DNA of 64,000 nt, taken from Chlorobiaceae bacterium (lineage in GTDB: Bacteria > Bacteroidota > Chlorobiia > Chlorobiales > Chlorobiaceae). Under the pieces are notes generated by a model. The model was given only the letters and a program-made list of their open reading frames with translations, had not been told where the DNA came from and did not search any database. Position numbers and translations under genes: made by a program. How positions within the stretch are numbered: position 1 is the first letter of the stretch; each line of letters opens with the position of its first letter. The stretch is taken from positions 1-64,000 of the forward strand of contig JAAXWS010000008.1 in assembly GCA_013334865.1 (NCBI GenBank), read 5' to 3'. Below, piece by piece: positions 1 through 64,000 of this stretch.

Positions 1-361
1 CCCGACGGACATTCACCTCTTACATTCTCTTCAATTGCCCCGGGTTTCAACATCCCACATTCAGGAGGGCTTTCAGCCCGACGGACATTCACCTCTTACA
101 TTCTCTTCAATTGCCCCGGGTTTCAACATCCCACATTCAGGAGGGCTTTCAGCCCGACGGACATTCACCTCTTACATTCTCTTCAATTGCCCCGGGTTTC
201 AACATCCCACATTCAGGAGGGCTTTCAGCCCGACGGACATTCACCTCTTACATTCTCTTCAATTGCCCCGGGTTTCAACATCCCACATTCAGGAGGGCTT
301 TCAGCCCGACGGACATTCACCTCTTACATTCTCTTCAATTGCCCCGGGTTTCAACCCGGGG
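1..361. repeat. Tandem array of a 76-bp hairpin-containing unit
   Basis: Units begin at 1, 77, 153, 229 and 305, giving four full copies and a partial fifth; the array may extend left of the window. Copies appear identical by eye. Each unit contains an inverted repeat GGGCTTTCAGCCC and half of a second stem, CCCCGGGTTTCA. Only the last copy completes that stem, as CCCCGGG (342-348) pairing with CCCGGGG (355-361). Open reading frames crossing the array are repeat translations and not genes. No gene is seen in this stretch. Confidence 0.95.
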
Positions 362-379
362 AAAACCAGAATCCCCCAT

Positions 380-1156
380 TCACCCCCGCTGCCAGGGAAA
401 CTGCTTCAGCTCCTGGCTCGTCAGCATCCCTTCTCCGATCAGCACGGCATCGAATCCGGCATCCTGCATCAGCCTGATGTCGGCAGCCTGCTTCATGCCG
501 CTTTCGGCGACCGATACGACGCCCTCGGGCATCACTGCCCTGAGCCGGACCGATGTGTTAAGGTCGACCGTGAAGTCCCTCAGGTCGCGGTTGTTGACTC
601 CGATGATGCCGGCCCCCTGCCCGACGGCGATGTCGAGCTCGTTCCTGTCATGGACCTCCACGAGGGCATGGAGCCCGAGTTCCGCGAAAAGCTGCAGGTA
701 GTCGCGGAGCTGGATTGTGTCGAGGGCTGCGACGATCAGCAGCGCGGCGTCGGCACCCATGAGGCGGGTGTCGTAGATCTGGCTCTCGTCGATGATGAAA
801 TCCTTGCGGAGCACCGGAAGCGGAAAGGCTTTCGAGACCGCCATGAGGTATTCCGGCTTCCCCTGGAAGTAGTTGCGATCGGTGAGGACGGAGAATGCGG
901 ATGCGCCAAGGGCTACGTATTCGGCAGCCAGTTCGAGGGGCCTGAAATCCTCGACGAGCACCCCTCGCGAAGGGGAGGCCTTCTTGATCTCGGAGATGAG
1001 ACTGATCCCCCCGTCGCGGCCCGTGACCGCCGCCCTGAAATCCCTTGCCGCCGGCAGGTCGCGGCACACGTCGCGGTAACGGAGCTCGGGACTGGATCTC
1101 CTGAGCTCCGCAACCTCTTCAGCCTTGGTCTGGAGGATCTTCGCCAGTACGGTCAT
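380..1156 (-). CDS. trpC: Indole-3-glycerol phosphate synthase
   Basis: TrpC closes the indole ring in tryptophan synthesis, converting carboxyphenylamino-deoxyribulose phosphate to indole-3-glycerol phosphate in the cytoplasm. The protein has 258 residues, the normal length for a stand-alone TIM-barrel TrpC. Visible active-site segments are [30 protein letters not shown] and VAESGM, which supply the expected Lys, Lys, Glu, Asn and Glu/Ser residues, and IGEGM at the phosphate site. The start ATG at 1156 overlaps the carB stop in an ATGA arrangement, so the two are translationally coupled. The same frame runs open into carB, but that extension is a shadow. No other trp gene is nearby. Confidence 0.96.
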
Positions 1157-2640
1157 GACTCGCTGCCGGCAGCGGCCATCTCCCTGAGCTCCTCTTCGAA
1201 CTCGACGATCTGGCGGATGTTGTCGAGGAACCACGGATCGATGCCCGTCGACTGGTGCACCTCCTCGACGGTGGCGCCGGCCTGGAAGGCGTAGCGGAGG
1301 TAGAACATGCGGTCGGCCTTCGGGATCCTGATCTTCTCGAGCAGGTCCTCCTTGGCGAACTGCCGCTGCTGCTGGGTCATGTCGATCACGTTCATGATAT
1401 CCTTGCCGTCGCAGCCGAGGCCCGCTCGGCCGATCTCCAGGCCACGCAGCGACTTCTGCAGCGCCTCCCTGAAGTTCCTGCCGAAAGCCATGACCTCGCC
1501 GACCGACTTCATCTGCACGCCGAGGCGCGCGTCGACGTTCTTGAACTTCTCGAAGTCCCAGCGGGGCACCTTCACCACGCAGTAGTCGATCGATGGCTCG
1601 AAGCTGGCCGGGGTCGACTTGGTGATGTCGTTCATGATCTCGTCGAGGGTGTAGCCCACGGCGAGCTTGGCGGCCACCTTGGCGATCGGGAACCCGGTCG
1701 CCTTCGAGGCGAGCGCGGAGCTCCTGGAGACCCTCGGGTTCATCTCGATGACGACGATGCGGCCGTCCTTCGGGTTGATGGAGAACTGGATGTTGCTGCC
1801 GCCGGTCTCGACGCCGATCTCGCGGATGATCTTGATCGAGGCGTCGCGCAGCTCCTGGTACTGGCGGTCGGTCAGGGTCTGGGCAGGCGCGACCGTGATG
1901 CTGTCGCCCGTGTGGACGCCCATCGGGTCGACGTTCTCGATCGAGCAGACGATGATGACGTTGTCGGCCAGGTCGCGGATGACCTCGAGCTCGTACTCCT
2001 TCCAGCCGTTCAGGCACTCCTCGACGAGCACCTCGCCGATGGGGCTCTCGGCAATGCCGCGGCGAACCGCGTCGTAGTAGTCGGACTTGGTCTCGGCGAA
2101 ACCGCCGCCGGTGCCGCCGAGTGTGAAGGATGGGCGGATGACGATCGGCAGCCCGATCTCCTCGAGCGCCTCCTTCGCCTCCTTCTCGTTGCGCACGAAG
2201 AAACCCTTGGCCATCTCGAGGCCGAGCTTCCTCATCGCGTCGCTGAAGAGTTCGCGGTTCTCGGCCTTGCGGATCGCACGGAGCTTGGCGCCGATCAGCT
2301 CGACACCGTGGCGCTCCAGCACACCGGACTCGGCGAGCTTCACCGCGGTGTTCAGGGCCGTCTGGCCGCCCATGGTCGGGAGCAGCGCATCCGGCTTCTC
2401 CTTCTCGATGATCTTGCGGACGTAGTCGGGGGTGATGGGTTCGATGTAGGTCGCATCGGCGAACTCGATGTCGGTCATGATGGTCGCCGGGTTGCTGTTG
2501 ACCAGGATGACCCGGTAGCCGTCCTCTTTCAGGGCGCGGCACGCCTGGGTTCCCGAATAGTCGAACTCGCAGGCCTGACCGATGACGATCGGGCCGGCGC
2601 CGATCACCAGAATCGACTTGATATCCTCGCGTTTTGGCAC
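1153..2640 (-). CDS. carB: Carbamoyl-phosphate synthase large subunit, N-terminal half (split CarB)
   Basis: The 495-residue protein aligns with only the first half of a usual ~1070-residue CarB. It covers the carboxyphosphate ATP-grasp domain and part of the oligomerisation region. It starts [20 protein letters not shown] and carries [33 protein letters not shown] and [18 protein letters not shown]. It ends near where the carbamate-phosphorylating half would begin, and is followed directly by trpC. The other half must lie elsewhere. Split CarB is known in some archaea and deep-branching bacteria, so this is probably normal and not a truncation. The product feeds arginine and pyrimidine synthesis. 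Confidence 0.93.
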
Positions 2641-2722
2641 TGTTCTTCCGCTTTAAATCTTGGTGTAGGTTTTCCGTTGCGTAATGTACAAAATATTTCC
2701 CGAGTTCCCGACAGCCGGGGAG

Positions 2723-2784
2723 CGTGACGCGTGACACGTAACACGTAACGAATCCACGTCACGCGTTACGCGTCACGTGTCACG
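2723..2784. repeat. Palindromic cluster of 7-bp CGTNACG repeats
   Basis: Between the JAMM gene and carB lie four 7-bp words (CGTGACG, CGTGACA, CGTAACA, CGTAACG) at 2723-2750. After a 6-bp spacer come four words in the opposite sense (CGTCACG, CGTTACG, CGTCACG, TGTCACG) at 2757-2784. The whole can fold as a long hairpin. The same word family recurs at 59910-60033. It could be a protein-binding cluster, a terminator or a mobile repeat; the sequence alone does not decide. Confidence 0.85.
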
Positions 2785-2787
2785 AAA

Positions 2788-3219
2788 TCATTCCGTGACG
2801 CGTATCTGCTCCTGATGGAACCCTCCCGATTCCCTGCGGAGCCACGAGGTGACCTCCCGGGGGACGCCGGTATAGAGCGAGATGATAAGCATGGAGTGGC
2901 CCGGCTTCGCGAAATCGATGTCGTGCCGTGAGGGCACGGCGGTCGAGTTGATGTGCGAGTGGTACGACCCGATGATGGAAAGCCCGAGCCCCTTCGCCTC
3001 CCGCTCGACCTCCTCATACTCCCTGAACGAGATCTCGAAGCTGGTCTCCTTGCCGAAATAGAGGTCGTTCCTGCACGGGGCTACCTCGAACACGATATTG
3101 TCGATGTTGCCGCGATGATCGACGACCTTGCGGCCGACGAGCAGGCCGCAGCATTCGTAGGGAAGCTCCTTGACAGCCTGTTCCTGGATGATTTCGAACT
3201 TTCGACGAGGTAGTTTCAT
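2788..3219 (-). CDS. JAMM/MPN-domain (Mov34/M67-like) metalloprotease
   Basis: This 143-residue single-domain protein carries the full JAMM zinc signature: Glu22, then His87-Ser-His89, seven residues, Ser97, two residues and Asp100. Bacterial JAMM proteins of this size are isopeptidases or processing peptidases, often acting on ubiquitin-like sulfur carriers (ThiS/MoaD type) or in cysteine synthesis. No sulfur-carrier gene is beside it, so the substrate is unknown. It lies between purD and carB on the same strand, 27 bp downstream of purD. The last codons overlap the style of the adjacent CGTNACG repeat (stop at 2788). Confidence 0.85.
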   Translation of the reverse strand: MKLPRRKFEIIQEQAVKELPYECCGLLVGRKVVDHRGNIDNIVFEVAPCRNDLYFGKETSFEISFREYEEVEREAKGLGLSIIGSYHSHINSTAVPSRHDIDFAKPGHSMLIISLYTGVPREVTSWLRRESGGFHQEQIRVTE

Positions 3220-3246
3220 TGCGTACTGCTCAATATGACGACTGGA

Positions 3247-4524
3247 TCAGAGGGCCTTCGCGCCGATGTCTCGCCTGAAGTACGCCCCGTCGAAATGTAT
3301 CTTTCCGACACCCTCATAGGCCCTGTCGAGCGCCGCTTTCAGGGTGCCGCCAAGGGCCGTCACCGTCAATACACGCCCACCGGCGGTGACCAGCCTGTCG
3401 CCATCCTGCTTCGTGCCGGCATGGAACACGGTCACGCCGTCGACTTCAGCCACTGACGCGTCGATGGTGATCTCCCGGCCGGATTCATAGGCATCGGGGT
3501 ATCCCGCCGAAGCCATGACCACCGTAGCGCCGGCACCGGCATGCATCTCGAACGGCACCACGGCAAGGCCGCCCTCGACGCTCGCCATGAGCGCTTCGAC
3601 GAAGTCGCTCTTCAGCAACGGAAGCACGACCTGCGTCTCGGGATCTCCGAGCCTCGCGTTGAACTCGACCACCGACGGCTCGCCGCCGTCGATCATCAGG
3701 CCGACATAGAGGAAGCCGGTGTAGGGATAGCCTTCGGCGGCCATTCCCGCGAGCGTCGGGCGGATGACCCGCTCCTCGACCAGCCCCATCACCTCAGGCG
3801 TCACCAGCGGTGCCGGGGCATAGGCGCCCATGCCGCCGGTATTCTTGCCCGTGTCGCCCTCACCGATCCGCTTGTGGTCCTGTGCGGAAAGGAAGAGCCG
3901 GTAGTCGCGACCGTCGGTCAGGGCGAACACGCTGGCCTCCTGGCCCTTGAGGAACCCTTCGATCACCACCTCGTCGGCTGCGTCGCCGAAAACCCGGTTC
4001 TCGAAGAACTCGTGGATGGCATCGAGCGCCTCCTCTCGGGTCATCGCTACAACCACGCCCTTGCCGGCGCAAAGCCCGCTGGCCTTGATGACCTGGGGAT
4101 AAGATCCGCACGACTCGAGGTAGGCCTTGGCCTCCGCGTGGCCGCGGAAGACCCGGTACTCCGCCGTGGGAATGCCCTGGCGCCGCATGAAATCCTTGGC
4201 GAACACCTTGCTGGTCTCAAGGCGCGCGGCATCGCTCGTAGGACCGACGATCCTGCGGCCGGATGCCCGGAAACGCTCCACGACCCCCAGTTCGAGCGGC
4301 TGTTCCGGCCCGACGATGGTCAGGTCGACCGACTCCCTCGAGGCGAAATCGAGCAGCGCGTCGATCTCGGCAGCCTTGATCGGCACGTTCGAAACCTTGC
4401 CGCCCATCATGGCGGTACCGCCGTTGCCCGGCGCGACGAAAATCCGCGAAACCTTTTCGCTGCGCAGCACGGCCCATGCCATGGCATGTTCCCTGGCGCC
4501 GCTGCCGATGATCAGAATGTTCAT
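3247..4524 (-). CDS. purD: Phosphoribosylamine-glycine ligase
   Basis: PurD makes glycinamide ribonucleotide from phosphoribosylamine, glycine and ATP in purine synthesis. The 425-residue length is standard. Features seen are the N-terminal MNILIIGSGAREHA, the Gly-rich APGNGGTAMMG segment, VGPEQPLELG, the ATP-grasp segment VIKASGLCAGKGVVVAM, the loop GDTGKNTGGMGAY, and VEFNARLGDPETQV, which carries the metal ligands. The upstream region is divergent from the acyltransferase gene (91 bp), so the promoter must lie in 4525-4615. Confidence 0.97.
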   Translation of the reverse strand: MNILIIGSGAREHAMAWAVLRSEKVSRIFVAPGNGGTAMMGGKVSNVPIKAAEIDALLDFASRESVDLTIVGPEQPLELGVVERFRASGRRIVGPTSDAARLETSKVFAKDFMRRQGIPTAEYRVFRGHAEAKAYLESCGSYPQVIKASGLCAGKGVVVAMTREEALDAIHEFFENRVFGDAADEVVIEGFLKGQEASVFALTDGRDYRLFLSAQDHKRIGEGDTGKNTGGMGAYAPAPLVTPEVMGLVEERVIRPTLAGMAAEGYPYTGFLYVGLMIDGGEPSVVEFNARLGDPETQVVLPLLKSDFVEALMASVEGGLAVVPFEMHAGAGATVVMASAGYPDAYESGREITIDASVAEVDGVTVFHAGTKQDGDRLVTAGGRVLTVTALGGTLKAALDRAYEGVGKIHFDGAYFRRDIGAKAL

Positions 4525-4615
4525 ATTGACGTGTGAAGCTCCGGCCTCAAATCACCCTGTGGTTTGTCGGCGTGGATTATTTAAATTGCACCCGGCTGAA
4601 TGCTGGAAGTATATA

Positions 4616-5317
4616 ATGCAGGAAGCAGCAAAAAAGCAATTAAAAAAATTCCGGCCTGAAAACCTTGAGCGCCCCCGCGGCACCGCACATTCCCTCGTGA
4701 ACACGACCCTCAGGAACATTGCCCCGGCCCTGATCGCACCGCTGCTCAGGAGCCTTTTCTCAAGCCAGCGCATCGAGCTCCGGATGCCTGGCGAAGGGTT
4801 GCCGGACAGGCGACGCGGCGTGGTGTTCGCCTTCTGGCACGGGAAGATGGCCACCGGCTGGCTGCTTGCGCGCCGACTGTTCCCGAACGCGTCCCACGCA
4901 GCCGTGGTCAGCCTGTCGAAGGACGGCCAGCTTCTTTCGGATACCCTCGGCCGGCTCGGATTCCGGCTCATCCGGGGGTCAAGCTCGAAGGGGAAGGAGG
5001 CCGTCCGGTCAGGCATCGCCGACGCGCTTCGCTCGGGGGAGGTCGTCGCCGTCACCCCCGACGGCCCGCGAGGGCCGATCAACCGCTTCAAGTACGGCAC
5101 GCTGAGGCTGGCTTCCGAAACCGGATCCCCGGTCCTCTTCGCCGACATCGCCCACGACCGGCCCCGCATCCTGAAAAGCTGGGACCGTTTCGAGATCCCG
5201 AGGCCCTTCGGCAGGGCGGTCATCACGCTGCACCTCGTCGACGTGCCCCGCTTCGACTCCGAGGAGGAACTGCAGCGCTTCGCCAACTCGCTTTCGGAGC
5301 GCTTCGCCCATGCCTGA
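4616..5317 (+). CDS. Lysophospholipid acyltransferase family protein (DUF374)
   Basis: The 233-residue protein belongs to the DUF374 branch of acyl-CoA/ACP acyltransferases. It has the FAFWHGKM active-site block (His75), SLSKDGQLL, a GSSSKGKEA segment and TPDGPRGP, the substrate-binding block typical of the family. The ATG at 4616 was chosen because the frame upstream is antisense to purD. It overlaps lpxK by 8 bp, so the two form an operon. That pairing suggests a role in lipid A or outer-membrane lipid acylation, which is inference. The protein is probably peripheral to the inner membrane. Confidence 0.85.
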   Translation: MQEAAKKQLKKFRPENLERPRGTAHSLVNTTLRNIAPALIAPLLRSLFSSQRIELRMPGEGLPDRRRGVVFAFWHGKMATGWLLARRLFPNASHAAVVSLSKDGQLLSDTLGRLGFRLIRGSSSKGKEAVRSGIADALRSGEVVAVTPDGPRGPINRFKYGTLRLASETGSPVLFADIAHDRPRILKSWDRFEIPRPFGRAVITLHLVDVPRFDSEEELQRFANSLSERFAHA

Positions 5318-6371
5318 GCGGCCGGCATCCATCCTGCTCGCACCGGCAGGGCAGATCTACGGACTCGTCATGTCGGTTCGCAATACCCTCTATGACCTGG
5401 GGATTATCAAGGCCTGGCGGGCCCCGGCGCCCGTCGTCTCGGTTGGCAACATCACCACGGGCGGCACCGGCAAGACGCCGCTGGTCGACTGGATCGTGAA
5501 GTTCTACCGTGCACACGGCAGGAGGGTCGCCATCGTCTCGAGAGGATACGGACGTCGTACGAAAGGCGCCATGCTGGTCTCAGACGGCTCGAAGATGCTG
5601 CTCGGCAGCCGCGACGCCGGTGACGAAGTCGCCATGCTCGCCGCGAGGAACCCCTCGGCGATCATCGTCGTGGCCGAGAAGCGGCAGCAAGGGGTCGAGC
5701 TGCTCATGCGCGAGTTCGCCGGCCGGATGCCAGAGGTGATCGTGCTCGACGACGCCTTCCAGCACCGGAAGATCGCCCGCGACCTCGACATCGTGGTAAT
5801 CAACGCCCAGGAGCCTTTCGGCGGCGGACGGGTGCTTCCGGCCGGCCGGCTGCGCGAACCGATACGGGGCCTCGGCCGCGCCGGAATCTTCATCCTGAGC
5901 AAGGTCGTCGATGAACGTCAGGCCGCCGGGATCGTCGGGGAGCTGAAGTCGCTGGGCAAACCGGTGGTGCTCTCCAGGATCCGTGCCGGAGAGCTCGTTT
6001 CCGTCGGCGGTAAAGGCGATATCGGGGACGGCGGCAGGACCAGGGCGCTTGCCTTCGCCGGCATCGGCGCCCCGCAGGGGTTCGTCCAGAGCCTCCGGAA
6101 TGCGGATGTCGAGGTGGTGGAGTCCCGCTTCTTCCGCGACCACCAGCCGTTCACTGTGGACTCGGTCAAGGCGATCGTCACCGATTCGAAGCGGCTCGGC
6201 CTCGTGCCGGTCACGACCGAAAAGGACTGGTTCCGCATCATCGACGACCCGGAGCTGGCCGCCATGCTCGTAGCCGCGGGCTGCCGCTACCTGCCGATAA
6301 CCCCCGACATCTATGAAGGGAGAGAAGTGCTGGAAAAAATGCTCATCGACCTGGTATCAGATCAACGGTAA
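5310..6371 (+). CDS. lpxK: Tetraacyldisaccharide 4'-kinase
   Basis: LpxK phosphorylates the lipid A disaccharide precursor at the 4' position on the inner face of the inner membrane. The protein has 353 residues. The variant Walker A, VGNITTGGTGKTP, lies at residues 45-57, followed by SRGYGRR. VIVLDDAFQHRKIARD matches the family's conserved acidic block, and PVTTEKDWFRI is the usual C-terminal motif. The start ATG overlaps the stop of the upstream acyltransferase gene. Its presence implies a lipopolysaccharide-bearing Gram-negative cell. Confidence 0.94.
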   Translation: MPERPASILLAPAGQIYGLVMSVRNTLYDLGIIKAWRAPAPVVSVGNITTGGTGKTPLVDWIVKFYRAHGRRVAIVSRGYGRRTKGAMLVSDGSKMLLGSRDAGDEVAMLAARNPSAIIVVAEKRQQGVELLMREFAGRMPEVIVLDDAFQHRKIARDLDIVVINAQEPFGGGRVLPAGRLREPIRGLGRAGIFILSKVVDERQAAGIVGELKSLGKPVVLSRIRAGELVSVGGKGDIGDGGRTRALAFAGIGAPQGFVQSLRNADVEVVESRFFRDHQPFTVDSVKAIVTDSKRLGLVPVTTEKDWFRIIDDPELAAMLVAAGCRYLPITPDIYEGREVLEKMLIDLVSDQR

Positions 6372-6420
6372 TACCTCTTGTTTCCGATATGTCATCTCGG
6401 CTGTAACCACCCCTGTCCTG

Positions 6421-6491
6421 ATCGAAATCGGCATCGATTTCGATAATTCTTGTGATATGCCCTGTTGCCTGCCATCCGATGGCAGAACAGG
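6421..6491. terminator. Two adjacent inverted repeats at the lpxK / hydrolase convergent junction
   Basis: 6421-6444 is a perfect 10-bp stem (ATCGAAATCG and CGATTTCGAT) around a 4-nt loop. 6461-6491 is a second hairpin built from CCTGTT..CTGCCATC and GATGGCAG..AACAGG. The two genes converge here, so a bidirectional terminator is likely, although there is no strong T run. The rest of the 175-bp gap shows nothing recognisable. Confidence 0.5.
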
Positions 6492-6546
6492 CCGTTGGTT
6501 GGGCTTTGACATGATAATTACCTGAAGGACGCCTGTGGCGACAGGT

Positions 6547-7089
6547 TCACTCCTTGACAATCTTCGAGATGGCCTTGAAGGTATCCCCCTCGGCCACGCG
6601 CAGGAGTTCGAAGATGGCCATCTCGGTGCTGGTGGGCACGCCGCCGGCGCGTTCGATGCAGCGGATGCCGAGCTTGCGGTTCTCCTCGCTGCGTGAAGAG
6701 ACCGCGTCGGTCACGATATGCACGTTGTAGCCGAAGTCGAGGAGTTCGATGCAGGTCTGGTAGACGCAGACATGCGCCTCCATGCCGACCACAAGGATCT
6801 CGTTGCGGCCCGTCGACCGGAGACGCCGCATGAACTCATCGCTGCCGCAGCAGCTGAACGAGAGCTTCTCGAACGGAGCCTGGTCGACAAGCAGCTCCCT
6901 CAGCGGTTCGACGGTAGGTCCCAGGCCCTTGGGGTACTGCTCCGTGTACAGCACCGGCAGTCCGAGCAGTTTGCCGGACCTGATAAGTTTGCCGATATTC
7001 TTTTCGACCAGTCCGGCATTGGAGACCACGGAGGCCAGCTTGCCCTGCACGTCGACAACCAGCAGAAGCGTATCTTTAAGAGATATCAT
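6547..7089 (-). CDS. Isochorismatase-family cysteine hydrolase
   Basis: The 180-residue cytoplasmic alpha/beta hydrolase has the family triad: Asp13 in LLLVVDVQGK, Lys75 in PFEKLSF and Cys108 in VVGMEAHVCVYQT. It ends with a typical VTDAVSSRS block and a TSTEMAIFELL tail, as in YcaC-like hydrolases. Members hydrolyse amides or isochorismate. No siderophore or nicotinamide genes are nearby, so the substrate is not known. It is a single gene convergent with lpxK. Confidence 0.88.
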   Translation of the reverse strand: MISLKDTLLLVVDVQGKLASVVSNAGLVEKNIGKLIRSGKLLGLPVLYTEQYPKGLGPTVEPLRELLVDQAPFEKLSFSCCGSDEFMRRLRSTGRNEILVVGMEAHVCVYQTCIELLDFGYNVHIVTDAVSSRSEENRKLGIRCIERAGGVPTSTEMAIFELLRVAEGDTFKAISKIVKE

Positions 7090-7255
7090 AAAGTATTCTG
7101 AAGAGGTAAGTTATCGAAATTCCGCAGCTGATTTTCATACATTCGCGTAGTTTTCAAGATAGTCATTTCAAGCGATTAACACACCGGGGGATGGAAAAAC
7201 AACCCCATGCAGAGATGTTTCACGACTAGTCTGACGCACCAGGCACTGACGATAG

Positions 7256-7405
7256 CAATCTTATCTCTTTTTCAGCCACAAGGCATCGAAAGAGGAGGCC
7301 TGGCTCACGCAGCTCCATCCGGAATACCCGGCCTATGCCTCACGTACCGGAAGGTTCATGCCCAGCCTGAAGGGCAAACAATCCGGCCAGGCGCGCCAGC
7401 ACTGA
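7256..7405 (+). pseudogene. Remnant of an isoprenylcysteine-methyltransferase-like gene (C-terminus only)
   Basis: In frame 2, between stops, the translation reads YLFFSHKASKEEAWLTQLH followed by PEYPAYASRTGRFMPSL. This matches the C-terminal pattern of small membrane methyltransferases of the ICMT/PEMT type (EE..L...P.Y..Y..RT.R..P.L). There is an in-frame stop at 7253-7255, no start codon, and none of the upstream membrane helices. I read it as a decayed gene end. The rest of the 7090-7504 gap has no other recognisable feature, and a short open frame at 7207-7443 in another phase is not convincing. Confidence 0.6.
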
Positions 7406-7504
7406 ACGACACCGCGCGGGTTTCAAAAAAAGGCCGATTTTAAGTACACTGCATTCAGGCCCGGCCGGGCATCCGGCATATCATTCAACCAGCATCTCCA
7501 CTCC

Positions 7505-8161
7505 ATGAAAAAAATCGGTGTCATCCTCGCCGGCTGCGGCGTCTACGACGGAAGTGAAATCCACGAAGCCGTACTGACGCTGCTCGCGCTCGACCGGGCA
7601 GGAGCGGCCGCGGTCTGCCTCGCCCCCAACATCGAGCAGCGCCATGTCGTCAACCATCTCACCGGCGAGGTCGCCGAGGGCGAAAAAAGGAACGTGCTCG
7701 TCGAGTCGGCGCGCATCGCCCGCGGCAGCATAACCGACCTGAAGCAGATAGAGTCGCTCGGCCTCGACGCGCTGATCATCCCGGGAGGGTACGGGGCGGC
7801 CAAGAACCTGAGCGATTATGCCTTCAATGGCGCCGGCCTGGAGGTCGATCCCGACGTGGCCCATGCGGTCCAGGGCTTCCATCGCGCCGGCAAGCCGCTC
7901 GGCTTCATCTGCATCGCACCGGTGATCGCCGCGAAACTGCTCGGTGCCGAGCGGGTGGAGCTGACCATCGGGAACGATCCTGCCACGGCTGCCGACATCG
8001 AATCGCTGGGTGCCCGCCATGTCGAGCGCCGCGTCGACGGGATCGCCGTCAGCACCAGGGGAAAGGTCGTCACCACGCCCGCCTACATGCTCGGCCCCTC
8101 GATCGCCGAGGTCGCCAAAGGGATCGACGCCCTGGTCACGAGGGTGATCGACCTATGCTGA
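7505..8161 (+). CDS. elbB: Isoprenoid biosynthesis glyoxalase ElbB (DJ-1/PfpI superfamily)
   Basis: The 218-residue protein matches ElbB/YhbL throughout: MKKIGVILAGCGVYDGSEIHE, APNIEQRHVVNHLTGE, ESARIARGSITDL, IIPGGYGAAKNLSDYA, and the nucleophile elbow GFICIAPV with Cys136. Known relatives have weak glyoxalase III activity, and the link to isoprenoid production is genetic only. Its stop overlaps the end of the convergent permease gene by 9 bp. The 3-base spacing from the upstream pseudogene region shows no strong ribosome-binding site. Confidence 0.92.
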   Translation: MKKIGVILAGCGVYDGSEIHEAVLTLLALDRAGAAAVCLAPNIEQRHVVNHLTGEVAEGEKRNVLVESARIARGSITDLKQIESLGLDALIIPGGYGAAKNLSDYAFNGAGLEVDPDVAHAVQGFHRAGKPLGFICIAPVIAAKLLGAERVELTIGNDPATAADIESLGARHVERRVDGIAVSTRGKVVTTPAYMLGPSIAEVAKGIDALVTRVIDLC

Positions 8162-9034
8162 CTTCGACTCCCTGTCGTACGGCACCCCTGACTCGGAGGG
8201 CGGGGTCGAACGGCCGACGAAGCCGGCGAGCACCACGAGGGTGATCACGTAGGGCAGGGACTGCACCAGTTGCGTCGGCAGCCAGCCGGTCTGCACCCAC
8301 ATCTGCATGGCTTCGGTCAGCGCGAAGAGCAGGCTTGCCAGGGCCGCACCGACCGGCGACCACTTGCCGATGATCATCGCCGCCAGGGCGATGTATCCCC
8401 TTCCGGCGGACATGTTGTCCGTAAAGCTGTGCTGCTGGTAGACGAGGAACGCCCCGCCGAGCGCCGCCAGGGCCCCGGACAGCAGCACGCCGGAGTAGCG
8501 CATCCCACTGACACCCACACCGGCGGTCTCGACTGCCTTGGCGCTTTCGCCGACCGCACGCAGCCGGAGCCCGAAAGGGGTCCTGAACATGACGAACTGG
8601 CCGATCACGACCGAGGCCACCGCAAGCAGGAACAGGGGATCGACGAGCACCGACGGCGTCTCCATGCCGGCGATGCGCGAAGAGTTCATGGCGCTGCCGA
8701 AGAGCAGGGAGAGGCCGAATCGGGTCGCCCCCATCACCAGGATGTTGATGGCGATGCCGCTGACGATCTGGTCGGCCTTGAGCGTGATCGTCACGAAACC
8801 GTGCAGCAGTGCGACAAGGAGGCCGAGCAGCATTGCGCAGCCGACGCCTGCCCAGGCAGAACCGGTCAGCGCCTGGCCCGTAGCGGCACCGAAGGCCCCG
8901 GCAAGCAGCAATCCCTCAAGGGCGAGATTGACAACCCCGCCTCGCTCGGAAAAGCATGCGCCCACCGACGCGAACAGGTACGGCACCGAGATCCTGAGCA
9001 CCTGGAGGAGGAAAGCCAGAGCTGCGATTTCCAT
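8153..9034 (-). CDS. ABC transporter permease, nucleoside/simple-sugar type (BPD_transp_2)
   Basis: This 293-residue integral membrane protein has about eight hydrophobic segments. Typical blocks of the nucleoside/ribose-type permease are FSERGGVVNLALEG near residue 28, ADQIVSGIAINILVMG, FGLRLRAVGE, and GRGYIALAAMIIGKWSP. Such permeases work as a heterodimer with a second permease, a double-domain ATPase and a BMP-type lipoprotein. None is adjacent: ppdK is divergent on one side and elbB convergent on the other. The transporter's other parts must be elsewhere, or this gene is an orphan. Confidence 0.85.
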   Translation of the reverse strand: MEIAALAFLLQVLRISVPYLFASVGACFSERGGVVNLALEGLLLAGAFGAATGQALTGSAWAGVGCAMLLGLLVALLHGFVTITLKADQIVSGIAINILVMGATRFGLSLLFGSAMNSSRIAGMETPSVLVDPLFLLAVASVVIGQFVMFRTPFGLRLRAVGESAKAVETAGVGVSGMRYSGVLLSGALAALGGAFLVYQQHSFTDNMSAGRGYIALAAMIIGKWSPVGAALASLLFALTEAMQMWVQTGWLPTQLVQSLPYVITLVVLAGFVGRSTPPSESGVPYDRESKSA

Positions 9035-9201
9035 TCCTGAAAGTAATTTGGACGTTATCCGGATTTTTCCGGAGAGTTTTGTTAAATTTATGATCTGAAA
9101 ATTAGCGAACCATCATCGTTTTTTTCGGATTTTCCGTTGTTTTTTCCGGGTTTGCCCACGTGGGGCGGCCTGCTCATTCACTCTATTTACTCCAGACAAC
9201 A

Positions 9202-11946
9202 ATGCCGAATTCTCACGTTGACGAATCAGCAGCCAAGCAATACATCTACAGTTTTGCCGGTGGAGCTGCAGAGGGAGACGCCTCCATGAAAAACCTTCTT
9301 GGCGGCAAAGGTGCGAACCTTGCAGAGATGGCGAACATAGGCCTTCCTGTCCCGCCCGGATTCACCATTTCGACTGAAGTCTGCACCTACTACTACGATA
9401 ACCAGAAGAACTACCCGGCAAACCTCTTCGACAGGGACATCCCCGCTGCGATGAAGAAGATCGAGGAGTACCTGGGCAAGGGCTTCGGCGATCCTGAAAA
9501 CCCGCTCCTCGTCTCGGTCCGCTCCGGCGCCCGCGCCTCCATGCCCGGCATGATGGACACCATCCTCAACCTCGGCCTGAACGACACGACCGTCGAGGGC
9601 CTTGCCCGCAAGTCGGGCAACGAGCGTTTTGCCTGGGACTGCTACCGCCGCTTCGTATCGATGTACGGCGACGTGGTGCTCGACCTCAAGCCGGCCGACA
9701 AGAAGCAGATCGACCCCTTCGAGGAGATCCTGGAGCACAAGAAGCATGAGCTGGGCATCACCCTCGACACCGAGTTCGGCGTCGACGACCTGAAGGACCT
9801 CGTGGCGAAATACAAGAAAGCGATCCTCGAAAAGACCGGCAAGACCTTCCCAGAGAACCCCGTCGAGCAGCTCCGCGGTGCCATCGGCGCCGTGTTCAAC
9901 AGCTGGAACAACGAGCGCGCCATCGTCTACCGCAAACTGAACCACATCCCCGGCTACTGGGGCACCGCCTGCAACGTCCAGGCGATGGTGTTCGGCAACA
10001 TGGGCGAAGACTGCGGCACCGGCGTGGCATTCACCCGAGATGCCGCCGCCGGCGACAACATCTTCTACGGTGAGTTCCTGATGAACGCCCAGGGCGAGGA
10101 CGTCGTGGCCGGCACCAGGACCCCGCTCAAGATCGAGCAGCTCGCCAGGGAGAACCCGCCCATCTACGCGCAGCTCGAAGAGATCCGTTCGATCCTCGAG
10201 AAGCATTACCGCGACATGATGGACATCGAGTTCACCATCGAGAGCAACAAGCTCTTCATGCTGCAGTGCCGCGTCGGCAAGCGTACCGGCTTCGCCGCCA
10301 TCAAGATCGCCGTCGACATGTTCAACGAAGGGCTGATCGACGAGAAGGAGGTGCTCAAGAGGATCGAGCCCGAGCAGCTCAACCAGCTCCTCCGCCCTGT
10401 CTTCGACCTCAACGAGAAGCGCGCCGCCATCGAGGCAGGCAGGCTGCTCGCCACCGGCCTGAACGCCGGCCCCGGCGCCGCATGCGGCAAGATCTACTTC
10501 AACGCCGAGGACGCCCAGGAGGGCGCCAAGCGAGGCGAAGAGGTGATCCTGGTCAGGATCGAAACCTCGCCCGAAGACATCAAGGGCATGGCGGCTTCCG
10601 AAGGCATCCTGACGGAGCGCGGCGGCATGACCTCGCACGCGGCCCTCGTCGCCCGCCAGATGGGCAAGGTCTGCGTCGCAGGCTGCGGCGCCCTGAGGAT
10701 CGACTACAAGGCCGGCGAGATGCGCGTCAACGGCAACGACATCGTCCTCAAGGAGGGTGATTACCTCTCGATCGACGGCAGCACCGGCGAAGTGATCGCC
10801 GGCCAGGTCAGGACCAAGAACTCCGAGATCCTCGAAGTCTTGATCGACAAGACCCTGAAACCGGAGGACGCACCGACCTGGAAGATCTACGACCAGCTCA
10901 TGCAGTGGGCCGACAAGTACCGCAAGCTCAACATCCGCACCAACGCCGACCAGCCCGACCAGGCCGAGATCGCCCTCACCTTCGGCGCAGAAGGCATCGG
11001 CCTCTGCCGTACCGAGCACATGTTCTTCGGCGGCGACCGCATCGACGCGATGCGCGAGATGATCCTCGCCGACGACGTCGCCGGACGCAAGGCGGCCCTC
11101 GACAAGCTGCTCCCCTACCAGCGCAATGACTTCTACGGCCTCTTCAAGGCCATGGGCGCCCGACCGGTCACCATCAGGCTCCTCGATCCCCCGCTGCACG
11201 AGTTCCTGCCGCACACCGACGCCGAGATCGACGACCTCGCCGGCAAGATCGGCAAATCCAGCGCCGAGATCAAGGCACGCATCCAGAGCCTGCACGAGTT
11301 CAACCCGATGCTCGGCCTGCGCGGCTGCCGCCTTGGCATCCTGCACCCTGAGATCATCGTCATGCAGGCCCGCGCCATCATCGAGGCCGCCTGCAGGATC
11401 AAGAAGGAGGGCCAGGATATCGTGCCGGAGATCATGGTACCGCTCGTCAGCACCGTCAAGGAGCTCGAGATCACCAGCGAGATCATCCACAAGACCGCCC
11501 GCAGCGTCATCGCAGAGCAGGGTGTCGGCGTCAAGTACCTGGTCGGCACCATGATCGAGGTCCCGCGCGCCGCACTCACCTCCGACCAGATCGCCAAGGC
11601 GGCCGACTTCTTCAGCTACGGCACCAACGACCTGACCCAGATGGGCCTCGGCATGAGCCGCGACGACTCCGGCCAGTTCCTGCCGATCTACCAGCAGCAG
11701 GAGATCTTCGAGCGCGACCCGTTCGAAAGCATCGACAAGGACGGCGTCGGCCGCCTGCTCAGCATGTCGGCCAAAGAGGGCCGCGCGGTCAAGCCGGACC
11801 TCAAGCTCGGCATCTGCGGCGAGCACGGCGGCGACCCTGCCACGGTCGAGTTCTGCCACGCGACCGGCCTGAACTACGTCTCCTGCAGCCCGTTCCGCGT
11901 TCCGATCGCACGCCTGGCCGCAGCCCGCGCTGCGCTCCTGGACTGA
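9202..11946 (+). CDS. ppdK: Pyruvate, phosphate dikinase
   Basis: PPDK interconverts pyruvate, ATP and phosphate with PEP, AMP and PPi. In green sulfur bacteria it drives PEP formation downstream of the reductive TCA cycle (family knowledge). From the ATG at 9202 the protein has 914 residues. The N-terminal ATP-binding domain begins with [12 protein letters not shown]. The swivelling phosphohistidine is His479 in [16 protein letters not shown], and the C-terminal PEP barrel carries catalytic Cys872 in [11 protein letters not shown]. An earlier in-frame ATG at 9160 would add an unconserved leader. A strong terminator follows the gene. Confidence 0.97.
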
Positions 11947-11971
11947 TCAGGCAGGAGAAGGCACACAACAC

Positions 11972-12005
11972 AAAAAAGGCTGTCCCGAAAGGGGCAGCCT
12001 TTTTT
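11972..12005 (+). terminator. Rho-independent terminator of ppdK
   Basis: A stem AAAAAAGGCTG.CCC, a GAAA loop, then GGG.CAGCC is followed by six T residues, 26 bp after the ppdK stop. The A tract on the left arm makes it potentially bidirectional. Confidence 0.95.
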
Positions 12006-12041
12006 GTTGGTGTGAGTGCCATTATTTCCCGCCTGCCTCCT

Positions 12042-12120
12042 CCCCGGGCTGAAACCCGGGGCAACACAAGAGAATGTAAGATTGAATGTCCGCAGGGTTG
12101 AAACCCTGCTGAATATGGGA
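12042..12120 (-). repeat. Single copy of the two-hairpin element related to the 76-bp array
   Basis: Read on the minus strand, this carries the same words as the 1-361 array in the same order: TTCAGCAGGG.TTTCAACCC, CGGACATTCA, CTTACATTCTCTT, TTGCCCCGGGTTTCA. Both stems are complete here: GCAGGGTT with AACCCTGC at about 12092-12109, and CCCCGGG with CCCGGGG at 12042-12061. It lies between the ppdK terminator and the exonuclease gene. It is a degenerate interspersed relative of the array, not an exact copy. Confidence 0.85.
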
Positions 12121-12180
12121 CGTCGTCACCTGGAGTTCCCGAAGGGTGAGGGCTCACCCAAGACTCGCATCAGGAGATGT

Positions 12181-12816
12181 TTACCTCGCGAGCGAGGAGA
12201 GGTAACGGTGGGCGTAGAGGCGGTCGATCCTCGAGAGTTCGATGAGCTGGCCGAAGGTTACCGTCCGCACCCCGTAGAGCCTCTCGATCCGGCCGAGCAT
12301 GTCCTGCCAGAGCGATGCGGTCATCTCGGCATCGGCCAGGGCGCGGTGGAAGCTGCCCGCAGGCCTGATGCCTGCATGGGAAACCAGGGTCTGGAGCCTG
12401 TAGTTCGGTGCGTCGAGATAGATGCGCCTCGCCACCAGCAGCGAGCAGCAACATGCTCCGTCGAAAGCCCGGCTGGCGCGTTTGAGCTCGGCATCGAGGA
12501 AGCGACGGTCGAACGAGGCGTTGTGGGCGACGATGTTCCTCCCGTCGATGAACCCCGCGAATTCGGCCATCACCTCTTCGCATCGGGGCTGCCCTTTCAG
12601 CATGTCGTTGGTGATGCCGGTATACCCTTCTATGAAGGGACTGATCCTGAAACCGGGATTCATCAGCTTCTGGAAGCGGTTGACGATCGAGCCGTTTTCG
12701 ATGAGCACCGCACCGATCTCGATGGCCCGGTCGCCATACTGGGGCGACAGCCCGGTCGTCTCGAAATCCAGGACCACGACCGTTTCGGGCGTTGCCGCCT
12801 TCAGTTCGTCAGCCAT
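12181..12816 (-). CDS. 3'-5' exonuclease, DnaQ/PolC epsilon-like (DEDDh)
   Basis: The 211-residue protein has all five DEDDh residues: Asp17 and Glu19 in VVLDFETTG, Asp103 in [11 protein letters not shown], and His157 and Asp162 in [25 protein letters not shown] and the length fit stand-alone exonucleases of the DNA polymerase III epsilon family. It may serve in proofreading or nucleic-acid clean-up; there is no polymerase gene beside it. A GC-rich inverted repeat lies just upstream. Confidence 0.9.
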
Positions 12817-12836
12817 GCGATGTCACGTGAAATCCG

Positions 12837-12866
12837 GGCGCCCCGGCAAGCGGGGCCAGGGGCGCC
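12837..12866. terminator. GC-rich inverted repeat
   Basis: GGCGCCCC at 12837-12844 pairs with GGGGCGCC at 12859-12866. It sits between the frameshifted membrane-protein gene and the exonuclease gene, both on the minus strand. There is no T run, so it may be a pause or attenuator instead of a classical terminator. Confidence 0.4.
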
Positions 12867-12902
12867 GTCATGGAGAAGAGGGATAGATCGGCCGCGAAAC
12901 GG

Positions 12903-13092
12903 TCACGCATCACCATACCTCTTGGTCGAAATGCCGGGGATCGTGTAAAGCTGGCAGTAGCCTCCCTCTGCCGTCAGCAGGAAGGCCAGCCCGAGGGCTC
13001 CGAAGAATTTCTCGAATGCGATGGCGAACACCAGCAGGATCGCACTGATCAGGGCACGGACTGAAGTCCGTCTGACCCATTTTTTTCTCCAT
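12903..13092 (-). pseudogene. Small membrane protein (DUF2892-like), frameshifted in an A7 run
   Basis: From the ATG at 13092 the frame reads MEKKMG and then a non-membrane, unfamiliar sequence. If one A is removed from the seven-A run (minus-strand reading of 13086-13080), the product is a coherent 62-residue protein. It begins MEKKWVRRTSVRALI, has a hydrophobic helix LLVFAIAFEKFFGALGLAFL, and ends GGYCQLYTIPGISTKRYGDA with a stop at 12903-12905. This resembles DUF2892 inner-membrane proteins, whose ends read G.CPLY...GI.T. It is a true frameshift, a slippage-expressed gene, or a sequencing error. Confidence 0.6.
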
Positions 13093-13220
13093 GGCTGCTC
13101 TGTTAAAAGGTTGTTGTTCCGGTTTTTCCTATATGCAGGGAACTGCTTCAGAAAAAGGCGGTTGAAAATATACGAAAAGAGAGGGCGCTGAAAAACGCCG
13201 GAGGCATCCCGGAAACGGCC

Positions 13221-13508
13221 TCATCCCACCCTGGCCGGGTTGGCGCCGCACCGGGGGCACAGGGATGCGTCGGAAGGCAGGAGGGCACCGCAGTATGGGC
13301 AAGTGGCCGAGGCCACGGGCGTGGCCTCGACGCCATGGGAGGTAAGGATGACGGCGATCAACCCGAAGATGCTGAAGATCAGCCCTGCGGCAAGCCACCC
13401 GAGGATCGCGGTACCCCGGTACCCTTTGCTCCGGGCGATGATCATGCAGGCCATACCGCATCCGGCGCTCATCACGAAAATGAACATCCAGCTGGAGAGA
13501 TCCATCAT
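13221..13508 (-). CDS. Membrane protein with C-terminal zinc ribbon
   Basis: The 95-residue protein has two predicted membrane helices (about residues 7-24 and 34-55) and a C-terminal zinc ribbon with Cys70-x2-Cys73 and Cys84-x2-Cys87. The layout resembles small zinc-ribbon membrane proteins of unknown function found widely in bacteria. No function can be given. It lies 129 bp upstream of the frameshifted small membrane gene on the same strand. Confidence 0.75.
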   Translation of the reverse strand: MMDLSSWMFIFVMSAGCGMACMIIARSKGYRGTAILGWLAAGLIFSIFGLIAVILTSHGVEATPVASATCPYCGALLPSDASLCPRCGANPARVG

Positions 13509-13755
13509 ATCGTACAGGTGTTACTGTTGGCGTGGAATCCGGTGCCGCGCCTACCCGGCGGGACATACCATGCCGAAATATACGCACAACGTCAGCAAAA
13601 AATCCATCCCCCCGCATCGCAGGCCGTACCATGACACTCCCTGCCGGAGTTCCGTCCGCCTATGGCACAAACCGTAAGTTTTGATATATTTCCCCTGACC
13701 CCCACCGAACAATTCCCCCCTTGAAGCAACCTTCGTTCGATACGCATAGCCACCT

Positions 13756-16479
13756 ATGTCTACTGAAAACAATGATTTCAGGTTGTTCAAGGATTTTCCC
13801 GATGCGGTTCTTGTCATGGACCGGGACGGGACGATTCTCGACGCAAACGACGCATTCTCATGCCGGTTCCTCCGCGGTCAGCAGGAGCTCCGGTCCCGGA
13901 ACATCTATGAGCTGCTGCCAGCTGTCCGCCAGCCCGGGCTGACGGACAGCTGGCGGAAACATGCCGGCGAGGTGCTCCGGACCGGCAGGCACCAGGTTTT
14001 CGAGGAGGAGATGTGCGGAACGCCCTGGCAACACGCCTTCTATCCGGTATGCCCGGATGACGGGTCAGCCTCCCGCCTGCTCGTGATCCTCCAGGAGATC
14101 ACCGGGACAAAGCTTGAAGAGCTCCGGAACCGAAACGAAAACCTCGTCTTCAAGTCACTCCTCGATGCCGTCCCTTTGGCTGTCTTCATCCTTGACGAAC
14201 AGGGGCTGCTGGCCGGTTGCAACGACTATGCGTTCGAGCTGTTCGGCGACCGGAACCGCGAAATACGCAATAACGACCCGATCGACCTCTTCCATCCTGA
14301 AGACAGGGAGCATATCAGGGCCAGGCTCCTCTACACCCTGGAATCGGGCGAGGCCGGCTCCTTTGAAGCGAGGATGTGCATCCGCGGCAACCGGGAGCCG
14401 ACGAGGTGGTTCAGGGTGTACGCAAGGAAAACCCTGATCTGCGGGCGGGCATACCTCGTGGTGGCCGGGATCGATATCGACGAGAGGATACAGGCGGAGG
14501 AAAAGGTTTACGGGAACAACCGGTGGCTGAACATGGCCATGAAATCTGCGGATTCGGGAGTCTGGGACTGGAACGTCAAAACCGGGGCGCTCCAGTGGTC
14601 GGACCAGGTCTGGCCGCTGTACGGTCTGGCGAAAGCGCAGCATGCCCCCTCGTTCGAACTCTGGGCAGCCGCCATCCACCCCGACGATCGGGATATGGCC
14701 GTCACCGCCCTCGAGAGTGCCGCACGGCAGAAGGCCGCATTGAATTTCGAGTTCCGCGTTTGCCACCCTGACGGTTCGATCCACTGGATCATGGCCAGCG
14801 GCAAGCCGATCATCGACGAACAAGGGGAGGTGTACCGTTACTGCGGCACGGCCATCGACATTTCCGAGCAGAAGCAGATCGAAAGCGAGCTCCTGCGGAG
14901 CCGCGCGCATCTGGACATCGCACTCGAGAAATGCCACATCGGGTGGTGGGAGATGAACCTCGAGGAGCACACCGTGCTCAGGACGCTGGAACACGCCCGC
15001 ATTTTCGGTTACGATTCCCTGCTGTCGGAATGGTCGTTCGAGCACTTTATCGGCCACGTCATACCTGAAGAGCGGGCAAGGATCGAGTCGATCGTCTTCG
15101 AATCGATCGAAAAGCGACGCGACTACGCATTCGAGTGCCGGATCGCCAGTGCGACCGGGGATGCCCGCTGGATCTGGACCTCCGGCACCCTCCGGTTCGA
15201 CCGTCACGGCAAGCCGACCCATCTCCTCGGCATCGTCCAGGACATCACCGGACGCAAACGGGAGGAGGAGGAGTTCGAGAAACTGCAGACCCTTTTCCTG
15301 CAATCGCAGAAGCTGGAACTTGTCGGGCAACTGGCAGGGGGAATCGCGCACGACTTCAACAACGCACTGACGGCCATCCTCGGCAATATCGAACTGCTGT
15401 TCGAACGGGTCGGCCGCTCATCGCCGCTCGCGGAACACATCACCGACATCGAAAAATCGGCTGAGCGCTCGGCCAACCTGACACGGCAGCTCCTCGCATT
15501 CGCACGCAAGGAGGCGGCCAGCCCGAAAGAGCTCCTCCTGAACCAGGAGATCGAGAAACTGCTCCCGATGCTCAGGGGGCTCATCGGTCCCCAGATCCAG
15601 TTCGTCTGGAAGCCGGACGCGAGGGAACATGGCATCCACATCGACCCGTCGCAGCTCGACCAGATCATCATCAACCTCTGCATCAATTCGAGGGACGCGA
15701 TCGGCGACAGGGGCGTCATCACGATCGAAACCGGCAGCGAACGGGTCCGCCCGGCCGACTGCGCCATGGGACACCCCTGCCAGATCGCCGGCGACTATGT
15801 CAAGATCCTCGTCTCCGATACGGGAAGCGGCATCGACCCCAAAACGCTTCCCCATATCTTCGAGCCATTCTTCACCACGAAAGAGGTAGGCAAGGGCACC
15901 GGCCTGGGGCTCTCGACGGTCTATGGCGTACTGAAACAGAACCACGGTTTCGTCGACTGCATGACCGGGCACGGACAAGGCACGACCTTCATCGTCTACC
16001 TGCCCAGGCATGATGACTCCTCCGGAGGGAACGGGAAAGAGGATCGGGAAGAGGCCCTGCAGCATGCCGGGGCGACGATCCTGCTCGTCGAGGACGAATC
16101 GAGCATCCTCAACATGCTGACGGTACTCCTGGATGATCGGGGCTTCACGATACTCGGCGCGAAAGATGCACAGACGGCCATAACCAATTCGGAGCTGCAC
16201 CCGGACGGCATCGACCTGCTGATCACCGATATCGTCCTGCCCGACATGAACGGGGTCAGGCTGAGCGACCGGCTCCAGGAGCGACGGCCAGGCCTCAAGA
16301 CGCTCTTCATGTCGGGATATGCCCAGGAGCTGATCGTGCACTACGACAAACTGGCCGAAGGCATCAATTTCCTTCAGAAACCGTTCTCCATCAACGCCTT
16401 CATGAACATGGTCGACCAGATGCTGCAATGCGCCCCAAAGGTCGAGACGCTGCCTTGCAGGACACCGTCATCAGGCTGA
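13756..16479 (+). CDS. Hybrid sensor histidine kinase with multiple PAS domains and a receiver
   Basis: The 907-residue protein is soluble, with no clear membrane segment. About four or five PAS/PAC domains fill residues 1-510, with repeated signatures such as VLVMDRDGTILDANDAF, AAIHPDDRDMA and GTAIDISEQKQ. The HisKA box GGIAHDFNNALTAILGN has the phosphoacceptor His532. An ATPase domain follows, with NLCINSRDAI, SDTGSGIDP, FEPFFTTK and GKGTGLGLSTV. The C-terminal receiver has Asp825 in LLITDIVLPDMNG. No response regulator lies beside it. The input signal is unknown; PAS domains suggest redox, light or ligand sensing. Confidence 0.92.
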   Translation: MSTENNDFRLFKDFPDAVLVMDRDGTILDANDAFSCRFLRGQQELRSRNIYELLPAVRQPGLTDSWRKHAGEVLRTGRHQVFEEEMCGTPWQHAFYPVCPDDGSASRLLVILQEITGTKLEELRNRNENLVFKSLLDAVPLAVFILDEQGLLAGCNDYAFELFGDRNREIRNNDPIDLFHPEDREHIRARLLYTLESGEAGSFEARMCIRGNREPTRWFRVYARKTLICGRAYLVVAGIDIDERIQAEEKVYGNNRWLNMAMKSADSGVWDWNVKTGALQWSDQVWPLYGLAKAQHAPSFELWAAAIHPDDRDMAVTALESAARQKAALNFEFRVCHPDGSIHWIMASGKPIIDEQGEVYRYCGTAIDISEQKQIESELLRSRAHLDIALEKCHIGWWEMNLEEHTVLRTLEHARIFGYDSLLSEWSFEHFIGHVIPEERARIESIVFESIEKRRDYAFECRIASATGDARWIWTSGTLRFDRHGKPTHLLGIVQDITGRKREEEEFEKLQTLFLQSQKLELVGQLAGGIAHDFNNALTAILGNIELLFERVGRSSPLAEHITDIEKSAERSANLTRQLLAFARKEAASPKELLLNQEIEKLLPMLRGLIGPQIQFVWKPDAREHGIHIDPSQLDQIIINLCINSRDAIGDRGVITIETGSERVRPADCAMGHPCQIAGDYVKILVSDTGSGIDPKTLPHIFEPFFTTKEVGKGTGLGLSTVYGVLKQNHGFVDCMTGHGQGTTFIVYLPRHDDSSGGNGKEDREEALQHAGATILLVEDESSILNMLTVLLDDRGFTILGAKDAQTAITNSELHPDGIDLLITDIVLPDMNGVRLSDRLQERRPGLKTLFMSGYAQELIVHYDKLAEGINFLQKPFSINAFMNMVDQMLQCAPKVETLPCRTPSSG

Positions 16480-16513
16480 AACCGCCCAACACACGGTTCG
16501 GCACTCCGAAAAC

Positions 16514-16568
16514 GACGGTAGGCTTCCGGGATCACGCCGAACTGGCGCTCTCCCGGAAGCCTACCGTC
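16514..16568. terminator. Long-armed inverted repeat at a convergent junction
   Basis: Perfect 18-bp arms at 16514-16531 and 16551-16568 (inner half TAGGCTTCCGGGA and its complement) surround a 19-nt loop. The histidine kinase and the HiPIP-like gene converge here, so a shared terminator is the simplest reading. No T run follows. Confidence 0.65.
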
Positions 16569-16594
16569 ACGACAGCCGTCAGGCGACCGTTCGT

Positions 16595-16762
16595 TTATTT
16601 CTGCTCCGACTCCTTCTTCTTGAAGAAATTGCAGCCGCCCTCGGCGATGACATCCTTGCCGAAGCAGGTGCCTGCCGCCGGGTTGGAAGGGTTGAGGGTG
16701 AAGCTCTGGCACTCCTGGCACTGCTTGCCGGGTTCAGCCTTCGGATTGTACATGGGTTCCAT
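16595..16762 (-). CDS. HiPIP-like small iron-sulfur protein (55 aa)
   Basis: The frame encodes 55 residues starting MEPMYNPKAEPGKQ. Four cysteines at 15, 18, 33 and 44 are arranged as CQECQSF, GTCFGKDV and EGGCNFFKKK. This matches the core of high-potential iron-sulfur proteins (CxxC..F..GxC..GK.V.A.GwC..), which bind one [4Fe-4S] cluster. HiPIPs usually carry a Tat signal peptide and act in the periplasm; here there is no leader at all. A cytoplasmic electron carrier or a small structural subunit is possible. The stop at 16595 lies 27 bp from the convergent terminator repeat. Confidence 0.75.
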   Translation of the reverse strand: MEPMYNPKAEPGKQCQECQSFTLNPSNPAAGTCFGKDVIAEGGCNFFKKKESEQK

Positions 16763-17002
16763 GACGTTCGATCGGTTTATCGGTTATGATGCATGTTGAT
16801 GCGTCCCTGAGTACGGACAGCTGGAATATACATCGCCGCTTCGATTTTCACAGGTTTTTTCAACGGGGTGAAACGTTATGCATCCACGCCCCGTTGAACC
16901 CGTTACCGCGATATTCCGTTGGCGATTGGCGGAACATTCCTAGATTAGTGTACAGTCTTAAGGGCACTTTTTTTTGCCGTAGCGGAGAGCTTCACCAAAT
17001 TC
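16763..17002. other. Divergent intergenic region between the HiPIP-like gene and uvrA
   Basis: It must hold the promoters of both flanking genes. An 8-bp inverted repeat, CAACGGGG (16861-16868) and CCCCGTTG (16889-16896), is visible. I see no SOS box or other recognisable operator. Confidence 0.4.
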
Positions 17003-19849
<2,847 letters not shown>

Positions 19850-19995
19850 GTCTTATGGGTCGGATGGGTCCTATGGGAGGTAGGGGCCTCAGGTGGGCAG
19901 TTCTCCCTGCCCATCGAAATCGCTATCGAAACCGTAATCGAGAAAGCAGGCTCACGCAGTTTTGCTTAAAGTGGTCAGGAATCGAGTTTTTTCGC

Positions 19996-20898
19996 CTACC
20001 GTACAACCTCCCCTCTTTTCCCCGGCTTTTCGGCATACGACAGGATATAGTCCAGCCCGGCGTAGACACTCTCGGCAGGGCAATGCAACGCTGATTTTGC
20101 CATAATCATCGCCACCGGAGGCAGCTTGTCGACGAATGTCCGATCCCTTGACAGATAGTCATGGAGTGGCGAATAGACATCGTCACGTATCGACCTGATG
20201 TCGATATTGACGAATCCGGCTTTGGAAAGTTTATCGCTATAAGAGGGGATCAAGTAGGCGTTTTCTGTCGGAATATTGAATTTTCCCGCCACAAGGTTCC
20301 ATGAAATCCGCTGCGCCAGCCGCCTGAAGGGATTGTCGGAGTTTTTTGTCGGCACGATGTCGGCCGTCACCAGCCTGCCGCCGGGCCGCAGCACCCGATA
20401 CGCCTCCCTGAAAAAATCTTCCCGGGTCCTGTAGTGGAAAGCACTCTCCAGGGAAACGACCAGATCGATGGACTCATGTTCAATGGGCATCTCCGTTGCC
20501 GACCCTTCCCGTAAATCTATCGACTTCCCGAGCCCGGCATCAGCGACATTCATCCGGGCCCGTCCTACCTGGGACCTCGTAATATTCAGCCCGATAATTC
20601 TTGCAGGCTTCATGTTCCTCGTCCAGAGGATGTCCTGGTCGCCAAAACCATACCCGCAATCCAGGACCACATCACCCGCACCCATGCCGCCCCTTTTGGC
20701 CACCAGAAGGGCAAGCGCCTCACTGGCGTCATCAATGGTATCCGCATCCCGCCAATAGCCGAGGTTCAGATACAGCCGGTGCTCGGTCAGCGAGGTGGTG
20801 CCGATCAGGTCATAGACTTCCGTTGTCTTCAGCCCATGGAACGGATTGAGCAGCCAATTCAGGTATTCAAAAAAACGACCGCCGGTGTTGTCTGACAT
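19996..20898 (-). CDS. Class I SAM-dependent methyltransferase
   Basis: The 300-residue protein has Rossmann motif I VLDCGYGFGDQD (about residues 78-89), IIGLNITRSQV, and RVLRPGGRLVTADI. Its N-terminus, with LTEHRLYLNLGYW, resembles natural-product and lipid methyltransferases of the erythromycin O-methyltransferase or RebM kind. The substrate cannot be named. It is followed after about 50 bp by a PolB-type exonuclease on the same strand. The gap downstream of uvrA (19850-19995) contains TATGGG-rich simple repeats only. Confidence 0.83.
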   Translation of the reverse strand: MSDNTGGRFFEYLNWLLNPFHGLKTTEVYDLIGTTSLTEHRLYLNLGYWRDADTIDDASEALALLVAKRGGMGAGDVVLDCGYGFGDQDILWTRNMKPARIIGLNITRSQVGRARMNVADAGLGKSIDLREGSATEMPIEHESIDLVVSLESAFHYRTREDFFREAYRVLRPGGRLVTADIVPTKNSDNPFRRLAQRISWNLVAGKFNIPTENAYLIPSYSDKLSKAGFVNIDIRSIRDDVYSPLHDYLSRDRTFVDKLPPVAMIMAKSALHCPAESVYAGLDYILSYAEKPGKRGEVVR

Positions 20899-20948
20899 GG
20901 CAATGATTGCTTGTTCCGTTGCAGATGAGGGGAATCCTGAACCATAAC

Positions 20949-21776
20949 CTACTGGCGAAACGCTTTCCAGACATCGAGGAACCGGGTAAGATGCTCCGCC
21001 CCGTCCTCGACCTCCTGATCGAGCAGGCTTTCCAACTGGCGCTCTTCGTGCTCAAAAGCCTTGTCCGTCAGTTTCCCCGAAAAGTAGGCCGTCCTCAACC
21101 ACACGAGGTAGGTAGAGAGGGCGTCGAACTGGTTGTACTCGACGATTTTCCTGATCTCACCCGAACGCCACAGATCGACCACGTCGGAGCCATCGGTTCC
21201 CAGCTTGCCAGGAATCCCCAGTGAAGCGGCCAGTTCGTTGAGCGATGGAGCCGCTTTCCCGAACCCCCCAACCTCATTCTTCAGATCGATGTTATAATCG
21301 CCGGCTCGGCTGAAGTAATCGGCTCCCTCCCACGGCTTGTCCGGACGATGGCAGAAGGTCGGCGCCGTCACCCTGCTGGCCAGCGCCCTCTGGAACAGGA
21401 TCGGCAGATCGGCATTCGAGGAGTTGAACCCGACAAGCTGCGCCCCCTTATTCCCGACGGCTTCCAGGAACTGCTGGATGATTTTCCCTTCCCGTTGCAC
21501 GCCCTCACGAAGGCCGGGGAGGGAAATGAGCTGAAGGTTCACCCCATCACGAACCCTTTTCCGAACAACCGCCGCAATGGAAACGATCCTGCACATCACC
21601 GTTTTCAGGTACGGCCGGGGATCCTCCGGTGTGGCACCGCCCTCTTTCCACATGACCTCAAGCACCTCATCATCAGAGGCCGTATCGCCCAACCGGTAAA
21701 TACGTCTGCCCGACGCCGGATCCGGGACCCACTCGATATCGAAGACGACGACGTTGTCGGCAATGAACTTGTACAT
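20949..21776 (-). CDS. Predicted 3'-5' exonuclease related to the PolB exonuclease domain
   Basis: The 275-residue protein starts with VVVFDIEW (Asp13, Glu15), has GFNSSNADLPIL in the ExoII position and EYNQFDALSTYLVW in the ExoIII position. This is the pattern of the DNA_pol_B_exo2 family, which lacks any polymerase domain. It probably degrades single-stranded DNA 3' to 5'; the physiological role is unknown. The start ATG at 21776 follows a region without a clear ribosome-binding site. Confidence 0.82.
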   Translation of the reverse strand: MYKFIADNVVVFDIEWVPDPASGRRIYRLGDTASDDEVLEVMWKEGGATPEDPRPYLKTVMCRIVSIAAVVRKRVRDGVNLQLISLPGLREGVQREGKIIQQFLEAVGNKGAQLVGFNSSNADLPILFQRALASRVTAPTFCHRPDKPWEGADYFSRAGDYNIDLKNEVGGFGKAAPSLNELAASLGIPGKLGTDGSDVVDLWRSGEIRKIVEYNQFDALSTYLVWLRTAYFSGKLTDKAFEHEERQLESLLDQEVEDGAEHLTRFLDVWKAFRQ

Positions 21777-22091
21777 GGCAACACCTCAGCTCATAAAATT
21801 GTGGCAGGAAACCGGGAGACGTTGTGTGGCAAGGGCAAAAGCGAAAAAGCCACGCATGTCGTAATCGATCGCAGGGTATCTGGTCTTTTTGCGCCCTCCC
21901 AAGCGATTCATGAACGAGGCGGCTTCACTCGTGAGTTATAGTTACTCACTTTACCGCCATATTACAACATCAGCCGCCTTGATGAACTCGGGAAGTGTGA
22001 ATTATTGACGCCGTGAAGGTGGGAAACAAAGAGATAGGGCGAATGATCAATGCCTTGAGCCTTTTGATCATGCATGATGGATAACCAAGTG
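21777..22091. other. Gene-free stretch beside a truncated toxin
   Basis: This AT-richer 315-bp stretch has small inverted repeats: GTGAGT/ACTCAC near 21931-21951, and ATGATCAA/TTGATCAT near 22043-22071. I find no Fic-motif remnant and no transposase fragment. Its composition differs from the flanking genes, so it may be a remnant of an insertion or deletion. Confidence 0.5.
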
Positions 22092-22310
22092 TCAAAATTG
22101 CGTTACTTCGCTTACTGAACAACGTCCCCTAGTGCCCGAGGCTGCCAGATCGAAGACGGAGGGTTCTCCATAACTTGCCTGGTTTTTCGGACGTGCAAGG
22201 GCGGAAGATAAAAGACCGGCATCACGGATGCCCGCACTTCCGCCATGCTCGGCAATCTGCTCGTCATGTATGGCAACGACAACCCTGTCCTGAAGCCAGC
22301 ACCATCTCAT
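22092..22310 (-). pseudogene. Truncated Doc/Fic-family toxin
   Basis: The 72-residue frame begins like Doc toxins: VVVAIHDEQIAEHGGSAGIR, then RDAGLLSSALARPKNQASY and FDLAA. At about residue 57 homology stops and 15 unrelated residues follow. The catalytic Fic motif HPFxDGNKR is absent in all nearby frames. The protein should therefore be inactive as an AMP- or phospho-transferring toxin. Its ATG overlaps the antitoxin stop by 4 bp, the normal order for such operons. Confidence 0.75.
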
Positions 22311-22528
22311 TTTGCAAGCTCATGGAGGGCGTTCCGGTATTCGGACATACCCCGACGTGCAGCTTCCATCTGCTCGGCAAATTCGGGATCATAGGGAGTT
22401 ACCGTGTAGCCTGTCGGCGTTTCCGTTAAATAAACGACGTCGCCCTGCTTTACCTTAAGACGCTCAACCGCTGCCTTCGGCAGGATAACGCCTGTTGAAT
22501 TACCAATCTTTGTTACCGTAGCACGCAT
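22307..22528 (-). CDS. AbrB/MazE-type antitoxin
   Basis: The 73-residue protein has a swapped-hairpin AbrB fold signature: TKIGNSTGVILPKAAVERLK near the N-terminus, then KQGDVVYLTETPTGYTV. A C-terminal toxin-binding tail follows, with YDPEFAEQMEAARRG. It would bind its own promoter and neutralise the Doc protein encoded just downstream. The toxin is truncated, so the antitoxin may now be a relic or a solo repressor. Confidence 0.8.
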   Translation of the reverse strand: MRATVTKIGNSTGVILPKAAVERLKVKQGDVVYLTETPTGYTVTPYDPEFAEQMEAARRGMSEYRNALHELAK

Positions 22529-22699
22529 GACACTTTTCTGGTTTTGTTATATCAGATGTTATAACAATATGGAACCATAAACAAGCACTGAGCAAAACAG
22601 GAACGCCTGGCAGGCATCTCGAAAATCGACATCCCGTGCGCGATTTCGATACCATTCAGTCTACTGCGTCCACTGTGTCCACTTCGTCCACTTCCACCC

Positions 22700-23965
22700 T
22701 TACAGAAATTCTTCAAAATAATCCAGGTCCTTGTGGAAGGTCTCTTCTAGCGAGGCGAGGGCGACGAGGGCAAGCGACATGCAGATGCCGCCGACGATGA
22801 GGGCGCCGGTTTCGAGGCCAAAGCGGCCCCTGGTGAACTGGAACAGCATCGTGATGGGCACGACCATGCCGCGGACCAGGTTCGGTACGGTCGTGGCGAC
22901 CGTGGCCCTGAGGTTGGTGCCGAACTGTTCGGCTGCGACCGTCACGAAGATCGCCCAGTATCCCCCCGAGAATCCGAGCGCGGCGCAGACAGCGTAGAAA
23001 TAGCCCGGGGTGGCCCCCAGCTGGGTGAAATAGAGCGCCACCGAGGCGATCGTCAGGAGCATGAAGAGCAGCACCGCCTTCTTGCGGCTCCTGAACAGCT
23101 GGCTCAACAGGCCGCTCGACAGGTCGCCGAACACGAGGCCGAGGTAGCAGTACATCACCGCGTTGCCGGCGGATACATCCCCCGAGATATGGAACGACGA
23201 GGCGAACTCGGGCGAGAAGGTGATCAGCACGCCGACCACGAACCAGATCGGCACACCGATCAGGATCGAGTTCAGGTACTTCAGGAAGCGCTCCCTGCCG
23301 GTGAAGAGGGCGAGCAGGTTGCCCCGGCTGACCGAAGCGCTCCCCTCCATCGCCTGGAACATGCCCGATTCGGAGACCTTGATCCTCGCCACCAGCAGCA
23401 GCAAGCCCAGGCCGCCTCCGATGAAGAAGGCATTGCGCCATTCGAACCCGGTCGCAACGAAGTTGGCGAGGATCGCCCCCGACACGCCGATGGAGGCCAC
23501 GAGCATGGTGCCGTACCCCCTGATCTTCGTGTGCAGCACCTCGGAGACCAGGGTGATGCCCGCGCCGAGCTCCCCGGCGAGCCCCACGCCGGCCACGAAC
23601 CTTAAGAAGGCGTAGGCAGGAAGCGAGGTCACCAGGCCATTGGCGATGTTGGCCAGCGAGTACATCAGGATCGAGCCGAACATGATCTTCAGGCGCCCCT
23701 TCCTGTCGCCGAGCCATCCCCAGAGGATGCCACCGAAGAGCATGCCCACCATCTGCATGTTGAGCAGGTAGACGCCGTAGTCGATCAGCCCCTTGCCCTC
23801 GAGCCCGAACGACTTCAGGCTCGGCACGCGCACGATGCTGAAGAGTACGAGGTCGTAGATATCGACGAAATATCCGAGGGCGGCCACGATGACCGGCAGG
23901 CTGAAAATGGCACGTATGCTTGCCTGGGGTTGTTCCTGCATGGAGCTGCTTGATTGGGGTTGCAA
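22700..23965 (-). CDS. Major facilitator superfamily transporter (metabolite:H+ symporter type)
   Basis: The 421-residue protein has 12 hydrophobic segments. Loop 2-3 contains the MFS signature GWLGDRKGRLKIMFG, and a second related element is RSRKKAVLL between the halves. GVGLAGELGAGITLVSE resembles the sugar and carboxylate symporters of the MHS subfamily. The substrate is unknown. It ends a minus-strand run of envelope genes but has a 68-bp gap from gtrA, so it may be independently transcribed. A long frame in another phase across the same span is a shadow. Confidence 0.85.
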   Translation of the reverse strand: MQPQSSSSMQEQPQASIRAIFSLPVIVAALGYFVDIYDLVLFSIVRVPSLKSFGLEGKGLIDYGVYLLNMQMVGMLFGGILWGWLGDRKGRLKIMFGSILMYSLANIANGLVTSLPAYAFLRFVAGVGLAGELGAGITLVSEVLHTKIRGYGTMLVASIGVSGAILANFVATGFEWRNAFFIGGGLGLLLLVARIKVSESGMFQAMEGSASVSRGNLLALFTGRERFLKYLNSILIGVPIWFVVGVLITFSPEFASSFHISGDVSAGNAVMYCYLGLVFGDLSSGLLSQLFRSRKKAVLLFMLLTIASVALYFTQLGATPGYFYAVCAALGFSGGYWAIFVTVAAEQFGTNLRATVATTVPNLVRGMVVPITMLFQFTRGRFGLETGALIVGGICMSLALVALASLEETFHKDLDYFEEFL

Positions 23966-24033
23966 TGAGTGTTATCCCAGTATAAAACAATTCGATGGAG
24001 CGAGCAACAGGGAGCGGGCCTGTGCCGGCGGGT

Positions 24034-24450
24034 TCAATCGTGCCGGTGCCTGAAGAGCAGGAAGCGGGAGGTCAGGAGGTTGACGGCCATGCCGGCAAGG
24101 CTGCCTGCGGCGACCCCGACGACGGGGTGCTGGGCGGCCATGGCCATCCTCGAGACGAGCAGGGCGAACACCCCGTAGTTGACGCTGCCGCCGATCGTCA
24201 TCAGGGCAAGGTAGAGGCCGAACTCCTTCGCTCTGGAGTGGCCGGACCTGCGGCCGCGGAAGGTGACGGCGCGGTTGAACAGCCAGGTCGAGAAGGCCGC
24301 ACACAGGAAGGAGACGACGCGCGCGGCATAGAGCCCCATGGCGCCCTTGAGCAGGTACAGGACGCCGACATCGACGAGGAAGCCGATGGCGCCCGCCATG
24401 CCGAACCAGAAGAGGCCGGCGGCCGCTTCAACCAGCTGCTCCCTCTTCAT
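24034..24450 (-). CDS. GtrA-family membrane protein
   Basis: The 138-residue protein has four predicted membrane helices and the family blocks FGMAGAIGFLVDVGVLYLL, FSTWLFNRAVTFR and GGSVNYGVFALL, ending in SRFLLFRHRHD. GtrA proteins are thought to flip or carry lipid-linked sugars. It lies 3 bp downstream of the GT2 gene and is surely co-transcribed with it, matching the classic GtrA/GtrB pair. Confidence 0.88.
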   Translation of the reverse strand: MKREQLVEAAAGLFWFGMAGAIGFLVDVGVLYLLKGAMGLYAARVVSFLCAAFSTWLFNRAVTFRGRRSGHSRAKEFGLYLALMTIGGSVNYGVFALLVSRMAMAAQHPVVGVAAGSLAGMAVNLLTSRFLLFRHRHD

Positions 24451-24453
24451 CGG

Positions 24454-25395
24454 TCAGGGGAGCCGGAAAGGGATGGTCAGGTAGGCGAGGCGCTTCTTCT
24501 CGTGCCTCCCGGTCGTGACGTTGTCGAGGATCAGGCCGCAGGTGAACGACAGCAGGGCACAGACCATCATGGAGGCCGACATGATGAGCGTCGGGAAGCG
24601 GGGTACGAGGCCCGTGTGGAAATACTCCGCGACCACCGGTACCGAGATCGTGATCGACAACAGCGCAAGAAGGGCACCCCAGATTCCGTAGAAGGAGAAG
24701 GGGCGCTCCGTGACGTAGAGCCGCAGGATGGTGCTGAGGATGCGGAAACCGTCGCTATAGGTGGAGAGCTTGCTCTCCGAACCCTCGGGGCGGGCATAGT
24801 ACGGGGTCATGACCTCCCCGTAGGGCATCCGCAGTTCGAGGGCATGGACGGTCAGCTCGGTCTCGATCTCGAACCCCTGAGAGAGGGCGGGGAAGGACTT
24901 CACGTACCGTTTCGAGAAGACCCGGTAGCCGGAGAGCATGTCCGTGAACCCCCCGCCGAAGATGTTGACCGTGCTCTGCGTGAGCATGCGGTTGCCCCAC
25001 TGGTGCCCTGAGCGGTATGCCTCGCCGGCCACCTCCCTGGAGGCCTGGCGGCATCCGACGACCATGTCGAGGTGCTCGTCGATGAGCTTGTCGACCATTC
25101 TTGTGAGCGACGGGGCATCGTAGGTCGCGTCCCCGTCCACCATCACGTAGATGTCGCTCTCGACGTCGGCAAACATCCGGCGCACCACGTTGCCCTTGCC
25201 TTTCAATGGGACGTTGATCACCGGCACCTGCTCGGCGCGGGCCACGGCGGCAGTCCTGTCGGTCGAGTTGTTGTCGAAGACGTAGATCTCCAGGCCCGGC
25301 ATCGCAGCCCGGAAGTCACGGATGACCTTCACGATCGCGGCCTCCTCGTTATAGCACGGTATGGTCAGGGCTACCTTCACTCCTCTATACGACAT
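24454..25395 (-). CDS. Glycosyltransferase family 2, GtrB/DPM-like, with C-terminal membrane helices
   Basis: The 313-residue protein has the GT-A fold motifs TIPCYNEEAAI and the DxD-type VDGDATYD (Asp87 and Asp89), and an acceptor block DMLSGYRVFSKRYVKSFP. Two hydrophobic helices lie at about 235-300. This matches enzymes that load a sugar onto undecaprenyl or dolichyl phosphate. With GtrA and the GT39-like gene it forms a probable polyprenyl-phosphate sugar pathway that modifies envelope glycans or proteins. Confidence 0.88.
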   Translation of the reverse strand: MSYRGVKVALTIPCYNEEAAIVKVIRDFRAAMPGLEIYVFDNNSTDRTAAVARAEQVPVINVPLKGKGNVVRRMFADVESDIYVMVDGDATYDAPSLTRMVDKLIDEHLDMVVGCRQASREVAGEAYRSGHQWGNRMLTQSTVNIFGGGFTDMLSGYRVFSKRYVKSFPALSQGFEIETELTVHALELRMPYGEVMTPYYARPEGSESKLSTYSDGFRILSTILRLYVTERPFSFYGIWGALLALLSITISVPVVAEYFHTGLVPRFPTLIMSASMMVCALLSFTCGLILDNVTTGRHEKKRLAYLTIPFRLP

Positions 25396-25437
25396 GCATC
25401 ATCCTCCTTTGGGTCGACTGTGGTGTTACGGGACTGG

Positions 25438-26976
25438 TTATTTCATGATGTTATTTCCGCCGTGCCCGCCTGCGGGGTTGTCCCGAACGCAAAGAATCGT
25501 GCCGCTTTGGGGATGGCGGTACAAGGGGCGTGCGCCCTGCGCGGCCATCGTCGCCTCATTGCGGATGAAGCCGTAATAGAAATCCGCCGGACCGTCCAGG
25601 CCGTCCAGCTCGACCGGCAGCAGCATCCGCTCCATGCCGTACATGCTCCGGTAGAAGTTCATGGTGTCGAAATAGTCCTCGTCGACCCGCATCTTTCGGG
25701 GCGTTCCTGGCTGCTGAAGGCCGATCTCCCGTTTCACAGCAAGCATCGCCGTTCGGGTGCCCCCGAACTCGGGCCAATCGTAGAGGCTCTTCAGGTTTGC
25801 GGTGTAGATGTTTTGCACTGCCAGCACCGACGGTGCGGCGAGGCCGAGCAGCAGCGCCGGCACCGAATACCAGCGGGACGACGTGCGGGGAGTGTCGCCG
25901 AGGGCGATGGCCGTAAGCAGGAAAAGCGGGGTGAGGAAGATTCCACGGCGGCCCTGCAGGTACGCGACGTGCATCAGGTGGTGCTGCAGGATGCTCGCCA
26001 GGGCGACGGTGAAGGTCATTCCGGCAAGCACGGCAAGCACCGTGAAGCGCCGCTGGTCCGTGCGCCACAGCAGCACGAGCGCGATGGGCACGAAGAGCGA
26101 GACCACGACGACCCAATCGGTCATCACATAAATGTAGCTCCAGAACCATCTGTTAGCGTAGGCGGTGCCGTTGACCAGGCTGCCGACGGTGTCGTGCCAG
26201 AAGCCGGTCTGTCCGCCCTCTCCAAGGAGCTTCCATTGGCGGATGATATGAACCGGGAGCGCCAGGTAGGCGATGAACGGCAGCCCCGGCAGCAGGAGCT
26301 GCACCAGGAGAAGCGGCCAGGGATAGGATGAGGATTCCGAGACAGGTCGGCCTGCGATGCCCTGAACGAGAACGAATCCCCCGACCATGAGCATAGCGGA
26401 GCCTAGGACCAGGAGGAAGGAGAGGTTCGACAGCGCGGCAAGGCCGAACAGTACGATGCCGAGCCGGGCGTGCCCCGCCCTGAGCTTACCCGGCGTTTCC
26501 GCAAAGGCCCGGAGCAGGGCGGCAAGGCCCAGCATGGTGAAGCCGAGGCCGAGCCCGTAACCGCGGGCGACGCCGAGGAAATCGACCACGTATGGGTTCA
26601 TCGCGATGGCAAGGAGCCCGGGCACGGCCTTCCAGCCGGAAACGACCCGAGGAAGGCACAGGTTGAGCCCCAGCAGGTAGAAGAAGGTCCCGAGCAGGGT
26701 GGGAAGCCTGAGGGTCAGTTCCGAAACGCCGAAGATGCTCACCGAGAGCTTGGCGAGCAGCGTATGCAGGAGGTGGTTGTTGTCCGGCAGGCCGTCCGTC
26801 CGGAACAGGAGGATATCAACCCATCCGTTCGTGACGTGGCCGTTGTAGGTAGCCGCCTCGTCGAGCGTGATGCACATCGTCGCCGCCCTCGCCGCGACAT
26901 AGGCGAACACGAGGAGCGATAGCCCTGCAGATGCCGTCGTCGGCCCGTCGATGCTGCGATGCTGAGCGTGATGCAT
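25438..26976 (-). CDS. Multi-pass glycosyltransferase, GT39/ArnT-like
   Basis: From the ATG at 26976 the protein has 512 residues and about 11 membrane segments. ITLDEAATYNG is the first periplasmic loop, with the Asp-Glu pair used by PMT/ArnT-type transferases. DNNHLLHTLLAKLSVSIFG and LRLPTLLGTFFYLLGL fit the family too. Such enzymes move a sugar from a polyprenyl phosphate to a lipid or protein outside the membrane. An upstream in-frame ATG at 27081 would overlap the HAD gene and was not used. Confidence 0.75.
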   Translation of the reverse strand: MHHAQHRSIDGPTTASAGLSLLVFAYVAARAATMCITLDEAATYNGHVTNGWVDILLFRTDGLPDNNHLLHTLLAKLSVSIFGVSELTLRLPTLLGTFFYLLGLNLCLPRVVSGWKAVPGLLAIAMNPYVVDFLGVARGYGLGLGFTMLGLAALLRAFAETPGKLRAGHARLGIVLFGLAALSNLSFLLVLGSAMLMVGGFVLVQGIAGRPVSESSSYPWPLLLVQLLLPGLPFIAYLALPVHIIRQWKLLGEGGQTGFWHDTVGSLVNGTAYANRWFWSYIYVMTDWVVVVSLFVPIALVLLWRTDQRRFTVLAVLAGMTFTVALASILQHHLMHVAYLQGRRGIFLTPLFLLTAIALGDTPRTSSRWYSVPALLLGLAAPSVLAVQNIYTANLKSLYDWPEFGGTRTAMLAVKREIGLQQPGTPRKMRVDEDYFDTMNFYRSMYGMERMLLPVELDGLDGPADFYYGFIRNEATMAAQGARPLYRHPQSGTILCVRDNPAGGHGGNNIMK

Positions 26977-27055
26977 AGTCGGTCGAAGCAGTGATTTGCC
27001 CTCTTGATGGGCGGATGAATCGTTTAAAAATACCTGATTGTCGGAATTTACACTT

Positions 27056-27712
27056 TTATCGGGAAAGCCCGTTCCGGGCATGCAGGTGCCGGATCACGCC
27101 GGAGACGTCGGCCTCGACGGCACAGGCATGTTCGAAGCGCTGCACCCTGGTCAGGGCGTTCGGCACGACGATGCAGTCGATGCCGGCGGCATGGGCGGAG
27201 GCCAGCCCGCGGCGGGAATCTTCTACCGCAAGGCACTGCCCGGGCCCGAGTCCCAGTTGCTCGAGCGCCTTGAGGTAGGGCTCGGGATGGGGCTTTGGAT
27301 TATCGACCTCGTCGTCGGTGACGATGACTTCGAAGTGGCGGAGCAGACCCTCCGGGCCGTGCATCAGCTCGACCTTGTCGCGCGGGCTGCCGGTCACGAG
27401 CCCCAGGCGGACGGTTCCCGACAGCGACTCGATGGTTTCGCGGACTTTCGGCATGAGCGGCACGGTATGCCGGATCCTCTCGACGAAGGCGTTGTTCCGC
27501 CATTCGATCAAGGGGCCGGCGGTCCCCGGCGGCATGCCGAGTTCGCGGGCGATCTGGGAGCTGTGCTTCGCATTGCCGAGATACTCGAGGCCCCAGTAGG
27601 TTTCGTCAAGCACGAAGCCGGCTTCGGCGAAAAAGGAGCGGGTCAGCTCGAAGAACAGGGCCTCGCTGTCGAGCAGCAGGCCGTCATTGTCCCAGAGGAC
27701 GGCATGTATCAT
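27056..27712 (-). CDS. HAD-superfamily phosphatase (beta-PGM/CbbY-like)
   Basis: The 218-residue protein has motif I as LWDNDGLLLDSE, with Asp8 nucleophile and Asp10. The usual Phe between them is replaced by Asn. LVTGSPRDKVE is motif II, NPKPHPEPYLKALEQLG is motif III with its Lys, and CLAVEDSRRGLASAHAAG is motif IV. It has the alpha-helical cap of the beta-phosphoglucomutase/CbbY group, which act on sugar phosphates and similar small molecules. Its place between a radical SAM gene and sugar transferase genes suggests a sugar phosphate substrate, which is inference. Confidence 0.85.
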   Translation of the reverse strand: MIHAVLWDNDGLLLDSEALFFELTRSFFAEAGFVLDETYWGLEYLGNAKHSSQIARELGMPPGTAGPLIEWRNNAFVERIRHTVPLMPKVRETIESLSGTVRLGLVTGSPRDKVELMHGPEGLLRHFEVIVTDDEVDNPKPHPEPYLKALEQLGLGPGQCLAVEDSRRGLASAHAAGIDCIVVPNALTRVQRFEHACAVEADVSGVIRHLHARNGLSR

Positions 27713-27766
27713 CAGGCGTGAAGGGTGAGAAATGGAACAGGTATCGAACGAGGTGAATATACGAAT

Positions 27767-29590
27767 TCACCCCCCTTTCCGATGCCTGAAGCATCCCCTG
27801 TAGAGTCGGAACGCACGCACGACGGCACGGCGGACGTCACGGTCGGCCAGCAGCGCGAGGGCCTGGCGGCGGCTCTTGTTGCCGGGATTGTTGCGCATGA
27901 GTTCGTTCCGGTACAGCAGGCGCATGAGCACATCCATGGAGATCGACCAGGCGGCATCGACCACCTCGGAAAGCCGGACGACCGGACCGGGAGCGGTTTG
28001 GGCGGAGGCCGCATCCGTCATGGTCATCAACCGCTTGCCGCCCTGTTGGCGGATCATGAAATCGATGCGCCGGCCGGAAGGGTGCTCGAGGCTGAACCTC
28101 ATCGGCTTCCTGAGCGGCCCGGAAGAGGGTTTCGACTCGTACTCGATCTGCGGGCTGGTGGCAAGGTAGCGTTCGAACGCCTCGAACACGATCGTGGCGA
28201 CCTCGGGGCCGTCGAGGGTCTTGTTGACCTTGAAGAGGAACACGAGCTGGAAAAGGTCCCGCAGGAACACCAGGAGCGCCGCCCCCTCGCTCTGGCGCTT
28301 GAGCAGCGACCGGTAGTTGCAGAACGCCACGTTGCAGTAGGCCATCATCCGAACCAGGTCGCGGGTGCTCATGGAGGCGGTTTTGACGACCGGGGAGAAG
28401 TTGTTGTACAGGTCCCAGTCCGTCGAGGTGATGTTCCCCTCGCTCCGGTACTCCTCGAAGATCTTCGTGCCGGGATAGGGGGTCATGGACATGAACAGCG
28501 CCTGCTTCAGGCCGAGCGATTTCGCGAACTCCGGGTAGGCCATCGTGTCGGCCTCGCTCTCAGACTGGTGCCCGATGATGAAATAACCCTCGGCCCCGAT
28601 GTGGTGGCGTTCGAGGAGGCCGATGGCCCTGGAGACGTCGTCGAGGGAGTTCTTCTTGTTCATGAGCTCGAGGGTCTGCGGGTTCGGGCTTTCGATGCCG
28701 AGGCCCACCTTGTTCAGCCCTACGGCGCGGAGCTTGTCGAGGATCCGCTCGGCCCGGACGATATCCTTCGCCCTCGTTTCGGTCATGATCCTGAAGTTGG
28801 TCAGGCCGCGCCCGATCATGAGGTCGCAGATCGCTTCTGCCCGTTTGATGTTGGTCAGGAAGTTGGCATCCCAGATCTTGATCAGCTTCTTGCGGTTCGG
28901 GTCGTGGAGCGTCGCGATCTCCTCCACGACATTTTCGGGGCTTCGGCCGCGCCAGCTCTTGTGCATCCTGTCGTTGGCGCAGAACGAGCACGACCAGGGG
29001 CAGCCGCGCGAGGTGTAGATGGTGTCGATGGTGTACTCCTCCCCCCGCTCGCCGAACCGTTCCGGCCTGAGGCCGCGCATCGGGAACCGGATGGAATCGA
29101 CCTCGGAGATCAGCTCCCGCTCGCCGGTATGGACGATGCCGCCGCCTTCGCGCCAGGCCAACCCCTTCACGTCGCGCGACGGGCCGTGGAGGACCAGCTC
29201 CCTGAAGGTGGCCTCCCCCTCGCCGATGGCCACGAGGTCGACGCAGTCCAGCCCGAGCACCTCTTCGGGCAGGGCTGTCGGGTGGAATCCTCCCATGACG
29301 ACGAACGCGCCGTGCCGTTTGGCTATTCCGGCGAGGCGGACCGCCTGGTTGAAGCCGCCGGTCATCGACGAAATGGCCACCAGGTCGATCTTGCGGCGTT
29401 GCAAGAGGCGATCGAAGCTCTCCGCCAGGCGGTCGTTGTAGTAGTTGTCCGGAATGACCAGGCTTTCGGCGATATCCTCGACCGCAGCAGCCAGGTAACA
29501 GACGCCGATGCAGTCGGTGATGAACCTCGGGAACGGCGTGATGAATGCCTGTGGAGCCTCGACGAGGCAGATGTTCCTGAAAAACGCCAT
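27767..29590 (-). CDS. B12-binding radical SAM protein (BchE-like)
   Basis: From the ATG at 29590 the protein has 607 residues. An N-terminal cobalamin-binding domain (about 1-160) includes [12 protein letters not shown] and [14 protein letters not shown]. The radical SAM core has [11 protein letters not shown] with Cys197, Cys201 and Cys204 binding [4Fe-4S], and [19 protein letters not shown]-terminal extension of about 130 residues has no recognised domain. Related green sulfur bacterial enzymes include BchE and the bacteriochlorophyll side-chain methylases BchQ and BchR, but I cannot assign which one from sequence memory. A methylase or cyclase of tetrapyrroles or lipids is likely. Confidence 0.85.
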
Positions 29591-29843
29591 GAAGCTTGGC
29601 CTCCCGCCAGTGGATTGGGCTGAACTGGAAATGGACCGGAATTCACCCGAACGGGATGCAATCGGCAAGGCAGACGGCTGCCATGTCCGGACGGATGAAC
29701 TGTACTAAAGGGAGACTACCGGTAAACGGAATCGCGACAGGATGGGGTGAATCGCGAAGTATATGCATGTAAAATATACAATAATATGCCAAGTTCCATA
29801 CGGCATCCATGGAGGGAAGAGTGCGTGCGGGCCATCATGGACA
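29591..29843. promoter_or_regulatory. Upstream region of the radical SAM operon
   Basis: This AT-rich gap should hold the promoter for the minus-strand radical SAM gene. A GTATAT/ATATAC inverted repeat near 29758-29780 and an ATGCC/GGCAT repeat near 29788-29806 are the only structure seen. No confident -35/-10 pair can be named. Confidence 0.3.
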
Positions 29844-29872
29844 CGAAAAGCGGGCCGAAGCCCGCTTTTTCG
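29844..29872. terminator. Bidirectional rho-independent terminator downstream of hcp
   Basis: AAAAGCGGGC and GCCCGCTTTT form a perfect 10-bp stem around a CGAA loop, with T residues on either strand. It lies 24 bp beyond the hcp stop at 29896, so it ends the hcp operon transcript. Confidence 0.9.
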
Positions 29873-29895
29873 TATTTCCTTGCGTCACGCCACGA

Positions 29896-31524
29896 TCACG
29901 CACCAGCCATCATGGCCTCGATGTCTGCCTCGACCGTACCGATCGGCTTCAGTCCGAACTTCCCGACGATGGCACCTGCGACATTCGGGGTGAGGAACTC
30001 GGGAAGCGTCGGCCCGAGCCTGATGCCCTTCACGCCGAGATAGAGCAGGGCGAGCAGCACGGTGACCGCCTTCTGCTCGTACCAGGCGATGTCGAAGGAG
30101 ATGGGCAGGTCGTTGATGTCCTCCAGCCCGAACACCTCCTTGAGCTTCAGGGCGATCACCGCCAGCGAGTAGGAGTCGTTGCACTGGCCGGCGTCGAGCA
30201 CCCTCGGGATGCCTCCGATGTCGCCGAGCGGCAGCTTGTTGTAGCGGTACTTCGCGCAGCCGGCGGTCAGGATCACCGTATCCGTCGGCAGGGCCTGGGC
30301 AACGTCGGTGTAGTACTGCCTCGAGGCGTGGCGGCCGTCGCAGCCGGCCATGACCACAAAGCGCCTGATAGCGCCCGACCTGACCGCGTCGACCACCTTG
30401 TCGGCCAGCGCCAGCACCTGCGTGTGGGCGAAGCCGCCGACGATCTCGCCGTTCTCCAGCTCGACCGGGGGCTTGCAGCTCTTCGCCAGTTCGACGAGTT
30501 CGGAGAAGTCCTTCGCCTGCCCCTCCTCGCGCGCCGGAATGTGCTTCAGCCCGGGGTATCCGGCCATGCCGGTGGTGAACATGCGGTGGCGGTAGGACTC
30601 CCTGACCGGCACGATGCAGTTGGTGGTCATGAGGATCGGGCCGTTGAAGGTCTCGAACTCCCGGTCCTGGGCCCACCAGGCGCTGCCGTAGTTGCCGACG
30701 AAGTGGCTGTACTTCTTGAAGGCCGGGTAGTAGTGGGCCGGCAGCATTTCGCAGTGGGTGTAGACGTCGACACCCGTCCCCGCGGTCTGCTGCAGCAGCT
30801 CCTCCATGTCGCGCAGGTCGTGGCCCGAGATCAGGATGCCCGGGCAGCTGCCGACGCCGGTCCTGACCGTCGTGATCTCCGGGTTGCCGTAGGTGGTCGT
30901 ATTGGCCCTGTCGAGCAGGGCCATGGCTTTCACGGCCGTGGCGCCGGTCTCCATGACGAGCGCGAGCAGTTCGTCCGCGGAATGCTCATTGACGAGAGCG
31001 GCCAGGCTCTTGACATAGAAGGCGTAGACTTCGTCGTCGTGGTAGCCGAGCACGGCTGCATGGTCGGTATAGGCGGCTAGGCCCTTGAGTCCGTACAGCA
31101 CGAGGCTCTTGAGCGAGCGCAGGTCCGCGTTTTCGCTCAGGCTGTCGATGCCGCAGCTGACGGCCTTGACGATGAACTCCTCACGGGAGCTGCCGCTCCA
31201 GGTGGCCGCGTCGTGGGCCGGAGTCCTGCCTGCAATCGCCCTGACCTCGTCGCGCACGGCGAGGGTCCTGCGGATACGTTCGACGATGGCGTCGTCGTCG
31301 AAGTTGGTGTTGGTCACGGTGACGAACAGGGACTCGCTGATGAACTGGCCGTATTTCCGGTCGAGCGTCCCTTCGAGTTCCGCCGCGCAGAGGGCGAGCC
31401 CTTCGACGGCATAGACAAGGGTATCCTGAAGTCCGGCGGTCAACTCGTCCTTGCCGCACACGCCGCGGACGTTGCATCCTGTCCCCCTGATGCTCTCCTG
31501 GCACTGGTCGCAATGCATACTCAT
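29896..31524 (-). CDS. hcp: Hybrid-cluster protein (hydroxylamine/NO reductase), class I
   Basis: Hcp binds a [4Fe-4S] cluster and a hybrid Fe-S-O cluster and reduces nitric oxide or hydroxylamine. From the ATG at 31524, 8 bp after GGAGAA, the protein has 542 residues. N-terminal cysteines 5, 8, 17 and 23 have the C-x2-C-x8-C-x5-C spacing of class I enzymes from strict anaerobes. Hybrid-cluster ligands are in [48 protein letters not shown] and [10 protein letters not shown]. It is the last gene of a four-gene operon led by an Rrf2 regulator. Confidence 0.96.
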
Positions 31525-31537
31525 GATATCGTTCTCC

Positions 31538-31972
31538 TTATGGTGTTGGTTGTTGTTCGCAATCAGGCGACAGGAGCGATGCGAGCCGCAGGTCCGCGGC
31601 CGCCCCGTCATTGTCGCCAAGCTTCTCCCTGGCGGCCGCCCTCTTGAGGAGCGCCGCCTTCAGCAGGCTCTTCTGGCGCGGCTTCCGTTCGACGACCTCG
31701 CTGAAATCGTCAGCCGCCCCGAGGTAGTCGCCCATCTCGTACCTGATCAGCCCCCGGTTGCCGTAGGCCACGATGCTCTCACGGTACCGCAGCCCGAGCT
31801 TCAGGGCCATGGTGAAATCCTTCAGCGCGCCATCACGGTCCCCTTCGGCCCCCCGCACGCCGGCACGGCTGAAATAGGCGTCGGCATTGCCCGGTTCGGC
31901 TTCGATCAGCCTCGATATCTCGCTTGCCGACCCCCGCCAGGCACCGAGCGCATCCTTCAGCATGAGGCCCAC
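31538..31972 (-). CDS. TPR-repeat protein
   Basis: The 144-residue protein is made of about three tetratricopeptide repeats, with blocks [38 protein letters not shown] and [16 protein letters not shown]. It has no signal peptide. Its start overlaps the ferredoxin gene end by 16 bp, and it lies 13 bp before hcp, so it is co-transcribed with both. A second ATG at 31963 would reduce the overlap. It may be an assembly or partner protein for Hcp, which is inference from context only. Confidence 0.75.
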
Positions 31973-32832
31973 GCTTCCGAAAGGAGCTCTCCGCCGATGC
32001 CGATGACGACCTGCTTGACCGGCACCTTGCGGCTCGCCCTTTCGAGCGCCTTCGAGACGAGCGACATCAGGCCGCCGCAGCAGGGGACCTCCATGATGGC
32101 GACGGTGATGGTGTTGACCTTCGCCATGTCGATCATGGCGGTAAGTTTTTCGACATAGCGCTCCATCTCGACGTCGAGCTTCGGGCAGGCGATCGCCAGG
32201 CTGCGGCCCCTGAGGAGCCTGGAGTGGAAGTCACCCATGGCGAAGGGGGCGCAGTCGGCCGCAAGCAGCAGGTCCGATCCCTGGTAGTATGGCGCGATGG
32301 GGGTGACGAGGTGCAGCTGGATAGGCCACTGCCTGAGCTCCCCGGGAGAGGTCGGGGTTGCCGCTGCCGAAACCGCCGGGGCCGGGGTTCCGTTCTCCCG
32401 GAGGTCCATCATCCTGCTTCCGGGGCACCCTCCGCCGTGGTGGGCGTGGGCCGCCGGCTTTGCGGAAGCCTCGCTCTCGAGAGGATTGGGGATTCCCTGC
32501 TCCTGCAGGTAGTCGAGCGCGATCTGCAGGTAAGCGCTCTCGCCGTGCTCCATGAGGTGCCTGAGATGTGCGGCGATCACGTTCGGCCCTGCCTTGGCGA
32601 TGCTCTCGTGCATGACCCTTCGCTCGTCGTAAGGCTCGGCTTCACGCTCCTCGACCCGCATGGCGCCGGTCGGGCATTTTCCAACGCAGGCGCCGAGGCC
32701 GTCGCAGAACAGGTCGCTGATGAGCCGCGCCTTGCCGTCGATGACCTGGAGCGCCCCCTCGGGACATGCCGGGATGCAGTCGCCGCAACCCGTGCACAAT
32801 TTCTCTTCTATGGTGATGATCTTCCGTTTCAT
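31957..32832 (-). CDS. 4Fe-4S ferredoxin-domain protein linked to Hcp
   Basis: The 291-residue protein starts with a ferredoxin domain. The first cluster motif is complete (CTGCGDCIPACPEGAL). The second reads CDGLGACVGKCPTGAM, where one Cys is replaced by Leu, as I recall for this Hcp-linked family. A later region has a GGGCPGSRMM segment, ACPKLD and EVPCCGGLMSLV, which may bind another cluster. Proteins of this type sit beside hcp in many anaerobes and probably feed it electrons. It lies between the Rrf2 regulator and the TPR gene. Confidence 0.87.
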   Translation of the reverse strand: MKRKIITIEEKLCTGCGDCIPACPEGALQVIDGKARLISDLFCDGLGACVGKCPTGAMRVEEREAEPYDERRVMHESIAKAGPNVIAAHLRHLMEHGESAYLQIALDYLQEQGIPNPLESEASAKPAAHAHHGGGCPGSRMMDLRENGTPAPAVSAAATPTSPGELRQWPIQLHLVTPIAPYYQGSDLLLAADCAPFAMGDFHSRLLRGRSLAIACPKLDVEMERYVEKLTAMIDMAKVNTITVAIMEVPCCGGLMSLVSKALERASRKVPVKQVVIGIGGELLSEAWASC

Positions 32833-32838
32833 GTAGTG

Positions 32839-33297
32839 TTATCCTTTTGGTTTTTCCTGGACAAGCAGGTTTTTTCTTGCCTCTTCGACCCTTCTGAGGT
32901 CTCCTGCCAGCTTGCCGACGGTGACTTTCGAAAACTCGTCGTTCACCACCTGCTCGATGCGCATGATCTCGTGCCGCAGCACGCAGTTGGCCCTGTTCGA
33001 GCAGAGCTGGCGCCGGAACATGCACTCGGAGACCTGCACCGGCCCCTGGAAGATTTCGATCACATCACTCACCCTGATCTCATCCGGCGCCCTGGCCAGG
33101 GCGACGCCCCCGCCGGCCCCCTCCTTCGAAGAAACCAGGCCGCTCCTGATGAGCTCCTGAAGGATCCTGCGAAGGAACTGGTACGGGATGCCCTGCGCTT
33201 CGGAGAGCGCTTTGGCCGATTTCCGGACACCGGGCTCCATGCCGAGAGCGATCAGGGCCCGCAAGGCGTAATCGGAATGTTTGTTCAGTACTTTCAT
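32839..33297 (-). CDS. Rrf2-family transcriptional regulator
   Basis: The 152-residue regulator starts MKVLNKHSDYALRALIALG and has a winged helix ending in SSKEGAGGGVALA, the usual Rrf2 wing. A Cys triad (Cys92, Cys99, Cys105; C-x6-C-x5-C) could bind an Fe-S cluster, as in IscR and NsrR. It leads the ferredoxin-TPR-Hcp operon, and a perfect palindrome lies 16 bp before its start, so autoregulation is likely. The NsrR-type role, sensing nitric oxide or redox change, is inferred from context and the Cys triad. Confidence 0.9.
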   Translation of the reverse strand: MKVLNKHSDYALRALIALGMEPGVRKSAKALSEAQGIPYQFLRRILQELIRSGLVSSKEGAGGGVALARAPDEIRVSDVIEIFQGPVQVSECMFRRQLCSNRANCVLRHEIMRIEQVVNDEFSKVTVGKLAGDLRRVEEARKNLLVQEKPKG

Positions 33298-33312
33298 GGC
33301 TGCTGTTTTTTT

Positions 33313-33335
33313 ACTGATACTAATTTAGTATCAGT
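33313..33335. promoter_or_regulatory. Candidate Rrf2 operator
   Basis: A perfect 23-bp palindrome has 11-bp half-sites (ACTGATACTAA and its complement) around one central base. It lies 15 bp upstream of the Rrf2 start at 33297. A TTGATT-like -35 is visible on the minus strand just upstream (about 33339-33351), so the palindrome would cover the -10 region. Repression of the hcp operon is the likely function. Confidence 0.75.
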
Positions 33336-33508
33336 TTATTGAAATCAAAAACAATCCGGAAAAATTCCCGGGATTTTCAATCCGGCATTTTTTTCGGCCG
33401 GGAGGAATGCTCCGCCAAGGGTTCCATGTGCGTGCCCCGAATCGTATATTGAAGCATACCCCCGCCATCCCCAGGCATCGGCCAAAGTTTTCTGAAAAAG
33501 AGATACAA

Positions 33509-34414
33509 ATGCTGCAACTCAGGACCGCCGGGTACATTGCGCTCGACCGGCTTCGCTCGCAGGGCGAGTTCCCACCGAAGTGGAACGGCATCGGAGAGCT
33601 CGAGGCCGTCGTGGACCGCTTCATGTCGCGCTTCTTGGAGAAGCGGCTCGAAGCATCAAGGGAACTGGGCCCTGGCTTCCACCTTTACGAGCTTCTCGAC
33701 CTGATGATCAGGAGCCGCGATACGGAGCACATGGACGAACCGTCGACCGACGGTGAACAGAAGGCCGCCATGGTCCGGGCGCTCGACCGCATGAACGGCC
33801 TGACGATGGTCTACCACCACCAGACCCGTCTGCTCGAACCGCTCCTCGCTGAACTTTCGCAGCAGCGCGACGGGCCCGTCAGGGTGCTCGAACTGGCGTC
33901 GGGCTCGGGAGGGCTCGCGTTCGCCCTGGCGGAACATGCCCGGAAACGCGGCATGAGGCTCGAGATCACCGCCTCGGACATCGTGCCGGAGTCGGTCGAA
34001 GCTGGCAGGGCGGCCGCCGCCGAACGGGGCGTGGCCGTGGAGTTCAGGGTGGTCAACGCCTTCGACCTGGAGGGGGTCGACAGGAATTCCGCCGACCTGG
34101 TGCTCGTTTCGCAGAGCCTGCACCATTTCACGCCGGGCCAGCTCGCCCTGATGATCGCCGGTGCCGGGAATATCGGGGCTTCGGCGTTCGTGGGGCTCGA
34201 CGGCCACCGGAGCATGCTCCTGCTGGCAGGGGTGCCGATCGTGGCGAGCCTGCAGGGGATCGCCGAGTTCACCGGCGACGGGTTCACCTCGGCGAGGAAA
34301 TTCTACAGCGACCTGGAACTGGACATCATCGCCGAGATCGCCACCGGAAGGCGCTCGCACCAGGTCGAATGCTCCTGGCCGATGAGCATGCTGACCGTCA
34401 GTACAGCTCCCTGA
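33509..34414 (+). CDS. SAM-dependent methyltransferase
   Basis: From the ATG at 33509 the protein has 301 residues. A helical N-terminal domain of about 120 residues precedes a class I methyltransferase core. The core has VLELASGSGGLAFALAEH as motif I, ITASDIVPESVEAGRAAA, and LVLVSQSLHHFTPGQLALM. The substrate is unknown. The gene is divergent from the Rrf2 operon, sharing the 33298-33508 region, and might respond to it. Confidence 0.8.
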   Translation: MLQLRTAGYIALDRLRSQGEFPPKWNGIGELEAVVDRFMSRFLEKRLEASRELGPGFHLYELLDLMIRSRDTEHMDEPSTDGEQKAAMVRALDRMNGLTMVYHHQTRLLEPLLAELSQQRDGPVRVLELASGSGGLAFALAEHARKRGMRLEITASDIVPESVEAGRAAAAERGVAVEFRVVNAFDLEGVDRNSADLVLVSQSLHHFTPGQLALMIAGAGNIGASAFVGLDGHRSMLLLAGVPIVASLQGIAEFTGDGFTSARKFYSDLELDIIAEIATGRRSHQVECSWPMSMLTVSTAP

Positions 34415-34514
34415 TGCATGCCCCGCGGGGCTTGGATAAGAAGTCGAATGCTTATATTCTGTTCTGTATCCGACAGATCGACTCTACACAACCAATCAAA
34501 CGGAACGTACGATC

Positions 34515-34970
<456 letters not shown>

Positions 34971-35087
34971 ATCCTGCAGTCCCGGGGCCCGGCCGAAGAT
35001 CATCTCCACGGCCGGGCCATCGGGCCGCTCTCCCCCGTTCGACACCGACCATGCACCCGAGGCGACAACCTTCTCCCTGAGCAGACC

Positions 35088-36119
35088 ATGCGAGCGAACC
35101 ATCAATCCGGCGGCAGCAGGGCCACCCCGGGTCAGAACTGGCCACTGCACACGATCCTGTTCGTCGCGACGCTCTTCTGCACCACCTGGGCAGGGACCTT
35201 CTGGCTCGGCAGGCCCGCCGAAACCGGAAGAGGAGCGGCGGCATTCTTCAGGGAGCTCCGGGAAGGCCTCCCCTTCTCGCTGTCTCTGGTAGCATTCCTG
35301 AGCGTCCACGAGTTCGGCCACTATTTCGCGACGGTCGCACACCGGATCAGGGCGACCCTGCCTTACTACATCCCGGTGCCACCGCTGCCGTTCATGCTGA
35401 ACATCGGGACCATGGGTGCCGTCATCAAGGTCAGGGACCCGTTTCCGGATGCCGAATCCCTGCTCGATACAGGCGCCTCCGGCCCCCTTGCCGGTTTTGC
35501 CGTGGCCCTGGGCCTGCTGCTCTACGGATTCCTGCACCTCCCTCCCGAAGGCTACATCTTCACCATACATCCCGAGTACCTCCCGAAAGGGGGCATCCCC
35601 GCACCGGAACCGGGCAGCCTCTTCCTCGGCAGGAACCTGCTGTACCTGCTGCTCGAAACCTTCATCGCCCCCAAAGGCCTCCCCCCGATGACCGAGATGT
35701 ACCATTACCCGTACCTGTTCACCGGCTGGCTCGGCTGCCTGGTGACCTCCCTGAACCTGCTGCCGGTCGGCCAGCTCGACGGGGGCCACGTCGTCTATGC
35801 CCTGTTCGGCCGCAAAGGGCACGAGCGGGCTGCACGCATCTTCCTGGCTTTCATCACGGTGCTCGGGCTCCCGGCCTTCTCGGCGGGAATCTCCGACCTG
35901 ATCGCCCCGGGGTCTGCGGCCTCGCTTCCGCCACAGCTGCTGCAGTGGTCCTGGCCCGGCTGGATCATCTGGGGGTTCATCCTCGTCAGGTTCCTCGGCA
36001 CCAGGCACCCGGCGATCACCCGTCCGCTGAGGCTCTCGAAACCCCGGCGCATTGCGGGCTGGCTCTGCATCGCCGTGTTCGTGCTTACCTTCACCCCTGT
36101 ACCTTTCGGAATCGTCTGA
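35088..36119 (+). CDS. Site-2 protease family zinc metalloprotease
   Basis: The 343-residue membrane protease has the zinc motif HEFGH (His74, Glu75, His78) in a hydrophobic helix. A second motif, NLLPVGQLDGGH near residue 225, provides the third zinc ligand. TGASGPLAGFAVALG is the central conserved block. There is no PDZ domain, unlike RseP. The layout is like that of EGY-type and bacterial S2P paralogues. The substrate is unknown. The stop lies 13 bp before folP. Confidence 0.88.
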   Translation: MRANHQSGGSRATPGQNWPLHTILFVATLFCTTWAGTFWLGRPAETGRGAAAFFRELREGLPFSLSLVAFLSVHEFGHYFATVAHRIRATLPYYIPVPPLPFMLNIGTMGAVIKVRDPFPDAESLLDTGASGPLAGFAVALGLLLYGFLHLPPEGYIFTIHPEYLPKGGIPAPEPGSLFLGRNLLYLLLETFIAPKGLPPMTEMYHYPYLFTGWLGCLVTSLNLLPVGQLDGGHVVYALFGRKGHERAARIFLAFITVLGLPAFSAGISDLIAPGSAASLPPQLLQWSWPGWIIWGFILVRFLGTRHPAITRPLRLSKPRRIAGWLCIAVFVLTFTPVPFGIV

Positions 36120-36132
36120 CCTTTCCGCTCCC

Positions 36133-37050
36133 ATGACCCCTACTGAACGAAACCATGCCGGATTCCGGCTCGACTGCGCGGGAAAGCTCCTCGACCTCAC
36201 CGTCCCTGCCGTGATGGGGATCGTGAACCTTACACCCGACTCCTTTTTCGACGGCGGCCGATTCGTCGCCCGGTCGTCCGCGCCAGACCTCGACAAGGCG
36301 CTCGAAAGCGCCCTCGCCATGGTCGAGGCCGGTGCGGAGATCATCGACGTCGGCGGCGAATCCACGAGGCCTGGCGCCGAGGCGGTGAGCGCCGAAGAGG
36401 AGATCGAACGGACAGCCAGCTTCATCGCCCTCCTCCGCCGCCATTCTGAGGTGCATATCTCGATCGACACCTGGAAGAGAGGGGTTGCCGAAAAGGCGAT
36501 CCTGGCCGGGGCGAACATCGTGAACGACATCTCCGGATTCACCTTCGACCCGGGAATGGCAGCGCTCTGCGGACGCCACAGGTGCGGAGTGGTGCTGATG
36601 CACACCCCTGTCAGGCCCGGAAACATGCAATGGAGCCACGATACCGGCGCGGGGGAACGCGACATCGTCGCGACGGTGCTCGGGTTCCTCAGGCGTTCGA
36701 TAGAAATCGCCCGCACCCACGGCGTCGAATCGATCGTCACGGACCCCGGCATCGGCTTCGGCAAAAGCGTCGGAGAGAACTTCCGCCTGCTCGCCCGGCT
36801 CGACGAGCTGCACGCGCTGGGATGCCCCGTTCTTGCCGGGGTGTCGAGAAAATCGTTCCTCGGCCAGGCGATACGCAGGGAGGGCGGACAGATCCCGCCC
36901 CCATCGGAAAGGCTCGACGCCACCACCAGTGCGAACACCATCGCGCTCCTGAACGGGGCTGACATCCTGAGGGTGCACGATGTCGGGGCCGCGCTCCAGG
37001 CGCGCTCCGTCGTGCAGGCGCTCCGAAGGTCGGGAGACGGCTCCGCGTGA
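36133..37050 (+). CDS. folP: Dihydropteroate synthase
   Basis: FolP joins p-aminobenzoate to hydroxymethyl-dihydropterin in folate synthesis. From the ATG at 36133 the protein has 305 residues. The TIM-barrel motifs are all visible: MGIVNLTPDSFFDGG, DVGGESTRPGA, SIDTWKRGVAEKA, NDISGFTFDPG, TDPGIGFGKS, GVSRKSFLG and RVHDVG. The pabBC fusion about 6 kb away makes its p-aminobenzoate substrate. The longer frame from 36052 overlaps the protease and was not used. Confidence 0.96.
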   Translation: MTPTERNHAGFRLDCAGKLLDLTVPAVMGIVNLTPDSFFDGGRFVARSSAPDLDKALESALAMVEAGAEIIDVGGESTRPGAEAVSAEEEIERTASFIALLRRHSEVHISIDTWKRGVAEKAILAGANIVNDISGFTFDPGMAALCGRHRCGVVLMHTPVRPGNMQWSHDTGAGERDIVATVLGFLRRSIEIARTHGVESIVTDPGIGFGKSVGENFRLLARLDELHALGCPVLAGVSRKSFLGQAIRREGGQIPPPSERLDATTSANTIALLNGADILRVHDVGAALQARSVVQALRRSGDGSA

Positions 37051-37171
37051 CACGAATCCCTTTTCCCGTATGCCTCTTTTTTTGTTAACTTGCCCGCTCT
37101 GTCAGTATCCTCCTGACAGGTTGCCGGCGGTTGACGTTCAGCCAGAAGCAGACCGATAACACCCTGTTCTT

Positions 37172-40100
37172 ATGTACCTCTCGAAAATCGAGCTGTTTGG
37201 ATTCAAAAGTTTCGCCCATCGTGTCAGGATCTCCTTCGACAAGGGGCTGACAGCCATCGTGGGCCCGAACGGCTGCGGCAAGACCAACGTCGTCGACGCC
37301 ATCCGCTGGGTGCTCGGCGAACAGAAATCCCAGCTCCTGCGCTCGCCGAAGATGGAGAGCATCATCTTCAACGGCACCAAAACACTGAAGCCCCTCAGCC
37401 TCACCGAAGTCTCCATCACCATCCAGAACACGCGCAACGTCCTGCCGACCGAGTACACCGAGGTCACCGTCACCAGGCGCCTCTACCGGAGCGGCGACAG
37501 CGACTACCTCCTCAACCAGGTCCCCTGCCGCCTGAAGGACATCCTCGACCTGTTCGCCGACACCGGCATGGGCAGCGACGCCTACTCGGTCATCGAGCTG
37601 AAGATGATCGAGGAGATCATCAGCAACAAGAGCGAGGAGCGGATGAAGCTGTTCGAGGAGGCCGCGGGCATCACCCGGTACAAGCAGCGCCGCAAGCAGA
37701 CCTTCCGGCAGCTCGAAAGCGCGAGCCGGGACCTGGCGAGGGTGGACGACGTGCTGGCCGAGGTCGAGAAGAAGGTCCGATCCCTGAAGCAGCAGGTCAA
37801 GAAGGCCGAACGCCTGAAGGAGATCCGCGACGAGCTCCGGTCGCTCGACCTCAACCTCTCCGGCATAGCCATGGGCGAACTGCACGACCGGCTGAGGCCG
37901 CTGATCGACTCGAGCGCGGCAGAGGAGCGCCAGAGCCACGAACTGGCCGCCAGGATCGCCAACCTCGACAGCTCCCACCAGGAGGCGGAGCTGCGGCAGC
38001 TCGACCTCGAAAGCCGCCTCGCCGAATCCCAGAAGGAGCTGAATGCCGCAAACGCTGTCGTCCACGACCAGGAGAAGCTGCTCCTCCAGCATCGGGAGAA
38101 ACAGAAGAGCCTCCTGCACGCCATCGAGAGGATCGGGTTTTCGATGGAGGAGAAGCAGCGCAAGCTCGTCGAGCAGCAGGCACTTTCCGAAGAGCTCTCG
38201 TCGGGGCAGGCCCCGCTTGAAAAGAACTGCTCCGACCGCCTCGAAGCGTTCGAATCGCTCAAGGCTCAACTGGAGCGCCTCAACGCCGGGCTTGACCTGA
38301 AGCGCAATGAACTGCAGCAGGTCCGGCAGAAGGCGGCCGAACTCCAGCGCTCGGTCAACGCCCTCAACCTCTCGAGGCAGTCGCTGCAGAACAAGAAGGA
38401 GCACGTCGCCGGATCGGTTGCAAGGCTCGAGCAGCGCCGGCAGGAGCTTGAGGAACTGGCCGAACGGGCGGACCCGGAACGGGCGGATGCCGAAGCCCGG
38501 CTCTCGGCGAAACGGACACAGCTCGACGCCCTCAGAGCAGAAGAAAAGCTTCTCCTCGACCGCAAAGGGGCCATCGCCGAGAAGATGGAGGGGCTGAAGG
38601 AGCAGCTGCTCTCATTCCGTGGCCGGCACGACCGCCTGAACAACCAGGCCATCCTGTGCGATTCGATCCTCGAGAAGTTCGAGGGCCTCCCCGAAGGGGT
38701 CGCCTACCTTGAAAAGCACCGCGACGGGAAACCAGGGCTCGGCTGCCTTTCCGACCTGCTGTCGCTCGATGCGGCCAACAAGAAGGCGGTCAACGCGGCA
38801 CTCGGCGAAAGCCTCGGCTACTACCTCTGCCGGAACCTCGACGAGGCGAAGGGCGCCGTCTCGAACCTCGTCAGGGGGGACAAGGGAAAGGTACATTTCG
38901 TCGTACTCGACCTGGTCAACGGCTGCGGGGTCGCGGATTACCCGCAGATCGAATGCGCGGTTCGGATGGTCGACCTGGTCGCCTGCCCGGATGAGGCCTC
39001 GAAGGCACTGCTGCTGATGCTGCAGCACAGCTACCTGGTGCCCGACCTCGACACGGCGGAGGAGCTGGCATCGAGGCATCCGGAAGCACGCTTCATCACC
39101 GCCGAAGGCGAGAAGTTCAGCGGAAAGGGGCTGCTTTTTGGGGGAAGCGCGAAGGGAGGCGACAGCCTGAGGCTCGGCAGGAAGGCTGAACGCGACCAGC
39201 TCCGGAAGGAGCTGAAGGTGGTCGCAGCCTCGATCTCCGGGACCGAAACGGAGCTGGCCGGGCTGCGGAAGGAGTCGGAGGCCATCAGGACCGACGACAC
39301 CAGGCGCTCGGCGGCCATGGTCGGGCAGGAGATCGGCGCCCTCGAAAAAAAGCTGGCCAGGCTCGACGCCGAAAAGCACTCGAGGGGCGACCAGGTCAGG
39401 CGTACGTCGGAGGAGGCCGCCTCGCTGTCGGCTTCGGTGCGCGAAGTGGAGGCCGAACTGGAACGCATCGGCCCGGAATTCAACCGCCTGCATGAAGAGG
39501 AGGCGGGAGTCCAGCAGCAGCTCGCCGCGATGCAGGAGGCGCTTTCGGCGGAGGAGGCCACAAGCCGGACCCTGAACGCCGAGGTGCAGGCGCAGCAGGG
39601 CCGATACCGTGACGCCCAGCTCGAACGGGAACGGCTCGGATTCAGGATCGACGCCTGCCGCCAGGCCGTGCGGACGCTCGGCGAAGAGCTGGCCTCGCTG
39701 CAGCGGGAGCGGGAATCCGCTGAAAAGGAGGTGGCCTCGCTCGGCACCGCCATCTCGATGGACGGCGAAGCCCACGAGCGGGCGCTGGTCGTCTCCGGCC
39801 GCCTGCAGCAGTCGCTGAATGAGCTCGAATCCTCCTACCGCGACCTGCAGTCGAGGAACCACGAGGCGCTCTCCGTCTTGCGCGACATGCGCCGGAAGCA
39901 CGAAGTCTCCATGCAGCTGATGCTGGAGTTCGGCGGGCAGCGGACGCGCATCGAGCAGGAGATCGACCACCTCCGGACCACCGTGATGGAGCGTTACGGC
40001 GTCGAACTCGACCCCATGCCTGCGCTCAAGCCCTTCGGATTCGACCTGCAGGAGGCGAAGGAGCGGCTCGCCTACCTGCAGAAGCAGCGCGAGCTTTTCG

Positions 40101-40723
40101 GGGCGGTCAACGAGCTGGCGATGGAGGAGTACGAGATCGAGCAGGAGCGGTTCGACTTCCTCACCTCGCAGAAAGAGGACCTGGTCAGCGCTGAAAGGCA
40201 GCTCAGGGAGACGATCGAAGAGATCAACCGGACGGCCCTCGAGAAGTTCAGGGAGACCTTCAGCGAAGTCAGGAAAAACTTCATCAGGATCTTCCACGAC
40301 CTGTTCGACCCGGAAGACGAGGTCGACCTCCTCATCCACACCGCCGAAGACCCGCTCGAGGCCCACATCGAAATCGTCGCGAAGCCGAGGGGCAAGAAGC
40401 CCCTGGCCATCGAACAGCTCAGCGGCGGCGAGAAGGCGCTGACCGCCCTGTCGCTGCTCTTCGCCATCTACCTGGTCAAGCCGAGCCCGTTCTGCATCCT
40501 CGACGAGGTCGACGCGCCGCTCGACGACGCCAACGTCGGACGGTTCGTCAAGCTCCTGAAAAAATTTGAGAATAACACCCAATTTATTATCGTTACGCAC
40601 AACAAGAAGAGCATGGCCTCGTGCCAGGCGCTCTACGGCGTCACGATGGAAGAGGAGGGTGTCTCGAAGCTCATTCCCGTGAAGATAGAAAAAGCACGTT
40701 CCGAAGAAGGGGTATCAGCCTGA
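37172..40723 (+). CDS. smc: Chromosome segregation protein SMC
   Basis: The 1183-residue protein has an N-terminal ATPase half with [21 protein letters not shown]. A long coiled coil (about 165-500) leads to the hinge (about 510-650), and a second coil (about 670-1010) follows. The C-terminal half has the signature [18 protein letters not shown] and the Walker B [15 protein letters not shown]. SMC works with ScpA and ScpB in chromosome compaction. scpB is present at 51369; scpA is not in the window. The gene starts 121 bp after folP. Confidence 0.97.
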   Translation: [1183 protein letters not shown]

Positions 40724-40725
40724 AA

Positions 40726-41436
40726 ATGCACCGCAAACTCGTGTTGTTTGACATCGATGGAACCCTGGTCAGAGTCGGGAGCGTCAACCGGCGCGTCCTC
40801 GGCGACGCCCTCATCGAGGTCTACGGAACCGAAGGAAGCACGGGCAATCACGACTTCTCGGGAAAAATGGACAGTGCGATCATCTACGAGGTGCTGGAAC
40901 ACGCCGGCCTCGACCGCCGCGAGATCGCCGGGCGCTTCGACCGGGCCAGGGAGACCTACATCGCCCTCTTCCGGGAGCGGACGACTCCAGCTGACATCAC
41001 CCTGCTCGGGGGGGTGCGCGAACTGCTCGACGAACTGTCGGGCATTCCGGGGGTACACCTCGGCCTGCTGACCGGAAACTTCGAAGAGTCCGGCCGCCAC
41101 AAGCTGAAGCTTCCCGGCATCGACCACTACTTCCCGTTCGGCGCCTTCGCCGACGACGCCATCCTGCGAACCGAGCTTCCTGCCATAGCCGTCGACCGTG
41201 CCGCACGGCTCACCGGCACCAGCTTCTCCCCATCGGAGACCGTCATCATCGGCGACACCTCGCACGACATCGGTTGCGCCCGCGTCCTGAACGCCAGGTC
41301 GATCGCCGTCGCCACGGGGAACTTCTCCATGCAGGAGCTCGCCGCCCACAACCCGGGCGCTCTCTTCGAAAATTTTGCTGCGACCGGTGAGGTCATCACC
41401 GAGATCCTGAACACCCAATCATCATTGCCATCATGA
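40726..41436 (+). CDS. HAD-superfamily phosphatase (phosphoglycolate phosphatase-like)
   Basis: From the ATG at 40726, two bases after the smc stop, the protein has 236 residues. Motif I is [11 protein letters not shown] (Asp9, Asp11). [17 protein letters not shown] is motif II, and [26 protein letters not shown] is motif IV. The cap fits phosphoglycolate phosphatase-like members. Overlap with nusB (ATGA) suggests a smc-HAD-nusB transcription unit. Confidence 0.87.
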
Positions 41437-41927
41437 AAACCTACCGACGACAGATCAGGGAAAAAATCCTCCAGGCGCTCTATACGCTGGAGATCCGGGA
41501 TGTCGATGTCGAGTCCGCCACCCACTGGCTCCTGACCCAGGAGATCATGGACGATGCGAACGCCATGAAGTTCTTCAACCACCTTGTTTCCAGCATCATC
41601 AATCACCGCGAGGAGATCGACGGCTATATCGCCAAGCACACCTTCAACTGGGACATGAGCCGTATCGCGATCATCGACAAGAACATCCTGCGCATGGCGC
41701 TGGCAGAGATCCTCTACTGCGAGGACATCCCGCCGAAGGTTTCGATCAACGAGGCCATCGAGATCGCCAAGAAGTTCACCAGCACCGAGAAGAGTAGCAA
41801 GTTCGTCAACGGCATCCTCGACGCCATCTTCAACGACCTGAAGGCGGAAGGCAGGATCCAGAAGTGCGGCCGGGGCCTGATCGACCACACCGAGACGAAG
41901 ATGCAGAAGACGGACAACGACAAATAA
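41433..41927 (+). CDS. nusB: Transcription antitermination protein NusB
   Basis: The 164-residue all-helical protein starts [17 protein letters not shown] and has the NusB motifs [36 protein letters not shown], and [13 protein letters not shown]. NusB binds boxA RNA with NusE to prevent premature termination in rRNA operons. It overlaps the HAD gene by 4 bp and is followed after 32 bp by nth. Confidence 0.95.
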
Positions 41928-41959
41928 CCCGGACTCCGCAACGACATCCCCTTCAGCTG

Positions 41960-42604
41960 ATGAACAAGATGCCTGTCTCAAGGAAGGTTGCCATCATCGA
42001 GGAGGCGCTTTCAGCCGCCTGGCCCAACCCGAAAAGCGAGCTCGACTACGGGACGCCGTTCCAGCTGCTCGTAGCCACCATCATGGCCGCGCAGGCGACG
42101 GATAAAAAAGTCAACCAGCTCACCCCGGCGCTGTTCAATGCGGCGCCGGATGCGGAAAGCATGAGCCGCCTGGAGGTGGACGACATCAGGAACCTCATCA
42201 GCTCCATCAACTACTACAACAACAAGGCCGCGAACATCCTGGCGATGAGCCGCAGGCTCGTCGAGGAGTTCGGGGGAGAGGTCCCCGCGACGAGGGAAGC
42301 ACTGGAAAGCCTGCCGGGAGTGGGGAGGAAGACGGCCAACGTCGTACTGGGCAACGCCTTCGGCATACCGGCGATGCCTGTAGACACCCACGTACACCGC
42401 GTTTCGAACCGCATCGGCCTGTGCAGCACGTCGAAACCCGAGGAGACCGAAGCTGCCCTGCTCAAGATCATCCCAGAACCGAAGCTGATCGACTTCCACC
42501 ACTACCTCCTGCTGCACGGCCGCTACACCTGCAAGGCCAGGAAGCCGGAGTGCCGCGACTGCCCCATCCGCGAAGCCTGCGAGTGGCCGGAGAAGACGAT
42601 GTAG
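41960..42604 (+). CDS. nth: Endonuclease III
   Basis: Nth is a DNA glycosylase/AP-lyase that removes oxidised pyrimidines. The 214-residue protein has the helix-hairpin-helix LPGVGRKTANVVLG with catalytic Lys124, and PVDTHVHRVSNRIG with Asp142. The [4Fe-4S] cluster motif has Cys191, 198, 201 and 207 (C-x6-C-x2-C-x5-C). The start at 41960 was chosen because the upstream frame is in nusB. Confidence 0.96.
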   Translation: MNKMPVSRKVAIIEEALSAAWPNPKSELDYGTPFQLLVATIMAAQATDKKVNQLTPALFNAAPDAESMSRLEVDDIRNLISSINYYNNKAANILAMSRRLVEEFGGEVPATREALESLPGVGRKTANVVLGNAFGIPAMPVDTHVHRVSNRIGLCSTSKPEETEAALLKIIPEPKLIDFHHYLLLHGRYTCKARKPECRDCPIREACEWPEKTM

Positions 42605-42614
42605 GAGAGCGGAG

Positions 42615-42702
42615 AGTGGACGAGGTGGACCATAGAGAAAAAAGAAAAAGAGTCAGCTCAAGCTTCTTTTCTTTTTTTCTCCACTACGTCCACCCTCGTC
42701 CT
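42615..42702. terminator. Long imperfect inverted repeat at a convergent junction
   Basis: A left arm at 42615-42651 (GTGGACGAGGTGGAC, then a GAGAAAAAAG purine run) pairs with a right arm at 42664-42702 (a TTTTTTTCTC run, then GTCCACCCTCGTCC). The loop is about 12 nt. It lies between nth and the convergent hypothetical gene and should act as a terminator in both directions. Confidence 0.7.
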
Positions 42703-43159
42703 ACGGCAGTTCTATCTTCCTGTCCACGGCATACAGCCACTCGCACTCCGGGCGGCCGCGGGTTCCTGCCCACAGCTCAACCGTGATGCCCTGGTTCCGG
42801 CTCACCTGCGAGGTGAAGATCTCGATCTGGTAGTAGAGCTCGTCGAGCAGGTCGTTCCATGCCTCCTGCAGGGAGTCCTCATGGCTTGCGTAGTGCTCGG
42901 ACGCCCGGATCGGGAGCGCCCCTGCACGGAACCAGTCGGTAAGGCAGAGATAGCTGTCTGGCATGAGGCAGCCGCCCCTGAAGGTCCCTCGGGGATGTTT
43001 CACCCCCGGGATCTCCACCCAGAATTCGAGACGTGCCTCAGGCGTCATCTGGCCGTCGCCGGCAAGTTTTTCGAGGAGCTGGACGACCGTATTCCTGACA
43101 AGCTGTTTGCTCTCACCGGAAAGCTCGAGCATCTTGAAGTTCGGCGTGTGGTCTCTCAT
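42701..43159 (-). CDS. Hypothetical protein
   Basis: From the ATG at 43159 (MRDHTPNFKMLELSG) the protein has 152 residues. It is mainly hydrophilic, with a FWVEIPGVKHPRGTFRGGC block, an acidic helix QEAWNDLLDELYYQIEIF and SQVSRNQGITVELW. I do not recognise a family, and there is no signal peptide or membrane segment. A longer start at 43252 would overlap pabBC and looks unconserved. It shares the strand with pabBC, whose stop at 43230 lies 70 bp upstream, and could be the last gene of that operon. Confidence 0.6.
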   Translation of the reverse strand: MRDHTPNFKMLELSGESKQLVRNTVVQLLEKLAGDGQMTPEARLEFWVEIPGVKHPRGTFRGGCLMPDSYLCLTDWFRAGALPIRASEHYASHEDSLQEAWNDLLDELYYQIEIFTSQVSRNQGITVELWAGTRGRPECEWLYAVDRKIELP

Positions 43160-43229
43160 GGACGGAGCGGTTGGTTGGCGTTGGTCAGGAGGAGCGTCTC
43201 CAACAATATACGGCGCCTCAGCGTCACCG

Positions 43230-45056
43230 TCAACCTTCGCGATCCTCGTCAAGCACTGCCGTCCGGATCCCTCTCAGGGCGTTGCAGAGCAGCAGCAGGT
43301 CGGCCCTTCCGAGATCGTCAACGGTGATCACGCGCTCCTGCAGCCACGACCTCGTGCGGAGCAGGTAGCGGCGGAAGACGCCGTTCAGCAGGCCTGAGGA
43401 TTCCGGAGGTGTGACCCACCTGCCGTCGATCCGGGCGACCATGTTGCTGATGGCGCCTTCGGTCACCTCGTCCCTCTCGTTCACGAACAGGCACTCACCG
43501 TAGCCCTCGTCGAGAGCCTCACGGTAAGCCCCGTCGTAGCGCTCCCGGGAGGTCACCTTGTGCCGGAGCAGCGGGTCACGTGAGTCGACCCTTCCGGGAG
43601 CGATCCGGACGCGGACCGGGCCCTGGGATGGCGCCGGTGAGAACGGCTCTGCCGACGCGGAGATGCCCGAACGCCGGTCGAGAAGGAGCCTCGCCCGGTG
43701 CGGCCCGCCGTGGCCGGACATCCCCGCCTCGAGCCGCTCGAGGGCAGCGGTGGCCGCCCGTCTGTCGAACTGCAGGCCGAGGGCGTCAGCCGAGGAGGCC
43801 ATGCGATCGAGATGGTCATAGAGGAGCAGGTATGCACCGTTCCACAGGATGGTCTCGAAAATGCCCGGAACCTCTTCGGCCAGTTCCGACAGGATCCGCG
43901 CCTTGAGCATGCACTCGAGGTACTCCTGGCGGGGGTCCGAATCCCAGACGATGCCGCTGCCCGTGCCGTACACCCCGCGGCCGCCTTCGAGCTCGATCGT
44001 CCTGATGGCGACGTTGAAGGCCATCCTTCCGCCGGGCATGATGAACCCGACAGCGCCGGTATAGACACCCCTCGGGCCCGTTTCGAGCGACCTGATGAGG
44101 TTCATGGCACTCACTTTGGGGGCGCCGGTGACCGACCCGGAGGGGAACAGCGCCCTGAAAAGCTCATGGAGCCCCGTCCGTTCGCGCAGTTCGCCCCGGA
44201 CGGTCGAAACCATCTGGTGCAGGGTCGGGTAGGTCCGGGTCTCGAACAGGCCGGAGGCCCCGATCGAACCCGGCGTGCAGACCCTGCCGAGGTCGTTGCG
44301 AAGGAGGTCGACGATCATCAGGTTCTCCGCCCGGTTCTTCTCGCAGACGGCGAGCCCCGCACGCGATGCAAGGTCTTCATCGGCGCTCGCCCCCCTCGGC
44401 GCGGTGCCCTTCATCGGCATGGTCTCGATCCTTCGGCCGTCGAGCGTGAAGAAAAGCTCCGGGGAGAGCGAGAGCACGGTGCGCTCACCGGTGTTGAGGC
44501 AGGCGGACCAGGGTGAAGGCTGCTGCCGCTTCATGGCGGCATAGAGGGCCTGGGGGCTGCCCCGGAACGAGAAGCGGAACCGGCCGGTGAAGTTGACCTG
44601 GTAGACGTTGCCGGCGGCGATCTCCTCCCTGATCGCTTCGATCCGCCGGATGTACTCCTCTTCCGAAAGATCGAACTCCAGGCCGGAGACCCTGAAGCCG
44701 TCTGCCGCTCCCTCGCCATTGAGGGATTCCTCGGACTCGAGGTCGAACCGTTCCGGCGAGCGGTAGACGCCGAACCATCCGAGGGGGCGCGACGGGTCGG
44801 TGGGCCAGGTGCAGGAGGCAAGCGAAGGATCCAGGAGGGCGCCCGCCTCGTATCCGATCCAGCCCGCAAGGCAGAATCCGCGTCCGATCCATGATTCAAG
44901 CCGCCGGAACCACGCATGGACATCGTCGCCGCCGGAAAGGGTAAGGGTATCGACCGGGTCGGAAAAGAGCAGCGAATCACCATGGCGCTCATCCGGGCAG
45001 CTCGCTTCGAACCACAGCGTGCCCGGCCGCTTCAGGCGATCGTTGAGGGAGGTCAT
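43230..45056 (-). CDS. pabBC: Aminodeoxychorismate synthase component I fused to aminodeoxychorismate lyase
   Basis: The 608-residue fusion starts at ATG 45056. The PabB part (about 1-385) has IAAGNVYQVNFTGRF, PMKGTAPRG, ENLMIVDLLRNDLGRV, GSVTGAPKVSAM and YGTGSGIVWDSDP. The PabC part (about 395-608) is a class IV PLP enzyme with ETILWNGAYLLLYDHLDR, the PLP Lys in RHKVTSRERY and NERDEVTEGAISN. Together with PabA these steps make p-aminobenzoate for folate. Such fusions are known in several bacteria. It overlaps the ppx stop by 4 bp. Confidence 0.93.
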   Translation of the reverse strand: MTSLNDRLKRPGTLWFEASCPDERHGDSLLFSDPVDTLTLSGGDDVHAWFRRLESWIGRGFCLAGWIGYEAGALLDPSLASCTWPTDPSRPLGWFGVYRSPERFDLESEESLNGEGAADGFRVSGLEFDLSEEEYIRRIEAIREEIAAGNVYQVNFTGRFRFSFRGSPQALYAAMKRQQPSPWSACLNTGERTVLSLSPELFFTLDGRRIETMPMKGTAPRGASADEDLASRAGLAVCEKNRAENLMIVDLLRNDLGRVCTPGSIGASGLFETRTYPTLHQMVSTVRGELRERTGLHELFRALFPSGSVTGAPKVSAMNLIRSLETGPRGVYTGAVGFIMPGGRMAFNVAIRTIELEGGRGVYGTGSGIVWDSDPRQEYLECMLKARILSELAEEVPGIFETILWNGAYLLLYDHLDRMASSADALGLQFDRRAATAALERLEAGMSGHGGPHRARLLLDRRSGISASAEPFSPAPSQGPVRVRIAPGRVDSRDPLLRHKVTSRERYDGAYREALDEGYGECLFVNERDEVTEGAISNMVARIDGRWVTPPESSGLLNGVFRRYLLRTRSWLQERVITVDDLGRADLLLLCNALRGIRTAVLDEDREG

Positions 45057-46609
45057 CGCACGCGGGCTTCGATCAGGATCGGGCGGCCAAGCACCTCTTC
45101 GAGCCACGACTTCAGGGATTCGGCTGCCCAGAGCTCGATGTCCGGCTCGAATTGCGTAACCGCCTCGAGCACGATCTGCCGCTCGCCGATGTCGGCCGAG
45201 ATGGACTGAACGTTCTGCCGGTGTCCCCTTTCGAGGCCGTTCGCGATCCGCAGGATACCCGAAAGCACGTCGACAGCCCTCTGGTGCGACGGTTTGAGCT
45301 GGGCATAGAGCGGATGCTTGGAAGAGGGCGGGTTCTTGCGGTGGTAGCGGGCGACGTTGCCGATGATGTCGATCTCGGCGGGGGCGAACCCGCGGAGGTC
45401 GCCGTTCATGATGATGTACTGGCTGTGCTTGTGGTGGGCGGCGATCGAGACGAACTCGCCGATGTTGTGCAGCAGCGCGGCGTACTCGAGCAGTTCCCGG
45501 TAGTGGGGCTTGAGCCCGTGCAGCGGCTGGAGCTGGTCGAACAGCATGACCGAAAGCCTGGCCACCTGGAGCGAATGGGGCTCATGCCAGTTGCAGCGGT
45601 ACCCGAGCTCCACCACGCTCTGCCGGCGGATATCGAGCTGGCCGTCGCCGTCCACCCTGCCCCGGAGGCCGGAGATGTAATGCACCACCATCCCCTCGCG
45701 GAGCGCCGATTCCGAAACGACCACCTCCTTCAGCCCGAACACCCTGAAGATGGTGTCGATCAGGATGATGCCTGGAACGATCAGGTCGACCCGTTTCTCG
45801 TCGAGGCCGGTCAGCTGCCGCCTTGCGGACGAATCGAGCGGAATGACCGACCGGTAGAACTTTTCGAACTCCTCCCGGGTGAATCCGCTCTGGTTGAGCC
45901 CGTCGGCAGGATCGGCATCCCTGCCGGACCGGATCATGCGGGCAATGTTCAGCGCCGTTCCCGACGAGGCAATGCCGCGGGTAACGCCCAGCTGACGGGC
46001 CTTTTCGGCCGACGTGTAGAGTTCCGCCGCGCAGAACTGCCCGAGCAGCTTCAACTCGTGGCCAGAGACGGGATCGGAGGTCACGAAGCGCTCGAGCATC
46101 CTGGCGACCCCTATCTTGCGGCTCTCGAGCAGATGCACCCGGTCGCAGCCGGCAATGATGAATTCGACCGATCCGCCACCGATATCGAACAGCAGGTCGG
46201 GAGTCTCGCCGAGCCGGACGGCATTGCGGACGCCGTAGTAGATGAACTGTGCCTCCTCCTTGCCGGAGATGACCTTCACCTTCAGGCCGGTCTCCTGCCT
46301 GACCATCCCGATGAACTCGTCGCGGTTCGACGCTTCCCGGATGGCGCTGGTCGCGAAAGCGATCACGTTGTGCGGCTCGACACCCCGCTGGGTTGCCAGC
46401 ACAAGGAATTTCTTCAGCGTGGAGACCCCCTCCTGCATGGCGCGAGCATCGAGCATCTTCGTCGAGATGCTGCCCCTGCCGATGCAGATCATGTCCTTGA
46501 CGCGGTCGATCTCGACGATCCCCTTGCCCGGGCTCTCCTCGACGACGACCATGTGGAAAGAGTTGGTGCCGAGGTCGATGGCGGCTACCCTGATGTTGTC
46601 TGATCTCAT
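45053..46609 (-). CDS. ppx: Exopolyphosphatase / pppGpp phosphohydrolase (Ppx/GppA family)
   Basis: From the ATG at 46609 the protein has 518 residues. The N-terminal actin-like fold has AAIDLGTNSFHMVVVE (residues 9-24), GKEEAQFIYYGV, DIGGGSVEFI and ASSGTALNIARM. The C-terminal HD-type domain has LLEYAALLHNIGEFVSIAAHHKHSQY. The domain order is that of full-length Ppx/GppA. It degrades polyphosphate and may also hydrolyse pppGpp; which activity dominates cannot be seen. The frame runs open far upstream, but conserved sequence starts here. Confidence 0.92.
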   Translation of the reverse strand: MRSDNIRVAAIDLGTNSFHMVVVEESPGKGIVEIDRVKDMICIGRGSISTKMLDARAMQEGVSTLKKFLVLATQRGVEPHNVIAFATSAIREASNRDEFIGMVRQETGLKVKVISGKEEAQFIYYGVRNAVRLGETPDLLFDIGGGSVEFIIAGCDRVHLLESRKIGVARMLERFVTSDPVSGHELKLLGQFCAAELYTSAEKARQLGVTRGIASSGTALNIARMIRSGRDADPADGLNQSGFTREEFEKFYRSVIPLDSSARRQLTGLDEKRVDLIVPGIILIDTIFRVFGLKEVVVSESALREGMVVHYISGLRGRVDGDGQLDIRRQSVVELGYRCNWHEPHSLQVARLSVMLFDQLQPLHGLKPHYRELLEYAALLHNIGEFVSIAAHHKHSQYIIMNGDLRGFAPAEIDIIGNVARYHRKNPPSSKHPLYAQLKPSHQRAVDVLSGILRIANGLERGHRQNVQSISADIGERQIVLEAVTQFEPDIELWAAESLKSWLEEVLGRPILIEARVR

Positions 46610-46771
46610 GCGAGAAACGGCTGTCTGGTTGAACTCGGGTAAAAATACGGGATTTCCCTGAAAAACGAACTGCCCCGATCTTTCTGCGATCCTCTTTTTC
46701 GGCGTATATTCCGCAAGGAATTCCATCATCCCGACCCCCATGGAGAAAAATTTCAGAACCAGCCTGCAGCG

Positions 46772-47458
46772 ATGAGCCATGTGTTGAAAAACGGCAAGGC
46801 CGACCAGAATCCGGACCGCCTGGACTTCAGGTACGAGTTCGCGCGAAAGGCGATCCACCTGTCCTCGCTGCTGATCCCGCTGATCTACTGCCGCATCAGC
46901 CGTGAGCTGGCGCTCACGATCCTCACCCCGTTGGCCGCAGGATTCCTGTTCGTGGACATCCTGAAGAATTTCGTGCCTGCCGTCTCCGAATGGTACCACG
47001 GCACCTTCGCCCCCATGCTCAGGCACCATGAGATGCAGAAGGACCGCGTCCACCTGAACGGCGCAACCTGGATCACCCTTTCGGCCTTGATCCTCATCGC
47101 CCTCTTCCCGAAGATGATCGCAGTGACCGCCTTCGCCATGGTATCGGTCTCCGACACGGTGGCCGCGCTGGTCGGCAAGCGCTTCGGCCGCCACCGTTTC
47201 GGCGAAAAGAGCTACGAAGGCAGCATGGCCTTCTTTGCCTCTGCCCTCGTCATCGCTGCAGTCGTGCCGCATGTGCTGCTGCCCGCCGGCGTCGCGATGG
47301 CGGCGGCCGGAACTGTGGCCGAAGCGGCCGTCATCCGTATCGGCGGATTCAAGATCGACGACAACATCACCGTCCCCCTTGCCTCGGCCATAGCCGGCCT
47401 CTGCTGCTACCTCTGGCTCTTTCCGTCGTCGATGGGCAGCCTCTCAACCTGTTTCTGA
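46772..47458 (+). CDS. Phytol/dolichol kinase-like protein (CTP-dependent, DGK1/VTE5 type)
   Basis: The 228-residue integral membrane protein has about six helices. The family blocks are YEFARKAIHLSSLLIPLIY, HLNGATWITLSALI and the CTP-site motif MVSVSDTVAALVGKRFGRHRFGE. Next is KSYEGSMAFF, and the C-terminus carries DDNITVPLASAIAGL. Homologues phosphorylate phytol, dolichol or diacylglycerol. In a chlorophototroph it may recycle phytol or farnesol from bacteriochlorophyll or feed a quinone or tocopherol-like lipid; that is inference. It lies 9 bp before the Sua5 gene. Confidence 0.83.
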   Translation: MSHVLKNGKADQNPDRLDFRYEFARKAIHLSSLLIPLIYCRISRELALTILTPLAAGFLFVDILKNFVPAVSEWYHGTFAPMLRHHEMQKDRVHLNGATWITLSALILIALFPKMIAVTAFAMVSVSDTVAALVGKRFGRHRFGEKSYEGSMAFFASALVIAAVVPHVLLPAGVAMAAAGTVAEAAVIRIGGFKIDDNITVPLASAIAGLCCYLWLFPSSMGSLSTCF

Positions 47459-47466
47459 CCCTGCCG

Positions 47467-48420
47467 ATGACCAAGCAGACCGTCGTGACCGACTCCCCTG
47501 CCGAGGCCGCGGAATTCCTGAACCGGGGAGGGCTCGTCGCCTTCCCGACCGAGACCGTCTACGGACTGGGGGCGGACGTCTTCAACCACGGATCGGTCGG
47601 CGGCATATTCACGGCGAAAGGAAGGCCTTCAGACAACCCGCTGATCGTCCACCTGCGGAGCCCGGAGCAGATCGGCGAGGTGGCCTCCGGGCTCAACGCG
47701 CATGCCGAAGCCCTGATCGGTCGCTTCTTCCCCGGCCCGCTGACCGTGGTGCTCAGCAAAAACCGCTCGGTACCGGAGATCGTTTCGGCCGGCCTGCCGA
47801 CCGTTGGGGTCCGATGCCCGTCGCATCCCGTGGCCGCGGAGTTCCTGAAGCACTGCCGCCACCCCGTGGCCGCGCCGTCGGCAAACCTCTCGGGACGCCC
47901 GAGCCCGACCGACTGGAAGGCGGTGTTCCACGACCTGGGAGGGAGGATCGACTGCCTGCTGAGAGGCGAACCGAGCACGATCGGCCTCGAGTCGACCATC
48001 GTCGACTGCACGGTAGATCCGCCGCTACTGCTGAGGAGCGGGGCGATCGGCCTGGAACTGCTCCGCGAAGTAGTCCCGGAACTGCAGGTCGCGACCTCGT
48101 GCAAGCCCGGCGAGGCGCCGAAGAGCCCGGGAATGAAGTACCGCCACTACTCCCCTGAGGCATCGGTCGTTCTGGTGGAGGCACCTCCTCACGCCATTCC
48201 AACGGCCCCCCCTTCGGCCTGGATCGGCCTCTCGGGCCCTCCGGAAGGGGTCTTCCGGAGCATGGTCTGCCGCTCACCCGAGGAGTACGCCCGTATCCTG
48301 TTCGGCTTCTTCCGGGCCTGCGACGCCGAAGGGATCGGCACCATCTGGTGCGAGCTGCCGCCAGAAGAGGGCATCGGCCGGGCAATCAGGGACCGGCTAT
48401 TCAAAGCAGCGGGGAAGTGA
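47467..48420 (+). CDS. tsaC: Threonylcarbamoyl-AMP synthase (Sua5 type)
   Basis: The enzyme makes threonylcarbamoyl-AMP for the t6A modification of ANN-decoding tRNAs. The 317-residue protein has the YrdC core with FPTETVYGLGADV, KGRPSDNPLIVH and APSANLSGRPSPT, and the linker PGMKYRHYSPEA. A C-terminal domain (about 220-317) makes it the longer Sua5 form. It follows the phytol-kinase-like gene closely and is probably co-transcribed with it. Confidence 0.93.
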   Translation: MTKQTVVTDSPAEAAEFLNRGGLVAFPTETVYGLGADVFNHGSVGGIFTAKGRPSDNPLIVHLRSPEQIGEVASGLNAHAEALIGRFFPGPLTVVLSKNRSVPEIVSAGLPTVGVRCPSHPVAAEFLKHCRHPVAAPSANLSGRPSPTDWKAVFHDLGGRIDCLLRGEPSTIGLESTIVDCTVDPPLLLRSGAIGLELLREVVPELQVATSCKPGEAPKSPGMKYRHYSPEASVVLVEAPPHAIPTAPPSAWIGLSGPPEGVFRSMVCRSPEEYARILFGFFRACDAEGIGTIWCELPPEEGIGRAIRDRLFKAAGK

Positions 48421-48432
48421 AAAAAAGACTTT

Positions 48433-48497
48433 AGGGACAGCAGGGACAACAATGTTGAAGACAACACGCTCTTCGCATTGCAGTCCCTGCTGTCCCT
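48433..48497. terminator. Inverted repeat with 15-bp perfect arms at a convergent junction
   Basis: AGGGACAGCAGGGAC at 48433-48447 pairs exactly with its complement at 48483-48497, with a 35-nt loop. It lies between the convergent Sua5 gene and the HhH/beta-barrel gene, about 12 bp after the first stop. It probably terminates transcription from both sides. Confidence 0.6.
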
Positions 48498-48526
48498 GGA
48501 GTCCTTTCAGTCCTTTCCCCTCATCC

Positions 48527-50527
48527 TTAGAACTTCAGCATCGCACCCACGTTGAATGAACCGGGCGACGAGGTATCGCGGAGATCGTTGCCGCTGCCGG
48601 AGGTGGAGCGGTCGGAGTACCAGCTCTTCTCGAACTTCCCGACCAGCCTGAGGTGAGGCGTGGCTTCCCAGTTCATGAGGAGGAACATGGCCTGCCCCCT
48701 GCCTGAGTAGGTACCGAGGCTGTAGACCAGCGGGAGGTCGTCCTCGTAGGCATACACGGCCGCATCGTAGCTGTCGGTGGCGAAGCGGGTGTAACGCGCG
48801 GTCACGGAAAGCCTGCCGAAACTTGACCTGAGCTGCCCGTAGAGCAGCCATCCCCGGTCGGTCGCCCTTCCCGAGGCGAAGATGCTCTCGACGCTCCTGT
48901 ACTCACCTCTGGTCCTGACGGTAAGGGAGGACGAAGCCTTTGCCTCGACCCCAAGCTGCACCCGGTTCGTGGTCTTCGGTACCGGCATCACATACTCCAG
49001 CCATCCGCCGCCCTCCGTCTGCGTCTTCGTTTCCGAAGTCTGCTTGTGCTGGTACAGGCCGCTCCAGGTCATCGCCGGATTCTGCCGCCACGCGAAATTC
49101 AGCCGGGCGTCATGCCCCGAATACGGCAACCGGTAGGAGCCGGACAGTTCGGGGAACCTGAACAGGTCGTACGACACCCCGACGTCGAGGTTGCGCAGCA
49201 CCTTTGCGTTCAGACCGAGGTAGAACCCCTCCTCGTTCGCACCGTCGCTCCCCCGTTCGGCGAAGGCACCTGAAAAGGGCGAGAAGTAGCCCGTGTCGTA
49301 GCGGCGTGCCGAGGCCACGCCGGTGACGCCCGGAGAGATGGCACCCTGGAGGCCGACGATCCAGGAACAGGCGGCCGGCTGCTCCGAATATGCGGCCTCG
49401 CCAAACGCCTGCACCTCGTGGTAGACGGCGCTGGCCTCGACCGATCCGGCGCGGCGCTCCCGGCCGTCACCGCCCAGCCACTCGACCGGCATGCCATAAC
49501 GGTAGTTCACCAGCGTCCCTCCGATCCCTCCGCGCAGCCCGCCGGCTTGGTAACGGTAGCGGAGGTTGACCCCCTGCGCCTCCAGGGAGAGAGAGTCCTT
49601 CCGATCCCGTTCCGACGTGGTCCGGTGGTATCCGTCGACCGTTACGCTGGTAGCGACGCCCTCCTTGACCGTCGCGTCGAGCCGGTTGCGAGACGCGAAG
49701 GCTGTGATTTCAAGGGGTCCCGGAGCCAGGGTCACGGCCGCGCCCTGCATGAAGTTGTCTTCCGAAGCTGAGATGTAGGGCCGCACCGAGGAGGCGAAGG
49801 CCACAACCCCGTCGACGGGATCGGTGCCTTTGGAGAAGTAGCGCCCCTGGCCGAACAGCAGCCCCTGGCCGAAGCTCAGTCGGTAGTTGCCGGCGACGGC
49901 CCTGCTGACGATGCCGAGGCGTTCGGCATGGACGCTGAACGAAAGGAAGTCAGCCGTGTCGGGTTCCCCGATATCTTTCTGCTGGACGAATCCGATGCCC
50001 CAGTTACGCCCTGAAGCCTCGACACGGCTGGAGAGGCCGAGGTTTCCGCCCTGGTACTTGCCGGTCTGGATGCCTTTCCGCGGCGGGGTTTCCCACCAGG
50101 CCCTGGTGTATACGCTGCCCTTGAAGTCGTTTGCCGGACCCCGCGCTTTTCCGGCTTTCGGCAGGCCGAACGAGAGATAGGGGGCCGCCTGGCGGGCATG
50201 CGCCGCCCCGACGACCGCTTCGAGTTCTGCGACGGATCCGATCATGCCGTTCCTGTCCCGCCACGCGACGACCCTTGAAACGTCGACGGCGCTGAAGACG
50301 GGGATCCGCAGCAACTCCTGTTCGGTGGCCGTGTTGATCTCCACAGGCCTGTTGCGAAGCTCCTGGAGCAGCTCGACAAGCGCTTCGCCGTTGCCCTCCT
50401 GCTCGCTGCGGTCGAGCAGCTCTTCGAGCGGGTCAAGGCCATACGCGGTTCCGGGCAGAAGCAAGAGCGCGACAAGCGCGGCGGCCGGCAGCAGGCGCCG
50501 GCAGGGGCTGGGGGTGATGGTGTTCAT
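48527..50527 (-). CDS. Outer-membrane beta-barrel protein with N-terminal helix-hairpin-helix domain
   Basis: The 666-residue protein starts with a signal peptide (about 1-30, LLLLPGTAYG). A helix-hairpin-helix segment follows at about 60-115 (INTATEQELLRIPVFS, RVVAWRDRNGMIGSV). The rest is rich in alternating hydrophobic strands with aromatic ends and finishes in GAMLKF, the usual beta-barrel C-terminus. Similar HhH plus barrel proteins occur in Bacteroidetes and Chlorobi, and their role is unknown. The HhH unit resembles ComEA, which suggests DNA handling at the outer membrane, but that is speculative. Confidence 0.78.
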   Translation of the reverse strand: MNTITPSPCRRLLPAAALVALLLLPGTAYGLDPLEELLDRSEQEGNGEALVELLQELRNRPVEINTATEQELLRIPVFSAVDVSRVVAWRDRNGMIGSVAELEAVVGAAHARQAAPYLSFGLPKAGKARGPANDFKGSVYTRAWWETPPRKGIQTGKYQGGNLGLSSRVEASGRNWGIGFVQQKDIGEPDTADFLSFSVHAERLGIVSRAVAGNYRLSFGQGLLFGQGRYFSKGTDPVDGVVAFASSVRPYISASEDNFMQGAAVTLAPGPLEITAFASRNRLDATVKEGVATSVTVDGYHRTTSERDRKDSLSLEAQGVNLRYRYQAGGLRGGIGGTLVNYRYGMPVEWLGGDGRERRAGSVEASAVYHEVQAFGEAAYSEQPAACSWIVGLQGAISPGVTGVASARRYDTGYFSPFSGAFAERGSDGANEEGFYLGLNAKVLRNLDVGVSYDLFRFPELSGSYRLPYSGHDARLNFAWRQNPAMTWSGLYQHKQTSETKTQTEGGGWLEYVMPVPKTTNRVQLGVEAKASSSLTVRTRGEYRSVESIFASGRATDRGWLLYGQLRSSFGRLSVTARYTRFATDSYDAAVYAYEDDLPLVYSLGTYSGRGQAMFLLMNWEATPHLRLVGKFEKSWYSDRSTSGSGNDLRDTSSPGSFNVGAMLKF

Positions 50528-50619
50528 CGGTGGGGGCGATGAATTGACGCATGTCCGTCGGGATGCTTCGCGGCCGGCCTCCGGACATGCGTTACGGAGA
50601 ACCGGGCTCGCGTCTCAGT

Positions 50620-51372
50620 TCACTCGCGGTCGACCTCAGAGCAAAGGCGATAGAGCTGCTCCACCTCCTTGCGGCTGAGATACCGCCATTCGCCACGGCG
50701 GAGATCGCCGGGCGTCAACCCGGCATAGGCGACCCGGTCGAGGCGCTTGACCTCGAAACCCAGGGTGCTGAACATTCGCCTGACCTGATGGTTCTTGCCT
50801 TCGTGGATGCTGATGAGCACCGTCATGCCTTCGTCGAGGATCTTTGCCCGGCAGGGGCGGACCTTCTCCCCGGTGTCCTTGAGGCGCATGCCGCCGGTGA
50901 GCTTCTGCAGCATCGCGGGGGGAAATTTCGCATCGAGGTAGGCGAGGTACTCCTTTCTGACCTCGGAGGAGGGGTGCATCAGGCGGTGTGCCAGCGTGCC
51001 GTCGTTGGTCAGGAGCAGGAGGCCGGTGCTCTTCCTGTCGAGCCGCCCGACCGGGAATACCCGCTCGCGCACGTCGACGAAATCGAGTATCTGCTGGCGG
51101 TCGCGCTCATCGTGGCTTGTGGTGATCACGTTCCTCGGCTTGTTGAAGAGGATGTACACCATCTTCTCTTCGGGCTTGGCCATCATGCGCCCATCGACGA
51201 TCACCTCGTCTTTACGGGGATCGACCTTCAGGCCCGGCTCGGCGGCGATGCGCCCGTTCACCATGACCTTTCCCTCGATGACCATCTGGTCGGCGGCCCG
51301 TCGGGAGGCGACCCCGCACATGGCCAGGTATTTGTTGATCCTGACCTTCTCTTCCTGAACCTGCTTTTTCAT
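50620..51372 (-). CDS. rluB: 23S rRNA pseudouridine synthase (RluB/RsuA family)
   Basis: The 250-residue protein has an N-terminal S4 RNA-binding domain (VRINKYLAMCGVASRRAAD) and the catalytic motif GRLDRKSTGLLLLTNDG, whose Asp is the nucleophile. A later motif is EGKNHQVRRMFSTLGFEV. It probably modifies 23S rRNA; the exact target base is inferred from family habit and from the usual scpB neighbour. Its start overlaps the scpB stop by 4 bp. Confidence 0.9.
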   Translation of the reverse strand: MKKQVQEEKVRINKYLAMCGVASRRAADQMVIEGKVMVNGRIAAEPGLKVDPRKDEVIVDGRMMAKPEEKMVYILFNKPRNVITTSHDERDRQQILDFVDVRERVFPVGRLDRKSTGLLLLTNDGTLAHRLMHPSSEVRKEYLAYLDAKFPPAMLQKLTGGMRLKDTGEKVRPCRAKILDEGMTVLISIHEGKNHQVRRMFSTLGFEVKRLDRVAYAGLTPGDLRRGEWRYLSRKEVEQLYRLCSEVDRE

Positions 51373-51995
51373 TCGGTTTCCTGTAATTCACCGGTTTGGC
51401 CGATTTCCGGCGGTTCGTCACCGCCGGCGGCCGAAAGGTACTGCTGCTCCTCGTGTTCCTGAAGGATCTCCCTGATCTCGCGGAGCTTCGGCAGCTCCTT
51501 CAGCGAAGGAAGGTGGAACAGGTCGAGGAACTCCCTGGTCGTCCCGTACTGCAACGGCCTGCCGGGCGAATCCGCCCTGCCGCGAACTTCGATCAGGCTG
51601 CGCTCGAGCAGCCTGTCGATCGCATAGTCCGGGCTTACCCCCCTTATCTGCTGGATCTCTCCCCTGGTGACCGGCTGGTGCCACGCGACGACCGAGAGCA
51701 CTTCGAGCATCGAGCGGGAAAGACGCCGCTGGATGACCGGAGCGAGCAGCTTGCGGATCAGGTCTCCATGCTCCGGCTGGCTCAGGAAACGGAAGCCTCC
51801 GGCAATGCCGTGGATCCTGAAGGTACGGCCTGTAGCCTCGTATTCGCGGTTGAGGGCCTCGACGATCTCCTCGAGGTCGCGGTATTTGAGGTCGAAACCG
51901 GTGACCTGGCAGATGGTCTGGAAGGTGATGGCCTCTTCTGAAGCGAAGATCAGGGCTTCGATCGACTGGAGGATGTGTCGGGCCGGATCCTGCAC
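51369..51995 (-). CDS. scpB: Segregation and condensation protein B
   Basis: ScpB is a winged-helix partner of SMC and ScpA. The 208-residue protein has SIEALIFASEEAITFQTI at the N-terminus, SRSMLEVLSVVAWHQPVTRGEIQQIRG, and SLIEVRGRADSPGRPLQYGTT, followed by an acidic tail. It is coupled to rluB by an ATGA overlap. The 55-bp gap from hisA upstream suggests they could share a transcript. Confidence 0.93.
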   Translation of the reverse strand: MQDPARHILQSIEALIFASEEAITFQTICQVTGFDLKYRDLEEIVEALNREYEATGRTFRIHGIAGGFRFLSQPEHGDLIRKLLAPVIQRRLSRSMLEVLSVVAWHQPVTRGEIQQIRGVSPDYAIDRLLERSLIEVRGRADSPGRPLQYGTTREFLDLFHLPSLKELPKLREIREILQEHEEQQYLSAAGGDEPPEIGQTGELQETE

Positions 51996-52050
51996 GATGA
52001 GGTAGGTCTGGTTGTCGTTGATGCGATCCGGGAAACGCCGGTGCGGGAGT

Positions 52051-52833
52051 TCAGGGGCAGCAGGGCTTCTTGCGCGCCGTGGAAAACTCGCCGTCGATGC
52101 CCAGCCCCTGTTCGTAGGCGTACCACAGCTCCTGGCAGGGGAAGTTGCACTCGTAGAACGCCTTGCCGATGATGACCGAATCGACGCCGAACTTCTCGAG
52201 CGTCCTGAGCTGGTGCAGGTCCTCGGAACTGGCGACGCCGCCCGAGGCGGTCACCTTCATCCCGGCCTTCTCGGCGAAGTTCCTGGTCGTCTCGTAGCCG
52301 ATGCCCTCCAGCATGCCGTCGCGGGTGATATCGGTATAGATGATGCGCTCGACCCCCATCTTCTTCATCTCGAGGGCGAGCTCGTAATCCTTCATGCCGC
52401 TGCTTTCGGTCCACCCCTTGATCTTGGGCACGCCGTTCTCGGCATCGATGCCGACGACGATCTGCGAAGGGCGGTACTTCTTCAGCAGCTCGGCGATGAG
52501 CCCCGGGTTGGTGACTGCCGCGGAGCCGATGACCACGCGGCAGACACCGATCTCGAGGTACTTCTCGACGGCCTCGACGGAGCGTATGCCGCCGCCGACC
52601 TGGATCGGGATGTCGAGCATGCCGACGATCTCGCGGATCTTTTCGAAGTTGACCATCTCACCGGTCAGCGCGGCATCCAGGTCGACGACATGGAGCATTT
52701 TGGCGTTCTGCTTGCGCCAGATCACGGCCATGTCGCAAGGGTTGTCGAGATAGATCTTCTTCTGTGCGAAATCACCCCTGGTGAGCCTGACGCACTTGCC
52801 GTCCTTGATATCTATAGCCGGTATGATCAACAT
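52051..52833 (-). CDS. hisA: Phosphoribosylformimino-AICAR ribotide isomerase
   Basis: HisA catalyses the Amadori-type isomerisation in histidine synthesis. The 260-residue TIM barrel starts MLIIPAIDIKDGKCVRLTRG, with catalytic Asp8. VGGGIRSVEAVEKY is the phosphate-binding loop, IIYTDITRDGML holds the second catalytic Asp, and ASGGVASSEDLHQL follows. It lies 21 bp after hisH, so the two form an operon. hisF is not in the window. Confidence 0.96.
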   Translation of the reverse strand: MLIIPAIDIKDGKCVRLTRGDFAQKKIYLDNPCDMAVIWRKQNAKMLHVVDLDAALTGEMVNFEKIREIVGMLDIPIQVGGGIRSVEAVEKYLEIGVCRVVIGSAAVTNPGLIAELLKKYRPSQIVVGIDAENGVPKIKGWTESSGMKDYELALEMKKMGVERIIYTDITRDGMLEGIGYETTRNFAEKAGMKVTASGGVASSEDLHQLRTLEKFGVDSVIIGKAFYECNFPCQELWYAYEQGLGIDGEFSTARKKPCCP

Positions 52834-52854
52834 GTCCGTAAACGTGGATACTGC

Positions 52855-53463
52855 TTAACACTCTGCGAAATTCCTGAGCACCTGCAAGCCCCATTCGGAG
52901 CTCTTCTCAGGGTGGAACTGTACAGCGAAAATACCATTTTTTTCTATGGCCGAACAAAAATTTTTTCCCGCGAAAAAGGTCGTCGCGGCAACGCTTTCAG
53001 GCTCTTCGGGGCTGCAGTAGTAGGAGTGGACGAAGTAGAACCAGGAGTGGTCGGGGATGCCCCTGAACAGTACCGAATCCTGCCTGCAGAGGTCTGCGGA
53101 GTTCCAGCCGATCTGGGGGATCTTGTCAGTCTGGCTGGTGAAGTGGAGAACACGGCCGGGAACCAGGCCGAGGCCGGCATGTGCGCCCATCTCCTCGCTG
53201 CCGTTGAGGAGCAGCTGCATGCCGAGGCAGATGCCGAGGACCTGGCGGCCCTTGTCGACATGCTCCATGATCGCTTCGGTGAACCCGAGATGGCCGAACG
53301 CTTCCATTGCCGGCCCGAACGCCCCTACACCGGGGATGAGCACCTTGTCGTAGCCGGATATGTCGGATGCCCTGTCGCTGACGACCGCCTTGATGCCGAG
53401 GTAATCGAAGGCCTTGTGGACCGATCGAAGGTTGCCTGCCCCGTAGTCGGCGATGAATACCAT
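52855..53463 (-). CDS. hisH: Imidazole glycerol phosphate synthase, glutaminase subunit
   Basis: HisH supplies ammonia from glutamine to HisF. The 202-residue class I amidotransferase has IADYGAGNLRSV, LIPGVGAFG, the nucleophile elbow VLGICLGMQLLL, and FAVQFHPEKSS, whose His and Glu complete the triad. It starts the hisHA pair. The upstream 190-bp AT-rich gap, divergent from nfnA, must hold promoters for both. Confidence 0.96.
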   Translation of the reverse strand: MVFIADYGAGNLRSVHKAFDYLGIKAVVSDRASDISGYDKVLIPGVGAFGPAMEAFGHLGFTEAIMEHVDKGRQVLGICLGMQLLLNGSEEMGAHAGLGLVPGRVLHFTSQTDKIPQIGWNSADLCRQDSVLFRGIPDHSWFYFVHSYYCSPEEPESVAATTFFAGKNFCSAIEKNGIFAVQFHPEKSSEWGLQVLRNFAEC

Positions 53464-53654
53464 GAAATACTGATTAAAATCATTCCTGAAATGCCTCTAA
53501 AACCGAAAAATATCCCTTCGAGGCGTCAAAAAGCGTCAACCCGGCTTTTAATTAAGAAGTTCAAAGCGTATTATAACCAAATTACGGCTTTCGCTTCTAA
53601 CCTTGCTCCCTGAAAGTCATCCCAATCCACATACCACGAGAAATCGAAGAAACA

Positions 53655-54500
53655 ATGTACAGGATTGTGTCCGCTATTTTTTTAGCTGAAAATATCAAAA
53701 AATTCGAAATAGAGGCCCCGAGGATCGCAAAAAAGCGCAGGGCCGGCCAGTTCGTGATGCTTCGCCTGTCCGAAACCGGCGAACGCTTCCCGCTGACTAT
53801 CGCCGACTCCGACCCTGAGAAGGGGACCATCACGATCATCTCGCAGGGAGCCGGCAAGTCGACCAGAGCGCTGAACCGGCTCGAGGCCGGGGAGACGATC
53901 ACCGACGTGGTCGGGCCGCTCGGAACCCCGTCGCACATCGGGAACTTCGGCACCTCGGTCAGCATCGGCGGCGGCGTCGGTACGGCCATCGCCTACCCGA
54001 CGGCCGCGGCGCTCAAGGCTGCCGGCAACTACGTCATCACGATCAACGGCGCGAGGACGAGGGAGCTGGTCATCCTCGAGGAGGAGATGAAGGCGGTCAG
54101 CGACGAAGCCTATATCACGACGGACGACGGGTCGTACGGATTCAACGGCTTCGTGACGCAGAAGCTGCAGGAGCTCATCGATTCGGGCAGGAAGATCGAT
54201 TTCGTGCTGGCCATCGGACCGATCCCGATGATGAAGGCGGTCGCCGAAGTGACCCGCCCCTACGGCATCAGGACGGTCGTCAGCCTGAACCCGATCATGA
54301 TCGACGGTACGGGAATGTGCGGGGGCTGCCGCGTGACGGTCGGCGACGAAATAAAGTTCGCCTGCGTCGACGGCCCGGAGTTCGACGCGCACCTGGTCGA
54401 TTTCAAGAACCTGGCCGACAGGAACAGGATCTACCAACACGAAGAGAAGGCATCGGACGAAGCAGAAGCCCATCGTTGCCGGCTCGCAGCGCAGAGCTGA
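53655..54500 (+). CDS. nfnA: NADH-dependent ferredoxin:NADP+ oxidoreductase, small subunit (SudB-like)
   Basis: NfnA binds FAD and a [2Fe-2S] cluster and, with NfnB, couples NADPH, NADH and ferredoxin by flavin-based bifurcation. The 281-residue protein starts MYRIVSAIFLAENIKKFEIE, has the flavin segment FPLTIADSD and the NAD-binding IGGGVGTAIAYP. The C-terminal cluster loop is GTGMCGGCRVTV followed by FACVDGPEFDAHL. The related sulfide dehydrogenase name (SudB) is used for some homologues. The nfnB gene follows 115 bp downstream. Confidence 0.92.
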   Translation: MYRIVSAIFLAENIKKFEIEAPRIAKKRRAGQFVMLRLSETGERFPLTIADSDPEKGTITIISQGAGKSTRALNRLEAGETITDVVGPLGTPSHIGNFGTSVSIGGGVGTAIAYPTAAALKAAGNYVITINGARTRELVILEEEMKAVSDEAYITTDDGSYGFNGFVTQKLQELIDSGRKIDFVLAIGPIPMMKAVAEVTRPYGIRTVVSLNPIMIDGTGMCGGCRVTVGDEIKFACVDGPEFDAHLVDFKNLADRNRIYQHEEKASDEAEAHRCRLAAQS

Positions 54501-54615
54501 TGCCTCGACGCACAGAGATTTCACCAGAATCGACAGCCCGCCGAATCCCCTGGAATGGAGATCGCGGGCTCGTATTGTCATCAAATGAAGTACCACAGAT
54601 AAAACCGCAACCATC

Positions 54616-56064
54616 ATGGATGCAAAGAACATAACGACCAAGGAGCGGCTTGCCATTCCCCGCCAGGTGATGCCGGCACAGGATCCCGTGCTGCGCGCGG
54701 GCAACTTCAGCGAGGTGCATCTCGGCCTGACCCCGGAACTGGCGCAGATGGAAGCGCTGCGCTGCATCCAGTGCAAGGACCCGGTGTGCGTGCAGGGCTG
54801 CCCGGTGAACATCAAGATCGACCAGTTCATCAAGCTGATCGCCGAAGGGGACTTCCTCGGCGCGGCAAGGAAGGTCAAGGAGGACAACGTGCTCCCGGCT
54901 ATCTGCGGCAGGGTATGCCCTCAGGAGGACCAGTGCGAGAAGGTGTGCGTCATCGGCAAGAAGCGCGAACCGGTAGCCATCGGCAACCTGGAGCGCTTCG
55001 TGGGCGATTACGAGCGCCTCACCGGCCAGAGGATCGTCCCCGAGATGGCGCCCCCGACCGGGAAGAATGTTGCGGTCATCGGCAGCGGCCCGGCCGGCCT
55101 GAGCTGCGCCAACGACCTTGCCCAGTACGGGCACAAGGTGGTGGTGTTCGAGGCGCTGCACGAACTCGGCGGCGTGCTGATGTACGGCATCCCCGAGTTC
55201 CGCCTGCCGAAGGAGATCGTCAGGGACGAGCTCGACGGCCTCCGGAAGATGGGCATCGAGTTCAGGACCGACGTGGTGGTCGGCAGGACCATCACCGTCG
55301 ACGAGCTGCTCGAGGAGGAGGGGTTCGACGCCGTCTTTATCGGCGTCGGCGCGGGACTGCCCTGGTTCATGGGTATACCGGGAGAAAACCTGATCGGTGT
55401 GCTTGCGGCAAACGAGTTCCTCACCAGGGTCAACCTGATGAAGGCCTGGGACTTCCCGAACAGCGATACCCCGGTGTTCGACTGCAAGGGCAAGAACGTC
55501 GCCGTCTTCGGGGGCGGGAACACCGCCATGGACGCCATCCGGACAGCCAAGCGCCTCGGCGCCGAGCACGCCTACATCGTCTACCGCCGTTCAGAGGCGG
55601 AGATGCCGGCCCGCGAGGAGGAGATCCACCACGCCCAGAAGGAGGGCATCGAATTCATGCTGCTCACCATTCCGCTCGAATTCATCGGCAACGAACAGGG
55701 CTGGCTTACCGGCGTAAAATGCCAGAAAATGGAGCTTGGCGAACCCGATGATTCCGGACGCCGCAAGCCGGTGCCCGTCGAGGGATCGGAATTCGTGGTT
55801 CCCCTCGACATGGCGGTCATCTCGATCGGCAACGGCTCCAACCCCCTGATCAAGCAGACCACCCCCGACATCGAGGTCAGCAGGAAGGATACGATCGTCG
55901 TGGATGTCAACACCATGGAGACCTCCAAGGAGATGGTCTACGCCGGCGGAGATATCGTCACCGGCGGCGCGACGGTCATCCTCGCCATGGGCGCAGGACG
56001 AAAGGCGGCGGCAGCCATCCACGAAAAGCTCAGCGGAAAGGCATCCAGTTTCAACGAGTGGTAA
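54616..56064 (+). CDS. nfnB: NADH-dependent ferredoxin:NADP+ oxidoreductase, large subunit (SudA/GltD-like)
   Basis: The 482-residue subunit has N-terminal [4Fe-4S] ligands in CIQCKDPVCVQGCPVN and CGRVCPQEDQCEKVC. GSGPAGLSCANDLAQYG is the bifurcating FAD site and GGGNTAMDAIRTAKRLG is the NADP(H) site. It ends with VVDVNTMETSKEMVYAGGD and GRKAAAAIHEKL. The family resembles the glutamate synthase small subunit, but the nfnA neighbour decides the assignment. The complex balances ferredoxin and NADPH pools in an anaerobe. Confidence 0.93.
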   Translation: MDAKNITTKERLAIPRQVMPAQDPVLRAGNFSEVHLGLTPELAQMEALRCIQCKDPVCVQGCPVNIKIDQFIKLIAEGDFLGAARKVKEDNVLPAICGRVCPQEDQCEKVCVIGKKREPVAIGNLERFVGDYERLTGQRIVPEMAPPTGKNVAVIGSGPAGLSCANDLAQYGHKVVVFEALHELGGVLMYGIPEFRLPKEIVRDELDGLRKMGIEFRTDVVVGRTITVDELLEEEGFDAVFIGVGAGLPWFMGIPGENLIGVLAANEFLTRVNLMKAWDFPNSDTPVFDCKGKNVAVFGGGNTAMDAIRTAKRLGAEHAYIVYRRSEAEMPAREEEIHHAQKEGIEFMLLTIPLEFIGNEQGWLTGVKCQKMELGEPDDSGRRKPVPVEGSEFVVPLDMAVISIGNGSNPLIKQTTPDIEVSRKDTIVVDVNTMETSKEMVYAGGDIVTGGATVILAMGAGRKAAAAIHEKLSGKASSFNEW

Positions 56065-56068
56065 GCAC

Positions 56069-56473
56069 ATGGCAGACCTCTACCGTTTCGGCATCTCCCT
56101 CGACAGGGAGCTGATCGACGCCTTCGACCGGCACATCGCCGAACAGCAGTACAAGAGCCGCTCGGAGGCGATCCGTGACCTCATCCGCGAAGAGCTGGTA
56201 CGCAAGAAATGGGCCGAGGGGGGCACGGTTGCCGGAGCCATCGTCATGACCTACGACCACCACAAGCGGGAGCTGGTCAACCGCCTGCTCGACATCCAGC
56301 ACGATTTCCACGATATCATCATCTCCACCCAGCACGTGCACCTCGACCACGGCAACTGCCTCGAGGTGATCGCCGTCAAGGGCCAGGCCCCGCAGGTTGA
56401 GCGGCTCTCCACCGCCCTCAAGGTGCTGGTCGGCGTCAAGCACCTCAACCTCAGCGTCTCGGCATCGGACTGA
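56069..56473 (+). CDS. nikR: Nickel-responsive regulator NikR
   Basis: The 134-residue protein has an N-terminal ribbon-helix-helix domain (RFGISLDRELIDAFDRHI, SRSEAIRDLIREEL). The C-terminal ACT-like nickel-binding domain has His78, His89, His91 and Cys97, matching the E. coli high-affinity ligands His76, His87, His89 and Cys95. It lies 4 bp after nfnB and would be expressed with it. The downstream transporter genes and the inverted repeat at 56500 are its likely target. The ATG at 56069 was chosen because upstream frame sequence is nfnB shadow. Confidence 0.93.
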   Translation: MADLYRFGISLDRELIDAFDRHIAEQQYKSRSEAIRDLIREELVRKKWAEGGTVAGAIVMTYDHHKRELVNRLLDIQHDFHDIIISTQHVHLDHGNCLEVIAVKGQAPQVERLSTALKVLVGVKHLNLSVSASD

Positions 56474-56499
56474 CGGAAGGCCTGTTTTCCTTGCTTTGC

Positions 56500-56528
56500 G
56501 ATAGCACGATTATTATTTTCATGCTATC
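56500..56528. promoter_or_regulatory. Candidate NikR operator
   Basis: GATAGCA at 56500-56506 and its complement TGCTATC at 56522-56528 are separated by 15 bp. That gives a 29-bp dyad, close to the 28-bp geometry of the E. coli NikR site (GTATGA-N16-TCATAC). It lies 28 bp upstream of the outer-membrane protein start at 56557 and 27 bp after the nikR stop. The half-site sequence differs from E. coli, so binding is inferred from geometry and context. Confidence 0.6.
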
Positions 56529-56556
56529 AGATACAGGACAGTCAATCCGGCCCCCC

Positions 56557-57351
56557 ATGCTGAAAAAAACCATTCCTCTCGCCATAACCGCTACACTCTG
56601 CTCAATGCCGGCCTTTGCCGCCATGCCGCTCGTCACCGACGATACGGGGACCCAGGGAAAAGGGCGTCTCCAGATCGAGTTCGGCTGGGAATCGCATCGC
56701 GACAAGAGCGTCTCTGATGGCGTCACTTCGAGGGAGACCGGCGGAAGCAGCACGGCTACCGTAAGCTACGGGATTTCCGACAGCATCGACCTCGTCGCGG
56801 GAATGCCATGGGCATGGAAGAGGAGCGAAACGGATGGAGAGGCAGCCACCGACGAACACGGCATCGCGGACCTCCCTGTGCAGCTCAAGTGGCGCCTCGT
56901 CGAAATGGAGGAGGGCAAGTTCAGCCTGGCCCTTAAGCCCGGCCTCATCCTTCCTACCGGAAACGAGGGCAAGGGGCTCGGCAACGGAAGGGTCTCGGGC
57001 GGCGTGCTGCTGATCGCGACGCACCGGGGAGCGCTCGGAGCAACACACGTCAACTTAGGCTACACCCGGAACGGGTACAGCCTCGAATCGGTCCGGAGCG
57101 CCACCAGGGCGGATATCTGGCACGCATCGCTCGCCGGGGAGCTGAACGTCGCCGACAGTCTGCGGGCAGTCGCCGACATCGGCATCGAAACCGGCAAGGC
57201 GAAGGGGAGCCCTGCCGATCCCGCATACCTGCTCGGCGGCCTGATCTACAGCCCCTCTGACCGCCTCGATCTCGATTTCGGCATCAAGGGCGCCCTGAAC
57301 GACGTCGAGACCGATACGGCACTGTTTGCCGGGGCTACCCTGCATTTCTGA
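56557..57351 (+). CDS. Putative outer-membrane transport protein near nickel/cobalt uptake genes
   Basis: From the ATG at 56557 the protein has 264 residues. It has a signal peptide (MLKKTIPLAITATLCSMPAFA), strands such as GRLQIEFGWESH and FSLALKPGLILPTGNEG, and ends in AGATLHF, as outer-membrane barrels do. The pattern resembles the phenol-degradation MetA-like/transporter family of small barrels. It lies directly after the candidate NikR site and 37 bp before cbiM, so it may carry metal or a chelate across the outer membrane (inference). Confidence 0.75.
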   Translation: MLKKTIPLAITATLCSMPAFAAMPLVTDDTGTQGKGRLQIEFGWESHRDKSVSDGVTSRETGGSSTATVSYGISDSIDLVAGMPWAWKRSETDGEAATDEHGIADLPVQLKWRLVEMEEGKFSLALKPGLILPTGNEGKGLGNGRVSGGVLLIATHRGALGATHVNLGYTRNGYSLESVRSATRADIWHASLAGELNVADSLRAVADIGIETGKAKGSPADPAYLLGGLIYSPSDRLDLDFGIKGALNDVETDTALFAGATLHF

Positions 57352-57388
57352 TCGCCCACCTCAACCGCAACCCGAGGAGAACCGGAAC

Positions 57389-58417
57389 ATGCATATGTCA
57401 GACGCGCTGCTGTCGCCGGTCGTCGGTGGCGCCCTTTGGGTGACGAGTGCAAGCCTGATCGTTCTGTCGTCGAAGAAGATCGCCGGCGAGTCCGACGGTT
57501 CGAAAACCGTGCTGATGGGAGTTCTGGGCGCGTTTGTCTTCGCCGCCCAGATGATCAATTTCACCATCCCGGGCACAGGATCCAGCGGCCATATCGGAGG
57601 CGGCTTGCTCCTGGCAGTATTGCTCGGCCCCTGGAGGGCCTTCGTCACGATCTCCTCGGTACTGGTGATCCAGGCGCTTTTCTTCGCCGACGGGGGCCTG
57701 CTCGCGCTCGGCTGCAACATCTTCAACCTGGGCTTTTTCCCGGCGTTCGTCGCACTGCCGTTCATCTACAGGCCCGTCGCGGGAAGAGGCTCTGCCGGCA
57801 GGATCGCAGCCGCCAGCATCATCGCCGCAGCAGCCGGCCTTCTTTCCGGCGCTTTCTCCGTCGTCCTGGAAACCACAGCCTCCGGAATCTCCGACCTGCC
57901 GTTCGGGACCTTCTTGCTGTTCATGCTGCCGATCCACCTTGCTATCGGCATCGTCGAAGGCCTGTTGACCTGGGGCGTCCTTTCGTTCGTCCTGAAAACC
58001 GAACCCGCCCTGCTCGACACCTTCCGGGCGGGTTCGAGTGGCAACAACCGCCCCGTCATGGCGATCTTTCTTGTCGCGGCACTGGCGACCGGAGGAGTGC
58101 TCTCATGGTTCGCCTCATCGAACCCGGACGGCCTCGAATGGTCCGTGGCGAAAGTGACCGGCAAGGAGGCGCTCCCCTCGCCTTCCGGAAGCGCACCTGC
58201 GCTCATTGGCGGAATTCAGGAGAAGCTCGCATTCATGCCCGACTACGACTTCAGGCGTGAAGCGGCAAGTCCGGCCGGACCGAAGGAGACCGGAGGACTC
58301 CCGGCCAATACGGGAACTTCGTCAGCAGGCATCCTGGGCAGCCTGATGGTGCTTGCCGTGGCTTGGACCGCCGGGATGCTGTTGCGAAGGAACCCGCACA
58401 AGTCCACGGTTCCGTGA
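57389..58417 (+). CDS. nikMN: ECF-type nickel/cobalt transporter substrate-specific subunit, CbiM/NikM fused to NikN/PDGLE domain
   Basis: The ATG at 57389, after GAGGAGA, gives a 342-residue protein starting MHMSDALLSPVVGG. The N-terminal Met-His at residues 1-2 is essential for metal binding in this family. Six or seven helices follow, with GTGSSGHIGGGLLLAVLLGP and PIHLAIGIVEGLLTWGVL. From about residue 225 a second module carries SSNPDGLEWSVAKV, the PDGLE-type domain otherwise encoded as NikN/CbiN. The MN fusion and the NikR neighbour favour nickel over cobalt. Confidence 0.92.
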   Translation: MHMSDALLSPVVGGALWVTSASLIVLSSKKIAGESDGSKTVLMGVLGAFVFAAQMINFTIPGTGSSGHIGGGLLLAVLLGPWRAFVTISSVLVIQALFFADGGLLALGCNIFNLGFFPAFVALPFIYRPVAGRGSAGRIAAASIIAAAAGLLSGAFSVVLETTASGISDLPFGTFLLFMLPIHLAIGIVEGLLTWGVLSFVLKTEPALLDTFRAGSSGNNRPVMAIFLVAALATGGVLSWFASSNPDGLEWSVAKVTGKEALPSPSGSAPALIGGIQEKLAFMPDYDFRREAASPAGPKETGGLPANTGTSSAGILGSLMVLAVAWTAGMLLRRNPHKSTVP

Positions 58418-59163
58418 GGGAATTTGAAATCAGATCTGCCACCGGCACCACGACCGCCTATCCCCTTCCGGTAAGCGACAGCACGGCGATCCTGCTCCTG
58501 GCCCTGTACATCGTCACCGTCGTTTCCGTGCCGAAGTATGACCTGCCCGGGGTGATCGCGTTCGGGGCGTTTCCCGTGCTGCTGGCGACGGCAACACGGA
58601 TGCCTCTCCCGCCGCTGCTGAAGCGCCTTGCCGCCGCATCGCCGTTCATCCTGTTCATGGCAGGGGGCAATATGCTCCTCGACCGATCCCCGGTCGCGAC
58701 CGTCGCAGGAATAACCATTTCCGGCGGAATGCTTTCGGCAGCGGTCATCACCATGAAAGCCCTTGCGACCCTCTCTTCCCTGCTATCGCTCATGTCGCTC
58801 ATGCCGTTCCACCGTTTCGGAATGGCACTGCGGAGCCTCGCTGTCCCGGAGGTTTTCGTCACCCAGCTGCTCCTGGTCTACCGCTACAGCTTCCTGCTGT
58901 CGCACGAGGCCGCCATGATGCAGAAAGCTCGCGACCTGAGGTCGTTCGGGAAAAAGGGACGTGGGGCTGACATCACGATGGGGCTGATCGGATCATTGCT
59001 TCTCAGGACCGCATCCAGGGCCGAACGGATCTATATGGCCATGTCGTCGAGAGGGTTCAGGAGCGCCTTGTCGACGAGGCCGCCGGTGCGGATCAGCTCG
59101 ATCGACCTGCTCATCGTCGCAGGATCGGCACTGCTGTTTCTTGCCATCCGTCTCATATTCTGA
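58414..59163 (+). CDS. nikQ: ECF transporter membrane subunit CbiQ/NikQ
   Basis: The 249-residue protein starts with GTG at 58414, overlapping the nikMN stop (GTGA). It has about five membrane helices. The coupling motifs for the ATPase are visible as MQKARDLRSFGKKG and RAERIYMAMSSRGF, the two A-x-x-x-R-G-type helices of the family. An in-frame ATG at 58363 lies inside nikMN and would add unconserved residues. It is the energy-coupling subunit of the ECF transporter. Confidence 0.88.
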   Translation: MREFEIRSATGTTTAYPLPVSDSTAILLLALYIVTVVSVPKYDLPGVIAFGAFPVLLATATRMPLPPLLKRLAAASPFILFMAGGNMLLDRSPVATVAGITISGGMLSAAVITMKALATLSSLLSLMSLMPFHRFGMALRSLAVPEVFVTQLLLVYRYSFLLSHEAAMMQKARDLRSFGKKGRGADITMGLIGSLLLRTASRAERIYMAMSSRGFRSALSTRPPVRISSIDLLIVAGSALLFLAIRLIF

Positions 59164-59184
59164 ATCCACGAAAAGGAGAACCTC

Positions 59185-59907
59185 TTGATCGCCATTCGAC
59201 AGCTCGCGTTCACCTACCCCGACGGTACCAGAGCGCTTGACGGCATCACGATCGATGTGCGGACAGGCGGGTCTACCGGAATAGTCGGAGCGAACGGAGC
59301 GGGCAAATCAACGCTTGTCAACCACCTGAACGGATGGTTCGTTCCTCAGGAGGGCAGCGTGACCGTCGATGGCATCGATTCCGGCAGGAAACAGATCGAG
59401 GAGGTGCGGAAACGGGTCGGCCTCGTTTTCCAGAACGCTGACGACCAGCTCTTCATGTCGAGCGTTTTGGAGGACGTGCTTTTCGGACCTGCGAACCTCG
59501 GCATGGGACGTCGGGAGGCCGAGGCGTCCGCCGAGCTGCTGCTCAGGGATTTCGGGCTCTGGGAGCTGCGCGACAAGCCGCCGGCCCACCTGTCACAGGG
59601 CCAGAAGCGCTTTGCCGCCCTGGCTGCGGTGCTCGCCATGAACCCGTCGATACTCGTGATGGACGAACCCACCTCGGACCTCGACCCGAGAAACCGGAGG
59701 AAGCTGATCAGGCTGGTCAACAGGCTCGGGGTCACGAAGGTCACGGTGTCGCACGACCTGGATTTCATATGGGATACCTGCGACGAAGTGTGCGTCATGA
59801 ACCAGGGAAAAATCGTCGCGGCCGGCCCAGCCCGCGCGCTCCTGTCCGACCAGGGGCTGCTTGAGCGGAACGGCCTGGAGCTGCCGCTGAGGCTGCAGGG
59901 GGAGTGA
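59185..59907 (+). CDS. nikO: ECF transporter ATPase CbiO/NikO
   Basis: The 240-residue ABC ATPase starts with TTG at 59185 after AAGGAG. It has Walker A GANGAGKST at about 35-43, QNADDQLFMSSV as Q-loop region, a signature written LSQGQKR in place of the usual LSGGQ, and Walker B ILVMDEPTSDLDP, and VTVSHDLDF at the H-loop. With nikMN and nikQ it completes the ECF importer. The convergent DUF1499 gene follows, separated by a CGTNACG repeat hairpin. Confidence 0.93.
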   Translation: MIAIRQLAFTYPDGTRALDGITIDVRTGGSTGIVGANGAGKSTLVNHLNGWFVPQEGSVTVDGIDSGRKQIEEVRKRVGLVFQNADDQLFMSSVLEDVLFGPANLGMGRREAEASAELLLRDFGLWELRDKPPAHLSQGQKRFAALAAVLAMNPSILVMDEPTSDLDPRNRRKLIRLVNRLGVTKVTVSHDLDFIWDTCDEVCVMNQGKIVAAGPARALLSDQGLLERNGLELPLRLQGE

Positions 59908-59909
59908 TT

Positions 59910-60033
59910 CGTGACGCGTGACTGGCGGGAATCCTGTGCCGCCCCCTCATGGGTCTGTCCTATGGTACTATGAAACCCAATAGGGTCACCTCCCAGCTAT
60001 TTCATCTTCACTCGTCACGCGTCACGTGTCACG
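59910..60033. repeat. Inverted CGTNACG heptamer repeats bracketing a convergent junction
   Basis: Two heptamers (CGTGACG, CGTGACT) at 59910-59923 face three in the opposite sense (CGTCACG, CGTCACG, TGTCACG) at 60013-60033. The perfect 13-bp arms are 59910-59922 and 60014-60026. The 90-bp interval has TATGGG-type words like those after uvrA. The right cluster overlaps the DUF1499 stop codon. It is the same word family as 2723-2784. Confidence 0.8.
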
Positions 60034-60472
60034 GTTTTCCAATAAAAGCGTCACGGATCTGCTCCACCCTTGAGCGGTTGACGCCGAGGTCCGAATAGCC
60101 GATCCGGGAGGCCGACCGGACATGGATCACCTTCGCCGGCACATCGAGCCGGAACTCCACATCGTCCGTGAATCCGAACACCGGCACCAGGAAGGTCGTC
60201 CAGAGGTAACCGTCCGACTCTCCGCGCACCGTGCCGCCGACCTTCGTGACGGCCTGCTTCAGCCTTGGCCAGGCATCTTCCGGGGAACCGGAGAGGGCGA
60301 AGGGCGGGACTGACGCCGCCGGGGCCGTGCCGGGTTCGCTGCTGACACAGTTCGGCGTGCCGGGACAGGGCCGCAGCTTCCCGTCGGAGATGCCGGGCTT
60401 TTCGGAGGGTTGCGGCCAGAGGTTCGAGGCGATGGCGGTCACCCCGGAGAGCAGGTCGTCGAAAATGTTCAT
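60029..60472 (-). CDS. DUF1499 family protein
   Basis: From the ATG at 60472, preceded by GGAG at 8 bp, the protein has 147 residues. It shows the family mark LRPCPGTPNCVSSEPG, and conserved blocks TVRGESDGYLWTTF, FTDDVEFRLD and VIHVRSASRIGYSDLGVNRSRV. The function of DUF1499 is not known. There is no clear signal peptide. The stop lies inside the CGTNACG repeat cluster. Confidence 0.85.
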   Translation of the reverse strand: MNIFDDLLSGVTAIASNLWPQPSEKPGISDGKLRPCPGTPNCVSSEPGTAPAASVPPFALSGSPEDAWPRLKQAVTKVGGTVRGESDGYLWTTFLVPVFGFTDDVEFRLDVPAKVIHVRSASRIGYSDLGVNRSRVEQIRDAFIGKP

Positions 60473-60580
60473 GGCACAGGCTCCTTTTTTTTGGGCGTTG
60501 GCGGGCAAGCAGTCGACGTAATCTCAACGCCGCTTACCCGTCAACGGTTCCTTCCTGACCGGACGCCCGGTGCGGGAATC

Positions 60581-61804
60581 CTACCCGGCGGATGCCGGAG
60601 ATGGTTCGGAAGCGTCTGGCTTCGCTTCCGGCTCGGCCTTCTTGCGTGCCGGCCGGCGGGGCTTGCGCTTGGGGCGCTCCTGGGCCTCCGGGGCCGGCGC
60701 CGGTTCGGGCTCGGGATCGGGCGCAGAAGCGGCCTCGGCTGCCGCCGGCTCAGATGGAACGGGCTCCGGACGGGACGGCTTCGAGCGGGCCGGGCGGCGG
60801 CGCGGCCGTTCAGGGCGAGCTTCCGGTGCCGGTTCGGAAAGCGCCAGCTCGGCAGGCTCTGACTCGAGGCTCACCGGTTCCGCCGCCGCAGGCTCAGGCC
60901 GTTCGGGACGGACCCACACAGGCTCGGGGCGCACGGGTTCGGATGGTTCCTGCTGGGGACGCGAAAACTCATGCCCTGCCGATTCGGGGCGGGACTTCGG
61001 GAATCGGGCAGGATCGGGACGCATGGCTTCGGCGAACGTGAGCGAAGCTTCAGGCTCTACGGCCCCCTGCTCGGGCCTGCGTCCCTTTCGCTTGTCGCGG
61101 ACGTAGAGCTCCGAGTTCTTGTTACGGAACTCGAACTCGAACAGGTCAATGGAACGGACAAGGTCCGACAGGCGCTTGAAGCCATAGTTCCTCGGATCGA
61201 ACGACGCCTGGTTGGAGATATTCTTGCCGATCTTGGCCAGGTTCGACCAGCCGTCCTCCTCCTGCGCGCTGTCGACGGCGTTCCTGATCAGGGTCAGCAG
61301 CTTGCTGTCGCCCTTGAGCTCCTGGCTCGTCTTGCGCCGGCCGCCGTCGCTCTTCGACTTCTCCTGGTCGCCTACCGATTCGAGGTAGAGGAAGGTCGAG
61401 CATGCATTGACGAAGGGCGACGGCGTCGACTTCTGGCCGAAACCGTAGACGTGAAGCCCTTCGGCGAGGATGCGCATCACGAGCGGCGTGAAATCGCTGT
61501 CGCTCGACACGATGCAGAATGCGTCGAGCTTGCTGCCGTAAAGCAGGTCCATGGCATCGATGGTCATGGCCATGTCGGTGGCGTTCTTGCCCTTGGTGTA
61601 GTCGAACTGCTGGATCGGTCGGATCGCGTAATCGTGCAGTTTGTCCTCCCATCCGCTCAGCGAGCGGCTCTTCCAGTTCCCATAGGCCCGGCGTATGTTC
61701 ACCACCCCGTATTTGGCCATTTCGGCCAGAACGAAATCGATCTTGTCGCTGGGGGAGTTGTCAGCGTCGATGAGCATGGCGATAGTGTCCTTGCTTTGCT
61801 CCAT
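60581..61804 (-). CDS. NYN-domain ribonuclease-like protein with OST-HTH/LOTUS domain
   Basis: The 407-residue protein has an N-terminal NYN (PIN-like) domain. It has IAMLIDADNS (Asp13 and Asp15), TDMAMTIDAMDLLYG and FCIVSSDSDFTPLVMRI, a set of acidic residues that can bind metal for RNA cleavage. Residues about 165-235 fit an OST-HTH/LOTUS RNA-binding domain (LLTLIRNAVDSAQEEDGWSN, YGFKRLSDLVRSI). A long Pro/Glu/Arg/Ala-rich tail (about 245-407) is low complexity and probably disordered. Its RNA target is unknown. Confidence 0.85.
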   Translation of the reverse strand: MEQSKDTIAMLIDADNSPSDKIDFVLAEMAKYGVVNIRRAYGNWKSRSLSGWEDKLHDYAIRPIQQFDYTKGKNATDMAMTIDAMDLLYGSKLDAFCIVSSDSDFTPLVMRILAEGLHVYGFGQKSTPSPFVNACSTFLYLESVGDQEKSKSDGGRRKTSQELKGDSKLLTLIRNAVDSAQEEDGWSNLAKIGKNISNQASFDPRNYGFKRLSDLVRSIDLFEFEFRNKNSELYVRDKRKGRRPEQGAVEPEASLTFAEAMRPDPARFPKSRPESAGHEFSRPQQEPSEPVRPEPVWVRPERPEPAAAEPVSLESEPAELALSEPAPEARPERPRRRPARSKPSRPEPVPSEPAAAEAASAPDPEPEPAPAPEAQERPKRKPRRPARKKAEPEAKPDASEPSPASAG

Positions 61805-61918
61805 AATGATATCCTCGTAAAGTTGACCCTGCGCGCCGTGGATTGGGCTCGCGGACGGTGTTCGGTAATGTCGTGACGGCTCCGGAATACGGCAGCCTGT
61901 TAGAGCAATATAGCCTCT

Positions 61919-62959
61919 TCAGGCGAAACTCGCGACATCGTCAAGACCATCTCCGGAAAATCGGAGGATCTGGACAGCCGCGCGGGTGACCCTTCCGGCT
62001 AGGTATTCCGCGAAACCGGGCGAGCCGTTCAGGCAGGGAAGCGCTTCGACGCCGAGACCCGGCACGGCTGCGGAGAGCTGCGCGGCTCTATGGAGCGTTT
62101 CGTTCCCGTCGGAGAAATAGCCGGCGGCAAAGAGCCACACGCCGTCATACCCTCCATCCTTGATGGCCCTGCCGGCCTCTTCGAACGACGGACGGGTCCA
62201 CTCCCCTCCGACGTCGTGGTTCAGGTAGGCGACCATGACCGTGCCCCACGGGTTCCGGTCATCGGCCTCGATCGCGGCAGTGAGCCGCCGGGCGAAAGAT
62301 GCCGTCTCGTCGCGGCCGGTACGGAAATCGGGCTCCCTGCCCGAAGCGTCCCTGACCAGGGTGCCATGGAAGGTGAGCAGCAGGAGGTTGCGGGGGCCGG
62401 CGCGTTCAGGAAGCTTCCGGCCGGTCGCGAAAAGGTGGTCGAGGTAGGAGCGGATGAGGGCGTCGTCGTTCCAGAGCCTGCCGACGACCCTGACCCGATG
62501 AAGCTCTCCGGCATGCCGTGCTTCGGAGAGATGGGCGCAGATGAGACCGCAGCTCAGGGCGTTGTCGACGGGGGCCATGGGGACGACGACCTGGCCGTCA
62601 TGGCCCGAGGTTTGGGCAAGCACCTGCTCGACATAGGGCCTGGACGCGGAGTGTGCCGCCCGGACATCGAACGCGATGCCCGAAGAGGCCGGATGGCGGT
62701 CGAGATGCTGCTGCAGGAGGGCCGCCTGCTCCCTGGTGAGGAGGTTCTGCGGCGAACCCGCGGCTCCGGGAGCCTTGCGGAAGCGTTTCTTCAGCGAAGA
62801 ACTGAGCGAAATGAGGTGCCGGAGGGGAACCGGGATGCGCATCACCGTCGACGCGTGCGAAAGGGTGTGAAGGCTGACCCGGTAGTTTTCGATGAAACCG
62901 GGGGTTTCCGCCTCTCCGTGGGAGGCCAGGATAACGGCGATTTTCCTTCGGGCCGTCAT
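61919..62959 (-). CDS. Divergent ferrochelatase-like protein
   Basis: The 346-residue protein starts RRKIAVILASHGEAETPGF. LLLTFHGTLVRD fits the conserved FHG(I/T)P block with its metal-site His, and FAAGYFSDGNETLH fits PPGF.SD..ETL with its Glu. The N-terminal Gly-rich LLNLGGP motif and other blocks are poorly kept, so it may use another metal or tetrapyrrole, or not be a chelatase at all. It is 6 bp from the RND adaptor gene and probably co-transcribed with it. Confidence 0.65.
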   Translation of the reverse strand: MTARRKIAVILASHGEAETPGFIENYRVSLHTLSHASTVMRIPVPLRHLISLSSSLKKRFRKAPGAAGSPQNLLTREQAALLQQHLDRHPASSGIAFDVRAAHSASRPYVEQVLAQTSGHDGQVVVPMAPVDNALSCGLICAHLSEARHAGELHRVRVVGRLWNDDALIRSYLDHLFATGRKLPERAGPRNLLLLTFHGTLVRDASGREPDFRTGRDETASFARRLTAAIEADDRNPWGTVMVAYLNHDVGGEWTRPSFEEAGRAIKDGGYDGVWLFAAGYFSDGNETLHRAAQLSAAVPGLGVEALPCLNGSPGFAEYLAGRVTRAAVQILRFSGDGLDDVASFA

Positions 62960-62965
62960 GCCCGG

Positions 62966-64000
62966 TCAGGATTTTGCCTTCTTTCCGTTGGCGAGCTTCG
63001 CCTCCATGCCTTCGCGGAACTTCTCCTCGGGCGAGACGACCACCATGTCGCCGGGCTTCAGGCCGCCGACCACCTCGATGAAGGTCAGGTCGCTGTCGCC
63101 GGTCCTGACAGGCTGCTTCTTCAGCCGCCCCCCCTCGACCTTCCAGACGTAGTCCTTCCGCTCTTCCTGGAACACCGAGCTCTTGCGCACCAGAAGGGCG
63201 CCCTGCCTGGTGCTGTAGACGATATTTGCCGTCGCCGTCATGCCCGCCTGCACCGCGGCCACCGGCTGGTCGAAGCGGAGGTAGACCCTGGAGGTCTTGG
63301 TGACCCGGTCGGTCTGGGGCACGATGCGGGTGACTGTCGCGTTGAAACGCTTCTCGGGCATCGAGTCAAGCGCGATGACCGCGGCCAGCCCCACCCGCAG
63401 CCGCGGCACATCGAGCTCGTCGACCTCCACGGTCACCAGGTAGCCCCCCGGATCGGTGACCGAGGCTATGGGCGTACTGGCGTTGACATAATCCCCGGCC
63501 TTCACGTTCTGGAGGGTCAGGATGCCGTCGAACGGAGCGGTAACGGCAAGCTTCTTCAGGTCGTCTTCGCGGCTTTTGAGCTGGAGGGACCTCTGGCTCA
63601 GCATCTCTGCGGCCTGGATGCCGTTCCGCTCGGCTTCGTCGAGCTGCTGGCGGGCGACGGCACCTTCGCTGAACAGCCTGCGGTTGCGATCCAGCTTGAG
63701 ACGGCTGTCACGGGCCAGCGCCTGCTGCTCCGCCACCGCCGCGCGGGCCTCCTGGACAGCCAGAAGAGGTTGCCGGCTGTCGAACTCGATGATCACCTGG
63801 CCCCTCCTGACCCGCTGCCCCTCGAGGGCGCCGATAGCCCGGACCTTGCCGGAGATCTCGGCACTCAGGCTCGCCACGCTCTCGGCTTCGACGTAGCCGG
63901 TGGCATAGACCGCCTGGACCAGTTCGGCCCTGGTGACCTTGCCGGCCTCGACGGTTACGGTGTTGCCCCGGGTCAGCAGGTAGCCGACCGTCACGACGAA
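62966..64000 (-). CDS. RND/ABC efflux periplasmic adaptor (HlyD/MFP family), partial
   Basis: At least 344 residues are present, and the N-terminus lies beyond the window. The frame is open to 64000, and the first residues (FVVTVGYLLTRGNTV) look like the end of a membrane anchor. Seen are the lipoyl-like domain halves GKVRAIGALEGQRVRRGQVIIEFDS and AVTAPFDGILTLQNVKAGDYV. An alpha-hairpin lies between them, a beta-barrel domain has VEVDELDVPRLRVG, and the end reads VGGLKPGDMVVVSPEEKFREGME. It links an inner-membrane pump to an outer-membrane channel. The pump genes must lie upstream, outside the window. Confidence 0.88.
   Translation of the reverse strand, partial: FVVTVGYLLTRGNTVTVEAGKVTRAELVQAVYATGYVEAESVASLSAEISGKVRAIGALEGQRVRRGQVIIEFDSRQPLLAVQEARAAVAEQQALARDSRLKLDRNRRLFSEGAVARQQLDEAERNGIQAAEMLSQRSLQLKSREDDLKKLAVTAPFDGILTLQNVKAGDYVNASTPIASVTDPGGYLVTVEVDELDVPRLRVGLAAVIALDSMPEKRFNATVTRIVPQTDRVTKTSRVYLRFDQPVAAVQAGMTATANIVYSTRQGALLVRKSSVFQEERKDYVWKVEGGRLKKQPVRTGDSDLTFIEVVGGLKPGDMVVVSPEEKFREGMEAKLANGKKAKS

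Follow-up and report, generated by a model that had tools for sequence, protein, structure and literature searches.

How does nickel cross the outer membrane of a bacterium that imports it with an ECF transporter, and does a small beta-barrel encoded next to the transporter provide the route? Passage of Ni(II), Co(II) and Fe(II) through the outer membrane is usually ascribed to general porins, a few TonB receptors aside. According to a 2021 review, a cobalt-specific outer-membrane receptor has not been confirmed (PMC7689651). We analyzed a 64,000-nucleotide stretch of DNA from a green sulfur bacterium of the Chlorobiaceae (contig JAAXWS010000008.1, positions 1 to 64,000; the window), in which nikR, an inverted repeat, a gene for an outer-membrane barrel, and genes for an ECF importer follow one another. 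We think it likely that the barrel and importer genes form a nickel-import operon repressed by NikR, and that the barrel belongs to a widespread clade of metal-partnered COG4313 outer-membrane channels.

All genes of the locus are on the forward strand. An nfnB-like gene (53655..54500), encoding an NAD-binding flavoprotein subunit with a DHODB-type Fe-S domain (NCBIfam NF004862, Pfam PF10418), is followed by an nfnA-like gene of the GltD family (54616..56064; TIGR01316 above cut-off) and, 4 bp further on, by nikR (56069..56473). This run is conserved among the Chlorobiaceae compared, with the nfnB-like gene first, and nfnA is the immediate upstream neighbor of nikR in nearly all nikR-bearing Chlorobiaceae. 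The preliminary description of this DNA had made nikR the third gene of an nfn transcription unit. The gene order agreed with this, and it is the spacing of the genes that suggests a shared transcript. Beyond nikR lie the dyad (56500..56528), the barrel gene (56557..57351), nikMN (57389..58417), nikQ (58414..59163) and nikO (59185..59907), in that order. nikQ starts with a GTG that overlaps the nikMN stop codon, and nikO starts with TTG. No known RNA element was found in this operon.

Judged by its domains and Ni ligand positions, the NikR of the window is canonical. This predicted nickel-responsive repressor has an N-terminal ribbon-helix-helix domain (PF01402) and a C-terminal NikR domain (PF08753), and scores above the cut-off for NF003381. 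The reference Ni ligands His/His/His/Cys (H76, H87, H89 and C95 of E. coli NikR) are all present, as H78, H89, H91 and C97, and are conserved. The closest solved relative is 2BJ1 (E 1.8e-33), which we take to be the NikR of P. horikoshii.

The genes downstream of the barrel encode a predicted ECF nickel importer with a nickel-type M subunit, and its M, N, Q and O components are together in the one operon. The fused S component, NikMN (PF01891 and PF13190; CbiM plus PDGLE/NikN), has an MH start and the metal motif GSSGHIGG, and it matches 4M58 with the His residues aligned. The motif is of the NikM type (SGHxGG) and not of the CbiM type (CSHPxG), an assignment of motif to metal that rests on known families and on the riboswitch and NikR contexts of the loci compared. 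The T component, NikQ (PF02361, CbiQ), matches the solved CbiQ 5X3X, and NikO (PF00005, TIGR04521/04520 family) is the ATPase.

The exact dyad, GATAGCA-N15-TGCTATC, occurs once in the 2.42-Mb genome, and the barrel gene starts 29 bp beyond it. An alternative upstream start of the barrel reading frame, a TTG at 56491, would take in the dyad; we set the start at the ATG at 56557 because relatives and the signal peptide agree on it. By itself the dyad is weak evidence, since a perfect 7-bp inverted repeat with a spacing of 13-16 bp arose in 1% of shuffles of the 83-bp gap between nikR and the barrel gene. What makes the evidence decisive is that practically every orthologous Chlorobiaceae operon has the dyad at a similar position. 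The preliminary description had proposed a lineage-specific NikR site, and had named lack of conservation before orthologous importer genes as the finding that would count against it; the Chlorobiaceae operons bore the proposal out. Aligned with its relatives, the site is best given as the 27-bp consensus RTAGCAC-N13-RTGCTAY, represented in the window by ATAGCAC-N13-ATGCTAT (56501-56527). The AT-rich spacer, TTATTATTTT, is conserved and probably part of the promoter. A consensus scan gave no sigma-70-type promoter over or around the dyad, and no terminator was found around it.

The dyad was kept where the importer had been swapped for another NikM-type one (locus L064, which has two dyads) and at loci without a barrel (L059 and L066). 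Where the barrel gene is duplicated in tandem (L048), a separate dyad precedes each copy. The dyad also tracked nikR: it was not found in genomes without nikR, except for a look-alike, the CIRCE element. The half-site TAGCAC is common to the dyad and CIRCE (TTAGCACTC-N9-GAGTGCTAA), and one loose pattern picks up both nik and CIRCE sites in most genomes compared, so the dyad might be thought to be a CIRCE element or the site of some other regulator. However, the inner TC/GA of CIRCE is missing from the nik sites, where an AT-rich spacer stands instead. The nik sites are found in nikR genomes and precede nickel genes; CIRCE-like sites are found in genomes of both kinds, with nikR and without it. 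On the inner bases and the co-occurrence with nikR we rejected CIRCE/HrcA as the owner of the dyad, and we regard a regulator other than NikR as extremely improbable. The RTAGCAC-N13-RTGCTAY dyad is very probably a NikR operator, as predicted from its sequence and distribution. As the preliminary description had noticed, its geometry is that of known NikR sites: an inverted repeat of 27-28 bp that precedes nickel genes and whose half-sites are separated by about two helix turns (PMC5385501, PMC545781).

NikR motifs peculiar to a lineage, and nik(MN)QO genes in fused form, are already known from Geobacter and other deltaproteobacteria (PMC545781). Like the window, this regulon combines NikR with a fused nikMN-Q-O; its importer operon is preceded by an inverted repeat of 27-28 bp, and the half-site is unlike the enterobacterial one. 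Its consensus is GTGTTAC-N13/14-GTAACAC, in contrast to RTAGCAC-N13-RTGCTAY in the lineage of the window, and the sites at Nitrospirota nikR-barrel loci, which resemble GTAGCAC-N13-GTAACAC, are intermediate. The window differs further in that nikR is attached to nfn genes and in that its operon has a barrel gene, which is not described in the passages of that report compared here. The H. pylori site, TRTTA-N15-TAWTA (PMC5385501), has the same register as TAGCA-N15-TGCTA in the window. These operator results carry the NikR code into Chlorobiota and Nitrospirota, and the consensus can be used for finding nickel regulons there.

A genome scan for further NikR targets with RTRRCAC-N13-RTGYYAY and one mismatch gave 18 matches, compared to 22 in the control, and was thus at control level. 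The sole symmetric intergenic match, before a gene for an RlpA-like lytic transglycosylase (L288), was dropped. We also dropped C34, a match some 4 kb away from hydrogenase genes; it was neither symmetric nor AT-rich.

We infer that the operon would work as follows. NikR would be made from an nfn-like transcript on which nikR comes last. With ample cytoplasmic nickel, Ni-NikR would sit on the 27-bp dyad and cover a promoter whose AT-rich core is the dyad spacer, turning barrel-nikMN-nikQ-nikO off. When nickel is scarce (e.g., when [NiFe] hydrogenase needs it), the operon would be on. Nickel or a small nickel complex would then pass the outer membrane through the barrel, and NikMN-Q-O would pump nickel over the inner membrane. 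In four complete Chlorobiaceae genomes, the absence of [NiFe] hydrogenase goes together with that of nikR, nikMN and the barrel. NikR of H. pylori is capable of both activation and repression (PMC5385501), and NikR might accordingly be an activator of this operon. We consider this very improbable: the operator lies near the start codon and probably coincides in part with the core of the promoter, and the genes of the operon serve uptake, where the established pattern is repression by nickel. The earlier suggestion of one nickel regulon is supported by the canonical NikR and by the dyad conserved before orthologous importer operons.

The barrel gene encodes a protein of ~264 amino acids with a signal peptide and the mature N-terminus A-M-P-L-V-T-D-D. 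PF13557 was the only Pfam domain found in it (E 4e-18; 66.7 bits, cut-off 22), and there was no TonB-dependent receptor domain. The AF2 model (pLDDT 85) is a beta-barrel for which DSSP listed 13 strands; the COG4313/PF13557 barrel is 12-stranded. The top Foldseek matches of the model were FapF and the COG4313 channel 4RL8, the latter with a TM of about 0.7 and a sequence identity of only about 16%. No credible solved relative was found by sequence profile; 4RL8 was found by fold comparison only. The predicted fold is like that of Pput2725 (4RL8), and the barrel shares with Pput2725, TcpY and SphA the Pfam family and an N-terminal segment ahead of the first strand (PMC4493636). This family has so far been tied to hydrophobic uptake (PMC4493636), and our literature search found no published metal role for PF13557/COG4313.

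Of the 80 relatives nearest to our metal-linked query (not a random draw from PF13557), 62 directly adjoin a Ni/Co (CbiM/NikM-type) ECF importer or FeoAB. The importer-linked barrels span Chlorobiota, Nitrospirota, Nitrospinota and deltaproteobacterial lineages, and the clade has an N-terminal (H/M/Y)PLxTDD motif. All PF13557 members found in the genus of the window (32/32) sit at Ni, Co or Fe loci. NikR-type sites precede the Ni-linked barrels, a cobalamin riboswitch lies upstream of the barrel in each cobalt-type locus tested (11/11), and near-perfect Fur boxes (16-17/19) are present at five Nitrospirota iron-linked loci. No Fur box was seen at the three Chlorobi iron-type loci. The metal-partner labels required 18 changes on the barrel tree, so the linkage of barrel and importer is not one inherited accident. 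Some close relatives, chiefly in Chlorobium, adjoin a P-type ATPase or an ABC efflux operon, or have no metal-related neighbor, and in some relatives that use nickel the operon is without a barrel gene (L057, L059, L066). The preliminary description had called the outer-membrane protein a candidate metal or metallophore porin, and this idea now has much stronger support from the importer linkage and metal-matched control elements in relatives. Because its relatives recur beside Ni, Co and Fe importers, often under the switch for that metal, the barrel is a good candidate for the route, missing so far, by which these metals enter through the outer membrane.

The nickel operon and NikR could be as described and the barrel could still be a COG4313 channel whose substrates are hydrophobic or amphipathic, placed in the operon for another reason. 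The characterized proteins TcpY, SphA and Pput2725 are all linked to hydrophobic compounds, and in the 4RL8 crystal structure the lumen is nearly shut by the N-terminus and hydrophilic solutes pass poorly (PMC4493636). The relatives in non-metal contexts also fit this notion. In contrast to the hydrophobic or amphipathic substrates of those proteins, the clade of the window has Ni/Co/Fe importers and the (H/M/Y)PLxTDD motif. We consider a non-metal substrate distinctly unlikely, because it would hardly account for barrels that have been paired repeatedly and independently with importers of Ni, Co and Fe, under control elements that match the metal (NikR-type sites, B12 riboswitches and Fur boxes). 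In addition, the genus of the window yielded no PF13557 member outside the neighborhood of metal importers.

If the barrel is a metal channel, as we prefer, its substrate might be a metal-metallophore complex and not the free ion. This variant differs only in the substrate and predicts an identical-looking operon, and a small nickel chelate would fit a narrow channel tolerant of amphipathic ligands. We find it possible but doubtful: no genes for making a metallophore turned up in the operon, NikMN has the usual metal-ion ligands, and barrels of this one clade work alongside importers of Fe(II) (FeoB), Co and Ni, which are assumed to transport free divalent ions.

A metal-regulated, TonB-independent outer-membrane channel for a specific metal, as proposed here, is known in Bradyrhizobium; this channel, MnoP, differs from the window barrel in metal, regulator and barrel family. 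The TonB-dependent nickel receptors FrpB4, FecA3, CntO and NikH also provide an outer-membrane nickel step, some of them under NikR (PMC11247825). They are large barrels of about 22 strands with a plug domain, unlike the ~264-amino-acid protein of the window. H. pylori, which uses FrpB4 and FecA3, additionally has NikR-controlled outer-membrane beta-barrels, HopV and HopW, that are proposed metal channels, and loss of hopV resembles lowered cytoplasmic nickel (PMC5385501). The Hop proteins are Helicobacter-specific, unlike the window barrel, and an operon with an ECF importer, as in the window, is not described in that report.

On balance, we lean toward the view that the COG4313 barrel clade consists of dedicated TonB-independent outer-membrane channels for Ni, Co and Fe(II), recruited repeatedly to different inner-membrane importers under regulators of their own metal (NikR, B12 riboswitch, Fur). 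A family of small barrels that goes with three importers and as many metal-specific switches would give a concrete, testable entry route, and such a role would correct the PF13557 family name, which refers to phenol degradation. By analogy with the M-H start of NikM, the N-terminal (H/M)PLxTDD segment may handle the metal in the barrel lumen.

The nickel genes of the window lie in a 2.42 Mb Chlorobiaceae genome, all on the + strand, in the order nfnB-nfnA-nikR, an 83-bp gap, a gene for an outer-membrane protein (the barrel gene, 56557-57351), nikMN, nikQ, and nikO. The nfnA stop and the start of nikR (56069-56473) are 4 bp apart. Across the window's genus this spacing is ~10 bp or less; most members of the sister genus have a wider one, ~60-140 bp. 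Because it stays short in the window's genus, nfnA and nikR are likely co-transcribed there. The contiguous run of nikR, barrel, and importer was found in 24 of 37 Chlorobiaceae genomes; contig ends break some of the others. Downstream of the operon, in the opposite orientation, is a gene (60581-61804, -) for a 407-aa protein with a repetitive, Pro/Glu-rich C-terminal half.

By its domains (PF01402 and PF08753), NikR is canonical. Its best solved-structure match is 2BJ1, and the nickel-ligand positions are H78, H89, H91, and C97. NikMN has the M-H start and a GSSGHIGG motif and aligns with the solved protein 4M58; the cobalt-type CbiM proteins of relatives have CSHPxG in place of that motif. 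The window's genome encodes a [NiFe] hydrogenase. Among complete Chlorobiaceae genomes, none of the four without this enzyme (G024, G029, G033, and G036) has nikR, nikMN, or the barrel gene. Among 34 family genomes of at least 90% completeness, 27 had hydrogenase and nikR, 3 hydrogenase only, none nikR only, and 4 neither (Fisher p ~7.5e-4, computed by hand; the genomes are related and hence not independent).

We found a dyad, GATAGCACGATTATTATTTTCATGCTATC (56500-56528), inside the 83-bp gap, 29 bp upstream of the barrel gene's ATG. In one genome this is unconvincing because shuffling the gap produces a perfect 7-bp inverted repeat with 13-16 bp spacing 1% of the time. Conservation across relatives indicates that the dyad is more than chance. 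The preliminary description had proposed a lineage-specific NikR site, and the search of relatives supports this: RTAGCAC-N13-RTGCTAY, the consensus of the collected sites, recurs before orthologous operons in Chlorobiaceae. In the first half the inner CAC never varies, and the TG opposite it hardly ever does. The set comprised 47 machine-picked sites, including two poor picks (L057 and L275) that were corrected by direct reading. The L275 site reads GTAGCAC-N13-GTAACAC. That of L057 (G027), ~43 bp upstream of nikMN, is of the deltaproteobacterial type (GTGTTAC-N13-GTGACAC), despite which its NikR recognition strand, YRFGVSL, resembles those of its neighbours; nikR is ~6 kb away and the barrel gene elsewhere. 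The spacer core, TTATTTTT, is also conserved (mostly 1.3-1.75 bits per column). This exceeds the needs of an operator spacer and so suggests a promoter element inside the predicted operator; a sigma-70 consensus scan around the dyad found no promoter.

An exact-pattern search of relatives gave, in most genomes, the nik site and the CIRCE element of HrcA, and nothing else. Apart from a rare stray match, only CIRCE-like sites remained in genomes without nikR. The two half-sites are alike and differ in their inner bases. In the window's genome, C23:198-226 (L003/L136) is a CIRCE element whose TAGCAC half-site mimics that of NikR, and loose searches mix both.

Rearranged loci retain the site. In L064 the orthologous importer has given way to another one of NikM type (motif GSTGHAVGG, with a separate NikN), and yet the promoter has two copies; the Pro/Glu-rich protein is also present beside this importer. 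The barrel gene is tandemly duplicated in L048 (G006, 5103-6972), with one NikR-type dyad per copy. L059 and L066 have no barrel gene, and the site precedes the importer. In L062 (G003, 3154-5551) the importer is decaying and nikR, dyad, and barrel gene are retained. There nikMN is truncated to its first residues, nikO is split in two frames, and nikQ was not found; G003 still has hydrogenase genes. Most likely, nickel-bound NikR would cover the promoter and repress the operon. Nickel shortage would release it, and barrel and importer would be made together, one for each membrane that nickel must cross. PMC545781 already describes NikR, lineage-specific NikR sites, and nik(MN)QO, and H. pylori Hop proteins are one precedent for NikR-controlled non-TonB barrels (PMC5385501).

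The barrel protein matches PF13557, and its signal peptide ends AFA-AMPLVTDD. The predicted model is a beta-barrel (pLDDT 81-85), closest in fold to FapF and the P. putida COG4313 channel 4RL8 (TM ~0.7). The lumen of 4RL8 is filled by its N-terminus (PMC4493636). An N-terminal (H/M/Y)-P-L-x-T-D-D segment is nearly invariant throughout the barrel clade; we speculate that it could contact metal from a position inside the lumen, like that of the 4RL8 N-terminus.

The 32 PF13557 members found in the window's genus are at nickel (20), cobalt (9), and ferrous iron (3, barrel-feoA-feoB) loci. In L161 (5680-7088), L163, and L164, a paralogue with a cobalamin riboswitch on one side and cbiM-cbiQ-cbiO-cobA-cbiK on the other is a candidate cobalt channel. 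In L168, L169, and L170, from relatives of this genus, a paralogue (~5323-6631, -) directly upstream of feoA-feoB is a candidate outer-membrane partner for ferrous iron uptake. Scanning the barrel alignment against ~85,000 species yielded 80 loci. They belong to Chlorobiota, Nitrospirota (Thermodesulfovibrionia, Nitrospira), Nitrospinota, and several deltaproteobacterial lineages. The barrel adjoins a CbiM/NikM-type gene in 50 loci and feoA/feoB in 11, and L281 also has CbiM (62/80 in total, the loci nearest to a query of mostly metal-linked barrels and thus no estimate for PF13557 as a whole). L227 has HupE before the barrel and cbiD after it; L226, L240, L260, and L282 (Chlorobium relatives) have a Cop-like heavy-metal P-type ATPase upstream. 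The remaining loci had no obvious adjoining metal gene. We did not find a metal-partnered COG4313 clade spanning phyla in the literature searched, where coverage of subscription journals was limited.

Alternatively, the barrel might not be a metal channel. The role assigned to COG4313 proteins is uptake of hydrophobic molecules (PMC4493636), 4RL8 is poorly permeable to hydrophilic solutes, and a minority of barrel relatives are unlinked to metal genes. A common non-metal substrate would not predict three distinct metal-specific switches. Nickel-linked barrels, Nitrospirota included, are preceded by NikR-type sites. In Nitrospirota L228, L232, L275, and L278, nikR is just upstream and the half-sites (GTAGCAC and GTAACAC-like) are intermediate between the motif of Chlorobi and that of deltaproteobacteria, GTGTTAC-N13/14-GTAACAC (PMC545781). 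A cobalamin riboswitch is upstream of the barrel in 11/11 cobalt-type loci searched, mostly ending within ~50 bp of it. Five Nitrospirota iron-type loci have a Fur box (16-17/19 matches) within 140 bp, a quality reached by at most 1 in 4,000 shuffles; none of that quality was present at three Chlorobi iron-type loci and two others. On the maximum-likelihood tree built from 81 barrels, partner labels require 18 changes. Shuffled labels require far more (39.5), and the minimum, 3, is far lower. Therefore, the barrel-metal pairing is inherited within clades, yet arose many times. Two barrels of the same clade (Nitrospirota L236 and L238) lie between apparent chemotaxis genes, CheA-like upstream and receptor-like downstream, possibly a link to metal sensing.
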